From Pseudomonas sp. B33.4 (lineage in GTDB: Bacteria > Pseudomonadota > Gammaproteobacteria > Pseudomonadales > Pseudomonadaceae), in assembly GCF_034555375.1 (NCBI RefSeq), contig NZ_CP140706.1, forward strand, positions 1,975,001-2,039,000: a DNA stretch of 64,000 nucleotides, in the 5' to 3' direction. The translations under genes and the position numbers were made by a program. The notes under the pieces were generated by a model. That model had not been told where the DNA came from. It was given only the letters and a program-made list of their open reading frames with translations, and made no database searches. Positions within the stretch are counted from its first letter, which is position 1. The number at the start of each line of letters is the position of its first letter. Shown piece by piece: positions 1 to 64,000 of this stretch.

Positions 1-1
1 G

Positions 2-1600
2 GGGTTGATCGATGAACTCGCAGCAGATCGCGATGAGTTGCTGGCCAAGGCACGGGCCTGGATCGTTGGCAATCCGACGGCAGTGCAGCGCTGGGATGTG
101 AAGGGTTATCAGATTCCGGGCGGTACACCGTCGAACCCGAAAGTCGCGCAGATGCTGGCGATTGCGCCGTCGATTCTGCGCAGCAGGACCCAAGGGACGA
201 TGCCGGCACCAGAGAAGATCCTTTGCGCGGCGGTGGAGGGTGCTCAGGTCGATTTCGACACCGCGCATTTGATCGAAACCCGCTACTTCACCGAGCTGAC
301 CACCGGGCAAATCTCGAAGAACCTGATTGGCACATTCTGGTTTCAGCTCAACGAGATCAATGCTGGTGGTTCGCGGCCACAAGGTTTTGCGCCTTACAAG
401 ACGCAGAAGGTCGGCGTACTGGGTGCCGGAATGATGGGCGCCGGGATCGCGTTTGTCAGCGCTTCGGCGGGCATCGAAGTGGTGCTCAAGGACATCAATC
501 TCGCGGCCGCCGAGAAGGGCAAGGCGCATTCGGCGGCGTTGCTGGACAAGAAAGTCGCCCGTGGGCAGATGACCGCCTTACAGCGTGAGACTGTGCTGGC
601 GCGGATCAAGCCATCCGAGAGCGATGCCGATCTGGCAGGGTGCGATCTGATCATCGAAGCGGTGTTCGAAGACCGCGAACTCAAGGCCAAGGTCTCTGCT
701 GCAGCCCAGCGGGTGGTGGGTGCCGAGGCCGTCATCGCTTCCAATACCTCGACTCTGCCAATCACCGGGCTGGCGGCTGCGGTGCCGGATCAAAGCAAGT
801 TCATCGGTCTGCACTTCTTCAGCCCGGTAGAAAAAATGCCGCTGGTGGAAATCATCAAAGGCGCGCAAACCAGTGACGAGACCCTGGCTCGTGGGTTCGA
901 TTTCGTCCTGCAAATCAAGAAAACCCCGATTGTGGTCAACGACAGCCGCGGTTTCTTCACCTCACGTGTGTTCGGCACCTTCACCAACGAAGGCATCGCC
1001 ATGCTCGGCGAAGGCGTCAACGCACCGATGATCGAGACCGAGGCGCGCAAGGCCGGGATGCCGGTCGGGCCTCTGGCGATCTCCGACGAAGTTTCCCTCA
1101 GCCTGATGAGCCATATCCGTCAGCAAACCGCCAAGGACCTACAGGCAGAAGGGAAACCGCTGATTGAGCACCCGGCGTTCGCCGTGATTGACTTGCTGCT
1201 CAATGAATACAAGCGTCCGGGCAAGGGTGCTGGCGGTGGTTTCTATGAATACCCGGCCGGTGGCCAGAAGCATTTGTGGCCGGAACTGAAAACGCGCTTC
1301 GAGAAAGCCGACGGGCAGATTTCACCCAAGGATGTGCGTGACCGTTTGTTGTTCGTGCAAGCCATCGAAACCGTGCGTTGCGTAGAGGAGGGTGTGCTGA
1401 CCTCGACGGCGGACGCCAACGTTGGTTCGATCTTCGGCATCGGTTTTGCCGCGTGGACGGGCGGTGCGTTGCAGTTCATCAATCAATATGGCGTGAAGGA
1501 CTTCGTCGCTCGCGCGCAGTATCTGGCTGAGCAGTACGGCGAGCGTTTCGCCCCGCCGGCGTTGCTGCTGGATAAAGCGGCGAAAGGTGAAATGTTCTAA
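2..1600 (+). CDS. 3-hydroxyacyl-CoA dehydrogenase / enoyl-CoA hydratase multifunctional protein, 5'-truncated by window edge
   Basis: The frame is open from the first bases of the window to the TAA at 1598-1600, so the gene starts upstream and only its last ~533 codons are visible. The first ~130 residues look like the end of a crotonase (enoyl-CoA hydratase) domain. They are followed by an NAD-binding Rossmann motif GAGMMGAG near visible residue 140, a catalytic-type His in GLHFFSPVEKMP near residue 269, and the C-terminal 3-hydroxyacyl-CoA dehydrogenase helical domains (PGKGAGGGFYEYP). This is the FadB/FadJ layout: hydration of enoyl-CoA and NAD-dependent oxidation of L-3-hydroxyacyl-CoA in cytoplasmic fatty-acid beta-oxidation. 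Its thiolase partner would be expected upstream, outside the window. I cannot distinguish FadB from FadJ paralogues here. Confidence 0.9.
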   Translation, partial: GLIDELAADRDELLAKARAWIVGNPTAVQRWDVKGYQIPGGTPSNPKVAQMLAIAPSILRSRTQGTMPAPEKILCAAVEGAQVDFDTAHLIETRYFTELTTGQISKNLIGTFWFQLNEINAGGSRPQGFAPYKTQKVGVLGAGMMGAGIAFVSASAGIEVVLKDINLAAAEKGKAHSAALLDKKVARGQMTALQRETVLARIKPSESDADLAGCDLIIEAVFEDRELKAKVSAAAQRVVGAEAVIASNTSTLPITGLAAAVPDQSKFIGLHFFSPVEKMPLVEIIKGAQTSDETLARGFDFVLQIKKTPIVVNDSRGFFTSRVFGTFTNEGIAMLGEGVNAPMIETEARKAGMPVGPLAISDEVSLSLMSHIRQQTAKDLQAEGKPLIEHPAFAVIDLLLNEYKRPGKGAGGGFYEYPAGGQKHLWPELKTRFEKADGQISPKDVRDRLLFVQAIETVRCVEEGVLTSTADANVGSIFGIGFAAWTGGALQFINQYGVKDFVARAQYLAEQYGERFAPPALLLDKAAKGEMF

Positions 1601-1691
1601 CGGGCCGAGCATTCCGGGGCTTGCCTTGCTTGGGTGTTTCAGGGCAGGCTCTGGGGTGTTCATTATTCCCATCACGTGTCAGGTATTTTTT

Positions 1692-2414
1692 ATGTCGCTA
1701 CGCATCTGCATTCTGGAAACCGACATCCTGCGTCCGGAACTGGTCGATCAATATCAGGGTTACGGGCAGATGTTCCAGCGTCTGTTCTCGCAGCAACCGA
1801 TTGCCGCCGAGTTCAGCGTCTACAACGTGATGCAGGGCGAATACCCGACCGACGACCTGAGCTTCGACGCGTACCTGGTCACCGGCAGCAAGGCCGACTC
1901 TTTCGGCACTGACCCGTGGATCCAGACGCTCAAGGAATACCTGCTGACCCGTTACGAGCGTGGCGACAAACTGCTCGGCGTGTGCTTCGGCCATCAACTG
2001 CTGGCGCTGTTGCTCGGCGGCAAGAGCGAGCGCGCCACTCAAGGTTGGGGTGTTGGCACCCACCATTACAAACTCGCGGCCAAGGCGCCGTGGATGAGTC
2101 CTGTGCGTGAGGAACTGACGCTGCTGATCAGTCACCAGGATCAGGTCACTGCGCTGCCGGAAAACGCTACGGTCATCGCTTCCAGCGATTTCTGCCCGTT
2201 CGCGGCGTATCACATCAACGATCAGGTTTTGTGCTTCCAGGGCCACCCGGAATTCATCCACGATTATTCGCGGGCGCTGCTGGATCTGCGTCAGGAAGCG
2301 TTGGGGCCGCAGATCTATAGCAAAGGCGTGGCGAGTCTGGAGCAGGAACACCATGGCGCTACGGTAGCGGAATGGATGATGCGGTTTGTGGCGCATAAGC
2401 CAGAAACTGTCTAA
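1692..2414 (+). CDS. class I glutamine amidotransferase-like protein (GMP synthase-type GATase1)
   Basis: A 240-residue stand-alone GATase1 domain. The nucleophile elbow reads GVCFGHQLLA (Cys near residue 98) and the catalytic His-Glu pair is in GHPEF near residue 185. The frame stays open upstream to 1587, but ATG 1692 gives the natural N-terminus MSLRICILETD expected for this family. The partner synthetase domain is absent, as in the family of free-standing GATases that remove glutamyl groups or act on gamma-glutamyl compounds. The substrate cannot be read from the sequence. The gene follows the beta-oxidation gene by 91 bp and is separated from the next, convergent gene by a REPIN, so it is probably the end of its transcription unit. 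Confidence 0.85.
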   Translation: MSLRICILETDILRPELVDQYQGYGQMFQRLFSQQPIAAEFSVYNVMQGEYPTDDLSFDAYLVTGSKADSFGTDPWIQTLKEYLLTRYERGDKLLGVCFGHQLLALLLGGKSERATQGWGVGTHHYKLAAKAPWMSPVREELTLLISHQDQVTALPENATVIASSDFCPFAAYHINDQVLCFQGHPEFIHDYSRALLDLRQEALGPQIYSKGVASLEQEHHGATVAEWMMRFVAHKPETV

Positions 2415-2423
2415 GGCCAAAAG

Positions 2424-2499
2424 CTTCGCGAGCAGGCTCGCTCCCACATTGAATTTTCGGTGCGCCACCGATCAATGTGGGAGCGAGCCTGCTCGCGAA
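2424..2499. repeat. REPIN (pair of inverted REP sequences)
   Basis: Two arms, CTTCGCGAGCAGGCTCGCTC (from 2424) and its near-perfect inverse complement ending at 2499, flank a short spacer. This is the common GTGGGAGCGAGC REP class of fluorescens-group Pseudomonas. It lies between two convergent genes. Confidence 0.85.
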
Positions 2500-2522
2500 T
2501 GTTCCAGACAACTCGGTCTGCT

Positions 2523-3494
2523 CTATAACCACCCGGACTTTTTGAAACTCGCCCACAAACTTACACATCCCACCGTAATAAACCCCAGTACACCGAAATA
2601 GCCGTAGTGCCAGCTCAACTCCGGCATGTTCTGGAAGTTCATCCCGTAAATCCCCGCCACCGCCGTCGGAAACGCCAGGATCGCCGCCCAGGCAGCAAAC
2701 TTGCGCTGTACCACACTTTGCCGTGAAGCCTCGAGCAACACACCGATCTCGATGGTCTGGCTGGCGATGTCGGCCAAAGTGCTCAGGTCTTCCATCTGCC
2801 GCGTTACGTGGATCTGCACATCGCGGAAGTACGGGCGCATATTCTTGTCGATAAACGGGAAGCTCAGCTTCTGCAGTTCCTCGCCAATTTCCACCATCGG
2901 CGCCGCGTATCGGCGCAGGCGCACGACATCGCGGCGCAAGCCATGCAGCTTCTGAATGTCACGCTCATTCAGCGCGCTACACAGTACGTTGCGCTCCAGT
3001 TCATCGATTTCGGCATGGATCGCTTCCCCGACCGGCTGGTAGTTTTCGATGACAAAGTCGAGCAGTGCATAGAGTACGAAATCCTCCCCATGCTCCAGCA
3101 ACAGCGGACGCGCCTCGCAGCGTTGGCGGACATGGGCGTAGGACGCCGAGTGACCGTTGCGTGCCGTGATGATGTAGCCCTTGCCCGCGAAGATGTGCGT
3201 TTCGATGAACTGCAGAATGCCGTTTTCGCGGATGGGCGAGTAGGTGACGATAAACAAAGCGTCGCCAAAGGTTTCCAGCTTTGGTCGGCTGTGTTTTTCC
3301 AGGGCATCTTCTATGGCCAGTTCGTGCAGGTTGAACTGACGTTGCAGGTTGGACAGCTCTTGAGCGTCCGGCTCCTCCAGACCGATCCAGACAAAATGTC
3401 CGGTTTTCGCAGCCCAGGCAGCGCCTTCGTCGAGGCTAATATTGGTGACTTTCTTGCCTGCGCTGTACACCGCAGCAGCAACAACTCGACCCAT
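2523..3494 (-). CDS. corA: CorA-family magnesium/divalent cation channel
   Basis: 323 residues with the long soluble, mostly helical N-terminal domain followed by two C-terminal membrane helices. The CorA signature reads YGMNFQNMPE just after the first helix, and a second hydrophobic segment (YFGVLGFITVGCVSLWASF) closes the protein. GMN forms the extracellular mouth of the pentameric pore that moves Mg2+ (or Co2+/Ni2+) down its gradient. ATG 3494 gives a compact start MGRVVAAAVY. It is transcribed alone, converging on the glutamine amidotransferase gene across a REPIN. A second, more divergent CorA-fold protein (CmaX) is encoded at 44.4 kb. Confidence 0.88.
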   Translation of the reverse strand: MGRVVAAAVYSAGKKVTNISLDEGAAWAAKTGHFVWIGLEEPDAQELSNLQRQFNLHELAIEDALEKHSRPKLETFGDALFIVTYSPIRENGILQFIETHIFAGKGYIITARNGHSASYAHVRQRCEARPLLLEHGEDFVLYALLDFVIENYQPVGEAIHAEIDELERNVLCSALNERDIQKLHGLRRDVVRLRRYAAPMVEIGEELQKLSFPFIDKNMRPYFRDVQIHVTRQMEDLSTLADIASQTIEIGVLLEASRQSVVQRKFAAWAAILAFPTAVAGIYGMNFQNMPELSWHYGYFGVLGFITVGCVSLWASFKKSGWL

Positions 3495-3589
3495 GGTGGT
3501 GATTCACTTCTTCTTGGCAGGTGGCAGGGAATGCAAGGCTTCAGCTTAGCCGTGTCGCTGCTTGAGAGTCAGTGAAATCTGCACAGTTC

Positions 3590-3622
3590 ACCGGGCAAAA
3601 GAAAACCCGCACAGGGCGGGTT
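3590..3622 (-). terminator. intrinsic terminator of the plsC-like gene
   Basis: Arms AACCCGC/GCGGGTT at 3604-3622 form a hairpin; on the minus strand it is followed by TTTTCTTTT. It sits 7 bp past the stop codon of the acyltransferase gene. Confidence 0.8.
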
Positions 3623-3628
3623 GGCTCC

Positions 3629-4351
3629 TCACGCGGCTTGTAGCTGTCGATCCATCGAATCGATGCACTCGCGCATCTGCTCACGGCATTGATTGATGAG
3701 CATGGGCATGTCGTCCATGGTCAGTCCGGTTGTAGGAATCGCCGGTAGCGAGCGTATGAGTATTTTCCCGCTGCGCCAGCGGTTAAGACGCATGTGCTTG
3801 ATGTAACTGCTCACGCAAACCGGAACGATTGGCACACCGGCGGCAATCGCCATCTGGAACGCACCTTTTTTGAACGGCAGCAATTCTTCGCCGAGGTTGC
3901 GTGTACCTTCCGGGAATACCCAGATCGAAGTGTCTTCGTTCTGCAGGGTGTTGGTGGTGGTCAGCATCGACTGGCGCGCCTTGTGCGCATTGCCGCGATC
4001 GATCAGCACATTGCCGGCGAGCCAGAACAGTTGCCCGAACAACGGCACCCACTTCAGGCTTTTCTTGCCGATGCACACGGTACGACGGGGCACAACGTTG
4101 CCGAACACGAACAGATCGTAGTTGGACTGATGGTTGGCGATGATCACGCAGCTGTCAGGCTTGTTCATCAGGCCGCTGACGTCCGTTTTCACCCGCAGGC
4201 GCAAAATGCACATGGCTGGCAATGCGTAGAGGCGGGCGCACAGACGGCTGTTGTCCGGATTGAAGGGGCGGCAGATCCCGAGGATCACCCCGAGCACGCC
4301 TGCCAGAATAAAGTGCAGGCCCATCAATAACATACGAAACACGAACAGCAT
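3629..4351 (-). CDS. plsC: 1-acyl-sn-glycerol-3-phosphate acyltransferase (PlsC family)
   Basis: 240 residues starting with a strongly hydrophobic segment (MLFVFRMLLMGLHF), then the acyltransferase blocks NHQSNYD (the H-X4-D catalytic motif) and FPEGTR (phosphate-binding). This enzyme places the second acyl chain on lysophosphatidate at the inner membrane to make phosphatidate. The frame continues 20 codons upstream to ATG 4411, but start 4351 begins directly with the membrane helix usual for Pseudomonas PlsC. It is followed at once by a terminator and looks monocistronic. Pseudomonas often has several PlsC paralogues, so the in vivo role may be auxiliary. Confidence 0.85.
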   Translation of the reverse strand: MLFVFRMLLMGLHFILAGVLGVILGICRPFNPDNSRLCARLYALPAMCILRLRVKTDVSGLMNKPDSCVIIANHQSNYDLFVFGNVVPRRTVCIGKKSLKWVPLFGQLFWLAGNVLIDRGNAHKARQSMLTTTNTLQNEDTSIWVFPEGTRNLGEELLPFKKGAFQMAIAAGVPIVPVCVSSYIKHMRLNRWRSGKILIRSLPAIPTTGLTMDDMPMLINQCREQMRECIDSMDRQLQAA

Positions 4352-4517
4352 TTTCAGGCCCCACCGGGACAAAAGGTGGCGCAGTGTACGGATGTGCACT
4401 GTTTTCGGCAATTGCCGCTATAGAGTGCGGAGATAGCCGATGTTTAAGCGCATGTTTCAGAATGGCTTGTCAGACCCGTCCTAGAGCCGCCATGGCATTT
4501 TCAACCGAGCGTGCAGG

Positions 4518-4550
4518 AAAAAGCCCGACACGCTGGTCGGGCTTTTCTTT
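4518..4550 (-). terminator. intrinsic terminator of the crotonase gene
   Basis: AAAAGCCCGAC ... GTCGGGCTTTT forms a GC-rich hairpin; on the minus strand it is followed by a T-rich tract. It lies about 20 bp past the stop of the crotonase gene. Confidence 0.8.
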
Positions 4551-4567
4551 ACTGCATGTGCCTGGGG

Positions 4568-5257
4568 TTAACCGAGATGCTCTTGGTCCTGGATGATCGC
4601 GTTATCCAGGGTTTCGAGCAGCGCCTTGCGCACTTTCAACTTGGTGTTTTTGTGCGCGAGCATGTTGATCTTCTTCAGCTGACGCGCAGCGGCGAGGGCG
4701 GCACCTTGCAACTCCTCGGCGGAAACCACTTTGTCGAGGAAACCGGCATCCACCGCACTTTGCGGATCGAACATCTCGCCATTGATCACCGAGCGGTGGA
4801 ACGCGGAACGACGCAGACGATCACGCGCCAGTTCGATACCCGCGTGATGCATGGTCATGCCGATCTGCACTTCGTTCAGACCGATGCTGAACGGGCCGTC
4901 GACACCGATACGGTAGTCGGCAGACAACAGAATGAAAGCGCCTTTCGCCACAGCGTGACCCGGGCAAGCGACGATGACCGGGAACGGGTGAGAGAGCAGG
5001 CGACGCGCCAACGTCGAACCGGCGGTGACCAGCGCCACAGCTTCTTTAGGGCCGGCGGTCATCACTTTCAGATCGTAGCCGCCAGACAGAATCCCTGGCT
5101 GGCCGGTAATGATCACTATGGCACGATCAGTCACAGCCTGATCCAGCGCCGCGTTGAATGCCGCAATCACGTCCGGGGAAATGGCATTGACCTTGCCGTT
5201 GCTCAAGGTCAGGGTCGCGATACCGTCTTCGAGGTGGTAAGAAATCAACTCACTCAT
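4568..5257 (-). CDS. crotonase/enoyl-CoA hydratase-fold protein lacking one catalytic Glu
   Basis: 229 residues, slightly shorter than canonical hydratases (~255). Crotonase-fold landmarks: SGGYDLK near residue 58 (oxyanion-hole region), ACPGHAVAKGAF near 97-108 and NEVQIGM near 129-134. In classical hydratases the second block is G-x-x-x-G-G-G-x-E; here the glutamate position reads Phe (residue ~109), while the other Glu (129) is kept. It may therefore act on another acyl-CoA reaction (isomerase, hydrolase or lyase type) rather than as a normal hydratase. The annotated start MSELISYHLEDG is the typical N-terminus. It is monocistronic, with its own terminator, and lies next to tRNA-Ser. Confidence 0.82.
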   Translation of the reverse strand: MSELISYHLEDGIATLTLSNGKVNAISPDVIAAFNAALDQAVTDRAIVIITGQPGILSGGYDLKVMTAGPKEAVALVTAGSTLARRLLSHPFPVIVACPGHAVAKGAFILLSADYRIGVDGPFSIGLNEVQIGMTMHHAGIELARDRLRRSAFHRSVINGEMFDPQSAVDAGFLDKVVSAEELQGAALAAARQLKKINMLAHKNTKLKVRKALLETLDNAIIQDQEHLG

Positions 5258-5485
5258 GACGCTATTCCTTGTAAGAAAGATGGGCAGACGTTACCCACCG
5301 CCGCAAGCCAGGTAAAGCGCCGTGACTGACCCGCCAGTCACCGTTTCCCGACGCAGCCAGCGTGGCGAGGCATTCTGCTTCTATATAGAAGGGTCACCTC
5401 CACCGAAGATTGGCAGGTTTGCCATGGCACGACAGGCCGCGAAACGACTTTTTCTCTTAACCGCATGAAAATTCTGAAAAAAAGT

Positions 5486-5514
5486 TTGCCATCGCAAAAG
5501 CTTTCGACTACATT
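5486..5514 (+). promoter_or_regulatory. sigma70-type promoter of tRNA-Ser
   Basis: TTGCCA at 5486-5491, 17-bp spacer, TACATT at 5509-5514. The predicted start lies ~32 nt before the mature tRNA. Confidence 0.55.
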
Positions 5515-5552
5515 AGCGCGCCTCGACAGACAGAACATGTTTGAAGAGATAC

Positions 5553-5642
5553 GGTGAAGTGTCCGAGTGGCTTAAGGAGCACGCCTGGAAAGTGTGTATA
5601 CAGGAAACTGTATCGAGAGTTCGAATCTCTCCTTCACCGCCA
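5553..5642 (+). tRNA. tRNA-Ser (anticodon GGA)
   Basis: A 90-nt class II tRNA. Acceptor arm GGTGAAG (5553-5559) pairs with CTTCACC (5632-5638), followed by G and an encoded CCA ending at 5642. The anticodon stem CACGC/GTGTG (5580-5584 with 5592-5596) carries loop CTGGAAA, giving anticodon GGA at 5587-5589. A long variable arm and the T-arm GTTCGAATC are present. It reads UCC/UCU serine codons. It has its own promoter and terminator. The accessory genes at 5.7-8.6 kb lie immediately 3' of it, a common integration position. Confidence 0.96.
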
Positions 5643-5653
5643 CATTTAGTAAA

Positions 5654-5700
5654 CACAAACCCCTGATTTTCCTAGAGAAAGTCGGGGGTTTGTGGTTTTT
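5654..5700 (+). terminator. intrinsic terminator downstream of tRNA-Ser
   Basis: CACAAACCCC (5654-5663) pairs with GGGGTTTGTG (5685-5694) and is followed by GTTTTT. Confidence 0.85.
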
Positions 5701-5716
5701 GGCGTCTGGAAAATGG

Positions 5717-5842
5717 TCATATGGGACCGATATGGGAATGTTCTGATTTTTTGGCTTGGGTAGCTTTCTCGAGGGCTGCGTGTTTTTTCAGGTTGGTAAG
5801 CCTCAGATCGCCAAATCGTATCTGCATTCCAAGCGTGAAAGC
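5717..5842 (-). pseudogene. possible C-terminal gene remnant next to tRNA-Ser
   Basis: An in-frame 41-codon stretch on the minus strand, bounded by TGA upstream (5843-5845) and ending with TGA at 5717-5719. It reads FGDLRLTNLKKHAALEKA, then a Lys-rich end SEHSHIGPI. The composition is protein-like, but there is no credible start codon or ribosome site. A decayed end of an integrase or other mobile-element gene is possible from its position 3' of a tRNA; that is inference only. No family was recognised. Confidence 0.25.
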
Positions 5843-5846
5843 TCAC

Positions 5847-6266
5847 CTATGACCGGAAAGGGTCAGGCTCGCCGGTGCATTGCTTCAATCGAGCAATAAC
5901 GTCCGGGCCTGTTTTAGCGATATCGATCCTGCCTGTTTCATCCAGATAGATGTCAATGGTTCGACCCCATTTGGGAGTGATGTCGATGCACCTCTGAAAA
6001 CCTTTATCAGTCCACCAATCGAACATCATGAAAAAGTCGTCATCTGGGAATAGGTAGCCGAACTCAACGGCCGAGCCACCGTGCTTGATATCGCCTCTAT
6101 GAATCCTGTCTTGAGTGTTCCAAACGTAGTGAAATTCTCCCTCGCTGTTCGGGGAAAAATTCACCGCTATGACTGGGGAGCCGAAATACCAAAAAGCGAT
6201 TGGAAGGCCGACGAGTATCAGAAGGATCCAGCGCCCATACCGGCGAGCGGTTTTATTTGCATTCAT
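5847..6266 (-). CDS. candidate immunity protein of the PAAR-toxin effector, single-pass membrane protein
   Basis: 139 residues from ATG 6266. A positively charged N-terminus (NKTARRYGR) is followed by one hydrophobic segment (WILLILVGLPIAFWYFG, about residues 13-29) and a ~105-residue domain rich in aromatic and acidic residues, with two Cys (RCIDI and KQCTG). The start codon lies inside the last codons of the upstream effector gene (14-nt overlap at 6253-6266), so the two are translationally coupled. An inner-membrane-anchored periplasmic partner is what a neutraliser of a type VI effector would look like. No named immunity family was recognised; the role rests on context. The G+C content is lower than that of the flanking core genes. 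Confidence 0.6.
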   Translation of the reverse strand: MNANKTARRYGRWILLILVGLPIAFWYFGSPVIAVNFSPNSEGEFHYVWNTQDRIHRGDIKHGGSAVEFGYLFPDDDFFMMFDWWTDKGFQRCIDITPKWGRTIDIYLDETGRIDIAKTGPDVIARLKQCTGEPDPFRS

Positions 6267-7425
6267 GTAGTTTGATTCCTTTTCCCCATTCCTTAGGTGG
6301 TACTGCAAGGACTTGATCCATGATCATTTTGGCTGTGATGCCCCCATTGGGATGTTGGCGATAGAGATTCACACCGATACTTATGGATATTCGATCGGGC
6401 GCATCATCCCACGCCCTCAGACCGTCGACATTGGCTGAGCGGTTTGGGCCAGGTAATTCCCATTGCTCTTTCGGCTTTGTTACGACTTCTTGGGCTTTGC
6501 GTAGGGCATCTGAAATGATTTGCTCACCACCGGCACCATCCAGCAGCACACTCTCGGATAGACCTCCAGCTCTGCCCACATAGCCGTAATGAACGTTCGA
6601 CCAAATGTCATAGAAATACTCGTACTTTCCTTGCTTGTGCCAAACGCCCCCGATGGTCTTGCGGATGATCGGTTTGTGGTCCCAAGGGCGATTCTGACCG
6701 ACACGCTCAGTCCAAATGGCCAATGCTCTGGCTTTCATCCCAAGCGCCATACTATAGAAATCAGGCTTTGGACCGAGTTGAAGCCAGAAGGGCTGCGCCA
6801 TGTATTCCTTGGTTTTTGCATGGGCGTCGTAGCTGTTCAATTCCTTCATCTGGCGAACGGCTGGGCTACTGATGTTGGTGTTCATCTCGGCCGCGATGTA
6901 GCTCGCCAGCTTTTCCATCATGTCAGGGTCTTTACAGAGAGCAGGTTCAGCTTTTGGCTCGGGTTTCTTTTCCGGCTTTTTTACGGGTGGCTTGGCTGCG
7001 GGCTTCGGTGCTACCAGAGCATTCGCAGCAGTGGCCTTTTCAGTGAGCTTTGGATCGGCCAACAAGGTCGCCATCTTCTCATCGTCCACGGAGCCATCGG
7101 GGCGGAAGGCCCCGAGCGCCATGAAGTTGATGATTGTTGCACCACCAGCATCTCCCATGACAAAGCCACCACCGACATCGCCTGATCCGGTGATGATCGT
7201 CCCGCCATGGCTGGTGGGACTGCCCAAGTGGGCCATCGGGCGGCCATTCACCTGGATAGAGGGAAAACCCGTCGTGATGACGGCGCCACATCCACAGGTA
7301 TCACCGACACGGGCAGAGCCCATCGTGTTGATGTTTACGTCACCACTGGCGGAGGCAATCGGGGTGGTGCCGTGACCTGGCATTGGGCAGACGTGCTTGT
7401 CACCCAGGCGAGCAGAAGCAATCAT
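6253..7425 (-). CDS. PAAR-domain type VI effector with a C-terminal polymorphic toxin (toxin-44-like)
   Basis: 390 residues. Residues ~1-95 form a PAAR domain (MIASARLGDKHVCPMPGHG, GSARVGDTCGCG, SHGGTIITGSGDV), the metal-bound tip that caps a VgrG spike. A Lys/Pro/Glu linker at ~150-165 (PEKKPEPKAEP) leads to a ~225-residue C-terminal domain containing WSNVHYGYVGRAGG (near 278-288), AGGEQIISDALRKAQ and DRISISIGVNLYRQHP. This arrangement matches what I know of the polymorphic toxin type 44 family, a predicted nuclease; that family call is from memory. The toxin part has lower G+C than the PAAR part. It overlaps the candidate immunity gene by 14 nt. No vgrG or other T6SS gene is in the window, so it is an orphan cargo module. 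Confidence 0.82.
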   Translation of the reverse strand: MIASARLGDKHVCPMPGHGTTPIASASGDVNINTMGSARVGDTCGCGAVITTGFPSIQVNGRPMAHLGSPTSHGGTIITGSGDVGGGFVMGDAGGATIINFMALGAFRPDGSVDDEKMATLLADPKLTEKATAANALVAPKPAAKPPVKKPEKKPEPKAEPALCKDPDMMEKLASYIAAEMNTNISSPAVRQMKELNSYDAHAKTKEYMAQPFWLQLGPKPDFYSMALGMKARALAIWTERVGQNRPWDHKPIIRKTIGGVWHKQGKYEYFYDIWSNVHYGYVGRAGGLSESVLLDGAGGEQIISDALRKAQEVVTKPKEQWELPGPNRSANVDGLRAWDDAPDRISISIGVNLYRQHPNGGITAKMIMDQVLAVPPKEWGKGIKLHECK

Positions 7426-7576
7426 TTATCATCCTTGAGTCATTCATCCCTGTTCACGAACCAGCGTCGTGTTGGTTCGGGGGAGGCTACCGCAAACGTA
7501 TGAAAGGGTCTGTAAGAAAAAGCCGCTTCGAGCCATTACAATCGCGAGTTTATTCATCCGTATAGGGACGACATCC

Positions 7577-7897
7577 ATGATCATTTCCACCACGCACGCC
7601 ATTGAAGGCCGACAGATCACTGCGTACCTGGATATCGTCAGTGCCGAATCGGTGCAGGGCGTCAATGTGATCCGTGACATGTTTGCCGGTATGCGCGACT
7701 TTTTCGGCGGGCGTTCGCAGACGCTGGAGCGGGCTTTGAAGGAGGCGCGTATTCAGGCGACCGAAGAAATACGGGAGCGTGCGCGTGCTCTACAGGCTGA
7801 TGCGGTGGTCGGGGTGGATTTCGAGATCAGCATGCCCGGCGGCAAGGGCGGGATGGTTGTGGTGTTTGCGACGGGTACAGCGGTGAAGTTGCGCTGA
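7577..7897 (+). CDS. YbjQ/heavy-metal-binding-domain (UPF0145) protein
   Basis: 106 residues starting MIISTTHAIEGRQI, the standard N-terminus of the YbjQ family, with the family features VSAESVQGVNVIRD, FFGGRSQTLERAL and ADAVVGVDFEIS. The family forms small pentameric cytoplasmic proteins of unclear biochemical role. The frame is open further upstream, but only ATG 7577 gives the conserved N-terminus. It is divergent from the PAAR effector gene; the 151 bp between them must hold both promoters. Confidence 0.88.
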   Translation: MIISTTHAIEGRQITAYLDIVSAESVQGVNVIRDMFAGMRDFFGGRSQTLERALKEARIQATEEIRERARALQADAVVGVDFEISMPGGKGGMVVVFATGTAVKLR

Positions 7898-7916
7898 ATT
7901 TGCTTGACGGGTGTGC

Positions 7917-7950
7917 GAGCCCATTCAGAGGTTGAATGGGCTCAATCTTT
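7917..7950 (+). terminator. hairpin terminator after ybjQ-like gene
   Basis: GAGCCCATTCA (from 7917) pairs with TGAATGGGCTC (to 7943) and is followed by a moderately T-rich tract (AATCTTTCT). Confidence 0.6.
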
Positions 7951-7958
7951 CTGTGTAA

Positions 7959-8164
7959 TCAGCCTTGTGGCTTGAGGATCACGGTGCCTCTGTCGTCATA
8001 GGTCAGTGGTGTATCGATGGCGACGAGAGGGGGGTATCAGAAGGTGTGTTGGGTTCGACTGGCTTGCTGGGATGGTAAATGCCCCCTGGTTGCAGAACCG
8101 GTGTATCCGGACCCGGATACTTGATGGTGATTTCACCGGAAGCGATCTTCTCCTTCAGATTCAT
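7959..8164 (-). pseudogene. small gene with apparent frameshift at a run of six G (C on the coding strand)
   Basis: From ATG 8164 the minus strand reads MNLKEKIASGEITIKYPG, then PDTPVLQPGGIYHPSKPVEP and NTPSDTP. A one-base shift at the homopolymer 8029-8034 is then needed to continue into VAIDTPLTYDDRGTVILKPQ and a stop at 7959. Both halves look like real protein, and together would make a ~67-residue product. Either the gene is broken, the run of six is miscounted, or the frame is recoded. No family was recognised. Confidence 0.35.
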
Positions 8165-8384
8165 TTGTATGAAAAAGGGCAACGGCCTGTCTCCGGAATT
8201 CTTTCGCGGCGGAGTACCAATGGCACTTCATCGCGTTGATTTCTTGTAGGCCATTCGTCGGGCGTCAGGAAATCTGAATAACAAGTCCAGGAATGACCGG
8301 CTAGTCTCAAAAGCCTTGAAGGTCGATATTTTTTCAGGCGAATGGGTTTTTGCCGGTGTCGACCAGTGGCGAAGGGGCGATGGT

Positions 8385-8573
8385 ATGACTGATCCGTATA
8401 TCGAAGACGATGGCGCTGAATTTTCCTTCAACAACTGCGTACGGTGCGGCCAGACCGAGTACCAGGCAGGCTTTGGCGAGGATCCGGTGCAGACCGGCAA
8501 GATCAAATCCACAGCACCGAAAGGGCCGAAGGCAAAATTTCTGCCCAAGGTCAGCACGCGAGCCAGAAAATAA
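8385..8573 (+). CDS. small protein of unknown function, possibly the tail of a decayed gene
   Basis: 62 residues from ATG 8385, preceded by an AGGGG ribosome site 7-8 nt upstream. It contains a single C-x-x-C (NNCVRCGQ) and a basic Lys/Pro-rich C-terminus (APKGPKAKFLPKVSTRARK). The same frame is open back to 8250 without another good start, so it may be the end of a longer, broken gene. An intrinsic terminator follows within 15 bp, which supports transcription in this direction. I do not recognise it. Confidence 0.4.
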   Translation: MTDPYIEDDGAEFSFNNCVRCGQTEYQAGFGEDPVQTGKIKSTAPKGPKAKFLPKVSTRARK

Positions 8574-8587
8574 TCTGCCTCTGTATA

Positions 8588-8613
8588 ACCCCGTCATTGA
8601 ACGGGGTTTTTTA
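8588..8613 (+). terminator. intrinsic terminator
   Basis: AACCCCGT (8588-8595) pairs with ACGGGGTT and is followed by TTTT. It closes the small gene ending at 8573. Confidence 0.85.
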
Positions 8614-8659
8614 TGGCTGATCGATTGAGGAAATGTCCTACGCATTTTGGCGATGAATG

Positions 8660-8757
8660 CAGTGGGCTTTCACAAACTTTTCACGTCTACCTCAGTAGGG
8701 TGAAGCCATCCGTTAGAAAGCAAGTCTCCAGCCCGTCTCCCCAGCGGGCTTTTTTTT
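8660..8757 (+). ncRNA. candidate small RNA ending in an orphan terminator
   Basis: No reading frame ends just before the strong terminator AGCCCGT...GCGGGCT followed by eight T (about 8729-8757). Upstream at 8680-8704 a second hairpin can be drawn (TTCAC..CTAC...GTAG..GTGAA). Two consecutive hairpins with a rho-independent end and no coding frame suggest a short non-coding transcript. The 5' end and promoter are not clear. This intergenic stretch (8574-8896) otherwise shows nothing. Confidence 0.35.
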
Positions 8758-8896
8758 GCCTGTCATAAAACCTTTTCCGGAATCGCTGTCCAATCGGCGC
8801 CAAGTGCGCGAAGACCTATGATTTCGACTGGACTTTTGCGCAGCGGCGACATTAAATCCCGGCCCTTTTGTCATCCCAATTGTTGAGGTTTTCGTC

Positions 8897-9268
8897 ATGC
8901 GTTTAACACTGCCTGCTCTGGTTTTGGGGCTTCTGGTTGCTCAAGGTGCAATGGCTGCCGGTGATGGCACTGCTGCGTTGGGCGGTGGTCTGGGTGGCGC
9001 GCTGGGTAATGTCGTCGGCCAGAAAATGGGCGGCAGCACTGGCGCGGCCATTGGTGCCGGCGTAGCAGGCGCGGCGGGCAGCGCAATGGCGGCGCGCAAG
9101 GGTAGCCGGACCAAAGCGGCGATTGGCGGCGGTGTCGGTGCAGCCGGTGGTTCGGTGATCGGCAACAGCCTGGGCGGCAGAACCGGCGCCACGATTGGTG
9201 CAGGCCTGGGTGGCGCAGCTGGCGGCGCAGTGGGCAGCAACTTGTCCAAAGGTCACAAGCGTCACTGA
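8897..9268 (+). CDS. exported glycine-zipper protein, copy 1
   Basis: 123 residues. A signal peptide (MRLTLPALVLGLLVAQGAMA, cleavage expected after AMA) is followed by an almost uninterrupted Gly/Ala pattern with repeated GxxxG/GxxxA steps (GGGLGGALGNVVGQKMGG, GAAGGSVIGNSLGG). This is the glycine-zipper signature of proteins that pack helices in the envelope. The C-terminus is basic (SKGHKRH). It is followed by its own terminator and then a clearly homologous second copy at 9406. The biochemical role is unknown. Confidence 0.85.
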   Translation: MRLTLPALVLGLLVAQGAMAAGDGTAALGGGLGGALGNVVGQKMGGSTGAAIGAGVAGAAGSAMAARKGSRTKAAIGGGVGAAGGSVIGNSLGGRTGATIGAGLGGAAGGAVGSNLSKGHKRH

Positions 9269-9284
9269 GACTAATCCCTTGTCA

Positions 9285-9315
9285 GAAAAAGCCCGGCTCG
9301 ATGTCGGGCTTTTTC
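9285..9315 (+). terminator. intrinsic terminator
   Basis: AAAAAGCCCGGC ... GTCGGGCTTTTT hairpin with a T tail, 17 bp after the glycine-zipper copy 1 stop. Confidence 0.85.
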
Positions 9316-9405
9316 ATGGCTGAACGTTTTCCCCATTCGACTCTCCAATCTCACATAGGCCTATGTCTGGGCCGACTGTCCCGCTTCGGGAACTGTGAGG
9401 TTCAT

Positions 9406-9825
9406 ATGCGCTTGTCATTATCTGCACTGTTTTTCGGTTTGCTGGTCGCCCAAGGTGCGATGGCCGCCGGGGATGGTTCGGCTGCCGTGGGCGGTGGATT
9501 GGGTGGCGTACTGGGCAACGTAGTCGGCGGTCAGCTTGGCGGCAGCACCGGTGCAGCGGTTGGTGCTGGTGTAGGTGGCGCGGCGGGTAGTGCTGTTGGT
9601 GCGAATAAGCGCAATCGCACCGAGGCTGCCATTGGTGGTGGTCTAGGTGCTGCGGGTGGCTCAGTGGTCGGTAATAGCCTCGGCGGATCAACCGGTTCGG
9701 CCGTCGGTGCAGGACTGGGCGGCGCAGCAGGTGGTGCGGTCGGCAATAACCTGGGCGACGATGGCGGATCTCACTCCGGTGGTGGCCACAAACACAAGAA
9801 CAAACACAAGAACCGCCATCATTGA
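9406..9825 (+). CDS. exported glycine-zipper protein, copy 2 (tandem paralogue)
   Basis: 139 residues from ATG 9406, with signal peptide MRLSLSALFFGLLVAQGAMA. It matches copy 1 nearly residue for residue through the zipper (GGSTGAA, GAAGGSVVGNSLGGSTGSA) but adds a Gly/His/Lys tail (GGGHKHKNKHKNRHH). The His/Lys-rich tail might bind metal or polyanions; that is inference. The two genes arose by tandem duplication and each has its own terminator, so they are probably expressed separately. Confidence 0.85.
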   Translation: MRLSLSALFFGLLVAQGAMAAGDGSAAVGGGLGGVLGNVVGGQLGGSTGAAVGAGVGGAAGSAVGANKRNRTEAAIGGGLGAAGGSVVGNSLGGSTGSAVGAGLGGAAGGAVGNNLGDDGGSHSGGGHKHKNKHKNRHH

Positions 9826-9840
9826 CAAGTGGTTCAGCAG

Positions 9841-9866
9841 AAACCCGGCCTCGTGCCGGGTTTTTC
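9841..9866 (+). terminator. intrinsic terminator
   Basis: AAACCCGGC ... GCCGGGTTTTT hairpin 15 bp past the copy 2 stop. Confidence 0.85.
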
Positions 9867-9948
9867 GTTTTTGCCGGTCAGACTCAGGAACGATTGGCCG
9901 TTGGACTTTTCGAACTTCATACACTCCCCCGAAATGATGAGGTATGCC

Positions 9949-10116
9949 ATGACTCCCGAAACCGAAGGCAAGGAAGAGAAAGGCCCGAGTGGACTGCCGT
10001 TTATCAATGATCCGGGGAATGAGGATCCGGGGTCGCTGATGGATGATGCGACAGTGCCGTTGAATGATTCGGATGAGGCGGATATGGAGTATGAGGAGGA
10101 TGAGGATAAGCAGTGA
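9949..10116 (+). CDS. small, highly acidic conserved protein
   Basis: 55 residues starting MTPETEGKEEKGPSG. ATG 9949 is preceded by GAGG at a 7-nt spacing; other in-frame ATGs at 9934 and 9937 lack a site. The C-terminal half is almost entirely Asp/Glu (NDSDEADMEYEEDEDKQ), giving a strongly negative, probably disordered protein. No catalytic motif is visible. A bidirectional-looking terminator follows at 10156. Confidence 0.65.
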   Translation: MTPETEGKEEKGPSGLPFINDPGNEDPGSLMDDATVPLNDSDEADMEYEEDEDKQ

Positions 10117-10155
10117 GGGAGATTAGGGTGTTTTAAAAGTTTGAAATTGGTTTTG

Positions 10156-10182
10156 AGGGCCTGAGTGAACAGGCCCTTTTTG
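10156..10182 (+). terminator. intrinsic terminator between convergent genes
   Basis: AGGGCCTG ... CAGGCCCT (10156-10177) followed by TTTTTG. It may also serve the convergent immunity gene ending at 10192. Confidence 0.75.
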
Positions 10183-10191
10183 TGGTCGCGT

Positions 10192-10620
10192 CTATTCGGT
10201 TTCTTCTGAGTCAGCCCATACATACAGGTTCCTCATGGCTGACATTTTTTTGATTTTTTTTAGTTTTATATATTCTTCGAGTTCTTTTTTAATGGTTTCT
10301 TCATCGCAATATTTCTTATGTTTAGATGGTCTGTCACGGGCAAAGTTGTATAGGCGCCAAGTGTCAAAACCATTAATTTCCCCGTTCGGGCCATAGTCAA
10401 AATCAACGCTTCCTGTCGATGAATTGATGCGGCAGCCAATACCATGCAGTTGATATTTAACGCCTCGAGTGACTCTCCCGCACCGCTCTATTTCCTTGGT
10501 GTACCAAAGCCTTCGAATGTCACGAGTGCCAAACTTAAGCTCCAGTGACAAGGTGCTGGACTCCACAGTGGAGATAAAATCATTTATCAGTGTCTCCAAA
10601 GTTTCATTTTGATCGCTCAT
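10192..10620 (-). CDS. Rhs-associated immunity protein (DUF6896-like)
   Basis: 142 residues. Its start overlaps the end of the rhs gene by 4 nt (ATGA), the classic toxin/immunity arrangement. The centre reads GIGCRINSSTGSVDFDYGP, then GFDTWRLYNFA, a pattern I associate with the DUF6896 family; that match is from memory. The C-terminus is Lys/Glu rich. No signal peptide or membrane segment is seen, so it would act in the cytoplasm, consistent with a toxin that attacks a cytoplasmic target. The gene is strikingly AT-rich compared with the flanking rhs core, a sign of acquisition together with the toxin tip. Confidence 0.7.
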   Translation of the reverse strand: MSDQNETLETLINDFISTVESSTLSLELKFGTRDIRRLWYTKEIERCGRVTRGVKYQLHGIGCRINSSTGSVDFDYGPNGEINGFDTWRLYNFARDRPSKHKKYCDEETIKKELEEYIKLKKIKKMSAMRNLYVWADSEETE

Positions 10621-13600
10621 CTTCTTCTCTTGTGCTCCAATCTGTCCAAGCCCACGTTGTTTGCTGACTCTAGTACATCTTCAATACTTCTTAGAGCTCC
10701 GTTATACGCTTGGAGGTCGGTTATGAGTTTGATTGTCACATTTGTCGAAGTTTGCCGTGCAGCTGCTGCACGATGGTGCCCATCCAGAATATATAGGTTG
10801 CTGTTATGTTCTATGACATCGATAGGATCTGTTGGATCGTACCCGTTGCGCATTTTATTTTTATAATCCTCAACTGTCTTGGTCGAGTTCTTTCCCTCTA
10901 TCGTATGTACTCGCTTCAAAGTTTTTGGATCTATATTGTGAGCGATGGCCGGGAGGATCGGCCCTCCTTCATCAACCTTAACCCCATCACTTCCACCGGG
11001 AACCTCACATCCCGACTTATTCGGCGACGGACAATTCGAACTCAACCCCAACGGATCCACCCACCCCGTTGGATTCGGCACGTACTGGTACTGATTCAAC
11101 CCCCCGGCCAATTTGATCGGATCCGGCGTCAGATACCGCCCCAGCCTCGGGTCGTAATACCGATGCCGGTTGTAATGCAGGCCGCTTTCACCATCGAAGT
11201 ACTGCCCCTGAAAGCGCAACGGCTGGTTCAGGTAGTCCTCGCCGGCCAGGGTCAGTGCGGCGACTTTGCCGTAGGCGTCGTATTGCGCGGACCAGACGAT
11301 GTCGCCGCTGTAGTCGGTGAGTTCCAGCGGGGTGCCGAGGTGATCGAGTTGGTAGTAGAACGGGCAGGCTTTTTTCGGGCCTTTGCCGTCGAGCAGCGCC
11401 AGCGGGCGGAAGGTGCCGGGTTCGTAGACGTAGCTGCGGTATTCGTGTTCGCTGCTTTCGGCGACGAGGTGGTCGCCTTGCCAGAAGAATTCGGTGATGA
11501 CGTCGCCGACGGTTTTGCGGATGCGTCGGCCAAAGGCGTCGTATTGGTAACTGGCGGTCTGGCCGTCGGGGCGGGTCAGGCCAATCAGGCGGTGCTGGCT
11601 GTCGTAACGGTATTCGGTGACGAGGGTTTGCGCGCGACCACGGCGTTCGCGGATCAGGTTGCCAAAGGCGTCGTAGTCGTAGTGGCGGTCGCCCTGCATC
11701 AGCAGGCGATTGCCTTTGATCTGGCTGGGGCCGGGGCGGTCCTGCATCAGCAGGTTGCCGGCCGGGTCGTGGGCGAAGCTTTCCGGCAGTTCGTCGCGTG
11801 AGTGGCGCACGCGGATGAGGCGGTCGAGGGCGTCGTAGCCGTAGGTGCGCTGGCCGTGGCGGCTGTCGGCGATGTGCGCGAGATTGCCGTTGGCGCTGTA
11901 GGCATAATCGCGGCGATACAGCGAATCGTGCTGATGGCCTACGGCGTGAGCGAGTAATCGTCCCTGATCGTCGTAGGTATATTCGCTGAGCAGCAGGCCT
12001 TGCTGACGTCGTTGTTCACGACCTGACTGGTAGACGTGACGGCTCAGCTCCGCGCCATTGAGGTCGATGCCGGTCAGCGCGCCGCCCTTGGCGTGGTGGT
12101 AGTCGAGCACGCTGTTGTCCGGCAGACGCATGCGCTTGAGCTGGCCGCAGGCGTCGTAGCGGTAACGCAAAGTGCCCCAGCCCTGATGCTCGGTGATCAA
12201 GCGGTCCTGACGGTCGTACTCGAAGGCCAACGGGTGTTGCTGGCCGTCGTCGACCCCAATCAAACGACCGAGTCGGTCGTATTGGTAAGTGACCTTGATG
12301 CCGTCGGGCAGGTTTTTGACCAGCAGACGGCCGGCAGCATCGCGCTCATAAGCGGTGACCAGTTGCGAGCCGTCATCGCCGAACTCGGTCTTCTCCAGCA
12401 GATGGCCGTTGAGGTCATAGGCGTACGCCGTACGCCGGCCGTCAAAACCGCTTTCCTGACGAATCAGCCCGGTCGGCGTGTAATCCAGCCGGTACTTTTC
12501 ACCCGATTCGTTTTCAATCTCGGTGAGCAATAACTGCGCATGGTCGTAGCGGTACTGCACTCGCGTGCCGTCGGGGTTGATCCGCCGCGAGACCAGGTGC
12601 AGGTCATCGTCGTATTCGTAGCGGGTGATGCGCCCCAGTTCATCGCGCTCGGCGGTGACCTGACCGTAGGCGCCGTAGCTGTAGGCGCGGGTCGCACCGT
12701 CAGGAAATGTCGTCTGGATCAGTCGGCCGACGGCGTCCCAATGCTGACGGGTGACTGCAGCGTGTTCGTCGGCGGTGGTGGTCCGTCGCCCCAGCGCGTC
12801 GTAGGAAAAGCGCCGCACGCCGCCGCCGGGCAAGGTTTCTTCGGTCAACTGGCCGAGGTTGTTCCAGACCAGACGATGGCGGCTGCTGTCCGGATAACGA
12901 ATCGACAGCAACTGACCACGGGTGTCGTAGTAGTAATGCGTAACCTGGCCATCGGGGTCGACCGCTTCGGTGACATCGCCTTCGGCATTGCGCCGGTAGA
13001 TCCACACCGCGTCGCCGCGAGTGCGTTTGTGCAGGAAACCGTTGCGATACTCGTAGGACGTGGGCGCGTCAGCAGCAGGAACCAGCGCAATCAGCCGTCC
13101 GACCTCGTCGTAGCGGTATTCGGTGACGGCGCCTAACGCATCTTGCTCGGCGATCAAGCGCCCGGCATCGTCATACGCCTTGAGCTGCTCACCACCGTCC
13201 GCCGAGGCTTTACGTACGAGTCGCGCACGCTCGTCGTGGACGTACGTTTCTTCAGTGCCATCGACGTAATGCACCGCGACACTGCCGTCGTCCGCCCAGA
13301 CGTAACGCGTGTTCATCTGCGAGAACGACGCCCAGTGGCGCACGCAACGGGCAGCCTTGCCTGACCGCTCCCACTCCCAGAAGAAACTCGCGCCGCCGGC
13401 CAGTTGCCGCTGCAGGATTACGTGGGCGTCGTCGTAGTCGTAACGCTCGCTGTCACCGACGGCGTTGGTCGCTTCGATCAGGTGCCGGTAGGCGTCGTAG
13501 CGGTAACTGACCAGCGCCTGTTCGGTGCCCCAGGCACCGTCGCGAAACACCTGATAATCGACACCCAGCAACTGCGCCCGGTCATAACGCAACAACAGCG

Positions 13601-15389
13601 AACGCCCGGCGCCGTTGTCCAGGCGCTGCACGCGGTCTGACCGATCACGAATAACGCGCAAACGGTTGTCGTACGCATCACTGATCGCCGTCAGCCGTCC
13701 CGCACGAAAGTGATAAAACCGCGCCGTGTCCCCGGCCAGCGCCAGGATCAGCTCTTCCGGCTCATCACCCAGAAAAATCGCCGCCCGCGACAGGCTGTTG
13801 TGAATCGCCGGTCGTACAACACTGGGCAACGGGAAGCGAGTACGCCGGTTTTCATGGTCAACCCAGACAACAAAGTCGCCTTCAAAGACCAGCCGATGCG
13901 CCAGCGAATGGCTCCAGCCAAACCCCAACCCAAGATCAATCTCGACGGCGCTCGAGCGATACAACCGGGTGAACTCAAACGCCAACACCCCATCGAGCAC
14001 CGCATCAGTCAGGGTCAGCAGTTCCTCGCCGGTGACCATCGACACCGGACAACCATTGGTGCAGGTAAAGGGCACACAATCGGCGCTGTCACCGTTGGGA
14101 TTTTTCGCCTGATCCGGCGAATCGTCGTGAGGCTCATGCCGCTCGATCCGGCTCGAACCGCCAGACTTGTCTCGCACAACAGGCGCCGGATTCGGCACCG
14201 TCAACACCACAGAATCAGCCTGACGAATGTTCAGCGGTATCGACGGTGTCGGTTTCAACTCAATGTCACGCACATTGAGCATCAGCGGCTTCAAAGCGCT
14301 GGCATGCTGCGTCAAATCCGCTGAGGACGTCAGTTCGGCCAAGCGCAACGCCGACGCCGCCAGCCATTCCCGCGCGCGGGGCGACTTGACCTTCGCCAGC
14401 ACCTTGCTGCTCAAGCACACCGGCACGCCGACGCCGCCCGACAACCCCATCAGCAGAAAACTGATCAGCAGTTCGACCCGCACCTCGGCCACCACTTCAG
14501 CCAGATACTGCGGCGGCAGCATCTTCAGCCAACTGGTGAACGCGGCCAGATGAATGAACAGCAGTGGCTCGTCACTGAGGATCAGCAGACCGTTGGCGAT
14601 GGCCTCGCTGGAGGCATTCAATAACGCCTCAAGCTCGGCCTCGCTGAGGTATTCCAGCAATTTTTCACTGTTGGCCTGCAAGTCGGCGAGCAGCGCGAAT
14701 ACCTGTTTGATGTCATCCCAGACGCCGTTCAGGGCTTTCTCGAACCCGCGCCAGTCGGCCTGTTGCAACTGACCGTAACGATCGAGAAATCCGGCGCTGG
14801 AGAACTCTGTCCACTGCGGCTGAAATTCGCGCCATTCACCGCGCAGCCAGCCTTCCAGGCCTGCAATGACACCTTCATAAGAGGCATACAGAGCGCGCAC
14901 ATGGTCGGTGGACACATCGGGAAAGAAGGTGATGCGATAACGCTGGCCCCGATCGCAATCGGTCACCTGCAGAATGCCGCTGGGGCCGATGGTGTAATGC
15001 AGCGCTTCGCCGAAAGTCAGCACGCCGCCGACATCGGCAAGCACCGGTTCGAGCGTCACCGGCGTGTCGCCGATCGGCACGAACCGCGCGGCCTCGAACA
15101 TGTGCACCAGCGTCAACGCCCCGCTGGCCGAGCACATGACCACCGATGAACTGAGTTGGCGCGACGTGATCGGCGCGCTGAGGCGCACGTCGTTGCCGAT
15201 GGTGAAGACCTGCTCGACATCCAGCGCGGTCCCGGTCCAGAACTGCTCGGCCCAGGCGTCGTAGTGGTTCAGGCACAGGCGGAACTCGCGGATCAGGTTG
15301 TCAAAATCCGGCTCGTCGGGATTCAAAGCAGCAACAACGAGCAGGCCGATGCTGTTGTTCAGGGCCAGAAGCCGATCGGTTGGAAGCAT
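10617..15389 (-). CDS. Rhs polymorphic toxin with ParB-like C-terminal tip
   Basis: 1590 residues. An N-terminal region of ~430 residues contains a hydrophobic stretch near 310 (ELLISFLLMGLSGGVGVPVCL). A DUF6531-type segment follows at ~440-490 (CVPFTCTNGCPVSMVTGEE), then a long array of YD/RHS repeats (for example RYDEVGRLIAL, YYYDTRGQLLSIRYPD) that folds into the toxin-enclosing shell. The core ends with RYLTPDPIKLAGGLNQYQYV and DPLGL at residue ~1449. The last 141 residues (10620-11042) are the variable tip; they contain DPIDVIEHNSNLYILDGHHRAAAA, split here as YILDGHHRAAAA, a ParB/sulfiredoxin-like DGHHR motif. There is no PAAR domain, so delivery would need a separate VgrG or adaptor outside the window. 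The tip is AT-rich, the core GC-rich, indicating tip replacement. Confidence 0.9.
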   Translation of the reverse strand: MLPTDRLLALNNSIGLLVVAALNPDEPDFDNLIREFRLCLNHYDAWAEQFWTGTALDVEQVFTIGNDVRLSAPITSRQLSSSVVMCSASGALTLVHMFEAARFVPIGDTPVTLEPVLADVGGVLTFGEALHYTIGPSGILQVTDCDRGQRYRITFFPDVSTDHVRALYASYEGVIAGLEGWLRGEWREFQPQWTEFSSAGFLDRYGQLQQADWRGFEKALNGVWDDIKQVFALLADLQANSEKLLEYLSEAELEALLNASSEAIANGLLILSDEPLLFIHLAAFTSWLKMLPPQYLAEVVAEVRVELLISFLLMGLSGGVGVPVCLSSKVLAKVKSPRAREWLAASALRLAELTSSADLTQHASALKPLMLNVRDIELKPTPSIPLNIRQADSVVLTVPNPAPVVRDKSGGSSRIERHEPHDDSPDQAKNPNGDSADCVPFTCTNGCPVSMVTGEELLTLTDAVLDGVLAFEFTRLYRSSAVEIDLGLGFGWSHSLAHRLVFEGDFVVWVDHENRRTRFPLPSVVRPAIHNSLSRAAIFLGDEPEELILALAGDTARFYHFRAGRLTAISDAYDNRLRVIRDRSDRVQRLDNGAGRSLLLRYDRAQLLGVDYQVFRDGAWGTEQALVSYRYDAYRHLIEATNAVGDSERYDYDDAHVILQRQLAGGASFFWEWERSGKAARCVRHWASFSQMNTRYVWADDGSVAVHYVDGTEETYVHDERARLVRKASADGGEQLKAYDDAGRLIAEQDALGAVTEYRYDEVGRLIALVPAADAPTSYEYRNGFLHKRTRGDAVWIYRRNAEGDVTEAVDPDGQVTHYYYDTRGQLLSIRYPDSSRHRLVWNNLGQLTEETLPGGGVRRFSYDALGRRTTTADEHAAVTRQHWDAVGRLIQTTFPDGATRAYSYGAYGQVTAERDELGRITRYEYDDDLHLVSRRINPDGTRVQYRYDHAQLLLTEIENESGEKYRLDYTPTGLIRQESGFDGRRTAYAYDLNGHLLEKTEFGDDGSQLVTAYERDAAGRLLVKNLPDGIKVTYQYDRLGRLIGVDDGQQHPLAFEYDRQDRLITEHQGWGTLRYRYDACGQLKRMRLPDNSVLDYHHAKGGALTGIDLNGAELSRHVYQSGREQRRQQGLLLSEYTYDDQGRLLAHAVGHQHDSLYRRDYAYSANGNLAHIADSRHGQRTYGYDALDRLIRVRHSRDELPESFAHDPAGNLLMQDRPGPSQIKGNRLLMQGDRHYDYDAFGNLIRERRGRAQTLVTEYRYDSQHRLIGLTRPDGQTASYQYDAFGRRIRKTVGDVITEFFWQGDHLVAESSEHEYRSYVYEPGTFRPLALLDGKGPKKACPFYYQLDHLGTPLELTDYSGDIVWSAQYDAYGKVAALTLAGEDYLNQPLRFQGQYFDGESGLHYNRHRYYDPRLGRYLTPDPIKLAGGLNQYQYVPNPTGWVDPLGLSSNCPSPNKSGCEVPGGSDGVKVDEGGPILPAIAHNIDPKTLKRVHTIEGKNSTKTVEDYKNKMRNGYDPTDPIDVIEHNSNLYILDGHHRAAAARQTSTNVTIKLITDLQAYNGALRSIEDVLESANNVGLDRLEHKRRR

Positions 15390-15630
15390 TCGCAGTTCTC
15401 GCGCACATCAAAAAGGTGCGCGGACTTTGCGGGGGATCAATCGGGAAAGAAGTCGGGCGAGTAGGCGTTATCTGTAGGATGTTTCGCTAAATGCTCGCGA
15501 GTAGTTCATCGGCTCAAAGAACATTGGCCGTTGCTCAATGTCCGTCACGCTCGTTATGCTGCTGAACCCTTTAATCAGATCCGAGCAGCGGCATCACCTG
15601 CCGCCTGGGATGTCTTTGTTAACGGATCCG

Positions 15631-16329
15631 ATGATGAATGCACCGCTGAAGGCGTTCGGCCCGATCAAGGCCGTGATTTTCGATATGGACGGTTTGCTGC
15701 TGGACACCGAGGGCATTTACACCGAAGTCACCTCGCTGATTGCCGGGCGCTATGGGCGAACCTTCGACTGGAGTATCAAGCAGAACATCATTGGTCGGGG
15801 CGCCAATGATCTGGCGAACTATGTGGTGCAGGCGCTGGATCTGCCGATCACCGCCGAAGAATTTCTGGTGATCCGCGAACCACTGATGCGTGAGCGTTTC
15901 CCAACAGCGCAAGCGATGCCGGGTGCCGAGGAGCTGATTCGCCACCTCAAGGCGCACAATATTCCAATCGCAGTGGGCACCAGTTCGTCGCGTCAATCGT
16001 TCGGCCAGAAAACCACGCTGCACCGCGACTGGTTTGCGTTGTTCGACTTCATCGTCACGGCAGACGACCCGGAAGTCGGCGCGGCCAAACCGGCGCCGGA
16101 TATCTTCCTGACCGCTGCCCGTCGTTTGGGTGTCGCGCCTGAAGATTGTCTGGTGTTCGAGGATTCGCCGTTTGGCGTGACCGCAGCGAAAGCCGCAGGC
16201 ATGACCGCGATCGCCATCCCCGATGCTGCCATGGCCGATGAAAAGTACGCGCACGCTGACGGGATTCTTCGTACCCTGAAAGCGTTCACGCCAAGTGCCT
16301 GTGGCTTGCCCGCGCTGGACTGGGCGTAA
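15631..16329 (+). CDS. HAD-superfamily IA phosphatase (GS1/YniC-like)
   Basis: 232 residues from ATG 15631 (a second ATG follows at 15634). All HAD motifs are present: FDMDGLLLDTE near residue 16 (nucleophile Asp and acid/base Asp), VGTSSSR (motif II), the Lys in AAKPAPDIF (motif III) and FEDSPFGV (motif IV). The cap sequence type is that of beta-phosphoglucomutase/GS1-like phosphatases acting on small phosphorylated sugars or related metabolites. The frame is open to 15538, but the ribosome site evidence is weak for any start. It is a single gene, closed by the shared terminator at 16341. Confidence 0.85.
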   Translation: MMNAPLKAFGPIKAVIFDMDGLLLDTEGIYTEVTSLIAGRYGRTFDWSIKQNIIGRGANDLANYVVQALDLPITAEEFLVIREPLMRERFPTAQAMPGAEELIRHLKAHNIPIAVGTSSSRQSFGQKTTLHRDWFALFDFIVTADDPEVGAAKPAPDIFLTAARRLGVAPEDCLVFEDSPFGVTAAKAAGMTAIAIPDAAMADEKYAHADGILRTLKAFTPSACGLPALDWA

Positions 16330-16340
16330 ACATCTGAGAC

Positions 16341-16384
16341 AAAAAAACGCCGCCTCTCTGTAAAAAAAGGGGCGGCGTTTTTCG
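16341..16384. terminator. bidirectional intrinsic terminator
   Basis: AAACGCCGCC ... GGCGGCGTTT with A-tract on one side and T-tract on the other. It lies between the convergent HAD and SDR genes. Confidence 0.85.
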
Positions 16385-16403
16385 TTCAGTCGACTCAGAT
16401 AAA

Positions 16404-17150
16404 TCAGGCGCCGAAACCACCGTCGATGGTCAGGCTGGCACCGGTAATGTAACCGGCTTCCGGGCCTGCCAGATAAGCGACGAAGCTGGCGATTTCTTCG
16501 GCTTTACCGTAACGACCCACTGCCATCAGCGGGATCAGGCTTTCGGCGAAGTCACCGTGGGCCGGGTTCATGTCGGTGTCGACCGGGCCTGGCTGCACGT
16601 TGTTGACGGTGATACCGCGTGGGCCGAGGTCGCGGGCCAGGCCTTTGGTCAGGCCGACCAGTGCTGATTTGCTCATCGCATACACACCGCCGCCGGCGAA
16701 GGGCATGCGGTCGGCGTTGGTGCTGCCGATGTTGATGATGCGCGCGCCTTCGCCCATGTGCTTGGCGGCTTCCTGCGAGGCGATGAAGACGCTGCGAATG
16801 TTGATCGCCACGGTCTGGTCGAAGTCTTCGAGTTTGAAGTCTTCCAGCGGTGCGACGGCCAGTACGCCAGCGTTGTTGACCAGAATGTCGACTCGGCCAA
16901 AGGCTTCGACGGTAGCGCTGACGGCGTGGCGAATGGCGGCGGCATCAGCGCTGTCAGCTTTGATCGCCAAGGCTTTGCCGCCGTTGGCGGTGATGCTGTT
17001 CTGCAATTCTTCGGCTTTGGCGGTGGAGCTGACGTAGGTGAAGGCTACTGCAGCGCCTTCAGCGGCCAGGCGTTTGACGATGGCTGCGCCGATACCACGG
17101 GAACCGCCTTGAATCAGAGCAACTTTACCGCTGAGGTGTTGAGTGGTCAT
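16404..17150 (-). CDS. short-chain dehydrogenase/reductase (3-oxoacyl-ACP reductase-like)
   Basis: 248 residues of classical SDR. Cofactor motif GGSRGIG at 15-21, NNAG at 92-95, and the catalytic Ser143, Tyr157, Lys161 (VYAMSKSA). The C-terminus GASLTIDGGFGA is the usual FabG-like ending. It would be an NAD(P)H-dependent carbonyl reductase; the substrate is not evident. It lies divergent to a LysR gene across 127 bp, the standard arrangement for a regulator controlling its neighbour, so it is probably induced through that LysR protein. Confidence 0.88.
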   Translation of the reverse strand: MTTQHLSGKVALIQGGSRGIGAAIVKRLAAEGAAVAFTYVSSTAKAEELQNSITANGGKALAIKADSADAAAIRHAVSATVEAFGRVDILVNNAGVLAVAPLEDFKLEDFDQTVAINIRSVFIASQEAAKHMGEGARIINIGSTNADRMPFAGGGVYAMSKSALVGLTKGLARDLGPRGITVNNVQPGPVDTDMNPAHGDFAESLIPLMAVGRYGKAEEIASFVAYLAGPEAGYITGASLTIDGGFGA

Positions 17151-17277
17151 GTTCGATCTCCAGAGTGATCAAGGCGGGAATGCCTTGGTATTGGTGCCGA
17201 GTATCGGCGTGGTATCGACAACTGTGTAGACCATGATTGCTATAGTCTGTGTAAACCAGAAGTTTATAGTGGTGATC

Positions 17278-18204
17278 ATGGAAACCTTCAGCAGCATTGA
17301 ATGCTTCGTGCGCAGTGCCGAAGTCGGCAGCTTTGCCGAGGCCGCACGGCGCTTGAGCCTGACCCCGGCAGCCGTCGGCAAAAGTGTGGCCAAACTCGAA
17401 GTGCGGCTCGGTGTGCGGCTGTTCCAGCGTAGTACACGCAGCCTGACGCTGACTGAGGCCGGACAACTGTTTCTGGATCAAGTCAGCGGTAGCCTGACCA
17501 CCATTCAAAATGCCGTGGCCAATCTGTCCAGTGTCGAAGGGCTGCCGGCGGGAACGCTGAAAGTCAGCATGGGCGCAGCATTTGGCTGTCTGCATATCGT
17601 GCCGATGCTCGGTGAGTTCCTACGACGATATCCGGCGATCAATCCGGACTGGCATTTCGATAATCGACAGGTCGATCTAATCGCCCAGGGCTTTGATGCG
17701 GCCATCGGTGGCGGCTTCGAACTGCCGCAAGGCGTGATCGCACGCAAACTGAGCCCGGCGCACCGGATATTGGTCGCGTCCACCGACTATTTACAGGCCA
17801 ATCCCGAAATCATCGAGCCGGATGACCTCAGCCATCACGACGGCATTCTGATTCGCTCGCCACAAACCGGACGCGTGCGTTCCTGGCAATTGACCGGGCG
17901 CAATCCACAGAACTGTCGGCCGTTGATGCTCAAGGCGCGAATGACCCTGAGCGATTCCGAAGCGGCATGCGTGACGGCGGCACAAGGCTTGGGGATTGCG
18001 CTGGTGAGTATGCCGTTTGCGGTGGGCTATCTGCAGGCGGGGACATTGCAGCGGGTGTTGCCGGACTGGTTTGTTGATGATGGAAATATCTCGATCTATT
18101 ACGCCGAACATAAGTTGTTGCCGGGGAAGACTCGGGCGTTTGTGGATTTTGTGATTGAGCAGTTTGCGGAGCAGGGGTTGGCGCGACGGTTCAGTGCGAT
18201 TTGA
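17278..18204 (+). CDS. LysR-family transcriptional regulator
   Basis: 308 residues. An N-terminal winged helix-turn-helix (METFSSIECFVRSAEVGSF, AARRLSLTPAAVGKSVAKLE, LFQRSTRSLTLTEAG) is followed by a LysR substrate-binding domain. ATG 17278 gives the canonical start directly before the HTH. It is divergently transcribed from the SDR gene and most likely regulates it. An inverted repeat follows the stop codon. Confidence 0.9.
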   Translation: METFSSIECFVRSAEVGSFAEAARRLSLTPAAVGKSVAKLEVRLGVRLFQRSTRSLTLTEAGQLFLDQVSGSLTTIQNAVANLSSVEGLPAGTLKVSMGAAFGCLHIVPMLGEFLRRYPAINPDWHFDNRQVDLIAQGFDAAIGGGFELPQGVIARKLSPAHRILVASTDYLQANPEIIEPDDLSHHDGILIRSPQTGRVRSWQLTGRNPQNCRPLMLKARMTLSDSEAACVTAAQGLGIALVSMPFAVGYLQAGTLQRVLPDWFVDDGNISIYYAEHKLLPGKTRAFVDFVIEQFAEQGLARRFSAI

Positions 18205-18214
18205 GTATGGTTTT

Positions 18215-18338
18215 AGACCGCGGTGCGGCCATCGCGGGCAAGCCCGCTCCCACAGGTTTTTGTGTTGTGCACAAAATCTGTGGGCAACTCAGAACCTGTG
18301 GGAGCGTGGCTTGCCCGCGCTGAACGATAACGCGGTCT
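18215..18338. repeat. REPIN-type inverted repeat (GCGGGCAAGCCCGC class)
   Basis: Nested inverted arms: AGACCGCG (18215-18222) with CGCGGTCT (to 18338), and CGCGGGCAAGCCCGCTCCC (18233) with its near inverse ending 18319. The distal arm runs into the last codons of the racemase gene. Confidence 0.75.
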
Positions 18339-19065
18339 ACCGGGCAAACCGCCCCGGCCAGCCAATGATGTTCTTCGGCCGTGGCGTTGCATAAGTCCGT
18401 ACTTTCGACGTCGACAAGCGCAACCGCACCAGCGATTCGGCAATCGTCACCGCCGCCGTCACGCCATCCACCACTGGCACACCCGTACGCCGACGAATTT
18501 GCTCATCCAGCCCGGCCATGCCGCCGCACCCCAGGCAGATCACCTCGGCTTTATCCTGCGTCACCGCCAGTTCAGCCTGATGCACGATCGCTTCCAGCGC
18601 ACGCTGCGGCTCGTGTTCCAGCTCCAGAACGGCCAAGCCACTGGCTCGCACCGATGCACAACGATCCCACAGCCCGGAGAGTTTCAGCCGATCCTCAATC
18701 AATGGCACGGTGCGATCCAGCGTGGTCACCACTGAATACGCGTGGCCGAGAAACATCGCCGTACTCGCTGCCGCATCGGTGATATCCACCACCGGCACAT
18801 TGAGCAATTCTTGCAAGCCTTCCCGGCCATGCTCGCCGTAGCCGGCCTGAATCACTGCATCGAACGGCTGATCGTAGGCCATCACCCGATCCATCACCGC
18901 GATGGCCGCGAGGTAGCTTTCAAAATTTCCTTCAATCGAATCGGCGCCGAAGTACGGCGTCAAACCGACGATTTCCGTTCCGGGTGAAGCTACGGCCTGC
19001 GCCGAACGGGCAATGGCCTCGGTGATGGATTCGGTGGTGTTGACGTTGACCACGAGAATACGCAT
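18337..19065 (-). CDS. Asp/Glu/hydantoin (allantoin) racemase family protein with first catalytic Cys replaced
   Basis: 242 residues of the hydantoin/allantoin racemase family: MRILVVNVNTTESIT at the N-terminus, VVTTLDRTVPLI in the middle, and ICLGCGGMAGLDE with Cys180. Racemases of this group use two cysteines. At the position of the first (usually A-C-F-G-D-P-G) this protein reads QAGYGEHG, so Gly75 stands where Cys is expected. It may be a one-base catalyst, an isomerase of another type, or inactive. It is adjacent to an NCS1 permease (54 bp), which suggests the substrate is a nucleobase-derived hydantoin or allantoin. Confidence 0.82.
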   Translation of the reverse strand: MRILVVNVNTTESITEAIARSAQAVASPGTEIVGLTPYFGADSIEGNFESYLAAIAVMDRVMAYDQPFDAVIQAGYGEHGREGLQELLNVPVVDITDAAASTAMFLGHAYSVVTTLDRTVPLIEDRLKLSGLWDRCASVRASGLAVLELEHEPQRALEAIVHQAELAVTQDKAEVICLGCGGMAGLDEQIRRRTGVPVVDGVTAAVTIAESLVRLRLSTSKVRTYATPRPKNIIGWPGRFAR

Positions 19066-19119
19066 GGGGAAATCCTTATAGCGGGCAGTTCTGCGGCCCG
19101 AAACCGGGCCGCGAGGGAG

Positions 19120-20658
19120 TTAATGGCAGACGTTGTCGACAGCGATCGATTCGCCGCTGACGTCGGCGTAGTGCGGCTGGCGCTTGGCGATGATCAGATA
19201 GAGCATTCCGGCGATGCCGGCACCGATCAGCCAGGAGAACGGCGAGACGCTGTGGAAACCCGGTACCAGTGCCAGGACGATGGCGATCAGCGCCGCAGGA
19301 ATAAACGCCGCCACCGCACGGAAATTGACGCCTCGGCTGTAGTAATAAGCGCCGTTGGGATCTTCGCTGTAGAGTTGCGGTACGTTGATCCGGCCTTTGC
19401 GGATCAGCCAGTAGTCGACCATGATCACCCCGTACAACGGGCCGAGCAGGGCGCCGAGGCCGGACAGGAAATACACGATTACCAGAGGGCTGTTGTAGAG
19501 ATTCCACGGCAGGATCAGCACCGCGATGGTGGCACTGATCAGTCCGGCGCGGCGGAAGGTCAGGTACTTCGGCGCCAGGTTACTCAACACGAAGGCCGGG
19601 GCGACGAAGTTGGCCATGATGTTCACCGCGACGGTGACGATCAGGAACGCCAGGCAACCGAGCACCAGGAAGAAGGTGTTGGGAATCGAAGCGATGATCT
19701 CGGTCGGGCTTTCAATGATCCGGCCATTGATCTGAAATTGCGCACCGCAGAGCAGGACAGTAATCGCGGCGAACACCAGAATATTCACCGGCAAACCCCA
19801 GAAGTTTCCTACCTTGATGGTCTTGCGGCACGGCGAAGAACGGGCGAAATCGCAGAAGTTGAGAATCAGCGTGCCGTAGATCGCCAGCCACAAGGCGCCG
19901 CCGGCAAAAATGTTGCGCCACATCTCGCCACCGGTCAGCGGCTCGCGAGTCGACCAGGCGATAGTCGCGTTGGCCTGGAAGTACATCCACGCAGCGAGGG
20001 CGGCCACGGTCAGCAAAATCACTGGTCCGGCAAACGCTTCGTAACGGCGCACCATTTCCATGCCATAGGCAAGAATCGCCAGTTGCACGAACCAGATCGC
20101 CACGAAGCACACCCAGCCCAGCGTCGACAGGCCGAGAGTCGAATTGTGGTCGTATTCGGCGAAGCCTGGATGCACAGCGGTGAGCAGAACCCGGAACACT
20201 ACCGACGCCAGATACGTCTGAATACCGAACCAGGCAATGGCGATAACCGCCCGGATCAGTGCGGGAATCTGCGCACCGTGGATGCCGAAACTGATCCGGC
20301 TGATGACAGGAAACGGCACACCGGTTTTCTGCCCCATGTAGCCGGACAGGTTCATGAAGAAATACACCAGCGCCGCGCCAATCCCCAGCGACAGCAGAAT
20401 CTGCCAGCCACCCAGGCCCAAGGCATACAGCCCAATGGCGAAGGAATAGTTGGCGATGTTGTGCACATCGTTTGTCCAGAGGGCGAAGATGCTGTACTTG
20501 CCCCAGCGCCGACCTTCGGCCTTGGTCGGCGCGAGGTCGCTGTTGTGCAGGCGAGGACTGAGTTGTAATGGTTCGCTCAGACCGTCATCGGGTAACGGTT
20601 GGTCGAGGGCAGAGGCGGGCAGATTCAGCGCGATGTTGTTGGAGAGACTTGTACGCAT
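19120..20658 (-). CDS. NCS1-family nucleobase/hydantoin:cation symporter
   Basis: 512 residues with about 12 membrane helices. NCS1 signatures: WGKYSIFALWTNDVHNIANY near the start of TM1, GVPFPVISRISFGIHGA, and a C-terminal GVIMVDYWLIRKG. ATG 20658 is chosen over the upstream ATG because AGGAG lies 8 nt before it. This family imports uracil, cytosine, allantoin or benzyl-hydantoin with Na+ or H+. With the downstream racemase it forms a likely two-gene uptake/processing operon. A -24/-12 promoter and a palindromic operator lie upstream (20823-20867), pointing to nitrogen-limited, ligand-controlled expression. Confidence 0.9.
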   Translation of the reverse strand: MRTSLSNNIALNLPASALDQPLPDDGLSEPLQLSPRLHNSDLAPTKAEGRRWGKYSIFALWTNDVHNIANYSFAIGLYALGLGGWQILLSLGIGAALVYFFMNLSGYMGQKTGVPFPVISRISFGIHGAQIPALIRAVIAIAWFGIQTYLASVVFRVLLTAVHPGFAEYDHNSTLGLSTLGWVCFVAIWFVQLAILAYGMEMVRRYEAFAGPVILLTVAALAAWMYFQANATIAWSTREPLTGGEMWRNIFAGGALWLAIYGTLILNFCDFARSSPCRKTIKVGNFWGLPVNILVFAAITVLLCGAQFQINGRIIESPTEIIASIPNTFFLVLGCLAFLIVTVAVNIMANFVAPAFVLSNLAPKYLTFRRAGLISATIAVLILPWNLYNSPLVIVYFLSGLGALLGPLYGVIMVDYWLIRKGRINVPQLYSEDPNGAYYYSRGVNFRAVAAFIPAALIAIVLALVPGFHSVSPFSWLIGAGIAGMLYLIIAKRQPHYADVSGESIAVDNVCH

Positions 20659-20822
20659 TCCGGCAGGCTCCTGATGTTCAAGGCCGCGATGACTGTGCAT
20701 AAGCCGTCAGGCTCGACAAATCTTCGTCGCGGCAGTGAAAACATCACTGGTTACGGGGCATCTGCAGCCTGTACGGGATAGGGCGCTTCAGGCTTGCGGA
20801 TCGAAAGTGTGTATGTTTTGCA

Positions 20823-20838
20823 GTTTTGTATACAAAAC
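20823..20838. promoter_or_regulatory. palindromic operator upstream of NCS1 permease
   Basis: GTTTTGTATACAAAAC, a perfect 16-bp palindrome. It would overlap the first transcribed bases predicted from the -24/-12 element just upstream. The TTGTATACAA core is typical of FCD-type GntR repressor sites. No such regulator gene is adjacent. Confidence 0.55.
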
Positions 20839-20851
20839 ATGTATGCACTAA

Positions 20852-20867
20852 AGCCAGATTTGTGCCA
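20852..20867 (-). promoter_or_regulatory. sigma54 (-24/-12) promoter of the NCS1 permease operon
   Basis: The minus strand reads TGGCACAAATCTGGCT: GG and GC separated by exactly 10 nt, with the full TGGCAC -24 block. It lies 194 bp upstream of the permease start. Confidence 0.6.
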
Positions 20868-21046
20868 GTTAGAGATCTATGCGCAGCCGTGTTCATTTCG
20901 AAAAGTTATCGATGAAGGCTAAGTGGTTGAAAATAATTGGTTAAAAATTGACCGTTCGAACAGGTATTTATTTTAGGCGGGGGATTTTGTCGGCAGACGT
21001 GAGCGAGGATTATTCAGGCGGGATGTAACTTTTCAGGGCGCGTAAA

Positions 21047-21101
21047 CAAAAAAGTGCACACATAAATGGCACCGATGGTGACATTCGTGTGTACACGTTT
21101 T
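21047..21101. repeat. long imperfect inverted repeat
   Basis: AAAAAGTGCACACATAAATG... is mirrored by ...CATTCGTGTGTACACGTTTTT around a CACCGATGGTG centre. It ends in a T-run, so it could terminate the cysH transcript poorly, or serve as a protein-binding dyad. The 577-bp gap 20659-21235 otherwise holds the promoter, operator and a REPIN, and no gene. Confidence 0.4.
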
Positions 21102-21122
21102 TAAGGTCGCGCAGGTGCGAAA

Positions 21123-21212
21123 TGTGGGAGCGAGCCTGCTCGCGAATGCGTAGTGTCAGTCAACGAATATGTCGATTGACACTACGCATTCGCGGGTAGG
21201 CTCGCTCCCACA
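21123..21212. repeat. REPIN with near-complete self-complementarity
   Basis: TGTGGGAGCGAGCCTGCTCG at 21123 and its inverse at the end (21212). Unlike most copies, the internal spacer is itself palindromic (ATGCGTAGTGTCA ... TGACACTACGCAT), so nearly the whole 90 bp can fold into one hairpin. Confidence 0.85.
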
Positions 21213-21235
21213 GGGGATGTCACTGGAATTGGAGA

Positions 21236-21970
21236 TCAGGCCTTGCTAATGATATTGCCCGCATGCAACCCGCATTCTTTCTGCGTCGCTTCTTCCCACC
21301 ACCAACGCCCCTCGCGCTCATGTTGGTTCGGCAACACCGGGCGGGTGCATGGTTCGCAGCCGATGCTGATGAAGCCGCGCTCATGCAGGCTGTTGTACGG
21401 CAGTTCGAGCATGCGGATGTAACCCCAGATCTCTTCGCTGGTCATCTGTGCCAACGGGTTGAACTTGTACAGGGTGCGCTCCGGCGTGGAGAACGCGGTG
21501 TCGATTTCCATCGCTGCCACGGCGCTGCGAGTGCCTGGGCTCTGGTCGCGGCGCTGGCCGGTGGCCCAGGCTTTGACGCCGGACAGCTTGCGGCGCAGTG
21601 GTTCGATCTTGCGGATGCCACAGCATTCGCCGTGGCCGTCCTTGTAGAAACTGAACAGGCCTTTTTCCTTCACGAACGGTTCCAGTTTCGTGTAGTCCGG
21701 GGACACCAGTTCGATGTCGATCTTGTAGTGCTCGCGCACTTGATCGATGAAGCGATAGGTCTCCGGGTGCAGGCGACCGGTGTCGAGGCTGAACACCTTG
21801 ACGTTCTTGTTGAGCTTCCAGGCCATGTCCACCAGCACCACATCCTCGGCGCCGCTGAAAGATATCCACAGATCGTCGCCGAACTCGGCAAACGCGAGTT
21901 TGAGGATGTCTTGGGCGGATTTGTTGGCATAGGTCGTGGCGAGTTCCACGACGTCGAACGTTGGGCTCAT
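21236..21970 (-). CDS. cysH: adenylylsulfate (APS)/PAPS reductase
   Basis: 244 residues. [15 protein letters not shown] is the phosphate-binding loop and [11 protein letters not shown] the substrate loop. The paired cysteines [15 protein letters not shown] and IGCEPCTRP form the CC...CxxC set that binds a [4Fe-4S] cluster, diagnostic of the bacterial APS-reducing type. The catalytic Cys lies in the C-terminal KECGLHAG. It reduces activated sulfate to sulfite in assimilatory cysteine synthesis, using thioredoxin. It is transcribed away from thrH and probably alone; a REPIN and a long dyad lie downstream. Confidence 0.95.
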
Positions 21971-22134
21971 CAGGGCGGCTTCCTACAGGTCGGTGGCGCT
22001 GGGCGCTCTATATGGGGCCGATGTTAACAAAAAGCTGCGAGGCTCGGGGCGCGCTGTGCGTTGCGCGTGTGGATGTGAGTCGCTAGAGTTCGGCCTCGCT
22101 CGACTCAAATAATCAATACAAACGGGAGTGTCTT

Positions 22135-22752
22135 GTGGAAATTGCTTGCCTGGATCTTGAAGGGGTGTTGGTGCCGGAAATCTGGATCGCCTTCGCCGAA
22201 AAAACCGGAATCGACTCCCTCAAGGCTACCACCCGGGACATTCCCGATTACGACGTGCTGATGAAGCAGCGTCTGCGCATCCTCGATGAGCACGGCTTGA
22301 AGCTGTCGGACATTCAGGAAGTGATCGCCACATTGAAGCCGCTGGACGGCGCAGTGGAGTTCGTCAATTGGCTGCGCGAACGCTTTCAGGTGGTGATTCT
22401 GTCAGACACGTTTTACGAGTTCTCACAGCCGCTGATGCGTCAACTGGGTTTCCCGACCTTGCTTTGCCATCGTCTGATAACGGATGAAACCGGGCGAGTG
22501 ACCAGCTATCAGTTGCGTCAGAAAGATCCGAAGCGCCAGTCGGTGCTGGCGTTCAAGAGCCTGTATTACCGGGTGATCGCGGCGGGGGATTCGTATAACG
22601 ACACGACGATGCTGGGCGAGGCGGATGCCGGGATTCTGTTTCATGCGCCGGAGAATGTGATTCGCGAGTTTCCGCAGTTCCCGGCGGTGCATACCTTTGC
22701 CGAGTTGAAGCAGGAGTTCATCAAAGCTTCTAACAGAGAATTGAGTTTGTAA
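22135..22752 (+). CDS. thrH: phosphoserine phosphatase / homoserine phosphotransferase ThrH
   Basis: 205 residues of HAD fold. The start is GTG 22135, preceded by GGGAG, giving MEIACLDLEGVLVPEIW. The nucleophile motif is the ThrH-specific D-x-E (DLEGV) instead of the usual DxD. Motif II is ILSDTFYEF, motif III/IV is AAGDSYNDTTMLGEADAGI. In Pseudomonas, ThrH dephosphorylates phosphoserine and can transfer the phosphate to homoserine, linking serine and threonine synthesis. It stands alone; a REPIN separates it from convergent pabB. Confidence 0.93.
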   Translation: MEIACLDLEGVLVPEIWIAFAEKTGIDSLKATTRDIPDYDVLMKQRLRILDEHGLKLSDIQEVIATLKPLDGAVEFVNWLRERFQVVILSDTFYEFSQPLMRQLGFPTLLCHRLITDETGRVTSYQLRQKDPKRQSVLAFKSLYYRVIAAGDSYNDTTMLGEADAGILFHAPENVIREFPQFPAVHTFAELKQEFIKASNRELSL

Positions 22753-22759
22753 TGAATAC

Positions 22760-22851
22760 CCCTGTAGGAGCTGCCGAAGGCTGCGATCTTTTGATCTGGT
22801 TTTTCAGGATCAAGATCAAAAGATCGCAGCCTTCGGCAGCTCCTACACGGG
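22760..22851. repeat. REPIN (GTAGGAGCTGCCGAAGGCTGCGATC class)
   Basis: CCTGTAGGAGCTGCCGAAGG with its inverse complement ending 22851. This second REP class in the window differs in sequence from the GTGGGAGCGAGC class. It lies between convergent thrH and pabB. Confidence 0.85.
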
Positions 22852-22860
22852 TTGTGTCAT

Positions 22861-24204
22861 TCAGAGGTTCTGCAGGGTGTCGAGGAGGATTCTGACTTTG
22901 GTGATCGACTCCTGATACTCAGCCTGCCAGTCCGAATCCGCAACAATCCCGCCACCGCCCCAGCAGCACACCTGACCATCCTTGACCAGCAGACTGCGGA
23001 TCGCGATGGAACTGTCCATTTCGCCGCGCACGTCCAGGTACAGCAACGAACCGCAATACAAGCCGCGCCGGGTCGGTTCCAGCTCATCGATGATCTGCAT
23101 TGCGCGAATCTTTGGTGCGCCGGTAATCGAGCCGCCGGGGAAGCTGCCGGCAATCAAATCCAGCGCGTCGCGGTCATCCGCCAGTTCACCGGTCACGCTG
23201 CTGACCAGGTGATGCACGTTCGGATAGCTTTCCAGGCTAAACAACTCCGGCACCCGCACCGAACCAATGCGGCAGGTGCGGCCGAGGTCGTTGCGCAGCA
23301 GATCAACGATCATCAGGTTTTCCGCGCGATCCTTGGGGCTGGCCAGCAGTTCGGCGGCGTTGGCAGCGTCTTCGGCGGGTGTCAGGCCACGCGGACGGGT
23401 GCCTTTGATCGGGCGGGTTTCCACCTGACGTTCGCTGACTTTGACGAAGCGCTCGGGTGACAGGCTCAACACGGCGCCGCCGTCGGGCAGGCTCTGGAAA
23501 CCGGAAAACGGCGTCGGGCAGGCTTCGCGCAATTTGCAGTACGCCAGCCACGGGTCGCCCTGACACGACGCACGGAAACGCTGAGCGAAATTGACCTGAT
23601 AGCAGTCGCCGGCCTGGATGTAATGCTGAATGCGTTCGAACGCCTGACGGTAATCGTCGGCCGAGAGATCGGCGGCCATCGGCTGGTTCAGTTTGAACGG
23701 GGTCAGTGCACTGGCGACTGGCTGCGTGAACAACGCAATCAGCCGCTGTTTCTCGCTATCGATCACCGACGGGTGGAAGACCAATTGGCTGGTGGCCGCC
23801 TGGTGATCGCTGATCAGTGCCCAGTGGTACAGGCCAAAACGTGCATCCGGCAGCTGCAGATCATCGCGGGACTGGCTCGGCAGGTTTTCCAGATGCCGGC
23901 CGAAGTCGTAGCTCAGGTAGCCGATCAAGCCGCCCGCGAATGGCAGCTCGAAACCTGCTGGCAAATCAGCCTCGCCCAGGCGACTCAGATTGTTCCGCAG
24001 ACGTTGCAGGAAGTGCTCGCCGCTCTCGTCCGGCAACACCGCCAGTTGTTCCAGCGGCCAGGCGCTGAGCAGGTCATAACGGCCACGGTCAGCGCTCGGG
24101 CGGCCACTGTCGAGCAGCACGGCGCCGGGCGCGTTGCGGATGGCCGCGAAATAGCCGGCGGGATTGGCGCGATAGGGCAGGGGATGTACGGAACAGGTCA
24201 ACAT
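22861..24204 (-). CDS. pabB: aminodeoxychorismate synthase component I
   Basis: 447 residues of the chorismate-binding (anthranilate synthase component I) family. The N-terminal GYLSYDFGRHLENL region is followed by the catalytic domain with YIQAGDCYQVNFAQRF, RPIKGTRPRG (the PabB-type PIKGT Lys), DLLRNDLGRTC, FPGGSITGAPK and the end GGGIVADSD. ATG 24204 is used; the upstream extension is derived from the adjoining repeat element. The enzyme aminates chorismate to ADC, the precursor of p-aminobenzoate and folate; its amidotransferase PabA must be encoded elsewhere. Confidence 0.93.
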   Translation of the reverse strand: MLTCSVHPLPYRANPAGYFAAIRNAPGAVLLDSGRPSADRGRYDLLSAWPLEQLAVLPDESGEHFLQRLRNNLSRLGEADLPAGFELPFAGGLIGYLSYDFGRHLENLPSQSRDDLQLPDARFGLYHWALISDHQAATSQLVFHPSVIDSEKQRLIALFTQPVASALTPFKLNQPMAADLSADDYRQAFERIQHYIQAGDCYQVNFAQRFRASCQGDPWLAYCKLREACPTPFSGFQSLPDGGAVLSLSPERFVKVSERQVETRPIKGTRPRGLTPAEDAANAAELLASPKDRAENLMIVDLLRNDLGRTCRIGSVRVPELFSLESYPNVHHLVSSVTGELADDRDALDLIAGSFPGGSITGAPKIRAMQIIDELEPTRRGLYCGSLLYLDVRGEMDSSIAIRSLLVKDGQVCCWGGGGIVADSDWQAEYQESITKVRILLDTLQNL

Positions 24205-24279
24205 GGGCGGGGCAGATCGGCCGTTGAGGCGGGGTGGGGATTGTAGTCCTCTCCGATGCCAGATCAAAGTCAAAAGCCT

Positions 24280-24606
24280 CCCCCTCACCCCAACCCTCTC
24301 CCCCAAGGGGGCGAGGGGGAAAGGGAGCAGATCGGGGGCTTTTCAAAACTTGGGTTCGGCTCGATATCTTGGGGGAGGAGCCGATCTGCATGCTTTTCAA
24401 GGCCAGAGTTCGACTCGATATCTTGGGGGAGGAGCCGATCTGCATGCTTTTCAAGGCCAGGGTTCGGCTTGATATCTTGGGGGAGGGAGCCGATCTTCAT
24501 GCTTTTCAAGGCTTGAGTTCGACTCAAGACGTTCAGGTCGGCGTACCTCCAACATCCACCTCGGTCAGTCCCCTCTCCCTCCGGGAGAGGGCTAGGGTGA
24601 GGGGCT
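24280..24606. repeat. composite repeat element A with a 54-bp tandem array
   Basis: Outer arms CCCCTCACCCCAACCCTCTC and GGGAGAGGGCTAGGGTGAGG are inverted. Inside, a unit of 54 bp (start points 24352, 24406, 24460, next at 24515) repeats about three times, with degenerate part-copies on each side. The unit contains TTCGGCTCGATATCTTGGGG and GCCGATCTGCATGCTTTTCA. No gene is present in this 425-bp gap. Confidence 0.85.
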
Positions 24607-24630
24607 TTTAGCTTTTCAGCTCTTGAGCTT

Positions 24631-25617
24631 TTAGCCTTCGACGGCCGGAATATGCCCAAACATTTCCTGAGTAAACGCCACGCGCTCTTCAACCGACTCC
24701 GTCACTCCACGCGCCTTCAGCTCTTCCAGACGCGCCTCGACGGCATGGGTACGCAACGTCAGCCCACAGTCGTTAGCGATCTGAATATTCAGCCCCGGCC
24801 GCGCATTCAACTCAAGAATCAGCGGACCTTTTTCCTGATCCAGCACCATATCAACGCCGATATAGCCCAACCCGCACAGCTCATAACAGCCCGCCGCGAG
24901 TTTCATGAAACCGTCCCAGTAGGGCAGTTGCACGCCGTCCACCGCGTTGGTGGTGTCGGGGTGTTTGGTGATGATGTTGTTCAGCCAGGTGCCGCGCAAA
25001 GTAAGCCCGGTCGCCAGATCGACGCCGACACCGATGGCGCCCTGGTGCAGGTTGGCCTTGCCGCCGGACTGCCGGGTCGGCAAACGCAACATCGCCATCA
25101 CCGGATAGCCCATCAACACGATGATGCGGATATCCGGCACGCCTTCGTAGCTGATGCTTTTGAAGATCTGATCCGGGGTCACGCGGTATTCGATCAGCGC
25201 CCGATCACGGTGACCACCCAGCGAATACAGGCCGGTGAGGATGCTCGAGATGTGATGCTCAAGCTCTTCGTGGGCGAGGATCTTGCCCGATACCGTGCGA
25301 TAGCGGCCCTCGAAGCGGTCGGCAATCACGATGATGCCGTCACCGCCCGCGCCCTGCGCCGGTTTGATCACGAAATCGTTGCGCCCGCCGATGATCTCGT
25401 CGAGCTTGTCGATTTCCTTCTCGGTGGAGATCACGCCATACAGTTCCGGCACATGGATGCCAGCCTCGATGGCGCGCTCCTTGGTGATGATCTTGTCATC
25501 GACGATCGGGTACAGACTGCGCTTGTTGTACTTGAGCACGTAATCGGCGTTACGCCGATTGATGCCCATGATGCCCCGCGCCTCCAGCGCCTTCCAGGTC
25601 TTCCAGAAACCGAACAT
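24631..25617 (-). CDS. RimK-like ATP-grasp alpha-L-glutamate ligase-like protein
   Basis: 328 residues. ATP-grasp features: the nucleotide-binding segment DFVIKPAQGAGGDGIIV near residue 100, the DIRIIVLMGYPVMAML strand pair, and a C-terminal metal site LILELNARPGLNIQIAN. The N-terminus (WKALEARGIMGINRRN) is that of the family annotated as alpha-L-glutamate ligase-like. Such enzymes form peptide/isopeptide bonds with ATP. Its start overlaps the stop of the membrane protein gene by one base (TGATG), so it is coupled to it. The substrate is unknown; context suggests an envelope peptide or protein. Confidence 0.85.
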   Translation of the reverse strand: MFGFWKTWKALEARGIMGINRRNADYVLKYNKRSLYPIVDDKIITKERAIEAGIHVPELYGVISTEKEIDKLDEIIGGRNDFVIKPAQGAGGDGIIVIADRFEGRYRTVSGKILAHEELEHHISSILTGLYSLGGHRDRALIEYRVTPDQIFKSISYEGVPDIRIIVLMGYPVMAMLRLPTRQSGGKANLHQGAIGVGVDLATGLTLRGTWLNNIITKHPDTTNAVDGVQLPYWDGFMKLAAGCYELCGLGYIGVDMVLDQEKGPLILELNARPGLNIQIANDCGLTLRTHAVEARLEELKARGVTESVEERVAFTQEMFGHIPAVEG

Positions 25618-27152
25618 CAGGCGTCAGCCTTCTTCAGGAAAGCCTTGAAGCGCACCAGTTCGGTCAGGCGATAGCCGCGATAGCGACCCATCGCCAGCAT
25701 GAAACCGACCAGAATCAGCAGGATCGCCGGGAAGGTGAACACGAAGTAAACCAGCTCCGGCACGGTCATGATCAGGTGCGCCAGGGACGCGGCGAACAGC
25801 GTGCCGATCGCGACTTTCAGCGCATGGTTGGCGCCGCGTTCTTCCCAGGTGATCGACAGGCGTTCGATAGTCATGGTCAGAATCACCATCGGGAACAGCG
25901 CTACAGACAAGCCACGCTCCAGACCGAGTTTATGGCTGAACAGACTGATCGCCGCGATCAGCACCACGACAAAGGTCAACACCACCGAGAGTCGCGGCAG
26001 CATTTGCAGCTTCAGGTGTTCCAGATACGAACGTAATGACAGGCCCAGCGCCGTGATCACGGTAAACAGCAGAATGCCGAAGCCCAGCTGCGTTTCGCGG
26101 AAGGCGAGGGCGATCAGTACCGGGGTAAACGTGCCGAGGGTCTGCAGGCCGATCAGGTTGCGCAGGATCAGGATCACCAGCACGCCGATCGGGATCATCA
26201 CCATGATCATGAAGGTCTGCTGGGTCTGTAGCGGCAAGCCGTACAGCGAGTATTCGAGGAAGTTGGCGTCGGTGTTTTCGTCGGTCAGCTTGGCCAGACG
26301 AATGGCGTTCATCTCGCTGTTGTTGAGGCTGAAGGTCACATTGGCTTTCTTGCCGCCGTCGACGGTGATCAGGTTTTCATCGCCAGTCCACCACAGCAGG
26401 CGATCGGTTGGCAGACCTTGCTCGCCGGTTTCCGGGTTGAAGTACAGCCAGTCGTTGCCGTTGAAGCTGCGCAGCCACAGTTCAGGCGTTTGCGGCTGAT
26501 CGGCGACGAGGCGGATGGTGTGGACTTTTTCCACCGGGACGTGGGCGATGGACAGCAGCAGTTCGACGATTTTGGCTTTGTGCGCGGTCGATGGATCGCC
26601 GGCCAGCAGCAGTTTCACGTTGTCATCGTTGAGGTTGTTGACGCGTTTGATCGCCTCGCCAATAAAGGTTTCGACGTCGGCCGAGTGCTGGCGGATCGGT
26701 GCAAGCAGGGCTTCGGCGGCGATTTTCTCAGGGCCTTCGATGGCCATGCTGTCGCGGAAGGTCGGGCCTTTGACTTTGGATTTTTCAGCGGTGTAACGCT
26801 TGGTCAGCACCAGGCGGTAATAAAGAGTCTGATTGCCCTTCGCCCGGCGCGCTGACCAGGTGACTTTGCGGTTGCCGTCGACGCGGTTCACGGCGACGCC
26901 GTAGTTGTTGGAGATAAAGCTTTCGTTGAGGCTGACGTAATCGCGGCTCAACGGTGGCACGAACATCTGGATCTTCACCGGATCCTTGGTGCTGGCGACG
27001 AACTCGACCTTGGCGTCGATGTTCCACAAGTCGTCGGTTGCATCTTCGGTCACCGGGATGCCGAGCACGAAAATCTGATAGGCCGTAACCGAAACGCCCA
27101 GGAGCACCAGAATGGTGATCAGGATTTTCAGGTGGAAGGTTAGAGAACGCAT
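25617..27152 (-). CDS. inactive-transglutaminase membrane protein with seven-helix C-terminal region
   Basis: 511 residues. One N-terminal helix (LKILITILVLLGVSVTAYQIF) is followed by a ~340-residue periplasmic part including a transglutaminase-like fold (DPSTAHKAKIVELLLSIAHV, then EKVHTIRLVADQP), in which the usual catalytic Cys of GxCxx is not seen. About seven hydrophobic helices close the protein (MIMVMIPIGVLVILILRNLIG onward). This matches the family named inactive transglutaminase. It is the middle gene of a three-gene operon, 5 bp from the protease gene and overlapping the ligase gene. I infer it presents a peptide or protein substrate across the inner membrane. Confidence 0.82.
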   Translation of the reverse strand: MRSLTFHLKILITILVLLGVSVTAYQIFVLGIPVTEDATDDLWNIDAKVEFVASTKDPVKIQMFVPPLSRDYVSLNESFISNNYGVAVNRVDGNRKVTWSARRAKGNQTLYYRLVLTKRYTAEKSKVKGPTFRDSMAIEGPEKIAAEALLAPIRQHSADVETFIGEAIKRVNNLNDDNVKLLLAGDPSTAHKAKIVELLLSIAHVPVEKVHTIRLVADQPQTPELWLRSFNGNDWLYFNPETGEQGLPTDRLLWWTGDENLITVDGGKKANVTFSLNNSEMNAIRLAKLTDENTDANFLEYSLYGLPLQTQQTFMIMVMIPIGVLVILILRNLIGLQTLGTFTPVLIALAFRETQLGFGILLFTVITALGLSLRSYLEHLKLQMLPRLSVVLTFVVVLIAAISLFSHKLGLERGLSVALFPMVILTMTIERLSITWEERGANHALKVAIGTLFAASLAHLIMTVPELVYFVFTFPAILLILVGFMLAMGRYRGYRLTELVRFKAFLKKADA

Positions 27153-27157
27153 GGAAA

Positions 27158-27694
27158 TTACTCGGCGGTATGAGCGGCGATGGTGCAGGCGGGTTTGCCG
27201 GCAGCGTATTTAAGGCTTGGATCGACCAGCGCATCGAAGCGTTTCAGCGCTTCGGAGCCAATCAAAAGCGGATATTGGAACGCACTTCGGTCGGTCAGGT
27301 TCACTTCGATGCTGCGCATTGCCGATCCCATGCAGATATCCAGCTCGATCACCGGACGGGCGGTGTACTTCTTGCCTTCTTCCGGGTCGTAGTCGCCGGC
27401 ACGGCGCTTGATTTTGCTGACCCGGGCCAGCGGCCGTTCGATCGGGTGCGAATGCGCGGCGTCGATCGCCAGGTAGAAACGTACCCAGGACTCACCGTTG
27501 CGTTTAAAGCGTTTGATGTCGCGGGCACTCAGCGAGGCGGTTTTCGCGCCGGTATCGAGTTTGGCCGCGACTTCGAGATTGATGCCGTCAAGCGAAGCGT
27601 ATTCGTTGAGGCCGTACACGGTTTTTTCCCCCGCTGCGGCGAGGCCGGGCAGGCAAAACAGGGCAAAGAATGTGGGAAAAGGCTTGAGTCTCAT
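27158..27694 (-). CDS. exported retropepsin-like (RimB/ATP-dependent zinc protease family) aspartic protease
   Basis: 178 residues from ATG 27694 with a signal peptide (MRLKPFPTFFALFCLPGLAAA). The mature part carries the aspartic-protease triad AAKLDTGAKTASL (Asp47) and the second-lobe-like strand YPLLIGSEALKRFDALVDP. This is the PF05618-type family, historically called ATP-dependent zinc protease, now seen as retropepsin-like. It is the first gene of the operon with the inactive transglutaminase and ATP-grasp ligase. A homologue, RimB, works with the RimK ligase on ribosomal S6 tails; here the signal peptide places the protease in the periplasm instead. Confidence 0.82.
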   Translation of the reverse strand: MRLKPFPTFFALFCLPGLAAAGEKTVYGLNEYASLDGINLEVAAKLDTGAKTASLSARDIKRFKRNGESWVRFYLAIDAAHSHPIERPLARVSKIKRRAGDYDPEEGKKYTARPVIELDICMGSAMRSIEVNLTDRSAFQYPLLIGSEALKRFDALVDPSLKYAAGKPACTIAAHTAE

Positions 27695-27872
27695 AAATCC
27701 TGGTGCGCAGCGTTCCGTTTTCGGTTCAGGTCCTTGGCAAAACTTGCGCAAGGCCCTTCGTGTGCCTATCAGCTTTTTATGACAAGCCGTACAAATGGCC
27801 AGCAAATGCGGGCGGCATTCTAGCACGGTGGTTTTATGGCGCCAGCGCTGGGGGCGGTCTATAGAAGATCAG

Positions 27873-27937
27873 AAGATCGCAGCCTGCGGCAGCTCCTACA
27901 CTGATCCCTGTAGGAGCTGCCGAAGGCTGCGATCTTT
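27873..27937. repeat. compact REP pair (GTAGGAGCTGCCG class)
   Basis: AGATCGCAGCCTGCGGCAGC... and its near-exact inverse are separated by only 8 bp (CTGATCCC). It sits between the divergent protease operon and prp operon. Confidence 0.8.
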
Positions 27938-27952
27938 TAAGGTTATTAGACG

Positions 27953-27964
27953 ATTGTCGACAAT
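27953..27964. promoter_or_regulatory. GntR/FCD operator upstream of prp operon
   Basis: ATTGTCGACAAT, a perfect 12-bp palindrome 75 bp before the gntR start, in the position of the promoter region. Confidence 0.6.
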
Positions 27965-28027
27965 ACCTATTTATCCTTTGACTGATGCGGGCGAATTGGC
28001 TAGTTTTTGCCGCATTGGATTTAAAGG

Positions 28028-28037
28028 TGTCGACAAT
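28028..28037. promoter_or_regulatory. second GntR/FCD operator overlapping the gntR ribosome-binding region
   Basis: TGTCGACAAT, sharing 10 of 12 bases with the palindrome at 27953. It ends one base before the ATG, which suggests autoregulation by the GntR product. Confidence 0.5.
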
Positions 28038-28038
28038 C

Positions 28039-28764
28039 ATGCTGGATCAACTCGATCCCCCGGTCATCAACGGCGACGATTCCGAGACACTCTCGGAAAA
28101 CGTCTTCCGGCGCATACAGGCGGCTATCGTCAAAGGCGAGATCGCCCCGGGCAGCAAAATCTCCGAGCCGGAGCTGGCGCGCACCTACGGCATCAGCCGT
28201 GGGCCATTGCGTGAGGCGATTCATCGCCTGGAAGGCCAGCGCTTGCTGGTGCGCGTGCCGCACGTCGGCGCGCGGGTGGTCTCGCTCAGCCATGCCGAAT
28301 TGCTCGAGCTCTACGAAATCCGCGAATCCCTCGAAGGCATGGCCTGCCGTCTTGCAGCCGAACGCATGAGCGTCGAAGAAATCGACGAACTGCGCCGGGT
28401 GCTGGAAACCCACGAGCGCGACGCCGCGTTTCAGGCCGGCGTCGGCTACTACCAGCAGGAAGGCGATTTCGACTTCCACTACCGGATCATCCAGGGCAGC
28501 GGCAACCGCACGCTGACGCAGATGCTCTGCGGCGAGCTCTATCAACTGGTGCGCATGTACCGCATCCAGTTCTCGACCACGCCGAACCGTCCGCGTCAGG
28601 CGTTTGCCGAACACCACCGGATTCTCGATGCCATCGCCGACCGTGACGGCGAGCTCGCGGAATTGTTGATGCGCCGTCACATCGGCGCCTCGAAACGCAA
28701 CATCGCCCGTCATTACCAGGACGGCGCCCACAATAAGACAGCCACTGAACGAGGTGAGTCATGA
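28039..28764 (+). CDS. GntR-family (FCD) regulator of the propionate operon
   Basis: 241 residues. Winged-helix N-terminus ([20 protein letters not shown], then [20 protein letters not shown]) and an FCD ligand domain with the conserved acidic/His metal residues ([24 protein letters not shown]). ATG 28039 fits the family length. Its stop overlaps prpB by 4 nt, so it is the first gene of the operon. In Pseudomonas this gene replaces the sigma54 activator PrpR of enterobacteria and is thought to repress until methylcitrate accumulates. Two candidate binding sites lie at 27953 and 28028. Confidence 0.9.
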
Positions 28765-29651
28765 GTTCCAAGCACAGCACTCCAGGCCAGCGTTTCCGCG
28801 ATGCGGTCGCCAGCGAGCACCCATTGCAAGTGGTCGGCGCGATCAACGCCAACCACGCGCTGCTGGCCAAGCGCGCCGGTTTCAAGGCGATCTACCTGTC
28901 CGGTGGCGGGGTGGCCGCAGGCTCGCTCGGCGTGCCGGACCTGGGCATCACCGGTCTGGATGACGTGCTGACCGACGTACGCCGCATCACTGACGTTTGC
29001 GATCTGCCGTTGCTGGTCGACGTCGACACCGGTTTCGGCTCGTCGGCGTTCAATGTGGCGCGCACCGTCAAGTCGATGATCAAGTTCGGCGCGGCGGCGA
29101 TTCACATCGAGGATCAGGTCGGCGCCAAACGCTGCGGCCACCGTCCTAATAAAGAGATCGTCAGTCAGCAGGAAATGGTCGACCGCATCAAAGCTGCCGT
29201 CGATGCCCGCACCGATGACAGCTTCGTGATCATGGCGCGTACCGATGCGCTGGCGGTGGAAGGTCTGGAATCGGCACTCGATCGCGCAGCGGCGTGTATC
29301 GAGGCTGGCGCCGACATGATCTTCCCGGAAGCCATCACTGAACTGGAGATGTACAAGCTGTTCGCCAACCGTGTGAAAGCGCCGATCCTGGCCAACATCA
29401 CCGAGTTCGGCGCGACGCCGCTGTACACCACCGAGCAATTGGCCGGCGCTGACGTGTCGCTGGTGCTCTATCCACTGTCGGCGTTCCGCGCGATGAACAA
29501 GGCGGCGGAAAACGTCTACACCGCGATCCGCCGCGACGGCACGCAACAGAATGTCATCGACACCATGCAGACTCGCATGGAGCTTTACGATCGCATCGAT
29601 TACCACACCTTCGAGCAGAAGCTCGATGCGTTGTTTGCGGCGAAGAAGTAA
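28761..29651 (+). CDS. prpB: 2-methylisocitrate lyase
   Basis: 296 residues of the isocitrate lyase/PEP mutase superfamily. [16 protein letters not shown] near 45-60, the Mg-binding VDVDTGFG, and the PrpB-specific active-site loop KRCGHRPN with Cys125 (isocitrate lyases read KKCGH-x-G). It splits 2-methylisocitrate to pyruvate and succinate, the last step of the methylcitrate cycle. ATG overlaps the gntR stop (ATGA). Confidence 0.96.
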
Positions 29652-29694
29652 GCCGCAGCCACACTCCCTAATAAATTCAAGATTGGAGAAAACA

Positions 29695-30822
29695 ATGGCC
29701 GAAGCAAAAGTACTCAGTGGCGCCGGGCTCCGTGGCCAGGTCGCCGGGCAAACCGCATTGTCCACCGTGGGCCAGGCCGGTGCCGGGCTGACCTATCGCG
29801 GCTACGACGTGCGCGAACTGGCAGCCGATGCGCAATTTGAAGAAGTCGCGTACCTGCTGCTCTACGGCGAACTGCCGACGAAGGCGCAACTCGACGAATA
29901 CCAAGGCAAACTGAGCAAGCTGCGCGACCTGCCGCAAGCGCTGAAAGAAGTGCTCGAACGCATCCCCGCCGACGCCCACCCGATGGACGTGATGCGCACC
30001 GGTTGCTCGTTCCTCGGCAACATTGAGCCGGAGAAAGATTTCTCCGAACAGCGCGACAAGACTGACCGCCTGCTCGCCGCGTTCCCGGCGATCATGTGTT
30101 ACTGGTATCGCTTCAGCCACGATGGCAAACGCATCAATTGCGTGAGCGACGAGCCGACCCTCGGCGGCCACTTCCTGCACTTGCTGCACGACAAGAAGCC
30201 AAGCGAGCTGCACGTCAAAGTGATGAACGTCTCGCTGATCCTTTACGCCGAGCACGAATTCAATGCCTCGACCTTCACTGCGCGCGTTTGCGCTTCGACC
30301 CTGTCCGATCTGTATTCCTGCGTCACCGCAGCCATCGGTTCGCTGCGTGGCCCGCTGCACGGCGGCGCCAATGAAGCAGCGATGGAAATGATCGAGCGCT
30401 TCTCGTCGCCGGAAGAGGCGATCAAAGGCACCCTCGGCATGCTTGAGCGCAAGGACAAGATCATGGGCTTCGGCCACGCGATCTATAAGGACAGCGATCC
30501 GCGCAACGAGGTGATCAAGGGCTGGTCGAAAAAGCTCGCGGACGAAGTCGGTGACAAGGTGTTGTTTCCGGTCTCGGAAGCCATCGACAAGACCATGTGG
30601 GAGCAGAAAAAGTTGTTCCCCAACGCCGATTTCTACCATGCCTCGGCGTACCACTTCATGGGCATCCCGACCAAGCTGTTCACGCCGATCTTCGTCTGCT
30701 CGCGCCTGACCGGCTGGGCTGCGCACGTGTTCGAACAGCGCGCCAACAACCGCATCATCCGTCCGAGCGCCGAGTACATCGGCGTTGAACAGCGCAAGTT
30801 CGTGCCAATCGAACGTCGCTGA
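29695..30822 (+). CDS. prpC: 2-methylcitrate synthase
   Basis: 375 residues from ATG 29695 (GGAG 9 nt upstream), starting MAEAKVLSGAGLRGQVAG. Citrate-synthase family catalytic regions are present: LHGGANEAAMEM (His), GFGHAIYKDSDPR (His) and a C-terminal ERRANNRIIRPSA-like stretch (EQRANNRIIRPSAEYIG). The short, dimeric length is that of methylcitrate synthases rather than the long hexameric GltA. It condenses propionyl-CoA with oxaloacetate. 43 bp separate it from prpB; a REPIN lies between it and acnD. Confidence 0.95.
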   Translation: MAEAKVLSGAGLRGQVAGQTALSTVGQAGAGLTYRGYDVRELAADAQFEEVAYLLLYGELPTKAQLDEYQGKLSKLRDLPQALKEVLERIPADAHPMDVMRTGCSFLGNIEPEKDFSEQRDKTDRLLAAFPAIMCYWYRFSHDGKRINCVSDEPTLGGHFLHLLHDKKPSELHVKVMNVSLILYAEHEFNASTFTARVCASTLSDLYSCVTAAIGSLRGPLHGGANEAAMEMIERFSSPEEAIKGTLGMLERKDKIMGFGHAIYKDSDPRNEVIKGWSKKLADEVGDKVLFPVSEAIDKTMWEQKKLFPNADFYHASAYHFMGIPTKLFTPIFVCSRLTGWAAHVFEQRANNRIIRPSAEYIGVEQRKFVPIERR

Positions 30823-30860
30823 AATGGTGAGCTGACCCGATCCTTGAAACCACCGCAAAT

Positions 30861-30957
30861 CCCTGTAGGAGTGAGCCTGCTCGCGATGACGGACTGACAT
30901 TCACCATCGATGTCGACTGATCTACCGCTATCGCGAGCAGGCTCACTCCTACAAGGG
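30861..30957. repeat. REPIN inside the prp operon (GTAGGAGTGAGCCTGCTCGCG class)
   Basis: CCCTGTAGGAGTGAGCCTGC at 30861 with its inverse ending 30957. Located in the 202-bp prpC-acnD gap, where it could tune the relative mRNA stability of the two halves. Confidence 0.85.
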
Positions 30958-31024
30958 ACGGTGTGAATCTTGAGTCTGGCGTCTGCCCACCCTTTGAAAC
31001 CATCGTGACCCGAGTCCTGACCCG

Positions 31025-33619
31025 ATGAACACAGAATTCCGCAAAACCCTGCCCGGCAGCCCTCTGGATTATTTCGACGCCCGCGCGGCAGTCGAAGCGA
31101 TTCAGCCCGGCAGTTACGACACTCTGCCGTACACCTCCCGCGTGCTGGCGGAAAACCTCGTGCGTCGCTGCGACCCGGCCACGCTCACCGACTCCCTCAA
31201 GCAATTGATCGAGCGCAAACGCGACCTCGACTTCCCGTGGTTCCCGGCCCGTGTGGTCTGCCACGACATCCTCGGCCAGACCGCGCTGGTCGACCTCGCC
31301 GGCCTGCGCGACGCCATCGCTTTGCAGGGCGGTGACCCGGCGCAAGTCAACCCGGTGGTGCCGACGCAACTGATCGTCGACCACTCGCTGGCGGTGGAGG
31401 CGGGTGGTTTCGACAAGCAAGCATTCGAGAAAAACCGCGCCATCGAAGACCGGCGCAACGAAGACCGTTTCCACTTCATCAACTGGACCAAAAAGGCCTT
31501 CAAGAACGTTGATGTGATACCGCCGGGCAACGGCATCATGCACCAGATCAACCTGGAGAAAATGTCTCCGGTGATCCAAGTGCGTGAAGGCGTAGCGTTC
31601 CCGGACACCTGCGTTGGTACCGACAGCCACACACCGCATGTCGATGCGCTGGGCGTGATCGCCATCGGCGTTGGCGGCCTCGAAGCCGAGAGCGTAATGC
31701 TTGGTCGCGCGTCGTGGATGCGTCTGCCGGAGAGCGTCGGTGTTGAACTGACCGGCAAGCTGCAACCGGGTATCACCGCCACCGACATGGTGCTGGCGCT
31801 GACCGAATACCTGCGCAAACAAAAGGTCGTTGGCGCATGGCTGGAGTTCTTCGGCGAAGGCGCCGCTGCGCTGACCCTCGGCGACCGCGCGACCATCTCC
31901 AACATGGCCCCGGAATACGGCGCCACCGCAGCGATGTTCTACATCGACCAACAAACCATCGACTACCTGAAACTCACCGGTCGTGAAGACCAGCAAGTGC
32001 AGTTGGTCGAGCAATACGCCAAGCTCACCGGCCTCTGGGCTGACAGCTTGAAAGGCGCGCAATACGAGCGCGGCCTGACCTTCGATCTGTCCTCGGTGGT
32101 GCGCAACATGGCCGGCCCGAGCAACCCGCACGCCCGCGTTGCGGTGGCGGATCTGGCGGCCAAAGGCATCTCCGGTCAGTGGGAAGACGTGCCGGGGCAA
32201 ATGCCCGACGGTGCAGTGATCATCGCCGCCATCACCAGTTGCACCAACACCAGCAACCCGCGCAATGTCATCGCTGCCGGCCTGCTCGCGCGCAACGCCA
32301 ACAAACTCGGTCTGACCCGCAAGCCGTGGGTGAAATCTTCGCTGGCGCCGGGTTCGAAAACCGTGGCGCTGTACCTCGATGAAGCGGGGCTGACCACAGA
32401 GCTGGAACAGCTTGGTTTCGGCGTCGTCGCCTTCGCCTGCACGACCTGCAACGGCATGTCCGGCGCGCTCGATCCGCTGATCCAGCAAGAGATCATCGAC
32501 CGCGACCTGTATGCCACCGCCGTGCTTTCGGGCAACCGCAACTTCGACGGCCGCATTCACCCGTATGCCAAGCAAGCGTTCCTCGCTTCGCCGCCGCTGG
32601 TGGTCGCCTACGCCATCGCCGGGACTATCCGTTTCGACATCGAAAAAGATGTGTTGGGCGTGGTCGACGGCAAGGAAATTCGCCTCAAAGACATCTGGCC
32701 GAGCGATGAAGAAATCGACGCCGTGGTGAAGTCTTCGGTCAAGCCTGAGCAGTTCCGTCAGGTCTATATTCCGATGTTCGCCGTCCACGAAGACACCGGC
32801 CCGAAAGTCACGCCGTTGTACGACTGGCGCGAGATGAGCACCTACATTCGCCGTCCGCCGTATTGGGAAGGTGCACTGGCCGGCGCCCGTCCGCTCAAAG
32901 GCATGCGCCCGCTGGCCGTGCTGCCGGACAACATCACCACCGATCACCTGTCGCCATCCAACGCGATCATGCTCGACAGCGCCGCTGGCGAATACCTGGC
33001 GAAAATGGGCCTGCCGGAAGAGGACTTCAACTCTTACGCCACCCACCGTGGCGACCACTTGACCGCACAACGCGCGACGTTCGCCAACCCGAAACTGTTC
33101 AACGAAATGGTCGTGGAAAACGGCAAGGTCAAACAGGGTTCGCTGGCGCGTGTCGAGCCGGAAGGCAAAGTGATGCGCATGTGGGAAGCCATCGAAACCT
33201 ACATGGAACGCAAGCAGCCGCTGATCATCATCGCCGGCGCCGATTACGGTCAGGGCTCGTCCCGCGACTGGGCGGCGAAAGGTGTGCGTCTGGCCGGTGT
33301 CGAAGCGATTGCCGCTGAAGGTTTCGAACGCATTCACCGCACCAACCTGGTGGGCATGGGCGTGTTGCCGCTGGAGTTCAAGGCGGGCACCGACCGTCAC
33401 ACCCTGGCCATCGACGGCAGCGAAACCTACGACGTGATCGGCGAGCGCAAACCGCGCGCGGACCTGACGCTGGTGATCCATCGCAAGAACGGCGAGCGCG
33501 TTGAGGTGCCGGTGACTTGCCGTCTCGATACCGCTGAAGAAGTGTCGATCTACGAGGCCGGCGGCGTGTTGCAGCGCTTCGCGCAGGACTTCCTTGAAGA
33601 GTCGGCGGTTGCCGTTTAA
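31025..33619 (+). CDS. acnD: Fe/S-dependent 2-methylcitrate dehydratase (AcnD)
   Basis: 864 residues of the aconitase family. Cluster ligands: GTDSHTPHVDALG region, ITSCTNTSNP and FACTTCNGMSGALDP (three Cys of the [4Fe-4S] cluster). The swivel domain includes GADYGQGSSRDWAAKG. Its length and its neighbour prpF mark it as AcnD, which dehydrates 2-methylcitrate to a 2-methylaconitate isomer that PrpF then isomerises. ATG 31025 starts MNTEFRKTLPGSPLDYFD, the typical AcnD N-terminus. Confidence 0.95.
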   Translation: MNTEFRKTLPGSPLDYFDARAAVEAIQPGSYDTLPYTSRVLAENLVRRCDPATLTDSLKQLIERKRDLDFPWFPARVVCHDILGQTALVDLAGLRDAIALQGGDPAQVNPVVPTQLIVDHSLAVEAGGFDKQAFEKNRAIEDRRNEDRFHFINWTKKAFKNVDVIPPGNGIMHQINLEKMSPVIQVREGVAFPDTCVGTDSHTPHVDALGVIAIGVGGLEAESVMLGRASWMRLPESVGVELTGKLQPGITATDMVLALTEYLRKQKVVGAWLEFFGEGAAALTLGDRATISNMAPEYGATAAMFYIDQQTIDYLKLTGREDQQVQLVEQYAKLTGLWADSLKGAQYERGLTFDLSSVVRNMAGPSNPHARVAVADLAAKGISGQWEDVPGQMPDGAVIIAAITSCTNTSNPRNVIAAGLLARNANKLGLTRKPWVKSSLAPGSKTVALYLDEAGLTTELEQLGFGVVAFACTTCNGMSGALDPLIQQEIIDRDLYATAVLSGNRNFDGRIHPYAKQAFLASPPLVVAYAIAGTIRFDIEKDVLGVVDGKEIRLKDIWPSDEEIDAVVKSSVKPEQFRQVYIPMFAVHEDTGPKVTPLYDWREMSTYIRRPPYWEGALAGARPLKGMRPLAVLPDNITTDHLSPSNAIMLDSAAGEYLAKMGLPEEDFNSYATHRGDHLTAQRATFANPKLFNEMVVENGKVKQGSLARVEPEGKVMRMWEAIETYMERKQPLIIIAGADYGQGSSRDWAAKGVRLAGVEAIAAEGFERIHRTNLVGMGVLPLEFKAGTDRHTLAIDGSETYDVIGERKPRADLTLVIHRKNGERVEVPVTCRLDTAEEVSIYEAGGVLQRFAQDFLEESAVAV

Positions 33620-33673
33620 ATCAACTGATGTGGGCAGGGGATTTTAAGTCCCGCGCCCTCGGTAAGGAGCATC

Positions 33674-34864
33674 ATGGCTCACGCACCACAAATAAAGATC
33701 CCCGCCACCTACATGCGCGGCGGTACCAGCAAAGGCGTGTTTTTCAGCCTCAAGGATCTGCCCGCAGCCGCACAGATTCCCGGCCCGGCTCGCGACGCAT
33801 TACTGCTGCGTGTGATTGGCAGCCCCGATCCATACGACAAGCAGATCGACGGCATGGGCGGCGCCACTTCGAGCACCAGCAAAACCGTGATCCTGTCGAA
33901 AAGCATAAAGGCTGATCACGACGTTGATTACCTGTTTGGTCAGGTCTCCATCGACAAGCCCTTCGTCGATTGGAGCGGCAATTGCGGCAACCTCTCGGCA
34001 GCGGTCGGTTCGTTTGCCATCAGCAACGGTCTGGTCGACGCCAGCCGCATTCCGCACAACGGTGTTGCGGTGGTGCGCGTGTGGCAGGCCAACATCGGCA
34101 AAACGATTATTGCCCACGTGCCGATCACCAACGGCGAAGTGCAGGAAACCGGTGATTTCGAACTCGACGGCGTGACCTTTCCGGCGGCCGAAGTGCAGGT
34201 TGAATTCATGGATCCGGCGGCGGAGGAAGAGGGCGGCGGTGGCTCGATGTTCCCCACCGGCAACCTGGTAGATGAGCTGGAAGTGCCGGGTATCGGCACC
34301 TTTAAGGCAACCATGATCAATGCCGGCATCCCGACGATTTTCGTCAACGCCGAAGACATCGGTTACACCGGCACTGAGCTGCAAAGCGCGATCAACAGTG
34401 ATTCGAAAGCGTTGCAGATGTTTGAGACGATTCGGGCTTACGGCGCATTGCGCATGGGCTTGATTGCCAATCTCGATGAAGCAGCGAAACGCCAGCACAC
34501 GCCGAAAGTCGCGTTTGTCGCCAGGCCTGCGGATTACGTGGCGTCGAGTGGCAAAGCGGTTGGCGCCGGCGATGTCGATTTGCTGGTGCGCGCGTTGTCG
34601 ATGGGCAAGTTGCACCACGCGATGATGGGCACGGCGGCGGTGGCGATTGGGACTGCTGCAGCAATCTCCGGCACCTTGGTAAACCTCGCGGCCGGTGGCG
34701 TTGAACGTAATGCCGTGCGCTTCGGGCATCCGTCCGGGACGTTGCGCGTTGGCGCCGAAGCCAGCCTGGAAAACGGCGAGTGGATCGTCAAAAAAGCCAT
34801 CATGAGCCGTAGCGCGCGTGTCCTGATGGAAGGCTATGTACGCGTCCCCGGAGATTCTTTCTGA
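33674..34864 (+). CDS. prpF: 2-methylaconitate cis-trans isomerase
   Basis: 396 residues of the PrpF (diaminopimelate epimerase-like fold) family. The N-terminus IPATYMRGGTSKGVFFSLKD is the PrpF hallmark; VDWSGNCGNLSAAVG carries the catalytic-type Cys, and FGHPSGTLRVGAE lies near the C-terminus. It interconverts the AcnD product so that a second aconitase can hydrate it to 2-methylisocitrate. 54 bp after acnD, with AAGGAG before the ATG. Confidence 0.95.
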   Translation: MAHAPQIKIPATYMRGGTSKGVFFSLKDLPAAAQIPGPARDALLLRVIGSPDPYDKQIDGMGGATSSTSKTVILSKSIKADHDVDYLFGQVSIDKPFVDWSGNCGNLSAAVGSFAISNGLVDASRIPHNGVAVVRVWQANIGKTIIAHVPITNGEVQETGDFELDGVTFPAAEVQVEFMDPAAEEEGGGGSMFPTGNLVDELEVPGIGTFKATMINAGIPTIFVNAEDIGYTGTELQSAINSDSKALQMFETIRAYGALRMGLIANLDEAAKRQHTPKVAFVARPADYVASSGKAVGAGDVDLLVRALSMGKLHHAMMGTAAVAIGTAAAISGTLVNLAAGGVERNAVRFGHPSGTLRVGAEASLENGEWIVKKAIMSRSARVLMEGYVRVPGDSF

Positions 34865-34878
34865 CTAGCGAACCTTTT

Positions 34879-35110
34879 CCCTCACCCCAGCCCTCTCCCG
34901 GAGGTAGAGGGGGCCGACCGAGGTGTCTGGAGATGTACATCGACCTGAAAGATCGAGTCGATTATGGATTCAGGGGCCGACCGAAGTGTTTGAGATTGTG
35001 CATTGACCAGATCGATTATGGATTCAGCGCAGATCGTTCACGTCGGTGAACCTCTACAGCATCCCCCAATCGGTTCCCTCTCCCTCGGGAGAGGGCTAGG
35101 GTGAGGGGCT
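34879..35110. repeat. composite repeat element B inside the prp operon
   Basis: Outer arms CCCTCACCCCAGCCCTCTCC (34879) and GGGAGAGGGCTAGGGTGAGG (to 35110) are inverted. Two internal units begin GGGGCCGACCGA (34910 and 34972) and end ATTATGGATTCA; the unit sequence is shared with element C but not with A. It fills most of the 358-bp prpF-prpD gap. Confidence 0.82.
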
Positions 35111-35222
35111 ACTCACTGAAACAACACAAAAAGAGCAGGCACCCCAGACCTGCAATCATCCAAACCCGCCAAGCTCTGAGGAAGACCGCACCCACTCATC
35201 ATTCCCGCACAGGAGAACCGCA

Positions 35223-36707
35223 ATGAGCGCCAACGTCGACCTGAACAACCGCCCCGACTACGACCGTGTCCTGCAGGACATCGCCGATTACGTCCTTACC
35301 TTCAAAGTCACCTCTGCCGAAGCCCTCGACACCGCCCGCAACTGCCTGATGGACACACTGGGCTGCGGTCTGCTGGCGCTGCGTTTCCCCGAATGCACCA
35401 AGCATCTCGGGCCAATCGTCGAGGGCACCGTCGTGCCGTTTGGCGCACGCGTTCCCGGCACCTCCTATCGCCTCGACCCGGTGAAAGCCGCGTGGGACAT
35501 CGGCTGTATCGTCCGCTGGCTCGACTACAACGACACCTGGCTCGCCGCCGAGTGGGGCCATCCCTCGGACAATCTTGGCGGGATTCTCGCGGTGGCCGAT
35601 CATCTTTCGCAGAAGCGTCTGGCCAACGCTGAAGCGCCGCTGACCATTCGCGATGTGCTGGAAGCGATGATCATGGCCCACGAGATCCAAGGCGTGATCG
35701 CCTTGGAAAACTCCTTCAACCGTGTAGGACTCGATCACGTCATTCTCGTGAAAGTCGCCTCAACCGCCGTTACCGCCAAACTGATGGGCGCCAATCGCGA
35801 GCAACTGTTGTCGGCGTTGTCCCATGCGTTTGCCGACGGTCAGGCCCTGCGCACCTATCGTCATGCGCCGAACGCCGGTTCACGAAAATCCTGGGCAGCG
35901 GGGGATGCATCGAGTCGCGGTGTACGTCTGGCTGACATTGCCCTGCGCGGCGAGATGGGCATTCCCGGGGTGCTGACTGCGAAACAGTGGGGCTTTTATG
36001 ACGTGCTGTTCAGCCATACCAATAGCGATCTGGCGCTGAAACCGGAAGATAAACGCGCCTTCAGTTTCTCGCGGCGATTCGGCAGTTATGTGATGGAAAA
36101 CGTCCTGTTCAAGATCAGCTTCCCCGCTGAATTTCATGCGCAAACCGCGTGCGAAGCGGCGGTGACGCTGCATCCGCAGGTGCGCAATCGCTTGCACGAA
36201 ATCGACAAAATCGTCATCACAACCCACGAGTCGGCGATCCGCATCATTTCCAAGGTCGGGCCGCTGGCCAATGCCGCCGACCGCGACCACTGCATCCAGT
36301 ACATGACCGCCGTGCCACTGGCGTTCGGCAATCTGGTCGCCGAGCAATACGAAGACGATTTCCACCGGGCGCATCCAATCATCGATGTGCTGCGCGAAAA
36401 AATGGTCATCGTCGAAGAGCCACGTTTCACGCGCGAATACCTCGAGGCCGACAAACGCTCGATTGCCAACGCCGTGCAGGTGTTTTTCAAGGACGGCAGC
36501 AGCACTGAAAACGTCGTGGTGGAATACCCGATCGGCCATCGTCGACGTCGCGCCGAGGGCATTCCATTACTGGAAGACAAGTTCAAGGCCAATCTGGCAA
36601 CACGTTTCACCGGCCAGCGCAGCGGCGAAATCTTCGCGTTGTGCAAGGATCCGGCGCAGCTCGAAGCCACCCCGGTCAACCGCTTTGTGGATATGTTCGT
36701 TATCTGA
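35223..36707 (+). CDS. prpD: 2-methylcitrate dehydratase (MmgE/PrpD family)
   Basis: 494 residues starting [18 protein letters not shown]. PrpD-family marks: [35 protein letters not shown] and [17 protein letters not shown]. Fe-independent dehydratase, usually an alternative to AcnD/PrpF; having both in one operon is normal for Pseudomonas. A 358-bp gap with repeat element B separates it from prpF, so it may have weaker or separate expression. Its last 8 nt overlap the convergent EamA gene. Confidence 0.94.
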
Positions 36708-37629
36708 ACCACTTTTCCACAGGCAATTTGGTGATCGCAAAGCCGCTCAACAAAACCGCCGAATAGATCATCAGCTCCCGGGACAGGGTTTGCCCCTCGT
36801 ACCAGGCGCCGATGATCACGGCGAACACCGGGAAAATGATAAACACGAACGACAGAATGATCGGGCTCAAGCGTTTAAGCAGCAAAAAGTAAACGATGAA
36901 TCCGCCCACCGATGCCACCAGTCCCAGATACAGCAGGGCGCCCCACGAGCGGGCGCTGACGTCACTGAATACCGGCGTCTCGACGCTCAGTCCGACAATA
37001 AATAACATCAGTCCGGCAATGCCGATCGGCAACGTGTTGTAGGTGATCACGCTGATCGCGCTGCCGTGTTTTTTCGTCACGACGTAGCACAGCGCATGCA
37101 TCACCGCCGCACAGAGAATCGCCAATACTCCCAGCCATTCGGCCTGATCCAGATGCAGGCCCTGACTGCGAATAATCATGAACAGACTGCCAAAACCAAT
37201 GGCGATGCCGAGCATTTGTGACGGATAGATTTTTTCGCGCAGAAACAGCGCGGAAAACAGCAGGATAAACACCGGCATGCAACTGAACAGCAGTGCGGTC
37301 AGGCCGGACGATACGTGCATCTCACCGTAGTTGAGCAGGTAGTAAGGCAGGCTGAAATACGACAGCGTGACGAACACAAAAAACCAGCGACTTTGCCGGG
37401 GAAACAACAGCCTTTCCTTGCGCAACAGCGCGAAGCTGAGGAACAGCGGAAAGGCAATCAGAAAACGCAGCCCGGCGGCCGTCAGTGGCGGCACGCTTTC
37501 CACGGCAATCTTGATCCCCAGCCACGTCGTGCCCCAGCTCAGACAGACGATCAGAAACAGCGTGCTGGTGATCAGGCCGGCGAGCCAGGGTTTGCTGAGA
37601 TTCATCGGTGTGCTGACGGCGTTCGACAT
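36700..37629 (-). CDS. EamA/DMT-superfamily transporter
   Basis: 309 residues, about ten predicted membrane helices in two EamA repeats ([23 protein letters not shown] opens the first; [10 protein letters not shown] and [11 protein letters not shown] fall in the second). Such exporters release amino acids or metabolites. It is divergent from a MocR-type regulator across 89 bp, which probably controls it, a frequent regulator/exporter pair. The 3' end overlaps prpD by 8 nt, with no terminator visible between the convergent genes. Confidence 0.88.
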
Positions 37630-37718
37630 GTGCGTTCTCCGAGCGGTGGAATTGACCTGATCGCTGAAACAGTCTATTTGTGATTGAACCTGTTTTCAGT
37701 ACGCTATTCGGGGCGAGA

Positions 37719-39128
37719 ATGACTGTCAAAGTAAGTATTGCCATGGTGTCAATCCTCCGCGATGGCCTCGCCAATGGCGTCGGTGTGAAATACAAACGCT
37801 TGGCCGATGCGGTCGCACAGGCCATTGAGGAAGGGGTGATCGATGCGGGATGCAAGTTGCCGCCGCACCGATTGCTGGCCGACAGCCTGGGTGTGACCAT
37901 CGGTACGATCAGTCGTGCCTACGGTGAATTGGAACGCGTGGGATTGGTCGTCGCCCGCGTCGGAGATGGCACTTATGCCTGTCAGCGCGGGATGGAGCGG
38001 CCGCAGGACAAAGGCTTTCGCAATGTCAGCGATGAGCCGTCAGCCTGTTTCGACATGAGCCGCAATCAACCGATGCCAGGCCAGGAAGCCGCATTCATGA
38101 GCCAGAGCCTGCAGGAGCTGGCCAGCGATCCGCGCGTTTTGCAGCAATTGACCGGCTACACCGCCGAAGCCGGGCTGGCGCGGCATCGTGTGGCGGGGGC
38201 GGTCTGGTTGCAGCATGCGGCGTTCGTGCCGCATGCCGATCAGGTGTTGTGCGTCAACGGTGGTCAGCATGGTTTGTTGTGCGCGCTGATGGGCTTGCTC
38301 AAGGCCGGCGACACAGTGGTCACCGAGCATTTGTCCTACCCGGGATTGATCGGCGTCGCACGCCAGCTTGGGATAAAACTTGTTGGCGCTGCGATGGATG
38401 ACGAAGGACTGTTGCCGTCGGCACTGGAGGAAATCTGCCGTCAGCATCGGGTTTCGGCCGTGTATTGCACGCCGACGATCCAGAATCCTACGGCTGCGGT
38501 CATGTCGATCTCACGGCGCGAGACAATTGCCGAGCTCTGTCGCCAGCACAACCTGCTGATCATTGAAGATGAAGCCCATGCAGTGCTGGATCGGCAGCGC
38601 CCGTTGCCGCTGAGTTATTTCGCGCCGGAGCGTTCGGTATTGATCGGCAGTCTGAGCAAGGCCGTTTCAGCGGGTTTGCGCATCGGTTATTTGCACGCGC
38701 CGCAAGCGTTGATCGGCCGTTTGAGTGCCGCCATCCGCGCAACGTGCTGGATGGCCAATCCACTCTCGATGGAAGTGGCCAGTCTGTGGATCGAAAGCGG
38801 TATGGCTGAGCGTTTGCTGGACGAACAGATCAGCGAGATCGCTCGGCGCAAGGCCTTGGTGGCGCCTGTTCTGCAGGGCTTGAACTACAAGACTCACCCT
38901 TACAGTCCGCATTTCTGGGTGGAAGTGCCTGAGCTGTGGCGGGCGTCGCAGATTGCGGTGGAATTGAAGGAGAACAACTATCTCGTCGCCACCGCTGAGG
39001 CGTTTGCGGTGGGACATGCAGCAGTGCCGCAATTTATTCGGGTAAGTGTGTGCAATGCGGTGGGGGATGATCGCTTGCTGCTCGCAGGCTTTGAAGCTCT
39101 AAATCGGGCGCTGACAGAGACCGTGTAA
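37719..39128 (+). CDS. MocR-type regulator: GntR winged helix fused to PLP-dependent aminotransferase fold
   Basis: 469 residues from ATG 37719, preceded by GGGGCGAG. The N-terminal ~75 residues form the GntR winged helix (KYKRLADAVAQAIEEG, ADSLGVTIGTISRAYGELE). A fold-type I aminotransferase domain follows with ALMGLLKAGDTVVTEH, CTPTIQNPTAAVMS (substrate-binding Asn), IIEDEAHAVLD and IGSLSKAVSAGLRIGYL, where the Lys is the PLP anchor. MocR proteins sense PLP or amino acids rather than catalyse. It most likely regulates the divergent EamA exporter. Confidence 0.9.
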   Translation: MTVKVSIAMVSILRDGLANGVGVKYKRLADAVAQAIEEGVIDAGCKLPPHRLLADSLGVTIGTISRAYGELERVGLVVARVGDGTYACQRGMERPQDKGFRNVSDEPSACFDMSRNQPMPGQEAAFMSQSLQELASDPRVLQQLTGYTAEAGLARHRVAGAVWLQHAAFVPHADQVLCVNGGQHGLLCALMGLLKAGDTVVTEHLSYPGLIGVARQLGIKLVGAAMDDEGLLPSALEEICRQHRVSAVYCTPTIQNPTAAVMSISRRETIAELCRQHNLLIIEDEAHAVLDRQRPLPLSYFAPERSVLIGSLSKAVSAGLRIGYLHAPQALIGRLSAAIRATCWMANPLSMEVASLWIESGMAERLLDEQISEIARRKALVAPVLQGLNYKTHPYSPHFWVEVPELWRASQIAVELKENNYLVATAEAFAVGHAAVPQFIRVSVCNAVGDDRLLLAGFEALNRALTETV

Positions 39129-39133
39129 TCGTT

Positions 39134-39224
39134 CTTCGCGAGCAGGCTTGCTCCCACAAGGGAGGGGTGAATGCAAAATGTACAAACACTCGAGAACCCT
39201 GTGGGAGCGAACCTGCTCGCGAAG
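39134..39224. repeat. REPIN (GTGGGAGCGAGC class)
   Basis: CTTCGCGAGCAGGCTTGCTC at 39134 with its inverse ending at 39224, between the convergent MocR and ppsR genes. Confidence 0.85.
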
Positions 39225-39247
39225 GCGTCGGATCAGGCAATGCAGAA

Positions 39248-40066
39248 CTATTTGAAACGCCGCTCCACACCTTTCTCCACCAGAATCTTCGCCGAAATCT
39301 CTTCCACCGAAAAATGAGTGGAGTTGATGTGCGGGATGTTCTCGCGGCGGAACAGATTCTCTACTTCACGCACTTCGAATTCGCACTGCGCGTAACTCGA
39401 ATAACGGCTATTGGGCTTGCGCTCGTTGCGGATCGCGGTGAGGCGATCCGGGTCGATGGTCAGGCCAAACAACTTGTGCTGATGGGCGCGCAGGGCGTTC
39501 GGCAGGGTCAGGCGCTCCATGTCGTCTTCGGTCAGCGGATAGTTGGCCGCGCGGATACCGAACTGCATGGCCATGTACAGACACGTCGGCGTTTTGCCGC
39601 ATCGCGACACGCCCACTAGTATCAGATCGGCTTTGTCGTAATAGTGGGTGCGCGCGCCGTCATCGTTGTCGAGAGCGAAGTTGACCGCCTCGATGCGCTC
39701 CATGTAATTGGAGTTGTGCCCGATCGAATGCGACTTGCCGACGGTGTAGGAAGAATGCTCGGTCAGTTCCTGCTCCAGCGGGGCGAGGAAGGTCGAGAAA
39801 ATGTCGATCATGAAACCATTGGACGTTGCGAGAATCTCACGGATGTCCTGATTGACGATGGTGTCGAAGATGATCGGACGGAAGCCGTCGGTTTCAGCGG
39901 CTTTGTTGATTTGTTGTACCATGGCTCGCGCTTTTTCAACGCTGTCGATGTACGGTCGCGTGAATTTGCTGAAGGTAATGTTTTCGAACTGCGCCAGAAG
40001 GCTTTGACCCAGGGTTTCGGCAGTGATGCCGGTGCCATCGGAGATGAAGAAAGCAGATCGTTTCAT
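39248..40066 (-). CDS. ppsR: PEP synthetase regulatory protein (bifunctional kinase/pyrophosphorylase, DUF299)
   Basis: 272 residues from ATG 40066 (AAGGTG 5-6 nt upstream), [20 protein letters not shown]. The P-loop is [16 protein letters not shown], and the C-terminal [18 protein letters not shown] is typical of the family. The enzyme phosphorylates PEP synthase with ADP and removes the phosphate with Pi, switching gluconeogenesis off and on. It is divergent from its target ppsA across 174 bp, an arrangement conserved in Pseudomonas. Confidence 0.94.
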
Positions 40067-40240
40067 TTGCACCTTGGGCCTTAAGCTAATGAGCATTTCT
40101 GGATATGATAGGCGCGATTTGTCGGCCGCGATTGGCCAGCATTCTCACTTATTTTCCAGGTCCAGGCCATACAACCGGCCGAGGCTCCCCCGGGCCGCCG
40201 GTTTCTGAGCTTTTCCAACACAGTTAGTGGAGAGATCACC

Positions 40241-42616
40241 TTGGTAGAGTACGTAGTTTCCCTCGATAAGCTCGGCAAACACGATGTTGAGCATGTGGGG
40301 GGCAAGAACGCATCCCTGGGCGAGATGATCAGTAACCTGGCAGGCGCCGGTGTTTCGGTCCCCGGCGGCTTCGCCACGACGGCTCAGGCCTATCGTGATT
40401 TCCTCGAACTGAGCGGCCTCAACGACCAGATCCACGCGGCCCTCGACGCGCTCGACGTCGACGACGTCAACGCCCTGGCCAAAACCGGCGCACAGATCCG
40501 TCAATGGATCATGGAAGCCGAATTCCCTGAAAAACTGAATGCCGAGATCCGCACCGCGTTCGCCGCGCTGTCGGCCGGCAACCCTGACGTGGCCGTGGCT
40601 GTGCGTTCTTCTGCCACCGCCGAAGACTTGCCGGACGCTTCGTTCGCCGGTCAGCAGGAAACCTTCCTGAACATCCGCGGTGTGGAAAACGTTATCCGCG
40701 CCGCCAAAGAGGTGTTCGCTTCGCTGTTCAACGACCGTGCGATTTCCTACCGCGTGCACCAGGGCTTCGACCACAAACTGGTCGCCCTGTCGGCTGGCGT
40801 GCAGCGCATGGTGCGTTCGGAAACCGGCACCGCCGGCGTGATGTTCACCCTCGATACCGAATCGGGTTTCCGTGACGTGGTGTTTATCACCGGCGCTTAC
40901 GGTCTGGGCGAAACCGTTGTACAAGGCGCGGTCAACCCGGATGAGTTCTACGTGCACAAGGGCACGCTGGAGGCCGGTCGTCCGGCGATCCTGCGTCGCA
41001 ACCTGGGCAGCAAAGCCATCAAGATGATCTACGGCGACGAGGCCAAGGCCGGTCGTTCGGTCAAGACCGTCGATGTCGACAAGGCTGAGCGCGCGCGTTT
41101 CTGCCTGAGCGACGCTGAAGTCAGCGAACTGGCCAAGCAAGCGATGATCATCGAAAAGCACTACGGCTGCCCGATGGACATCGAGTGGGCCAAGGACGGT
41201 GACGACGGCCAGCTGTACATCGTGCAGGCGCGTCCGGAAACCGTGAAAAGCCGCACCCAGGCCAACGTCATGGAACGTTACCTGTTGAAAGAAACCGGCA
41301 CCGTGCTGGTTGAAGGTCGCGCGATTGGCCAGCGCATCGGCGCCGGCAAAGTGCGGATCATCAAGGACGTCTCTGAGATGGACAAAGTCCAGCCGGGCGA
41401 CGTACTGGTTTCCGACATGACCGACCCGGACTGGGAACCGGTGATGAAACGCGCCAGCGCCATCGTCACCAACCGTGGCGGCCGTACCTGCCACGCGGCG
41501 ATCATCGCGCGTGAGCTGGGCATTCCGGCAGTGGTCGGTTGCGGCAACGCCACCCAACTGCTCAAGGATGGCCAGGGTGTGACCGTGAGCTGCGCCGAAG
41601 GCGATACCGGTTACATCTTCGAAGGCGAGCTGGGCTTCGACATCAAGAAGAACTCCGTCGACGCCATGCCGGAGCTGCCGTTCAAGATCATGATGAACGT
41701 CGGCAACCCGGACCGCGCTTTCGATTTCGCGCAACTGCCGAACGCCGGTGTGGGCCTGGCCCGTCTGGAATTCATCATCAACCGCATGATCGGTGTGCAC
41801 CCCAAAGCACTGCTGAACTACGACGGTCTGCCGCAGGAAATCAAGGACAGCGTCGACAAGCGCATCGCCGGTTACGACGATCCGGTCGGTTTCTATGTCG
41901 ACAAACTGGTGGAAGGCATCAGCACCCTCGCTGCAGCGTTCACGCCGAAAAAAGTCATCGTGCGTCTGTCGGACTTCAAGTCCAACGAATACGCCAACCT
42001 GATCGGCGGCAAGCTCTACGAGCCGGAAGAAGAAAACCCGATGCTGGGATTCCGTGGCGCTTCGCGTTACATCAGCGAATCGTTCCGTGATTGCTTCGAA
42101 CTTGAGTGCCGCGCGCTGAAACGTGTGCGCAACGAGATGGGCCTGACCAACGTCGAAATCATGGTGCCGTTCGTCCGTACCCTCGGCGAAGCCAGCCAGG
42201 TCGTCGATCTGCTCGCCGAAAACGGCTTGAAGCGCGGCGAAAACGGTCTGCGCGTGATCATGATGTGCGAACTGCCTTCCAACGCGATTCTTGCTGAAGA
42301 GTTCCTTGAATTCTTCGACGGTTTCTCGATCGGTTCCAACGACCTGACGCAGCTGACCCTGGGGCTGGACCGCGATTCCGGTATCATCGCGCACCTGTTC
42401 GACGAGCGTAATCCGGCGGTCAAGAAGCTCTTGGCCAACGCGATTGCCGCGTGCAACAAGGCCGGCAAGTACATCGGTATCTGCGGTCAGGGTCCTTCGG
42501 ACCACCCGGATCTGGCCAAGTGGCTGATGGAGCAGGGCATCGAAAGCGTGTCGCTGAACCCGGACACCGTGCTGGAAACCTGGTTCTTCCTCGCGGAAGG
42601 CCAAGCGCCGGCCTGA
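40241..42616 (+). CDS. ppsA: phosphoenolpyruvate synthase (pyruvate, water dikinase)
   Basis: 791 residues. The start is TTG 40241 with GGAG 9 nt upstream; this gives [20 protein letters not shown], the conserved N-terminus, and no ATG fits. The N-terminal ATP-binding domain includes [20 protein letters not shown]. The phospho-carrier His is in [15 protein letters not shown] (His418). The C-terminal PEP-binding domain contains [18 protein letters not shown] and [13 protein letters not shown] with the catalytic Cys748. It makes PEP from pyruvate and ATP during growth on pyruvate, lactate or propionate. Confidence 0.95.
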
Positions 42617-42670
42617 TCAGTAGGTGAACGGCCCGCTCCCTTTGTGGGGGCGGGCTTTGAGATTCAAGTA

Positions 42671-42701
42671 GGGCGGGCTCCTGTAGATGCCGCCCTTTTT
42701 T
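42671..42701 (+). terminator. intrinsic terminator after ppsA
   Basis: GGGCGG (42671-42676) pairs with CCGCCC (42690-42695) and six T follow. A first GC-rich hairpin (GCCCGCTCCC...GGGGGCGGGC) lies just before it at 42631-42658. Both are upstream of the hydrolase gene start at 42715, which therefore sits right after a terminator. Confidence 0.82.
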
Positions 42702-42714
42702 GTGCAAGAGCATT

Positions 42715-43704
42715 ATGCAAAGCAGCAGCAACCTGTTTCCTGTCGCCCTGATCAGCGCCGAACGGCGCGGCGATCTGAGCGAAGACGTTTACCGACTCAA
42801 ACCCGGCAACAGTCCCGACTGGTCCGTGGAGATCGCCGTCACCCGTTTGGGCATGGCCGATGACGCGGCGCCTCGCGGTGTGCCGGTCATCTTGCTGCAC
42901 GGCAGTTTTTCCAATCGACGCTTCTGGTTTTCACCGAAAGGCCTGGGCCTGGGCGCGTATCTGACGCGACTGGGTTTCGACGTGTGGATTCCGGAGATGC
43001 GCGGCCACGGCCTGTCGCAGCGCAACGAGGAGTACCGGCGCAATCGCGTGGCCGACTATGCCCGTTACGATCTGCCGGCGATCGCCGCATTCGTGCGTGA
43101 GCAGAGTGGGCAGATTCCGCACTGGATCGGCCATTCGCTAGGCGGCATCACCTTGGCTGCCGCGCTCGGTGGCGAGTACCTGGGCGAGCCGGCGGTGGCT
43201 TCGGCGGCATTTTTCGGCACCCAGGTCAGCCGTACTTACTGGCCGCTGAAAATTCCGCCAGTGGAGTGGAGCAGCCGCTTCATTCTCAAGCGCTTCGCGC
43301 AACTGTCCGGTTCGCGCCTCAAGCGTGGCCCGGAAGATGAACCGATCGGTCTGGCGCTGGAAAGCATGCGCTGGTACGGCTTGTTCGGCCGGTTTGGTGA
43401 CAAGGACAAGGATTGGTGGGCGGGTCTTGTCGACGTCAAGGTGCCGGTGCTGGCAGTGACGGCGGCGGGGGATCATCAGGATCCGGCGTGGGCCTGTCGC
43501 AAACTGTTCGAGCAGATCGGCACCGAGCACAAGCAGTTCATCAATCTGGGGCGCGAGCAGGGTTTCACCGATAATTTCGGTCATGTCGAAATGTTGGTGA
43601 GCAAAGCGGCGCAGATTGAGGTGTGGCCGCTGGTAGCGCGCTGGTTGAACGATCAGCAGGCGCCGTTACTGGGTGAGAAGCCTGATCTGGCTGCTGCAGT
43701 CTGA
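42715..43704 (+). CDS. alpha/beta-hydrolase (EstX-like)
   Basis: 329 residues. The oxyanion HG motif is VILLHGSFSNRRFW, the nucleophile elbow WIGHSLGGITLAAAL (Ser in GHSLGG), an Asp in TAAGDHQDPAWA and the late His in DNFGHVEML, giving a complete catalytic triad. ATG 42715 has AAGAG close upstream. No signal peptide. The gene occupies the position between ppsA and rraA held in P. aeruginosa by a hydrolase I recall as estX. The substrate is unknown; the acyl or ester type is not decidable from sequence. Confidence 0.85.
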   Translation: MQSSSNLFPVALISAERRGDLSEDVYRLKPGNSPDWSVEIAVTRLGMADDAAPRGVPVILLHGSFSNRRFWFSPKGLGLGAYLTRLGFDVWIPEMRGHGLSQRNEEYRRNRVADYARYDLPAIAAFVREQSGQIPHWIGHSLGGITLAAALGGEYLGEPAVASAAFFGTQVSRTYWPLKIPPVEWSSRFILKRFAQLSGSRLKRGPEDEPIGLALESMRWYGLFGRFGDKDKDWWAGLVDVKVPVLAVTAAGDHQDPAWACRKLFEQIGTEHKQFINLGREQGFTDNFGHVEMLVSKAAQIEVWPLVARWLNDQQAPLLGEKPDLAAAV

Positions 43705-43807
43705 GACGGGGTCTGGGTGAAGGGCATTTCGTTCAGATCGGCTTGCGGCTAAGATATGACGAATTGTGCGGTTCTGGTCATATTCGGTGGCAGTTTAGCG
43801 ATTACGT

Positions 43808-43843
43808 TTCAGCGTTTGTTCAGGTTCATTCAGCGAACATTCA
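43808..43843 (+). promoter_or_regulatory. helically phased TTCA direct repeats upstream of rraA
   Basis: TTCA begins at 43808, 43819, 43829 and 43840: spacing 11, 10, 11 bp, three of the four as TTCAGCG/TTCAGG/TTCAGCG. Phased direct repeats of this type are typical of OmpR/PhoB-family response-regulator sites. They lie 88-123 bp before the rraA start. Confidence 0.4.
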
Positions 43844-43930
43844 ATGAGCTAAGGTAAACAGCGACCACCGGAACTCGTCTCTTCAGAACGCGGCATCCTT
43901 GATCGTCTTGCTTTTTACAGGAGTTTTTCG

Positions 43931-44422
43931 ATGAACCATTACCTTACGCCTGACCTGTGCGACGCCTACCCGGAGCTGGTGCAGGTGCTGGAACCGATGT
44001 TCAGCAATTTCGGTGGCCGTGATTCATTCGGCGGCGAAATCGTGACCATCAAATGCTTCGAAGACAACTCGCTGGTCAAGGAACAAGCCGAGCTCAAGGG
44101 CAGCGGTAAAGTGTTGGTAGTGGATGGCGGCGGTTCTCTGCGCCGTGCGTTGCTCGGTGACATGATTGCCGAGAAGGCCGCAAAAAACGGCTGGGAAGGG
44201 CTGGTGATCTACGGTTGCATCCGTGACGTCGACGTCATTGCCCAGACTGATCTGGGCGTACAGGCCTTGGCCAGTCATCCGATGAAAACCGAAAAACGCG
44301 GTCTCGGTGACCTCAACGTCCCGGTGACGTTCGCCGGTGTGACGTTCCACCCGGGCCACTACATTTATGCGGACAACAACGGCGTGATCATCTCGCCGAG
44401 CCCGCTGAAAATGCCTGAATAA
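43931..44422 (+). CDS. rraA: RraA-like protein (regulator of RNase E activity A family)
   Basis: 163 residues, typical length, with the trimeric RraA fold markers: [41 protein letters not shown] and GCIRDVDVI followed by [11 protein letters not shown]. Earlier called MenG. In enterobacteria RraA binds and inhibits RNase E; relatives act as 4-hydroxy-4-methyl-2-oxoglutarate aldolases, and the G-x-x-R-D (CIRD) set needed for that is present here. It has GGAG before its ATG and begins the run rraA-cmaX-cfrX-cmpX. Confidence 0.92.
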
Positions 44423-44443
44423 GGCTTCGACAAAGGGATGCGG

Positions 44444-45439
44444 ATGTTCGAGGAAGAAAACGCGCAATGGGGGCTGGTGCATGCCCTGGTGCTGGACGGA
44501 AAAGGTGGCGCGCGTTCGATAGCCCGGACTGAGCTCGACGATTTGCAGCTGCAGGCCCATGAAAGCCTGTGGCTGCATTGGGATCGCAGCCATCCGCAGA
44601 CCCAGACCTGGTTGCGCAAATCCAGCGGGCTCAATGAATTCACCTGCGATCTGCTGCTGGAAGAGAACACCCGGCCGCGTCTGTTGCCGCTGCCGGATGC
44701 CGAACTGCTGCTGTTTCTGCGCGGGGTCAATCTCAACCCGGGCGCCGAGCCGGAAGACATGGTCTCGGTGCGGATTTTCGCTTCTGCCCAACGGGTGATT
44801 TCCCTGCGTTTGCGCCCGTTGCGCGCCACCGATGAGCTGCTGGCGCAATTGGCCGACGGCAACGGCCCGAAAACCTCCTCCGAACTGATCCTTTATCTGG
44901 CGCAGTTCCTCACCAACAAGGTGCAGGATCTGGTCACTTGCCTCTCGGAAATCGCCGATGAGGAAGAAGAAAAGATGGATGCCGACGAACGGTATACTCC
45001 CGAGCATGGTGCCATTTTGCACATCCGTCGCCGGGCGGCCGGACTAAAGCGTTTTCTTGCACCGCAGCGGGATATTTTCGGACAACTCACGCGGATAAAA
45101 CTGCCTTGGTTTGTCGATGACGATGCCGATTACTGGAACGAACTGAACAACAGTCTGACCCGCTATCTCGAAGAGCTCGAATTGACCCGAGAGCGCGTGG
45201 GGCTTGTGCTGGAGGCTGAAGACCGGCGCCTCAGCGAGCGTATGAATCGCACGATGTACCGCTTCGGGATCATCACCTGCATCTTTTTGCCGATGAGTTT
45301 CATCACCGGTCTGCTGGGCATCAACGTTGGCGGAATTCCATTCTCCAGCAGCCCTTATGGCTTCCTGATCGCCTGCTTGACGGTGCTCGCTCTGGCCTTC
45401 GGTCAGTGGTGGTTATTCCGTCGTTTGCGCTGGGTCTGA
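44444..45439 (+). CDS. cmaX: CmaX, CorA/ZntB-fold cytoplasmic membrane protein
   Basis: 331 residues from ATG 44444, which has AAGGG at a proper 6-nt spacing (the ATG at 44438 abuts it). A long helical cytoplasmic domain is followed by two C-terminal membrane helices (IITCIFLPMSFITGLLG and GFLIACLTVLALAFGQWWLF). The pore signature reads GINVGGIP in place of GMN, as in ZntB-like transporters. In P. aeruginosa the gene upstream of cfrX-cmpX-sigX is cmaX; synteny and fold agree. It is probably a divalent metal (Zn2+ or Mg2+) channel linked to envelope stress control. Confidence 0.87.
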   Translation: MFEEENAQWGLVHALVLDGKGGARSIARTELDDLQLQAHESLWLHWDRSHPQTQTWLRKSSGLNEFTCDLLLEENTRPRLLPLPDAELLLFLRGVNLNPGAEPEDMVSVRIFASAQRVISLRLRPLRATDELLAQLADGNGPKTSSELILYLAQFLTNKVQDLVTCLSEIADEEEEKMDADERYTPEHGAILHIRRRAAGLKRFLAPQRDIFGQLTRIKLPWFVDDDADYWNELNNSLTRYLEELELTRERVGLVLEAEDRRLSERMNRTMYRFGIITCIFLPMSFITGLLGINVGGIPFSSSPYGFLIACLTVLALAFGQWWLFRRLRWV

Positions 45440-45502
45440 AAATGGCACATGTGACCCGACCAAATCTGCCCGCGTCTTTCACAGACATCACGAGAGGTGC
45501 GT

Positions 45503-45751
45503 ATGCACGATCCGTTTGAACAGTCTTTGCGCGACATGCTCAACGCCTCGCCGTCCAGCCGCGACGACGATGCCTGTCTGGGCCGCGTACTCAAAACCGC
45601 CAACCGCCAGGTTGGCGCCGGTGATCTGTTCAGCCTGCTGGGCCGCTGGCTGCCCGCGCTGATGATCGCCCTGAATAACGGATCGGCCCATGTCTCGCCG
45701 GTTTCCCGTCTTCGTAAACCTACCGCTCGCACTGCTGATAAGGCTGATTGA
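45503..45751 (+). CDS. cfrX: CfrX small conserved protein
   Basis: 82 residues from ATG 45503, MHDPFEQSLRDMLNASPSSRDDD. A C-terminal amphipathic segment (FSLLGRWLPALMIALNNGSAHV) could touch the membrane; no catalytic motif is visible. Stop to the cmpX start is 2 bp, so the two are co-translated. The order cmaX-cfrX-cmpX-sigX-oprF identifies it as cfrX. Function is unknown. Confidence 0.82.
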   Translation: MHDPFEQSLRDMLNASPSSRDDDACLGRVLKTANRQVGAGDLFSLLGRWLPALMIALNNGSAHVSPVSRLRKPTARTADKAD

Positions 45752-45753
45752 AT

Positions 45754-46578
45754 ATGGAACTCGACCTCTGGACTCAGAGCCTCGTCACTGCAATGACTGC
45801 GTTGTGGACCAAAGTAGCCAACTTCATTCCGAACCTGTTCGGCGCACTGGTCGTGCTGCTGTTGGGTTTCGTCGTGGCCAAGTTGCTCGATACCTTGCTG
45901 TCCAAGCTGCTTGCCAAACTGGGCCTTGATCGCCTGATGGGTGGCACCGGCCTGACCAAATTGATGTCGCGAGCCGGGCTGCAAGTGCCGATCTCGACCC
46001 TGATCGGCAAAATCGTTTACTGGTTCGTTCTGCTGATTTTTCTTGTTTCTGCAGCAGAATCCCTTGGCCTTGAGCGAGTTTCAGCTACGCTGGATATGTT
46101 GGCGCTCTATTTGCCAAAAGTATTCGGCGCAGCCCTGGTGTTGCTGGTAGGTGTTTTGCTGGCGCAACTGGCCAACGGGCTGGTGCGCGGGGCGGCAGAA
46201 GGTGTGGGCCTGGACTACGCTTCGGGGCTTGGGCGAATTGCTCAGGGGCTGGTGATTATCATCAGTATCTCGGTTGCGATCAGTCAGCTCGAGGTCAAGA
46301 CCGACCTGCTGAACCATGTGATTGTCATCGTTTTGATTACCGTTGGTCTGGCCGTTGCGCTGGCCATGGGTTTGGGAAGCCGGGAAATTGCCGGTCAGAT
46401 TCTTGCGGGAATCTATGTGCGTGAGTTGTATCAGGTTGGGCAACAAGTGCGTGTTGGCGAGGTCGAAGGCCAGATCGAGGAGATCGGCACGGTTAAAACC
46501 ACATTGCTGACCGATGAGGGTGAGCTAGTCTCTCTTTCCAATCGGATCCTGCTGGAACAGCATGTGAGTAGCCGCTAA
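45754..46578 (+). CDS. cmpX: CmpX, MscS-like mechanosensitive channel-type membrane protein
   Basis: 274 residues. Four or five hydrophobic helices (FGALVVLLLGFVVAKLLD, IVYWFVLLIFLVSAAESLG, FGAALVLLVGVLLAQLANG, VIVIVLITVGLAVALAMGLG) are followed by a short beta-type domain with RVGEVEGQIEEIGTVKTTLL, characteristic of the MscS upper vestibule. ATG 45754 follows cfrX by 2 bp. In P. aeruginosa CmpX affects SigX activity and membrane stress responses. It precedes sigX by 90 bp. Confidence 0.9.
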   Translation: MELDLWTQSLVTAMTALWTKVANFIPNLFGALVVLLLGFVVAKLLDTLLSKLLAKLGLDRLMGGTGLTKLMSRAGLQVPISTLIGKIVYWFVLLIFLVSAAESLGLERVSATLDMLALYLPKVFGAALVLLVGVLLAQLANGLVRGAAEGVGLDYASGLGRIAQGLVIIISISVAISQLEVKTDLLNHVIVIVLITVGLAVALAMGLGSREIAGQILAGIYVRELYQVGQQVRVGEVEGQIEEIGTVKTTLLTDEGELVSLSNRILLEQHVSSR

Positions 46579-46668
46579 TCCGGCAAACCCTGCTAATGTA
46601 TGCCGCCGCAAAATGCCAGCTGATGCTGGTCGCGGTGGACATTGACCTGACTGTCGGCACGACTTGTT

Positions 46669-47259
46669 TTGAATAAAGCCCAAACGCTATCCACGCGCTA
46701 CGACCCCCGCGAGCTCTCTGATGAGGAGTTGGTCGCGCGCTCGCATACCGAGCTTTTTCACGTAACGCGCGCTTATGAAGAACTGATGCGGCGTTACCAG
46801 CGAACATTATTTAACGTTTGTGCGAGATATCTTGGGAACGATCGCGACGCAGACGATGTCTGTCAGGAAGTCATGTTGAAGGTGCTGTATGGCCTGAAGA
46901 ACTTCGAGGGGAAATCGAAGTTCAAAACGTGGCTCTACAGCATCACGTACAACGAATGTATTACGCAGTATCGGAAGGAACGGCGAAAGCGTCGCTTGAT
47001 GGACGCATTGAGTCTTGACCCCCTCGAGGAAGCGTCCGAAGAAAAGGCGCCGAAACCCGAGGAGAAGGGCGGGCTTGATCGCTGGCTGGTGTATGTGAAC
47101 CCGATTGACCGTGAAATTCTGGTGCTACGATTTGTCGCAGAGCTGGAATTTCAGGAGATCGCAGACATCATGCACATGGGTTTGAGTGCGACAAAAATGC
47201 GTTACAAACGTGCTCTAGATAAATTGCGTGAGAAATTTGCAGGCATTGCTGAAACTTAG
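46669..47259 (+). CDS. sigX: ECF sigma factor SigX
   Basis: 196 residues. TTG 46669 is the start, giving the P. aeruginosa-like N-terminus MNKAQTLSTRYDPRELSDEE. Region 2 includes LFNVCARYLGNDRDADDVCQ and TWLYSITYNECITQYRKERR; region 4 includes NPIDREILVLRFVAELEFQE and GLSATKMRYKRALDKLREK. SigX directs oprF and fatty-acid/membrane homeostasis genes under osmotic or cell-wall stress. No anti-sigma gene follows; the neighbouring membrane proteins CmpX/CfrX are the likely sensing partners. oprF starts 107 bp downstream. Confidence 0.95.
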   Translation: MNKAQTLSTRYDPRELSDEELVARSHTELFHVTRAYEELMRRYQRTLFNVCARYLGNDRDADDVCQEVMLKVLYGLKNFEGKSKFKTWLYSITYNECITQYRKERRKRRLMDALSLDPLEEASEEKAPKPEEKGGLDRWLVYVNPIDREILVLRFVAELEFQEIADIMHMGLSATKMRYKRALDKLREKFAGIAET

Positions 47260-47285
47260 TTCAGCGCAAATATCTCTTACGTGTA

Positions 47286-47307
47286 GGCAAGTTCTGATAG
47301 ACTTGCC
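47286..47307 (+). other. hairpin in the sigX-oprF intergenic region
   Basis: GGCAAGT (47286-47292) pairs with ACTTGCC (47301-47307), without a T-tract. It may attenuate sigX readthrough or protect the oprF 5' end. Confidence 0.45.
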
Positions 47308-47366
47308 GCCGAGTTGTCCCCCGGTTTGCGGGACTGCTTCACAATCACCAGATGGGGATTTAACGG

Positions 47367-48401
47367 ATGAAACTGAAAAACACCTTGGGCTTGGCCATTG
47401 GTTCTCTGATTGCCGCCACTTCGTTCGGCGCTCTGGCACAAGGCCAAGGCGCAGTTGAAATCGAAGGCTTCGCAAAGAAAGAACAATTCGACAGCGCTCG
47501 TAACTTCAAGAACAACGGCAACCTGTTCGGCGGCTCGATCGGTTACTTCCTGACCGACGACGTTGAACTGCGTCTGGGCTACGACGAAGTGCACAACGTA
47601 CGTGCCGACGATGGCAAGAACGTTAAAGGCGCTAACACCGCTCTGGACGCTCTGTACCACTTCAACAACCCAGGCGACATGATTCGTCCATACGTTTCGG
47701 CCGGTTTCTCTGACCAGAGCATCGACCAGAACGGTTCGAACGGTCGTAACCGTTCCACCTTCGCCAACGTTGGCGGCGGTGCCAAGCTGTACTTCACCGA
47801 GAACTTCTACGCCCGTGCCGGCGTTGAAGCTCAGTACAACATCGACCAGGGCGACACCGAGTGGGCTCCTAGCGTTGGTATCGGTGTGAACTTCGGTGGC
47901 GGCTCCAAGCCTGCTGCTGCTCCAGTTCCAGCACCAGCTGAAGTCTGCTCCGACAGCGACAACGATGGCGTTTGCGACAACGTTGACAAGTGCCCGGACA
48001 CCCCAGCCAACGTAACTGTTGACGCTGACGGCTGCCCAGCAGTTGCTGAAGTTGTTCGTGTTGAGCTGGACGTCAAGTTCGACTTCGACAAGTCGGTTGT
48101 GAAGCCAAACAGCTACGGCGACATCAAGAACCTGGCTGACTTCATGAAGCAGTACCCATCCACCACCACTACTGTTGAAGGTCACACTGACTCCGTCGGT
48201 CCTGACGCTTACAACCAGAAACTGTCCGAGCGTCGTGCAAACGCCGTTAAGCAAGTTCTGACCAACCAGTACGGTGTTGAATCGTCCCGCGTTCAGTCTG
48301 TTGGCTACGGCGAATCCCGCCCAGTTGCTGACAACAAAACTGACGCTGGCCGCGCTGTAAACCGTCGCGTAGAAGCGCAGGTTGAAGCTCAAGCTAAGTA
48401 A
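47367..48401 (+). CDS. oprF: major outer-membrane porin OprF
   Basis: 344 residues. Signal peptide MKLKNTLGLAIGSLIAATSF...ALA; an eight-strand N-terminal beta-barrel; a Pro/Ala hinge (KPAAAPVPAPAEV) and a Cys/Asp-rich thrombospondin type 3-like loop (CSDSDNDGVCDNVDKC) with four Cys; then the OmpA-like peptidoglycan-binding domain (EGHTDSVGPDAYNQKLSERR). It anchors the outer membrane to peptidoglycan and forms a minor open porin. The codon use is distinctly biased towards the most frequent codons, as for a highly expressed gene. Confidence 0.97.
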   Translation: MKLKNTLGLAIGSLIAATSFGALAQGQGAVEIEGFAKKEQFDSARNFKNNGNLFGGSIGYFLTDDVELRLGYDEVHNVRADDGKNVKGANTALDALYHFNNPGDMIRPYVSAGFSDQSIDQNGSNGRNRSTFANVGGGAKLYFTENFYARAGVEAQYNIDQGDTEWAPSVGIGVNFGGGSKPAAAPVPAPAEVCSDSDNDGVCDNVDKCPDTPANVTVDADGCPAVAEVVRVELDVKFDFDKSVVKPNSYGDIKNLADFMKQYPSTTTTVEGHTDSVGPDAYNQKLSERRANAVKQVLTNQYGVESSRVQSVGYGESRPVADNKTDAGRAVNRRVEAQVEAQAK

Positions 48402-48417
48402 TTAGCTGCCGCTCTGA

Positions 48418-48447
48418 GAAAAGCCCGGCTTAGGCCGGGCTTTTCTT
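48418..48447. terminator. bidirectional intrinsic terminator after oprF
   Basis: GAAAAGCCCGGC ... GCCGGGCTTTTCTTT; flanking A and T tracts let it serve oprF and convergent cobA. Confidence 0.88.
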
Positions 48448-48485
48448 TGCCTGCGATTTGAGATTGAAGCTTTGAAACCAGGCTG

Positions 48486-49229
48486 CTACATGGCGGCTAT
48501 ACGCGTCTCGCTGGCTTCCTGCGCATAACCAGCCACGGCGCCGATCACCAGTATCGCAGGGCTCTTCAATTGAAATCTGTAGGCTGCTTCGTTCATTGCC
48601 GTGAGATCGCTCCGGCATTCTCGTTGCTCTGGTAACGATGCATTCTCGATCATCGCCACCGGCGTATCCGCCGCCATCCCACCCGCCAACAACTGATCGC
48701 GAATCTCGCCCAGCTTCGCCACGCCCATGTAAATCACCAGCGTCGTGCCGCCTTGCGCCAGCGCCTGCCAGTTCAATTGGCTGTCGTCCTGGGTGTGCGC
48801 TGTCACCAACGTCACCCCACGTGACACACCGCGCAACGTCAGCGGAATATCGCACTGCGTCGCCCCGGCCAGTCCGGCGGTAATGCCATTGACCAACTCC
48901 ACTTCAACGCCACGTTCACGCAACCACTGCGCCTCTTCACCGCCACGGCCGAAAATGCATGGATCGCCACCCTTGAGTCGCACCACACACTTGCCGTGAC
49001 GCGCGTAGCGCAGCATCAGACGATGAATGAACGCCTGTGGTGTCGACCGGCAACCACCGCGTTTACCCACCGCAATGATGCGGGCGCCAGGACAGTGTTC
49101 CAGCACCGCGTCGTTGACCAGATCATCGATCAGCACCACATCGGCCTCGCGCAAGGCGCGTACCGCTTTTAGGGTCAGCAATTCGGGATCACCGGGACCT
49201 GCACCCACCAGCCAGACTTTTGCGTTCAT
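48486..49229 (-). CDS. cobA: uroporphyrinogen-III C-methyltransferase
   Basis: 247 residues from ATG 49229, MNAKVWLVGAGPGDPELLTL (P-x-DPELLT SAM signature 1). RLKGGDPCIFGRGGEEA is signature 2, and the family ending VIGAVAGYA follows. It methylates uroporphyrinogen III twice to precorrin-2, needed for siroheme. It starts 13 bp after the nitrate reductase stop and shares the nirBD-nasC operon, where siroheme is used by NirB. Confidence 0.93.
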   Translation of the reverse strand: MNAKVWLVGAGPGDPELLTLKAVRALREADVVLIDDLVNDAVLEHCPGARIIAVGKRGGCRSTPQAFIHRLMLRYARHGKCVVRLKGGDPCIFGRGGEEAQWLRERGVEVELVNGITAGLAGATQCDIPLTLRGVSRGVTLVTAHTQDDSQLNWQALAQGGTTLVIYMGVAKLGEIRDQLLAGGMAADTPVAMIENASLPEQRECRSDLTAMNEAAYRFQLKSPAILVIGAVAGYAQEASETRIAAM

Positions 49230-49242
49230 GGTGTTTTCCTCA

Positions 49243-51957
49243 TCAGATAACGGCGACCGGCTGCACATCGGCAGCCAGCAAACGCTTTATTTCCGGGACG
49301 CACGAGCCGCATTGCGTGCCGCAGCCCAAATTGTTTTTCAACCCTTGCAGATCCAGACCCTGGCGAATGCCGGCGCAGACCGTGTTGAGGCTGACGTTGT
49401 TGCAGTTGCACAGGGTTTTATCCGCAGCAATTTGCGCCCCGACACTGCCCGGCGGCGCACTCATCGGCGCCAGAAGCCAGCGCCGCAGTTGTTCGTCCGC
49501 ACGACCTTCCAGCCACAACCCCTGTAGCCAATGCTGGGCAAGGGTTTCACCGGCCAGGCGGATGGCGGTGATACGGCCATTTTCAATACGCACGCGCTTG
49601 CCAATGGCCCGGCGCGGATCGTCGTAGGCCAAAACCGGGCCGTCGATCAGCGACAAGCAATGATCGATTTCACCGAGCAATTGCGCATCCGGTGCCTCGC
49701 TGTTGGCAGCGCGTATCAGCAATGCCGATCGTTCACGTCCGACAAGGCTGAGACTCACGTAGGAAAATGCCTCGCAAAGCGGTCGTAGCGTCTCGAAATG
49801 CCGTTGAACATCACCCTCAATGAGTGCGAAAAGCTGCCACGGCAGATTGACCGGCTCCAGGCGCACACCGCTGTGTTTCAGTTCCGGTTGTTTCGACAGC
49901 GGATCGAAGGCCGGCAGGGTCAGGCTGTTCACGCCGCCCTTGAGAAAGCGGTCGCCCCAGTGCATCGGTAGAAACGCTTGTCCTGGACGGACGCTGTCAT
50001 CACTGCCGACCGCAATAATTACCGCGCCGCGACGACTCTTCAGATTGACCAGATCGCCCGGCTGCAAGCGATGCCGGCGCATTTCGTCCGGATGCAGGCT
50101 CAACACCGCTTCGCTGACATGCCCGAACAGTTGCGCCGCCGTGCCGGTGCGGCTCATACCGTGCCATTGATCGCGCAGGCGGCCAGTGATCAATGTCAGG
50201 GGAAAGCGTGCATCACGCTGTTCTTTGGCGGCGCGATAAGGGTCGGCTATGAATTGCGCGCGTCCGTTGGCGGTTGGGAAAATTCCGTCTTCGTACAGTC
50301 GTGTTGTTCCTTGCCGCGCACCGACAGGGAAGGGCCATTGCTGCGGTCCGATCTCGTCGATCAGCGCGTGACTGATCCCGGACATATCCAGATCGCGGCC
50401 ATGCGTTAGCCCTTTAAATTCATCGAACAACTGCGCAGGTTGGTTGAACGTAAACAGGCTTGGCTCGGCGGGGCGCAGACGTTTCTCCAGTCGTTGTGCG
50501 AAATCTACCGTGATCGCCCAGTCCGGTCGTGCCTCGCCCGGTGGGAGAATGGCTTTGCGCACGTGGGAAATGCGTCGCTCGGAGTTAGTGACTGAACCTT
50601 CTTTCTCGCCCCAACTGGCGGCGGGTAGCAGGAGATCTGCGAATGCTGCGGTTTCGGTGGTTCGGAAGGCTTCCTGCAGAACCACAAACGGGCAAGCTTC
50701 CAGCGCCGCGCGCACCGCACTCTGATCCGGCATCGATTGCGCAGGGTTGGTGCAGGCAATCCACAACGCCTTGATCTTGCCGCTGCGCACTTGCTCGAAC
50801 AGTTCGATGGCGCTGAGACCAGTGCTTTCCGGCAGTTGATCCACACCCCAATAAGCCGCAACTTCGGCGCGGTGTTCCGGGTTGGCCGCGTCACGATGAC
50901 CCGGCAACAGGTTCGACAAACTGCCAGTTTCCCGTCCGCCCATGGCATTTGGCTGACCGGTGAGAGAGAAAGGTCCTGCACCCGGACGGCCAATTTGCCC
51001 GGTGGCCAAGTGCAGATTGATCAGCGCGCTGTTCTTCGCGCTGCCGGCTGTGGACTGGTTCAGCCCCATGCACCACAGCGACAGAAAACCTGGCGAAGTG
51101 CCCACCCATTCGGCGCACTGCTGCAATTGCTCAACGCTGATGCCGCACAACTGCGAAACCATTTGTGGGGTGTAATCACGCACCAGACTTTTCAGTTCGG
51201 CGAGGCCATCGGTGTGCGCCTTGACGAAGTCGCGATCAATCCAGTCTTCCCACAACAACAGATGCAAAATCCCATGGAACAAGGCGACGTCGGTGCCGGG
51301 CAGAATCGCCAGATGCAGGTCGGCGAGGTCGCAAGTGTCAGTGCGCCGTGGATCAATGACGATGACTTTCATCTGCGGGCGGCGGGATTTTGCCTCTTCC
51401 AGCCGACGGAAAAGTACCGGGTGGGCGTAGGCCATGTTACTGCCGACAATCATCACGCAATCGCTGAGTTCCAGATCCTCATAACTGCAAGGCGGGGCGT
51501 CGGCACCAAGGCTGCGCTTGTAGCCGACCACGGCTGAGGACATGCACAGGCGTGAATTGCTATCGATGTTGTTGGTGCCGACCAGCGCCCGCGCCAGTTT
51601 GTTGAAGGCGTAGTAGTCCTCGGTCAGCAACTGCCCGGAAATATAGAACGCCACACTGTCCGGGCCATGCTCGGCGATGGTCTCGGCGAACACGTTTGCG
51701 GCGTGTTCCAGTGCGGTGTCCCAGTCCGTGCGGCTGCGGGCCAGGCCTTTGCCCAGGCGCAGTTCCGGGTACAGCGCGCGAGCAGCGAGGTCGCCGGTCA
51801 GGTGCAGGGTCGAGCCTTTGCTGCACAGTTTGCCGAAGTTGGCCGGATGTGCCGGATCGCCGCTGACGCCGAGGATGCGCTCGCCGTCATGCTCGATCAG
51901 CACGCCGCAGCCGACCCCGCAATAACAGCAGGTCGAGGCGGTCGTCTGGCGGTTCAT
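49243..51957 (-). CDS. nasC: assimilatory nitrate reductase, large subunit
   Basis: 904 residues from ATG 51957. The N-terminal [4Fe-4S] motif is STCCYCGVGCGVL...GKLCSKG; the molybdopterin domains of the DMSO-reductase superfamily follow (GSNMAYAHPVLFRRLEEA, CMGLNQSTAGSAKN, HWGDRFLKGGVNSL). A C-terminal BFD-like [2Fe-2S] domain (TLCNCNNVSLNTVC, then CGTQCGSCVPEIK) marks the NasC-type assimilatory enzyme. It reduces nitrate to nitrite in the cytoplasm. Its start overlaps nirD stop by one base (TGATG). Confidence 0.95.
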   Translation of the reverse strand: MNRQTTASTCCYCGVGCGVLIEHDGERILGVSGDPAHPANFGKLCSKGSTLHLTGDLAARALYPELRLGKGLARSRTDWDTALEHAANVFAETIAEHGPDSVAFYISGQLLTEDYYAFNKLARALVGTNNIDSNSRLCMSSAVVGYKRSLGADAPPCSYEDLELSDCVMIVGSNMAYAHPVLFRRLEEAKSRRPQMKVIVIDPRRTDTCDLADLHLAILPGTDVALFHGILHLLLWEDWIDRDFVKAHTDGLAELKSLVRDYTPQMVSQLCGISVEQLQQCAEWVGTSPGFLSLWCMGLNQSTAGSAKNSALINLHLATGQIGRPGAGPFSLTGQPNAMGGRETGSLSNLLPGHRDAANPEHRAEVAAYWGVDQLPESTGLSAIELFEQVRSGKIKALWIACTNPAQSMPDQSAVRAALEACPFVVLQEAFRTTETAAFADLLLPAASWGEKEGSVTNSERRISHVRKAILPPGEARPDWAITVDFAQRLEKRLRPAEPSLFTFNQPAQLFDEFKGLTHGRDLDMSGISHALIDEIGPQQWPFPVGARQGTTRLYEDGIFPTANGRAQFIADPYRAAKEQRDARFPLTLITGRLRDQWHGMSRTGTAAQLFGHVSEAVLSLHPDEMRRHRLQPGDLVNLKSRRGAVIIAVGSDDSVRPGQAFLPMHWGDRFLKGGVNSLTLPAFDPLSKQPELKHSGVRLEPVNLPWQLFALIEGDVQRHFETLRPLCEAFSYVSLSLVGRERSALLIRAANSEAPDAQLLGEIDHCLSLIDGPVLAYDDPRRAIGKRVRIENGRITAIRLAGETLAQHWLQGLWLEGRADEQLRRWLLAPMSAPPGSVGAQIAADKTLCNCNNVSLNTVCAGIRQGLDLQGLKNNLGCGTQCGSCVPEIKRLLAADVQPVAVI

Positions 51958-52274
51958 CAGACGGCGTCCCGCAGGGCCAGTTGCACACGACCGTTTTCGA
52001 CCCGCGCCGGGTGATGGTGCGCGCAACCGATGTCCGGCGCCTGAGCTTCGCCGGATTCGAGGTCGATTTGCCAGTTGTGCAGGGGACAGGCCACGCGTTT
52101 GCCGTAGATCAACCCTTGTGACAGTGGTCCGCCCTTGTGTGGGCAGCGGTCGTCGAGGGCGAAAACTTCGTCGTCGCTTGTACGAAAAATCGCGATGTCG
52201 CCTTTCGGCCCGGCAATGATCCGCGAGCCGAGGGCATTGATCTCGTCGAGGGCACAGATATCGAGCCAGTTCAT
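51957..52274 (-). CDS. nirD: nitrite reductase (NADH) small subunit
   Basis: 105 residues starting MNWLDICALDEINALG. A Rieske-type fold with CPHKGGPL and CPLHNWQID, here with both CxH pairs, so it should bind a [2Fe-2S] cluster. NirD pairs with NirB to reduce nitrite to ammonium. It overlaps nirB by 4 nt (ATGA) and nasC by one base, so all three are translationally coupled. Confidence 0.93.
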   Translation of the reverse strand: MNWLDICALDEINALGSRIIAGPKGDIAIFRTSDDEVFALDDRCPHKGGPLSQGLIYGKRVACPLHNWQIDLESGEAQAPDIGCAHHHPARVENGRVQLALRDAV

Positions 52275-54724
52275 GCAGGCACCTCCAGATTTTTCACCGG
52301 GATTACGTCGAATTCTTTCTTCAGTTGCGGCTGCGCCAGGCGTTCTTTCCACGGGTCCTGTTCGAATGACAGGGAAAATTGCAGGCGTTCGTTCAGGGTT
52401 TTGCGGCGTTCCGGGTCTTCCAGAACAGCCTTCTTGATGTGCTCCATACCGACCCGTTGCAGGTAGTGCACGGTGCGTTCGAGGTAAAAGGCTTCTTCGC
52501 GGTAGAGCTGCAGGAAGGCACCGTTGTACTCGCGCACTTCTTCGGCGGTTTTCAGCTTGACGAAGAATTCGGCGACTTCGGTTTTGATCCCGCCGTTACC
52601 GCCGATGTACATTTCCCAGCCGGAGTCGACGCCGATAATGCCTACGTCCTTGATCCCCGCTTCCGAGCAGTTGCGTGGGCATCCGGAGACCGCGAGTTTC
52701 ACTTTGTGCGGCGACCACATGTTGAACAGGTCGTGCTCGAGTTCGATACCCAGTTGTGTCGAATTTTGCGTGCCGAAGCGGCAGAACTCGCTGCCGACGC
52801 AGGTTTTCACCGTGCGGATGGATTTGCCGTAGGCGTGGCCGGAGGGCATGTCGAGGTCTTTCCAGACGCCGGGCAAGTCCTGCTTCTTGATGCCGAGCAA
52901 GTCGATGCGCTGGCCGCCGGTGACCTTGACCATCGGCACCTGATACTTGTCAGCCACATCGGCAATTCGCCGCAGTTCCGAAGGGTTGGTCACGCCGCCC
53001 CACATGCGTGGTACCACCGAATAGGTACCGTCCTTCTGGATGTTGGCGTGCGCACGCTCGTTGATCAGGCGCGATTGCGGGTCGTCCTTGGCTTCGCCGG
53101 GCCAGGTGGAAATCAGGTAATAGTTGAGGGCAGGGCGGCAGGTGGCGCAGCCGTTCGGCGTGCGCCAGTTGAGGTAGCTCATGGTGCCGGCGATGGTCAG
53201 CAGATGCTGTTCGCGAATCGCTTGGCGAATCTGCCCGTGGTTGAGATCGCTGCATCCGCAGATGGCTTTTTCGCTTTTCGGTTTGACGTCGGCCGCGCCG
53301 CCAACGGTGTTGATCAGGATCTGTTCGACCAGCCCGGCACAGGAACCGCACGAGCTGGCAGCCTTGGTGTGTTTCTTCACTTCATCGACGCTGAACAGGC
53401 CGTGTTCCTGAATGGCTTTGACGATGGTGCCTTTGCACACGCCGTTGCAGCCGCAGACTTCGGCGGTGTCGGCCATGACCATGGCTTTGTCCTGGCCTTG
53501 ATGTCCTACGTCGCCTAACGCATTTTCTCCAAACATCAGGTGATCGCGGATCTCGCCGATGGCGTGATTCTCACGAATCTGGCGGAAATACCAACCGCCA
53601 TCTGCCGTATCGCCGTACAGACAGGCGCCGACCAGCACGTCATCCTTGATCACCAGTTTTTTGTACACGCCGCCAATCGGATCGGAGAGGGTGATCGTCT
53701 CGGTGCCTTCGCCGCCCATGAAGTCGCCAGCGGAAAACAGGTCGATCCCGGTGACTTTCAATTTGGTCGACGTCACCGACCCCTGATAACGGGCGAACCC
53801 CAGTTGTGCGAGATGGTTGGCGCAGACCTTGGCCTGCTCGAACAATGGCGCGACCAGACCGTAGGCAATGCCGCGATGGCTGGCGCACTCGCCGATCGCG
53901 TAGATGCGCGGATCGTAGGTTTGCAGGGTGTCATTGACCAGAATCCCGCGATTGCACGGGATGCCGGCCTTTTCCGCCAATTCGGTGTTAGGGCGAATGC
54001 CGGCCGCCATCACCACCAGATCAGCGGGGATGATGTCGCCGTTCTTGAATTGCACCGAGCCGACCCGGCCATTGCCGGCGTCATGCAAGGCCTGGGTCTG
54101 TTCGCACAGACGGAAATGCAGACCACGGGATTCGAGGGCGCTTTGCAGCAGTTGGCCGCTGGTTTTGTCCAGTTGCCGTTCCAGCAGCCATTCGCCGATG
54201 TGCACCACCGTGACGTGCATGCCGCGAAGCATCAGGCCGTTGGCGGCTTCGAGGCCGAGCAGGCCACCGCCGATGACCACCGCGTGTTTATGGGTTTTGG
54301 CGGTGTCGATCATCGCCTGGGTGTCAGCGATGTCGCGGTAACCGATCACGCCGTGCAGGGTGTTGCCGGGGATCGGCAGGATGAATGGCGTCGAACCGGT
54401 GGCGATCAGCAGGCGATCGTATTCCGCTTCGCTGCCGTCCTCGGCGATCACCCGGCGTTTGACCCGGTCGATCTGCACTACTTTGCGATTGAGCAGTAAC
54501 TTGATGTTGTTTTCCAGGTACCAGTCGAGGTCGTTGAGCACGATCTCTTCGAAGGTCTGCTCACCAGCCAGCACCGGCGACAGCAGGATGCGGTTGTAGT
54601 TGGTGTGCGGTTCGGCGCCGAAGACGGTGATGTCGTACAGCTCGTTGCTCAGTTTGAGCAGCTCTTCGAGGGTACGAACCCCGGCCATGCCATTGCCGAT
54701 CATCACCAGTTTGAGTTTTTTCAT
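52271..54724 (-). CDS. nirB: nitrite reductase (NADH) large subunit
   Basis: 817 residues from ATG 54724, MKKLKLVMIGNGMAGVRTLE. FAD/NADH domains (VIGGGLLGLEAANGLMLRGM, IYAIGECASHRGI) are followed by a BFD-like [2Fe-2S] pair (EVCGCNGVCKG, ASSCGSCAGL, then AICGCSDLNHG, NGCATCRPAL) and the siroheme/[4Fe-4S] domain (KTCVGSEFCRFGTQNS, SGCPRNCSEAGIKD). It reduces nitrite to ammonium with NADH. Its 5' leader has the hexaloop hairpins and terminator described at 54796, and a sigma54 promoter beyond. Confidence 0.95.
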   Translation of the reverse strand: MKKLKLVMIGNGMAGVRTLEELLKLSNELYDITVFGAEPHTNYNRILLSPVLAGEQTFEEIVLNDLDWYLENNIKLLLNRKVVQIDRVKRRVIAEDGSEAEYDRLLIATGSTPFILPIPGNTLHGVIGYRDIADTQAMIDTAKTHKHAVVIGGGLLGLEAANGLMLRGMHVTVVHIGEWLLERQLDKTSGQLLQSALESRGLHFRLCEQTQALHDAGNGRVGSVQFKNGDIIPADLVVMAAGIRPNTELAEKAGIPCNRGILVNDTLQTYDPRIYAIGECASHRGIAYGLVAPLFEQAKVCANHLAQLGFARYQGSVTSTKLKVTGIDLFSAGDFMGGEGTETITLSDPIGGVYKKLVIKDDVLVGACLYGDTADGGWYFRQIRENHAIGEIRDHLMFGENALGDVGHQGQDKAMVMADTAEVCGCNGVCKGTIVKAIQEHGLFSVDEVKKHTKAASSCGSCAGLVEQILINTVGGAADVKPKSEKAICGCSDLNHGQIRQAIREQHLLTIAGTMSYLNWRTPNGCATCRPALNYYLISTWPGEAKDDPQSRLINERAHANIQKDGTYSVVPRMWGGVTNPSELRRIADVADKYQVPMVKVTGGQRIDLLGIKKQDLPGVWKDLDMPSGHAYGKSIRTVKTCVGSEFCRFGTQNSTQLGIELEHDLFNMWSPHKVKLAVSGCPRNCSEAGIKDVGIIGVDSGWEMYIGGNGGIKTEVAEFFVKLKTAEEVREYNGAFLQLYREEAFYLERTVHYLQRVGMEHIKKAVLEDPERRKTLNERLQFSLSFEQDPWKERLAQPQLKKEFDVIPVKNLEVPA

Positions 54725-54795
54725 CAGGTTCTCCGGGGAGCTGCGGCTGGCCTCTTGTGGGCAGTCAGGCCTTGCTCGAGAAATTTTGCGCAAAC

Positions 54796-54885
54796 AAAAA
54801 AAGGCGTCCCGCTAGTTGCCTAGCGAGGACGCCTTTGTCCTGGTCCCGTTCTCTCGGGAAGCGCAGCCTTCGTCGTTGAAGGTTG
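54796..54885 (-). promoter_or_regulatory. ANTAR (NasT)-target leader with terminator upstream of nirB
   Basis: Read on the minus strand: hairpin P1 (54864-54885) with stem CCTTC/GAAGG and hexaloop AACGAC; hairpin P2 (54844-54859) with stem TCCCG/CGGGA and hexaloop AGAGAA; then a strong terminator hairpin (54800-54836, AAAGGCGTCC...GGACGCCTTT) followed by a run of T. Both loops have A at position 1 and G at position 4, the rule for ANTAR-protein targets. NasT is encoded at 58.6 kb, so nitrate-dependent antitermination is expected. Confidence 0.75.
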
Positions 54886-54913
54886 GGCTTTATGTGTATG
54901 TTGAATGGGGTAA

Positions 54914-54929
54914 TGCAGTGGTTGTGCCA
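54914..54929 (-). promoter_or_regulatory. sigma54 promoter of nirB-nirD-nasC-cobA
   Basis: The minus strand reads TGGCACAACCACTGCA: TGGCAC and TGCA with GG-N10-GC spacing. The predicted start (~54903) lies just before hairpin P1. Confidence 0.72.
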
Positions 54930-55056
54930 ACTACGAGAAGCGCGGTTTTACTGGGTTTCGTCAGTGCTAATTAAGGTTTTTCTGCACCGTATCGAAGCGG
55001 ACTGCCCGTTCGTGGAGCGTTCAAACAGGAAGATTTGTGGTGATCAGGCGGGCGCC

Positions 55057-55076
55057 TTCGCGAGCTTGCTCGCGAA
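55057..55076. repeat. single REP palindrome
   Basis: TTCGCGAGCTTGCTCGCGAA, a perfect palindrome-like hairpin between the kinase gene stop and the nirB promoter. Confidence 0.7.
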
Positions 55077-55090
55077 TGACGCGATGCGGT

Positions 55091-56749
55091 TCAACTGTGA
55101 AACAACAAAATCAGCAGCAACAGATTCCCCAACAGAGCCACCAACGCCATCGTCCGCCAGACCTTCAAGGGCTCACGCTCCAGTAACGGCCGAGGCCGCA
55201 CGCTCAAACTCCGCCGCTCGCCCTGTTCCAGCACCAGCAGCCATTCCTCAGCCGTCTCAAACCGTTGTTGCGGATCAGCCGCCACGCCACGCTCCAGACT
55301 CTGCGCCAACCATTCCGGCAAATCCGGCCGATAGCGACTGGCATTCACTGGCAGGCCAAAGCGCGGCCGTTGAAACGCTTCAATCTCGCCATAGGGAAAA
55401 TGCCCGGTCAGCAGGAAATACAGGGTCACGCCGACCGCATACAAATCCTGCTGCGCACTCGGCGGAGCACCTCGAAACGCTTCCGGGGCGATGTAACTTG
55501 GGGTCCCGGGCAACATTGACGGCGCGTCTTCGGACAAACCCGGGCAATACGCCAAGCCAAAATCCAGCAGACGCAATTCGCCGTCGTCGCCCATGTGCAG
55601 GTTTTCCGGTTTGATGTCCCGGTGCAAGATCTGCCGACGATGCAGCAGCCCTACCGCGCGTAGCAGACGCTCGGCGATGTCTCGCCATTGAGCCAAGGGG
55701 AGATGCCCGAGTTGCGCCAGCGTCGTCCCGGAATATTCGCGCATCACGTAGTACAAATGCTGACGCTGTTGGCAGGCATGGACTTCAGGAAAGTGGCGGC
55801 CGGCCACGCGTTTCAGGAACCATTCCTCGGACAGCAACGCCTGTCCGGCGTGGGAATCGTCGTTGGAACGCGAGGGCAAGGTTTTCAGCAACCACGTCTG
55901 ACCTTGTCCGTCGACCGCCCGATACAGCAGTGATTGCTGGCTCTGAGCGACAACATCCAGCACCTGCCAGCCTTCGAACGACTGGCCGGGTTTCAGCGGC
56001 GGTGGCAAGGGCCATTGCTGCAAATGAATCAATGCATCGCCGATATTCGCTTCACCCACCGCATCGACGCGCACCAGCAAAGCGCTGGCGTTGTCCTGAC
56101 TGCCCGCCAGATGTGCCGCGTTAACAAGTGTCTGAGCAGTACTGCTCAGATCCGGCTGATCACGCAGAATTGCCGCAATCGCGGTATCGCCCAATGTCGA
56201 CCAGACACCGTCACTGAGCAGCACAAAGCTTTCGCCGTCACGCAGTTCGCCGTCGAGAAAATCCAGCACCAGATGCTGATCCAGTCCCAGCGCACGCTTG
56301 AGCACATGCTGCATGCCCGGCTGATCCCAAACGTGATCTTCACTGATCCGCTGCAAACTGTCGGCGTGCCAGCGATACACCCGACAATCGCCGACGTGGG
56401 CGAGGGTGAAACGCCGACCGCGCATGACCAAAGCACTGACCGTGGTGAGCAACGGTTGACCACCGCCATTGGCCTGCAACCAGCGATTTTGCGCGAGCAG
56501 CAGGCGGTCCAGCGCCTGCGCCACGCTCCAGGTTTCTGGCGTGGCGTAGTAGTCGAGCGCCAGGGCCTGCACCGTCGAACGGGCGGCGAGTCCGCCATCG
56601 GCGCACTGACTGACGCCGTCGGCGATGGCGAACAGATAACCTTTGCTCGCCGCCAGTGCCGGAGCCGGTGTCACCGAACGCAAGGCGTCCTGATTCTCCG
56701 CGCGCGGACCGGTGGCGCTGGCTTCGGCAAAGCTCAGTTGCAGGGCCAT
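55091..56749 (-). CDS. bifunctional PP2C-type phosphatase / Ser-Thr protein kinase, membrane-anchored
   Basis: 552 residues. N-terminal PP2C phosphatase (~1-240) with complete metal Asp motifs: ENQDALR, FAIADGVSQCADGG, VGDCRVY, LLSDGVWST and SQDNASALL. A Ser/Thr kinase follows (~265-510) with the catalytic loop ILHRDIKPENLHM, LLDFGLAY and GTPSYIAPEAF. A C-terminal membrane helix (WRTMALVALLGNLLLLILLF) places the catalytic parts in the cytoplasm. It starts 7 bp after the nitrate transporter stop and is in the same transcript. The same fusion lies here in P. aeruginosa. Its target is unknown; regulation of nitrate uptake is an inference from linkage. Confidence 0.92.
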   Translation of the reverse strand: MALQLSFAEASATGPRAENQDALRSVTPAPALAASKGYLFAIADGVSQCADGGLAARSTVQALALDYYATPETWSVAQALDRLLLAQNRWLQANGGGQPLLTTVSALVMRGRRFTLAHVGDCRVYRWHADSLQRISEDHVWDQPGMQHVLKRALGLDQHLVLDFLDGELRDGESFVLLSDGVWSTLGDTAIAAILRDQPDLSSTAQTLVNAAHLAGSQDNASALLVRVDAVGEANIGDALIHLQQWPLPPPLKPGQSFEGWQVLDVVAQSQQSLLYRAVDGQGQTWLLKTLPSRSNDDSHAGQALLSEEWFLKRVAGRHFPEVHACQQRQHLYYVMREYSGTTLAQLGHLPLAQWRDIAERLLRAVGLLHRRQILHRDIKPENLHMGDDGELRLLDFGLAYCPGLSEDAPSMLPGTPSYIAPEAFRGAPPSAQQDLYAVGVTLYFLLTGHFPYGEIEAFQRPRFGLPVNASRYRPDLPEWLAQSLERGVAADPQQRFETAEEWLLVLEQGERRSLSVRPRPLLEREPLKVWRTMALVALLGNLLLLILLFHS

Positions 56750-56756
56750 CGACGGC

Positions 56757-57968
56757 TCAGACCCGCGCCGCCGTCACCGCTGCCGAACCCCAGGTGGTTC
56801 TCCAGCGACGCTTGACGCCGTGCAGGCCAAACCATGCCAACACGCCGAGACTGGCGAACAACCACAGGGCCAGTTGATAGCTGCCGGTGCTCTGTTTGAT
56901 CGCGCCCATGCCGGCGGCCAAGGCAAAACCACCGATGCCTCCGGCCATGCCGATCAGTCCGGTCATCACGCCGATCTCCAGACGAAAACGCTGCGGTACC
57001 AGTTGGAAAACCGCGCCGTTGCCTGCCCCTAAACCGAGCATAGTGCAGACGAAAAGTGCCAGCGCCGCGTAGGAACTCGGCAAGTTGAAACCGACCGCGG
57101 CTATGCATACGGCGGCGACGGTGTACATCGCCAGCAGCGTGCGAATGCCACCGAAGCGATCCGCCAGCGCACCACCCAGCGGCCGCATCAAGCTGCCGCC
57201 GAACACGCAGGCAGCGGTGTAGTAACCGGCAGTCACCGGGCTCAAACCGTATTGATCGTTGAAGTAGCCGGGCAGGGCGCTGGCCAGACCGATGAAGCCG
57301 CCGAAGGTCACGCTGTAGAAAAACATGAACCACCAGCTGTCACGGTCGCCCAGCGCCTTGAAGTAGTCGGCCATGGCTTTGGCTTTCGGCCGTTGTGGCG
57401 CGTTTTTCGCCAGCCAGGCGAACAGCACCAAAGTCAGGATCAGCGGAATCAAAGCGAAACCGAACACATTGCTCCAGCCGAACGCGGCGGCGAGTACCGG
57501 CGCGAGCAGCGCGGCGAATACGGTGCCGGAGTTGCCCGCACCGGCAATGCCCATGGCTTTGCCCTGATGCTGCGGTGGATACCATTGCGAGGCCAAGGGC
57601 AGGGCGACCGCAAACGATGCGCCGGCCATGCCGAGGAACAGGCCGAGTATCAACGCCTGCTCGTAGCTATGAATGCCGATTTTCCAGGCGCCGAACAGCG
57701 CGAAAATCACAATGACCTGACCGATCAGCCCGGCGGTTTTCGGCGACAGCCGATCGGCGAGCATGCCCATGATGAAGCGCAACACGGCGCCAGCAAGGAT
57801 CGGCGTGGCGACGACCAGGCCACGTTGTTGCGTGGTCAGGTGCAGGTCAGCAGCGATCTGCACCGCCAGCGGGCCGAGCAGATACCAGACCATGAAGCTC
57901 AGGTCGAAATAGAGGAAGGCCGCGAACAATGTCGGGGTGTGGCCGGATTTCCAGAAGCTTGAATTCAT
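56757..57968 (-). CDS. nasA: nitrate/nitrite MFS transporter
   Basis: 403 residues from ATG 57968, MNSSFWKSGHTPTLFAAFLY. Twelve hydrophobic helices of the NarK/NasA type. The nitrate-signature helices contain GIAGAGNSGTVFAALLAP and GLGAGNGAVFQLVPQRF, with the GxxNxG-type Asn residues. It imports nitrate for assimilation. It is the first gene of a two-gene unit with the phosphatase-kinase and is preceded by its own ANTAR leader and sigma54 promoter. Confidence 0.93.
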   Translation of the reverse strand: MNSSFWKSGHTPTLFAAFLYFDLSFMVWYLLGPLAVQIAADLHLTTQQRGLVVATPILAGAVLRFIMGMLADRLSPKTAGLIGQVIVIFALFGAWKIGIHSYEQALILGLFLGMAGASFAVALPLASQWYPPQHQGKAMGIAGAGNSGTVFAALLAPVLAAAFGWSNVFGFALIPLILTLVLFAWLAKNAPQRPKAKAMADYFKALGDRDSWWFMFFYSVTFGGFIGLASALPGYFNDQYGLSPVTAGYYTAACVFGGSLMRPLGGALADRFGGIRTLLAMYTVAAVCIAAVGFNLPSSYAALALFVCTMLGLGAGNGAVFQLVPQRFRLEIGVMTGLIGMAGGIGGFALAAGMGAIKQSTGSYQLALWLFASLGVLAWFGLHGVKRRWRTTWGSAAVTAARV

Positions 57969-58069
57969 CGCGCACCTCAGCTGAAAAGAGTCTCGAAAGG
58001 AGTCATGCAACAGCAGGTGGAGCGCCGCCACGGCCGCACCACCGGCCCCGGTCTGTGGGGCCAAAACGC

Positions 58070-58154
58070 AAAAACGCCGCTACCTGATTCGCCGGAGGGG
58101 CGAACGGGGTGAGCGACGTCTTTGTCGTGGGTGGGGCAACCGCCGTTGGTTACC
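58070..58154 (-). promoter_or_regulatory. ANTAR (NasT)-target leader with overlapping terminator upstream of nasA
   Basis: Read on the minus strand: P1 (58135-58154), stem GGTAACC/GGTTGCC, hexaloop AACGGC; P2 (58114-58127), stem CGAC/GTCG, hexaloop AAAGAC; then GACGTCGCT (58112-58120) can pair with AGCGGCGTT (58073-58081), followed by T. The terminator 5' arm shares bases with the 3' side of P2, so P2 and terminator exclude each other, the expected antitermination switch. Both loops have A1 and G4. Confidence 0.72.
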
Positions 58155-58167
58155 TGAGGGGATGCTT

Positions 58168-58183
58168 AGCGAGATTTGTGCCA
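58168..58183 (-). promoter_or_regulatory. sigma54 promoter of nasA-kinase
   Basis: The minus strand reads TGGCACAAATCTCGCT: GG-N10-GC with a full TGGCAC block. The predicted start (~58157) is at the foot of hairpin P1. Confidence 0.65.
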
Positions 58184-58201
58184 ACAGCCGGAAAATCAAA
58201 A

Positions 58202-58577
58202 GCCCCTCACCCTAGCCCTCTCCCGGAGGGAGAGGGGACTGACCGAGGTGTCTGGCGCCAGACATCGACTTGGGAAACCGAGTCGATTCCGGATTCACAG
58301 CAGAAAGCTACAGGCCGGCGTACTTCGCGAGGGGACTGACCGAGGTGTCTGGCGCCAAACATCGACCTGAGAAACCGAGTCGATTACGGATTCACAGCAG
58401 AAAGCTACAGGCCGGCGTACTTCGCGAGGGGACTGACCGAGGTGTCTGGCGCCAAACATCGACCTGAGAAACCGAGTCGATTACGGATTCACAGCAGAAA
58501 GCTACAGGCCGGCCTATTTCCCGAGCATCCCCCAATCAGTCCCCTCTCCCTCTGGGAGAGGGCTAGGGTGAGGGGCT
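58202..58577. repeat. composite repeat element C with a 97-bp tandem array
   Basis: Arms CCCCTCACCCTAGCCCTCTC (from 58204) and the exact inverse GAGAGGGCTAGGGTGAGGGG. Three internal copies start GGGGACTGACCGAGG at 58234, 58331 and 58428, giving a 97-bp period; the last copy is cut short by the right arm. Unit sequence is shared with element B. It fills most of the gap between nasT and the nasA leader. Confidence 0.9.
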
Positions 58578-58595
58578 TTCAGTGGTTAGAACACC

Positions 58596-59171
58596 TCAGC
58601 CAAGCAACTCACTCATGGCAATAATCTGCTCCGCCACCTGAATCAATTTCTGCTGCCGGCTCATCGCCTGGCGCCGCATCAGGGTGTAAGCCTCTTCCTC
58701 ATTGCAGTCCTTCATCTTCATCAGCAACCCTTTGGCCAGTTCGATGCGCTTGCGCTCGGCCAACTGCTGATCACGGGCCTGCAACTGCGCGCGCAACGCC
58801 TGATCACTCTCGAATCGCGCCATCGCCACATCGAGAATCGGCTGTAAACGCTGTGCGTGAATACCTTCAACGATGTAGGCACTGACCCCGGACTTGATCG
58901 CCTGACGCATCACGCCAGGGTCATGCTCGTCGGTAAACATCACGATTGGCCGTGGCTGGTCGCGGCTGACCAGCACAACTTGTTCCATGACATCGCGGCT
59001 CGGTGACTCGGTATCGATCAGGATCACGTCCGGGCGCACCGTTTCGACGCGCGCGGGCAGGTCGATGGTCAGACCGGATTCGTCGATGACTTCGAAACCG
59101 GCTTCAGTCAGTGCCGCTTTCAGGCGACCGACTTTTTTCGCCGTGTCGTTGATCAACAGAATGCGCAACAT
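58596..59171 (-). CDS. nasT: NasT, ANTAR-domain nitrate-responsive antitermination regulator
   Basis: 191 residues. Pseudo-receiver N-terminus ([33 protein letters not shown]) and a C-terminal ANTAR domain ([40 protein letters not shown]). ANTAR binds paired hexaloop RNA hairpins to prevent termination. NasT is held by NasS without nitrate and released with it. It follows nasS by 15 bp. Targets are the leaders at 54796 and 58070. Confidence 0.94.
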
Positions 59172-59186
59172 GTTCGCGGTCTCCTG

Positions 59187-60398
59187 TCAGCGGCGGGCGA
59201 GAAGGGGAGTGTCGTCGTTCAACGCGTGCAGCTTGAAACTGCGCGCGTAAGCGGCGGGATCGCTGCCGTCCCAGATTTTGCCGTCGAGCAACTGGCTGCA
59301 GCGCATGTCGGTGCCCCACGCGGCCACGCCGACTGCGGTGGCGGCGTCGCGATACAGATCGAGCTGCTGAACCTGACGGGCGACGGCCAGGTAATCCGGG
59401 TCTTCGCGCAGCAAACCCCAGCGACGGAACTGGGTCATGAACCACATGCCGTCGGACAAGTACGGCAAATTCACTTGGCCATTGCCGTGAAAGCGCAGCG
59501 CGTGCGGATCCTGCCAGCGGTTGCCGAGGCCATCGGCATAATCCCCGAGAAAACGCGGTTCGATGCACGCAAGCGGCGCGTCCAGATACTCCGACGCACT
59601 GAGCAATTGCGCGGTGCTGCGACGGTTTTCCGGGCTTTCCTCGATAAAGCGGCTGGCTTCAAGAATCGCCATCACCAACGCCCGCGCAGTGTTCGGGTAT
59701 TGCTCGACAAACTCACGCGTGCAGCCGAGGACTTTTTCCGGGTGATCGGGCCAGATGGTCTGGCTGGTAGCCAAAGTAAAACCGAGATCCTGCTGCACCG
59801 CGCTGGCGGCCCAAGGCTCGCCGACGCAAAAACCGTCGATACGCCCGGCCTGCAAGTGCGCGACCATTTGCGGCGGCGGCACCACCACGCTGTCGACGTC
59901 CTGCAGCGGATGAATGCCCTGACTCGCCAGCCAGTAATACAGCCACATCGCGTGAGTGCCGGTGGGAAAGGTCTGGGCGAAGGTGAGTTTTGCGCGGCTT
60001 TGGTGCACATGCCGATCCAGTGCTTCAGGACTGGTCACGCCGAGTTGCTGCAAGCCGTGGGAGAGGTTGAGGCTCTGGCCATTCTGATTCAGGCCCATCA
60101 GCACTGCCATATCGGTCGGGGCAACGCCGCCGATGCCCAGATGCACCGCGTAAATCAGCCCATACAAACTGTGCGCGGCATCGAGTTCGCCGCTGACCAG
60201 TTTGTCGCGCAATCCTGCCCAAGAGGTCTGGCGCTTGAGGTTCAGGGTCAATCCGTAAGGCTGAGCAAAGCCTTGCGTGGCCGCGACCACCACCGAGGCG
60301 CAATCGCTCAGGGCCATGAAGCCGAGGTTGATCGCGGTTTTTTCCGGGGCATCGCTGCCGTTGACCCAGGCCAGCGGCCCTACCGAAGGTTCATTCAT
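59187..60398 (-). CDS. nasS: NasS, nitrate-binding sensor (NrtA-like periplasmic-binding fold, cytoplasmic)
   Basis: 403 residues, no signal peptide ([20 protein letters not shown]). NrtA/CmpA-like nitrate-binding fold: [54 protein letters not shown] and [14 protein letters not shown]. Lacking export signals, it acts in the cytoplasm as the nitrate-responsive partner that sequesters NasT. It is upstream of nasT in the same operon and divergent from pyrD across 222 bp, in which I saw no strong motif. Confidence 0.93.
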
Positions 60399-60620
60399 CC
60401 AACGCTACCTCGAAAAAAAGCGCCGCCGCAGACTTTGCACAGGCAAAACCCGGGACGACGCCATTGTCCTTGCCCGCACGCCGCCATTGGCCTGCCAGCT
60501 GATAACGGTGAAGGTGCAAGGCATATGCCAGCGGCAGTGATTTGCGCGTGCGCCTCGCGCGGCAGGTCGATGCCCGGCTATAATCGCCGCCTCTTTTCGC
60601 CGCCCGAGTCATCGCCGCCC

Positions 60621-61640
60621 ATGTACACCCTGGCCCGTCAGCTGTTGTTCAAACTTTCCCCGGAAACCTCCCACGATCTGTCGCTGGATCTGATCGGCGC
60701 GGGCGGACGTTTGGGCCTCAATGGCTTGCTGTGCAAAGCGCCAGCGAAAGTGCCGGTGACGGTCATGGGTCTGGAATTCCCTAACCCGGTGGGTCTGGCG
60801 GCCGGTCTGGACAAGAACGGCGCGGCCATCGACGGCTTCGCGCAACTGGGTTTCGGTTTTGTCGAAATCGGCACCGTGACCCCGCGTCCACAGCCGGGCA
60901 ATCCAAAGCCACGGATCTTCCGCCTGCCGGAAGCCGAAGCGATCATCAACCGCATGGGTTTCAACAACCTCGGTGTCGATAACCTTTTGGCGCGCGTTGC
61001 CGCCGCTAAGTACAAAGGCGTGCTGGGCATCAACATCGGCAAGAACTTCGATACGCCGGTCGAGCGCGCGGTCGACGATTACCTGATCTGCCTCGACAAG
61101 GTTTACGCCCACGCCAGCTATGTGACGGTCAACGTCAGCTCGCCAAACACCCCGGGCCTGCGCAGCCTGCAGTTCGGCGACTCGCTCAAGCAACTGCTCG
61201 CGGATCTGGCTACTCGCCGCGCCGAACTGGCCCTGCGTCATGGCAAACATGTGCCGCTGGCGATCAAGATCGCACCGGACATGACCGATGAAGAAACCGC
61301 GCAGGTGGCTCAGGCGCTGATCGAAACCGGCATGGACGCGGTGATCGCGACCAACACCACGCTCAGTCGTGTCGGCGTTGAAGGCATGGAGCATGGCGAC
61401 GAGGCTGGCGGTTTGTCCGGCGCGCCGGTGCGGGAGAAGAGCACCCATACCGTGAAGGTGCTGGCGGGTGAGCTGGCTGGGCGGTTGCCGATCATTGCAG
61501 CGGGTGGCATCACTGAAGGCAAGCATGCGGCCGAGAAGATTCTGGCCGGTGCGAGCCTGGTGCAGATCTATTCCGGCTTCATCTATAAAGGCCCGGCGCT
61601 GATCCGTGAATCGGTAGACGCGATCGCCGCCCTGCGCTGA
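60621..61640 (+). CDS. pyrD: dihydroorotate dehydrogenase (quinone), class 2
   Basis: 339 residues from ATG 60621, [20 protein letters not shown], the membrane-binding N-terminal helices of class 2 enzymes. FMN/active-site blocks: [51 protein letters not shown] (catalytic Ser) and [20 protein letters not shown]. It oxidises dihydroorotate to orotate with quinone in pyrimidine synthesis. Stands alone and is followed by a REPIN. Confidence 0.96.
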
Positions 61641-61661
61641 TCCATAGACACCACTGTTCCC

Positions 61662-61752
61662 TTGTAGGAGTGAGCCTGCTCGCGATAGCTTTCTTTCGGT
61701 CACTTCATCAGCGACTGACAGACCGCTATCGCGAGCAGGCTCACTCCTACAG
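61662..61752. repeat. REPIN (GTAGGAGTGAGCCTGCTCGCG class)
   Basis: TTGTAGGAGTGAGCCTGCTC with its inverse ending 61752; the same class as the copy in the prp operon at 30861. Confidence 0.85.
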
Positions 61753-61781
61753 GTTATGCGCTCGGCACAAAAATCCATGCA

Positions 61782-61808
61782 ATAAAAAGGGCTCCTCGAA
61801 GGAGCCCC
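61782..61808 (-). terminator. intrinsic terminator of rmf
   Basis: GGGCTCCT/AGGAGCCC hairpin; read on the minus strand it is followed by five T. It is 85 bp past the rmf stop. Confidence 0.75.
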
Positions 61809-61892
61809 TGGGCCGTAGCCCGCCGTCCGGGAAGGACGTGCATGGTAAGTCGTTACAAATTCAGATTGTCGTGTCGGAATTAATGCCCTGTG

Positions 61893-62108
61893 TCAGCCGA
61901 CGGCGTGAAGTTCGTTGAGTCTGTGGATTCCCGCAGTGCCGGTCATACCGTCCCAGTTGTCGCCGCGTCCTTCTCGCCAGCCGTTAATCCAGGCTTGACG
62001 TACCGACGGTAGAGTAAATGGGCAAAGCTCACGGGATTTGCCACCAACGCCATATTGATATCCGCGCAAAAATGCTCTTTCCAACGGATCACGCTTAAGT
62101 CTTCTCAT
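61893..62108 (-). CDS. rmf: ribosome modulation factor
   Basis: 71 residues, MRRLKRDPLERAFLRGYQYG, then GGKSRELCPF, RQAWINGWREGRGDNWDG. The charged N-terminus and this middle block are the RMF signature. It dimerises 70S ribosomes into 100S hibernating particles in stationary phase. A structured 5' leader precedes it, and it has its own terminator. Confidence 0.95.
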   Translation of the reverse strand: MRRLKRDPLERAFLRGYQYGVGGKSRELCPFTLPSVRQAWINGWREGRGDNWDGMTGTAGIHRLNELHAVG

Positions 62109-62189
62109 AGGGTGTTTCCCTCACTTGTTGACTGTTTTGTGTCGCGTTGACCTCAACTGAGGTCTGGCAGAAGAAACCTGCCATGGTGC

Positions 62190-62241
62190 GGCTCGCTGCC
62201 GGCGTGGCGAGCCAAGGTGTTGACGCCGTTGCGACGTCAAC
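62190..62241 (-). promoter_or_regulatory. structured 5' region upstream of rmf (possible rmf RNA motif)
   Basis: Two hairpins in the upstream region on the minus strand: GGCTCGC/GCGAGCC (62190-62213) and GTTGACG/CGTCAAC (62219-62241). A conserved RNA structure upstream of rmf (the rmf RNA motif) is known from Pseudomonas; assignment of these hairpins to it is my inference. Confidence 0.4.
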
Positions 62242-62440
62242 CTGTGTTCAGTTCTAACCAATGAGTCACACCGAGGGAATGATCGTTTTGTCATAAGGAC
62301 GTAACGAAATTAGTGCTACAGCCATAAGTAACGACGGGTTTCATGCACGGTTTTTCAGCAAACCCCGGTATGATCGGCCCCGCGCTGCATGATGGGGTTA
62401 ATTCTTTAGTGAGAATGACCCACGTTTGCGCTGGGGTATA

Positions 62441-62613
62441 AAGCGACGAAGGGTCGCTTCAAGACTTTTTGTTTCATCAACTTTTTTATCTGTTCCGGCA
62501 TCTAAGCTCTTTTAACCCGAGCAGCGGAGATGGAACGGCACACCTTCGTGCCACGCGGGCGTTCTTTTAGAAAAGCGCCTGATTGAAAACCGGATCGGCA
62601 ATGCGTTGCCGAT
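62441..62613 (+). promoter_or_regulatory. hairpin-rich leader upstream of rlmL
   Basis: Four hairpins in a row before the rlmL start: AAGCGAC/GTCGCTT (62441-62459), GGCAC/GTGCC (62537-62552), GGCG..TTTT/AAAAG.CGCC (62558-62579) and ATCGGCA/TGCCGAT (62594-62613). The first is followed by a T-rich stretch. No gene is visible in 62109-62640. Confidence 0.4.
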
Positions 62614-62640
62614 TCACTAGCCAAAGGCTCTGGAAATACC

Positions 62641-64000
62641 ATGTCCGACCGTTTCGAACTCTTCCTCACTTGCCCTAAAGGCCTTGAAGGCCTGCTCATC
62701 GAGGAAGCCGTCGGGCTTGGCCTTGAAGAAGCGCGCGAGCACACTTCCGCCGTGCGTGGCATGGCGACCATGGAAACCGCTTATCGCCTGTGCCTCTGGT
62801 CGCGTCTGGCCAACCGTGTGCTGCTGGTGCTCAAGCGCTTCCCGATGAAAGACGCTGAAGACCTGTACCACGGCGTGCTCGACATCGACTGGCAGGATCA
62901 CATGCTCAGCGACGGCACCCTGGCCGTTGAATTCAGTGGCCACGGTTCTGGCATCGACAACACCCACTTCGGCGCCTTGAAAGTCAAAGACGCCATCGTC
63001 GACAAACTGCGCACGCCGCAGGGCGACCGTCCGTCGATCGACAAACTCAACCCGGATCTGCGCATTCACCTGCGTCTGGATCGCGGCGAAGCGATTCTCT
63101 CCCTCGACCTCTCCGGCCATAGCCTGCACCAGCGCGGTTATCGCTTGCAGCAAGGCGCAGCGCCGCTGAAAGAAAACCTCGCGGCGGCGATTCTGATCCG
63201 TTCCGGCTGGCCACGTATTGCCGCTGAAGGCGGCGCGCTGGCTGACCCGATGTGCGGTGTTGGTACGTTCCTCGTCGAAGCAGCGATGATCGCCGCCGAT
63301 ATGGCGCCGAACCTGCGTCGTGAGCAGTGGGGCTTCACTGCCTGGCTCGGTCATGTTCCGGCGTTGTGGAAAAAACTCCACGAAGAAGCCGTTGAACGCG
63401 CCGCTGCCGGTCTGGCCAGGCCACCGCTGTGGATTCGCGGTTACGAAGCCGACCCACGGCTGATTCAGCCGGGCCGCAACAACGTTGAACGTGCCGGCCT
63501 GAGCGAGTGGATCAAGATCTACCAGGGCGAAGTCGCGACCTTCGAGCCGCGCCCGGATCAGAACCAGAAAGGTCTGGTCATCTGCAACCCGCCGTACGGT
63601 GAGCGTCTCGGCGATGAAGCCAGCCTGCTGTATCTCTACCAGAACCTCGGCGAGCGCCTGCGTCAGGCCTGCCTGAACTGGGAAGCGGCGGTGTTCACCG
63701 GCGCGCCGGATCTGGGCAAGCGCATGGGCATCCGCAGCCACAAACAGTATTCGTTCTGGAACGGCGCGTTGCCGTGCAAACTGCTGTTGATCAAGGTGCT
63801 GCCGGATCAGTTCGTCACTGGCGAGCGGCGTACGCCGGAACAGCGTCAGGCCGAGCGCGAGCAAGCGGCTTACGATCAAACCCCGGACGAGCCGCAAGAG
63901 CGCAAGTTCAACAAGAACGGCAACCCGATCAAGCCGACGCCAGCCCCGGCACCGGTGATCGAGCAACCGCGCTTGAGCGAAGGCGGGCAGATGTTTGCCA
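62641..64000 (+). CDS. rlmL: 23S rRNA (guanine-2445-N2 / guanine-2069-N7) methyltransferase, truncated by window edge
   Basis: The frame starts at ATG 62641 (MSDRFELFLTCPKGLEGLL) and runs off the window after ~453 codons; the full RlmKL fusion is about 750 residues. Seen here: the N-terminal THUMP domain, the LADPMCGVGTFLVEAAMIAA SAM-binding motif and VICNPPYGERLGDEASL (NPPY catalytic motif of the m2G2445 domain). The second, m7G2069, domain lies beyond the edge. It modifies 23S rRNA during ribosome assembly, and is preceded by a hairpin-rich leader. Confidence 0.95.
   Translation, partial: MSDRFELFLTCPKGLEGLLIEEAVGLGLEEAREHTSAVRGMATMETAYRLCLWSRLANRVLLVLKRFPMKDAEDLYHGVLDIDWQDHMLSDGTLAVEFSGHGSGIDNTHFGALKVKDAIVDKLRTPQGDRPSIDKLNPDLRIHLRLDRGEAILSLDLSGHSLHQRGYRLQQGAAPLKENLAAAILIRSGWPRIAAEGGALADPMCGVGTFLVEAAMIAADMAPNLRREQWGFTAWLGHVPALWKKLHEEAVERAAAGLARPPLWIRGYEADPRLIQPGRNNVERAGLSEWIKIYQGEVATFEPRPDQNQKGLVICNPPYGERLGDEASLLYLYQNLGERLRQACLNWEAAVFTGAPDLGKRMGIRSHKQYSFWNGALPCKLLLIKVLPDQFVTGERRTPEQRQAEREQAAYDQTPDEPQERKFNKNGNPIKPTPAPAPVIEQPRLSEGGQMFA

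Follow-up and report, generated by a model that had tools for sequence, protein, structure and literature searches.

The window analysed here, a stretch of 64,000 nucleotides from Pseudomonas sp. B33.4, carries genes for the sensing, uptake and reduction of nitrate, all on the minus strand, as are all features below. The sensor genes are nasS (59187..60398), encoding a nitrate-binding NMT1_2 protein (PF13379, 318.7 bits), and nasT (58596..59171), encoding a REC-ANTAR antiterminator. NasT is the sole ANTAR match found in the 6.6-Mb genome. The nasA gene (56757..57968) encodes a NarK-family nitrate/nitrite MFS transporter (TIGR00886, 308.6 bits, slightly below the cut-off of 311.7) and has on its 3' side a PP2C phosphatase-Ser/Thr kinase fusion (55091..56749; PF13672 and PF00069). 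The remaining genes are nirB (52271..54724, ATG at 54724; TIGR02374, 932.6 bits), for the nitrite reductase large subunit; nirD (51957..52352, an ORF extent whose true start is probably further in; TIGR02378, 109.7 bits); a nasC-like molybdopterin nitrate reductase gene (49243..52026), whose product ends in a C-terminal Fer2_BFD domain and reached the cut-off of none of the 25 NCBIfam models listed; and cobA (48486..49268), for uroporphyrinogen-III C-methyltransferase (TIGR01469, 307 bits).

An initial annotation of this DNA had proposed two ANTAR-target leaders with sigma54 promoters, upstream of nirB and nasA, with NasT and NasS encoded about 0.5 kb away. The distance is about right, the nasT ORF ending some 0.41 kb from the nasA promoter, and both leaders contain what had been described: a -24/-12 box, hexaloops with A at position 1 and G at position 4 (four loops checked) and an intrinsic terminator. 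The proposal is backed by leader anatomy, by conservation and by the lone ANTAR match in the genome; the count has to be revised to three leaders.

The nirB leader has a sigma54 -24/-12 box, TGGCACAACCACTGC (54915..54929), with exactly 10 nt from GG to GC; its TGGC and CTGC are invariant in a 45-row alignment (A2) whose rows were picked for a GG-N10-GC box. Three hairpins follow: P1, CCTTC-AACGAC-GAAGG (54867..54882); P2, TCCCG-AGAGAA-CGGGA (54844..54859), which the initial annotation took as the second of two; and P3, AGGAC-AAAGGC-GTCCT (54826..54841), which it did not list. P3 again presents an A1/G4 hexaloop and overlaps an arm of the intrinsic terminator, AAAGGCGTCC..GGACGCCTTTTTTT (54796..54836). 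The terminator forms a 16-bp helix with 99.4% of cells paired in the alignment and both-side changes in 4 pairs. In the predicted fold the AGAGAA hairpin is an extra and P3 is the switch; because this third hexaloop overlaps the terminator arm, nirB is modelled as a direct switch too, an arrangement previously attributed to nasA.

Rfam identifies positions 54803-54941 of the window as P11 (RF00625), with 137 bits against a gathering cut-off of 70. The AGAGAA hairpin was found in 48 of the 50 P11-type leaders examined, with A at loop position 1 in 47/48 and G at position 4 in 48/48, and is missing from two Stutzerimonas nirB leaders (L101 and L110). From P1 to P3 the loop-to-loop spacing is 41 here, with P2 in between, and 34 and 37 in the two P2-less leaders. 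The invariance of P3 in alignment A2 is due partly to row selection; P3 is likewise present in five of five further P11-type leaders reached through Rfam. When the three nirB hexaloops were slid as controls, offsets of +2 and -3 gave 0.022 and 0.015 versus 0.014 for the structure, that is, values above or level with it.

The nasA leader is organized more simply. Downstream of its sigma54 box, TGGCACAAATCTCGC (58169..58183), lie P1, GGTAACC-AACGGC-GGTTGCC (58135..58154), a 7-bp helix with 99.8% of cells paired, and the switch hairpin P2, CGAC-AAAGAC-GTCG (58114..58127), whose invariance again comes partly from row selection. The terminator, CGTCGCT..AGCGGCGTTTTT (58070..58118), has GTCG of its 5' arm in common with P2, so that two hairpins and a direct switch, as first described, hold for this leader. 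Loop-to-loop spacing is 24. The leader matches the Rfam narK RNA (RF03032) over its full length, with 76.7 bits against a gathering cut-off of 43.2; the Rfam model pairs P1 alone and leaves the switch hairpin unpaired.

A third complete leader, outside the coordinates of the initial annotation, precedes nasS-nasT (60530-60413). Its sigma54 box, TGGCATATGCCTTGC (60516..60530), is the same in 36 of 59 leader loci, and a further 16 have one base different. P1, with loop AATGGC (60476..60495), contains one G.G mismatch in the stem; the switch hairpin, GAC-AATGGC-GTC (60457..60468), has a stem of only 3 bp, and its invariance results from row selection. The 5' arm of the terminator (60413..60462; an 8-bp helix, 95.2% of cells paired, both-side changes in 4 pairs) takes in the GTC of the switch hairpin together with bases of its loop. 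Seven of the eight P1 pairs are changed on both sides, and the loop, P1 being unused in row selection, keeps A1 in 59/60 and G4 in 58/60 rows. Counting P1 and switch together, 101 cells are changed on both sides versus 35.3 after shuffling (0/500), all of them within P1. Upstream of nasS, RF03032 scores 32.1 bits, below its cut-off of 43.2; this leader is of narK-RNA-like design, with a loop-to-loop spacing of 23, and is not filed as narK RNA.

All three leaders therefore have at least two hairpins of 3 bp or more whose six-base loops carry A1 and G4, and nirB has three. In the predicted folds, the 3' arm of the last hairpin is common with the terminator in every case (at nirB via P3), so switch and terminator exclude each other on paper. 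The terminator fold is favoured over the switch fold by 10.4-15.8 kcal/mol, and the default state should therefore be off. If transcription begins some 11 nt past the -12 box, the terminated RNAs would measure roughly 110 nt for nirB and 90-95 nt for nasA and nasS.

Leaders defined by box, switch motif and T-run, and shown to precede the named gene, were found at 59 (nasS), 68 (nasA) and 44 (nirB) of 80 NasS loci, some of which are incomplete. The switch motif's conservation in alignments A1-A3 is partly a result of row selection, and the pair counts do not test the switch helices because these hardly vary. P1 was unused in row selection, and here the initial annotation had named hexaloops unconserved in homologous leaders as evidence against itself; instead, A1 and G4 of the P1 loop are kept in 45/45 nirB rows and 68/68 nasA rows. 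The nasA alignment (A3) comprises the window and 67 of 71 rows. Left out were L044, for its odd promoter choice, and L099, L106 and one of two L107 sites, which had first been counted as nasA leaders and were dropped when the gene that follows them turned out to resemble NasS by only 31-33%.

Of 102 NasS-encoding genomes sampled from the genus, at least 77 have, among the matches listed, a match to a nasS-leader model directly upstream of nasS. In the other 25, NasS has no leader match among those listed, and autoregulation is therefore not essential. The sigma54-ANTAR nasS leader probably occurs in much of Pseudomonas, with a putida-like minority lacking it.

A covariance model trained only on nasS leaders recovered exactly the nasS, nasA and nirB leaders at E<=1 across the 6.6-Mb genome. 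Of 4367 first-look candidates, 150 were scored, and nirB was a weak match (E 0.026). Simpler patterns were set aside. A loose composite scan (box, two hexaloops, T-run) gave three matches on the minus strand and none on the plus strand of the window, yet also two in the reversed, uncomplemented window and eight chance matches in 80 reversed loci; because of the matches in reversed sequence this pattern alone is not decisive, and we used the covariance model and the aligned classes instead. Nor is the genome enriched in the bare motif GACAANGRCGTC (20 matches versus 26 for the pattern read backwards). Only three of the 20 are followed by a T5 run; these are the leaders described here, and the box is also there. 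Two further Rfam matches in the region, Antizyme_FSE (23.8 bits) and ctRNA_p42d (22.1 bits), were below cut-off and dismissed.

In relatives, the same succession of box, hexaloops and terminator occurs upstream of nasC-type and nrtA-like genes. Twelve weak Rfam P11 matches, rejected as putida nirB leaders, precede a distant NirB-family gene only 33-35% identical to this NirB. They have loop AAAGGC, and in 11/12 the switch stem is differently paired, CAGGC/GCCTG; the 11 leaders of this kind that lack P2 have spacings of 40-42. The switch stem of these leaders thus repeats the design before a distant NirB-family gene; it does not amount to covariation inside a single orthologous leader, and the twelve provide no test of the need for AGAGAA at nirB proper.

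The sigma54 consensus is TGGCAY-N5-TTGC. All three boxes have the GG-N10-GC core and lie near this consensus, and we regard them as predicted promoters. The initial annotation had ascribed initiation to NtrC and sigma54. The boxes fit the sigma54 part; NtrC has no support from sequence here. Searching out to 320 bp from each of the three promoters gave no NtrC-like palindrome better than shuffled sequence yields, the best sites having 3 (nirB), 5 (nasA) and 4 (nasS) mismatches, a level often reached after shuffling. The available part of the Cab57 paper likewise reports that no NtrC site was found at nalA, while a review, in the part available, names NtrC for the nirB operon.

We consider it highly probable that the three leaders belong to a single NasT regulon made up of three sigma54 operons (nirBD-nasC-cobA, nasA-kinase and nasST), joining reduction, uptake and sensor. 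Under nitrogen limitation, sigma54 RNA polymerase would start each operon and by default stop at the intrinsic terminator just 5' of the first gene. Nitrate or nitrite would cause NasS to let go of NasT, which would be recruited by the upstream A1/G4 hexaloop of P1 and would stabilize the last hexaloop hairpin, of the GAC-AAWGRC-GTC type. The terminator could then not form, because the 3' arm of that hairpin is part of the terminator 5' arm. A P. putida nasT deletion does not grow on nitrate, and NasT-NalA antitermination is described for other Pseudomonas in the available parts of the review and of the Cab57 paper. Against this regulon, expression of nasTS in Paracoccus was seen on every nitrogen source tested, and it is before nasA that hairpins are reported, as far as the available text goes; and narK of Bradyrhizobium, for which NasT hairpins are predicted, nevertheless has higher expression when NasT is absent.

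The hairpins may be asked to serve other ends. That they are ordinary terminators of upstream genes with accidental hexaloops is extremely improbable: chance matches do turn up in the loose composite scan, as noted above for reversed sequence, but the hairpins are separated from the upstream gene by promoter-like boxes, and the conserved placement, P1 loops and P1 helices already disfavour this explanation. The nirB leader could instead be chiefly a trans-acting small RNA, its hairpins serving stability or targets and not antitermination in cis. Rfam does list P11 as a gene, and, in the available part of the literature, work on PA14 presents P11 both as a small RNA with effects on C. elegans and as regulating the nirB-nirD-nasC operon. 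A single trans RNA, however, leaves unexplained why the same anatomy recurs before nasA, nasS, nasC-type and nrtA-like genes, and the terminated nirB leader would be P11 anyway, so that both functions may hold; as a substitute for cis control we find this reading quite unlikely.

For nasST, the leader might respond to nitrogen limitation only, with NasT uninvolved and a terminator that leaks or is governed in another way. Some basal readthrough is needed, since NasT must exist before nitrate arrives, and at several loci from putida and Stutzerimonas nasS retains its sigma54 box but has no hexaloop leader. A plain terminator would not require the A1/G4 loop of nasS P1, nor a P1 helix conserved with compensatory change, and we hold this alternative to be unlikely.

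Within the proposed NasT regulon, nasS-nasT has the same leader as its targets, and nitrate should therefore raise the sensor and antiterminator themselves, in a positive loop that would be tempered by the NasS made alongside. At nirB, where the AGAGAA loop adds a third hexaloop placed between recruiter and switch, NasT may be recruited at P1, handed to or held by P2, and the switch thrown at P3. Such a relay would give nirB a nitrate threshold or induction order unlike those of nasA and nasST. Nitrate-gated feedback of NasT on its own sensor operon, combined with this relay, is a tentative proposal that we regard as possible but rather doubtful.

The reading places the P11 small RNA, the narK RNA of Rfam and a nasS leader that has no name in a single regulon whose members share a switch hairpin. 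The predicted autoregulation of the nitrate sensor would alter induction dynamics (threshold, memory). P11, central to a disputed story of inheritance in C. elegans, gains a precise structural reading; if the RNA arises by termination at a NasT switch, its level should drop as nitrate readthrough rises. Natural nirB leaders with two and three hexaloops would offer a direct test for the revised ANTAR model in which one hexaloop is bound at a time.

Part of this system is already known, as far as the available sources go: the nirB leader is NalA RNA, and the nasA leader is the Rfam narK RNA. For the latter, no naming or NasT link was found in the part of the literature searched, nor did that part show a nasST leader or a third NalA hexaloop. 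Here nasA matches the narK RNA over its full length and, unlike the Rfam model, has a paired switch hairpin. The E. faecalis eut switches also have two hairpins with A1/G4 loops, the last overlapping the terminator, but EutV is activated by phosphorylation, whereas NasT is held by NasS. The eut leaders are not known to carry a sigma54 box. The Klebsiella NasR/nasF leader, where A1 and G4 of P1 are essential, shares nitrate-responsive ANTAR antitermination, yet NasR has its own nitrate-binding domain and the gene set differs. In Paracoccus denitrificans, according to the available text, nitrate frees NasT from NasS and nasA has an HI/HII leader; nasTS, however, is expressed in all N sources tested, and that text reports no leader before nasT. 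The known counterpart of the nirB leader is the NalA/P11 leader of nirBD-PA1779-cobA, described, according to citing papers, in P. aeruginosa (Romeo 2012) and P. putida (Nie 2024), which, in the parts available, has the same operon, a sigma54 box and NasT-dependent antitermination; there the review tells of one transcription-blocking hairpin and no third hexaloop, whereas the nirB leader of the window has three.

The initial annotation proposed two leaders with paired hexaloops, upstream of nirB-nirD-nasC-cobA and nasA-kinase. Both are present, but the number was incomplete: a third leader lies upstream of nasS-nasT (60413-60530, minus strand). A whole-genome search with the narK RNA model (RF03032) returned the nasA leader and a weaker match of 32.1 bits, below cut-off, at 60455-60529, immediately upstream of nasS-nasT. 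Sequence reading of this minus-strand region gives, in order, the box TGGCATATGCCTTGC, the hairpins GCC-AATGGC-GGC (part of a longer stem containing a single G.G mismatch) and GAC-AATGGC-GTC, and the terminator GGCGTCGTC..GGCGGCGCTTTTTTT, with the nasS ATG 14 nt beyond its end. R1, a covariance model trained on nasS leaders, has exactly three matches at E<=1 in the 6.6-Mb genome, at nasS (105.9 bits), nasA (36.9 bits) and nirB (27.0 bits). A single ANTAR protein, NasT, turned up in the genome. Its receiver region retains an Asp and appears to have Glu at the position where receivers usually carry Lys, which would be consistent with regulation through NasS instead of phosphorylation.

The nirB leader is placed as annotated, with its -24/-12 box TGGCACAACCACTGC at 54929 (minus strand, sequence reading), hairpins with AACGAC and AGAGAA loops, and a terminator whose end, at 54796, is 71 nt from the nirB ATG (54724, minus strand). 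It matches P11 (RF00625, NalA) at 137 bits, above cut-off. The nasA leader likewise holds, with box TGGCACAAATCTCGC at 58183 (minus strand, sequence reading), then the AACGGC and AAAGAC hairpins and the terminator, and matches narK RNA at 76.7 bits, above cut-off. As claimed, its second hairpin and its terminator overlap, the 3' arm of the former also serving in the 5' arm of the latter. This direct switch, claimed for nasA only, is not limited to it: between the AGAGAA hairpin and the terminator of nirB lies a third hexaloop with A at position 1 and G at position 4 (A1/G4), AGGAC-AAAGGC-GTCCT, whose loop and 3' arm form the opening bases of the terminator 5' arm, so that nirB is predicted to have a direct switch like those of nasA and nasS. 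The switch hairpins of the three leaders share the consensus GAC-AAWGRC-GTC. The AGAGAA hairpin (P2 of nirB) is an additional hexaloop, beyond the upstream hairpin (P1) and the switch. A hairpin occurs at its position in 48 of 50 P11-type leaders (45 from the nirB alignment and 5 more, all but the window's own verified before a NirB-matching gene), with A1 in 47/48 and G4 in 48/48; variants are ATAGAA, ACAGAA, AACGAT and GTAGAT, and the positions other than 1 and 4 vary. The two leaders without it, from Stutzerimonas (L101, L110), retain P1 and the switch hairpin.

Profile matches in the cluster comprise NirB, NirD, a molybdopterin nitrate reductase, CobA, a PP2C-kinase fusion, a REC-ANTAR protein, an NMT1_2 protein and, slightly below the subfamily cut-off, a NarK-family transporter (nasA). 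At 58199-58579, in the gap separating nasT from the nasA promoter, three tandem repeats of 97 bp (58232-58525) have 44-nt inverted repeats, 98% complementary, on either side; the whole resembles a mobile or REP-type element placed just upstream of that promoter. Elsewhere in the window, Rfam matches the rmf leader (62127-62261, minus strand, 111.9 bits) and the Pseudomonas sRNA P10 (7337-7408, minus strand, 42.7 bits).

Conservation of the hexaloops in homologous leaders had been set beforehand as a test. In 80 NasS loci, some of which end before the site, we selected leaders that combine a sigma54 core, the switch motif and a T-run, and verified the downstream gene by tblastn: nasS leaders precede NasS in 59/59 cases, nirB leaders NirB in 44/44 and nasA-type sites NasA in 68/71, the other three preceding a distant NasS-like gene. 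Verified nasS, nirB and nasA leaders are thus present in 59, 44 and 68 of the 80 loci. The switch motif, a selection criterion, is conserved by construction in all three alignments; P1 played no part in the selection and therefore offers a fair test. By this test the hexaloops are conserved, P1 loops having A1 and G4 in 45/45 nirB and 68/68 nasA leaders, and A1 in 59/60 and G4 in 58/60 nasS leaders. For P1 and terminator, covariation scores are 0.347 versus 0.185 shuffled in nasS leaders, where 11 of 16 pairs are altered on both sides, and 0.160 versus 0.096 in nasA leaders; for P1, P2 and terminator of nirB leaders, 0.069 versus 0.045. Each was reached in 0/500 shuffles, counts which are not probabilities. 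The three nirB hexaloops vary little (0.014 versus 0.009 shuffled, 1/500; a control slid by +2 scores higher, 0.022), and their pair counts say little on structure.

Among 119 genus genomes sampled, RF03032 is above cut-off in 100, P11 in 67, and NasS is present in 102. Among the matches listed, R1 lies directly upstream of nasS in at least 77 of these 102 and has no such match in 25. Twelve weak P11 matches (L201-L212), all from genomes among the 25, have a P1 whose loop is AACGGC or AACGTC; their final hairpin is CAGGC-AAAGGC-GCCTG in 11/12 (in the twelfth the 3' arm is one base shorter) and runs into a terminator-like arm and T-run. A reading of these as nirB leaders of the putida type was rejected, since the NirB-family gene that follows is only 33-35% identical to this NirB. 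They are a recurrence of the loop and the design on a stem with other base pairs, and not covariation in one orthologous leader. The 'putida-like' label for the leaderless set was taken from named P. putida loci (L082, L089), also without a nasS leader. Upstream of nasS in these two, L090, L096-L098, L101, L104 and L107-L111, which include Stutzerimonas, a sigma54-like box is kept and no hexaloop leader was found; this would represent leader gain or loss at the nasS operon. In G001 and G018, P11 matches above cut-off precede a NirB gene (L215 and L214, respectively), with no NasS at E<=1e-100.

The leader design also occurs in genus genomes before nasC-type reductases, an nrtA-like binding protein and a porin-like protein (Alginate_exp, barely above cut-off). 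In the order, R1 matches 18/244 genomes. Three of these belong to another genus of the family (L158, L161, L175), and there the gene behind the match is 71-75% identical to this NasS. Among further loci, L177 has the design before an nrtA-like protein. In another family of the order, the gene following a 40.9-bit leader-model match at L164 encodes a formate/nitrite transporter (PF01226). In L182 (G083:C111:17078-17207), a chemotaxis MCP signalling-domain gene directly follows a 37.4-bit match and adjoins an nrtA-like gene for which there is a separate match; nitrate taxis under NasT is possible there. Other genes behind order-level matches were judged by eye, and matches at the low end, 28-32 bits, are not secure.

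We propose that transcription would initiate with sigma54 at the conserved box, with an activator that may be NtrC, which a review names for the nirB operon (PMC12830290); no NtrC sites stood out upstream of the three promoters. Termination would be the default, as folding favours the terminator over the switch fold by 14.6 (nirB), 15.8 (nasA) and 10.4 (nasS) kcal/mol. Nitrate would release NasT from NasS, as established in Paracoccus (PMC3795266). NasT would then bind P1 and the switch hairpin, by analogy with EutV, which as a dimer makes individual contacts with the hexaloops and no longer antiterminates once the linker is lengthened by 20 nt (PMC8934654). Readthrough into nasST would raise NasS and NasT together, basal NasT coming from leaky readthrough or another promoter; the third leader probably makes the sensor operon self-amplifying. 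Against this, nasTS of Paracoccus is expressed whichever of the tested nitrogen sources is supplied (PMC5424462), and narK of Bradyrhizobium, which has predicted NasT hairpins, reaches higher levels when NasT is absent (PMC6759348).

The two-leader observation is correct and largely known. NasT antitermination, a sigma54 promoter and c-di-GMP inhibition are described for NalA/P11 (PMC12830290, PMC3973561), and the ANTAR two-hexaloop rule has matches in Pseudomonas among others (PMC3369931). In PA14, P11 is in addition the small RNA that C. elegans is said to read (PMC12080996, PMC10977744), a claim for which others report replication failure (PMC11942167). A survey from 2025 lists predicted sigma54 promoters for ANTAR genes, nasT included, and mentions no leaders there in the parts consulted (PMC12316311). 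The nasST promoter was thus foreseen, the leader apparently not. The present analysis extends the observation by the nasS leader, to our knowledge not foreseen in print, and by the third nirB hexaloop. AmiR and EutV leaders also stand in operons containing their own regulators, so autoregulation through an ANTAR leader has precedent.
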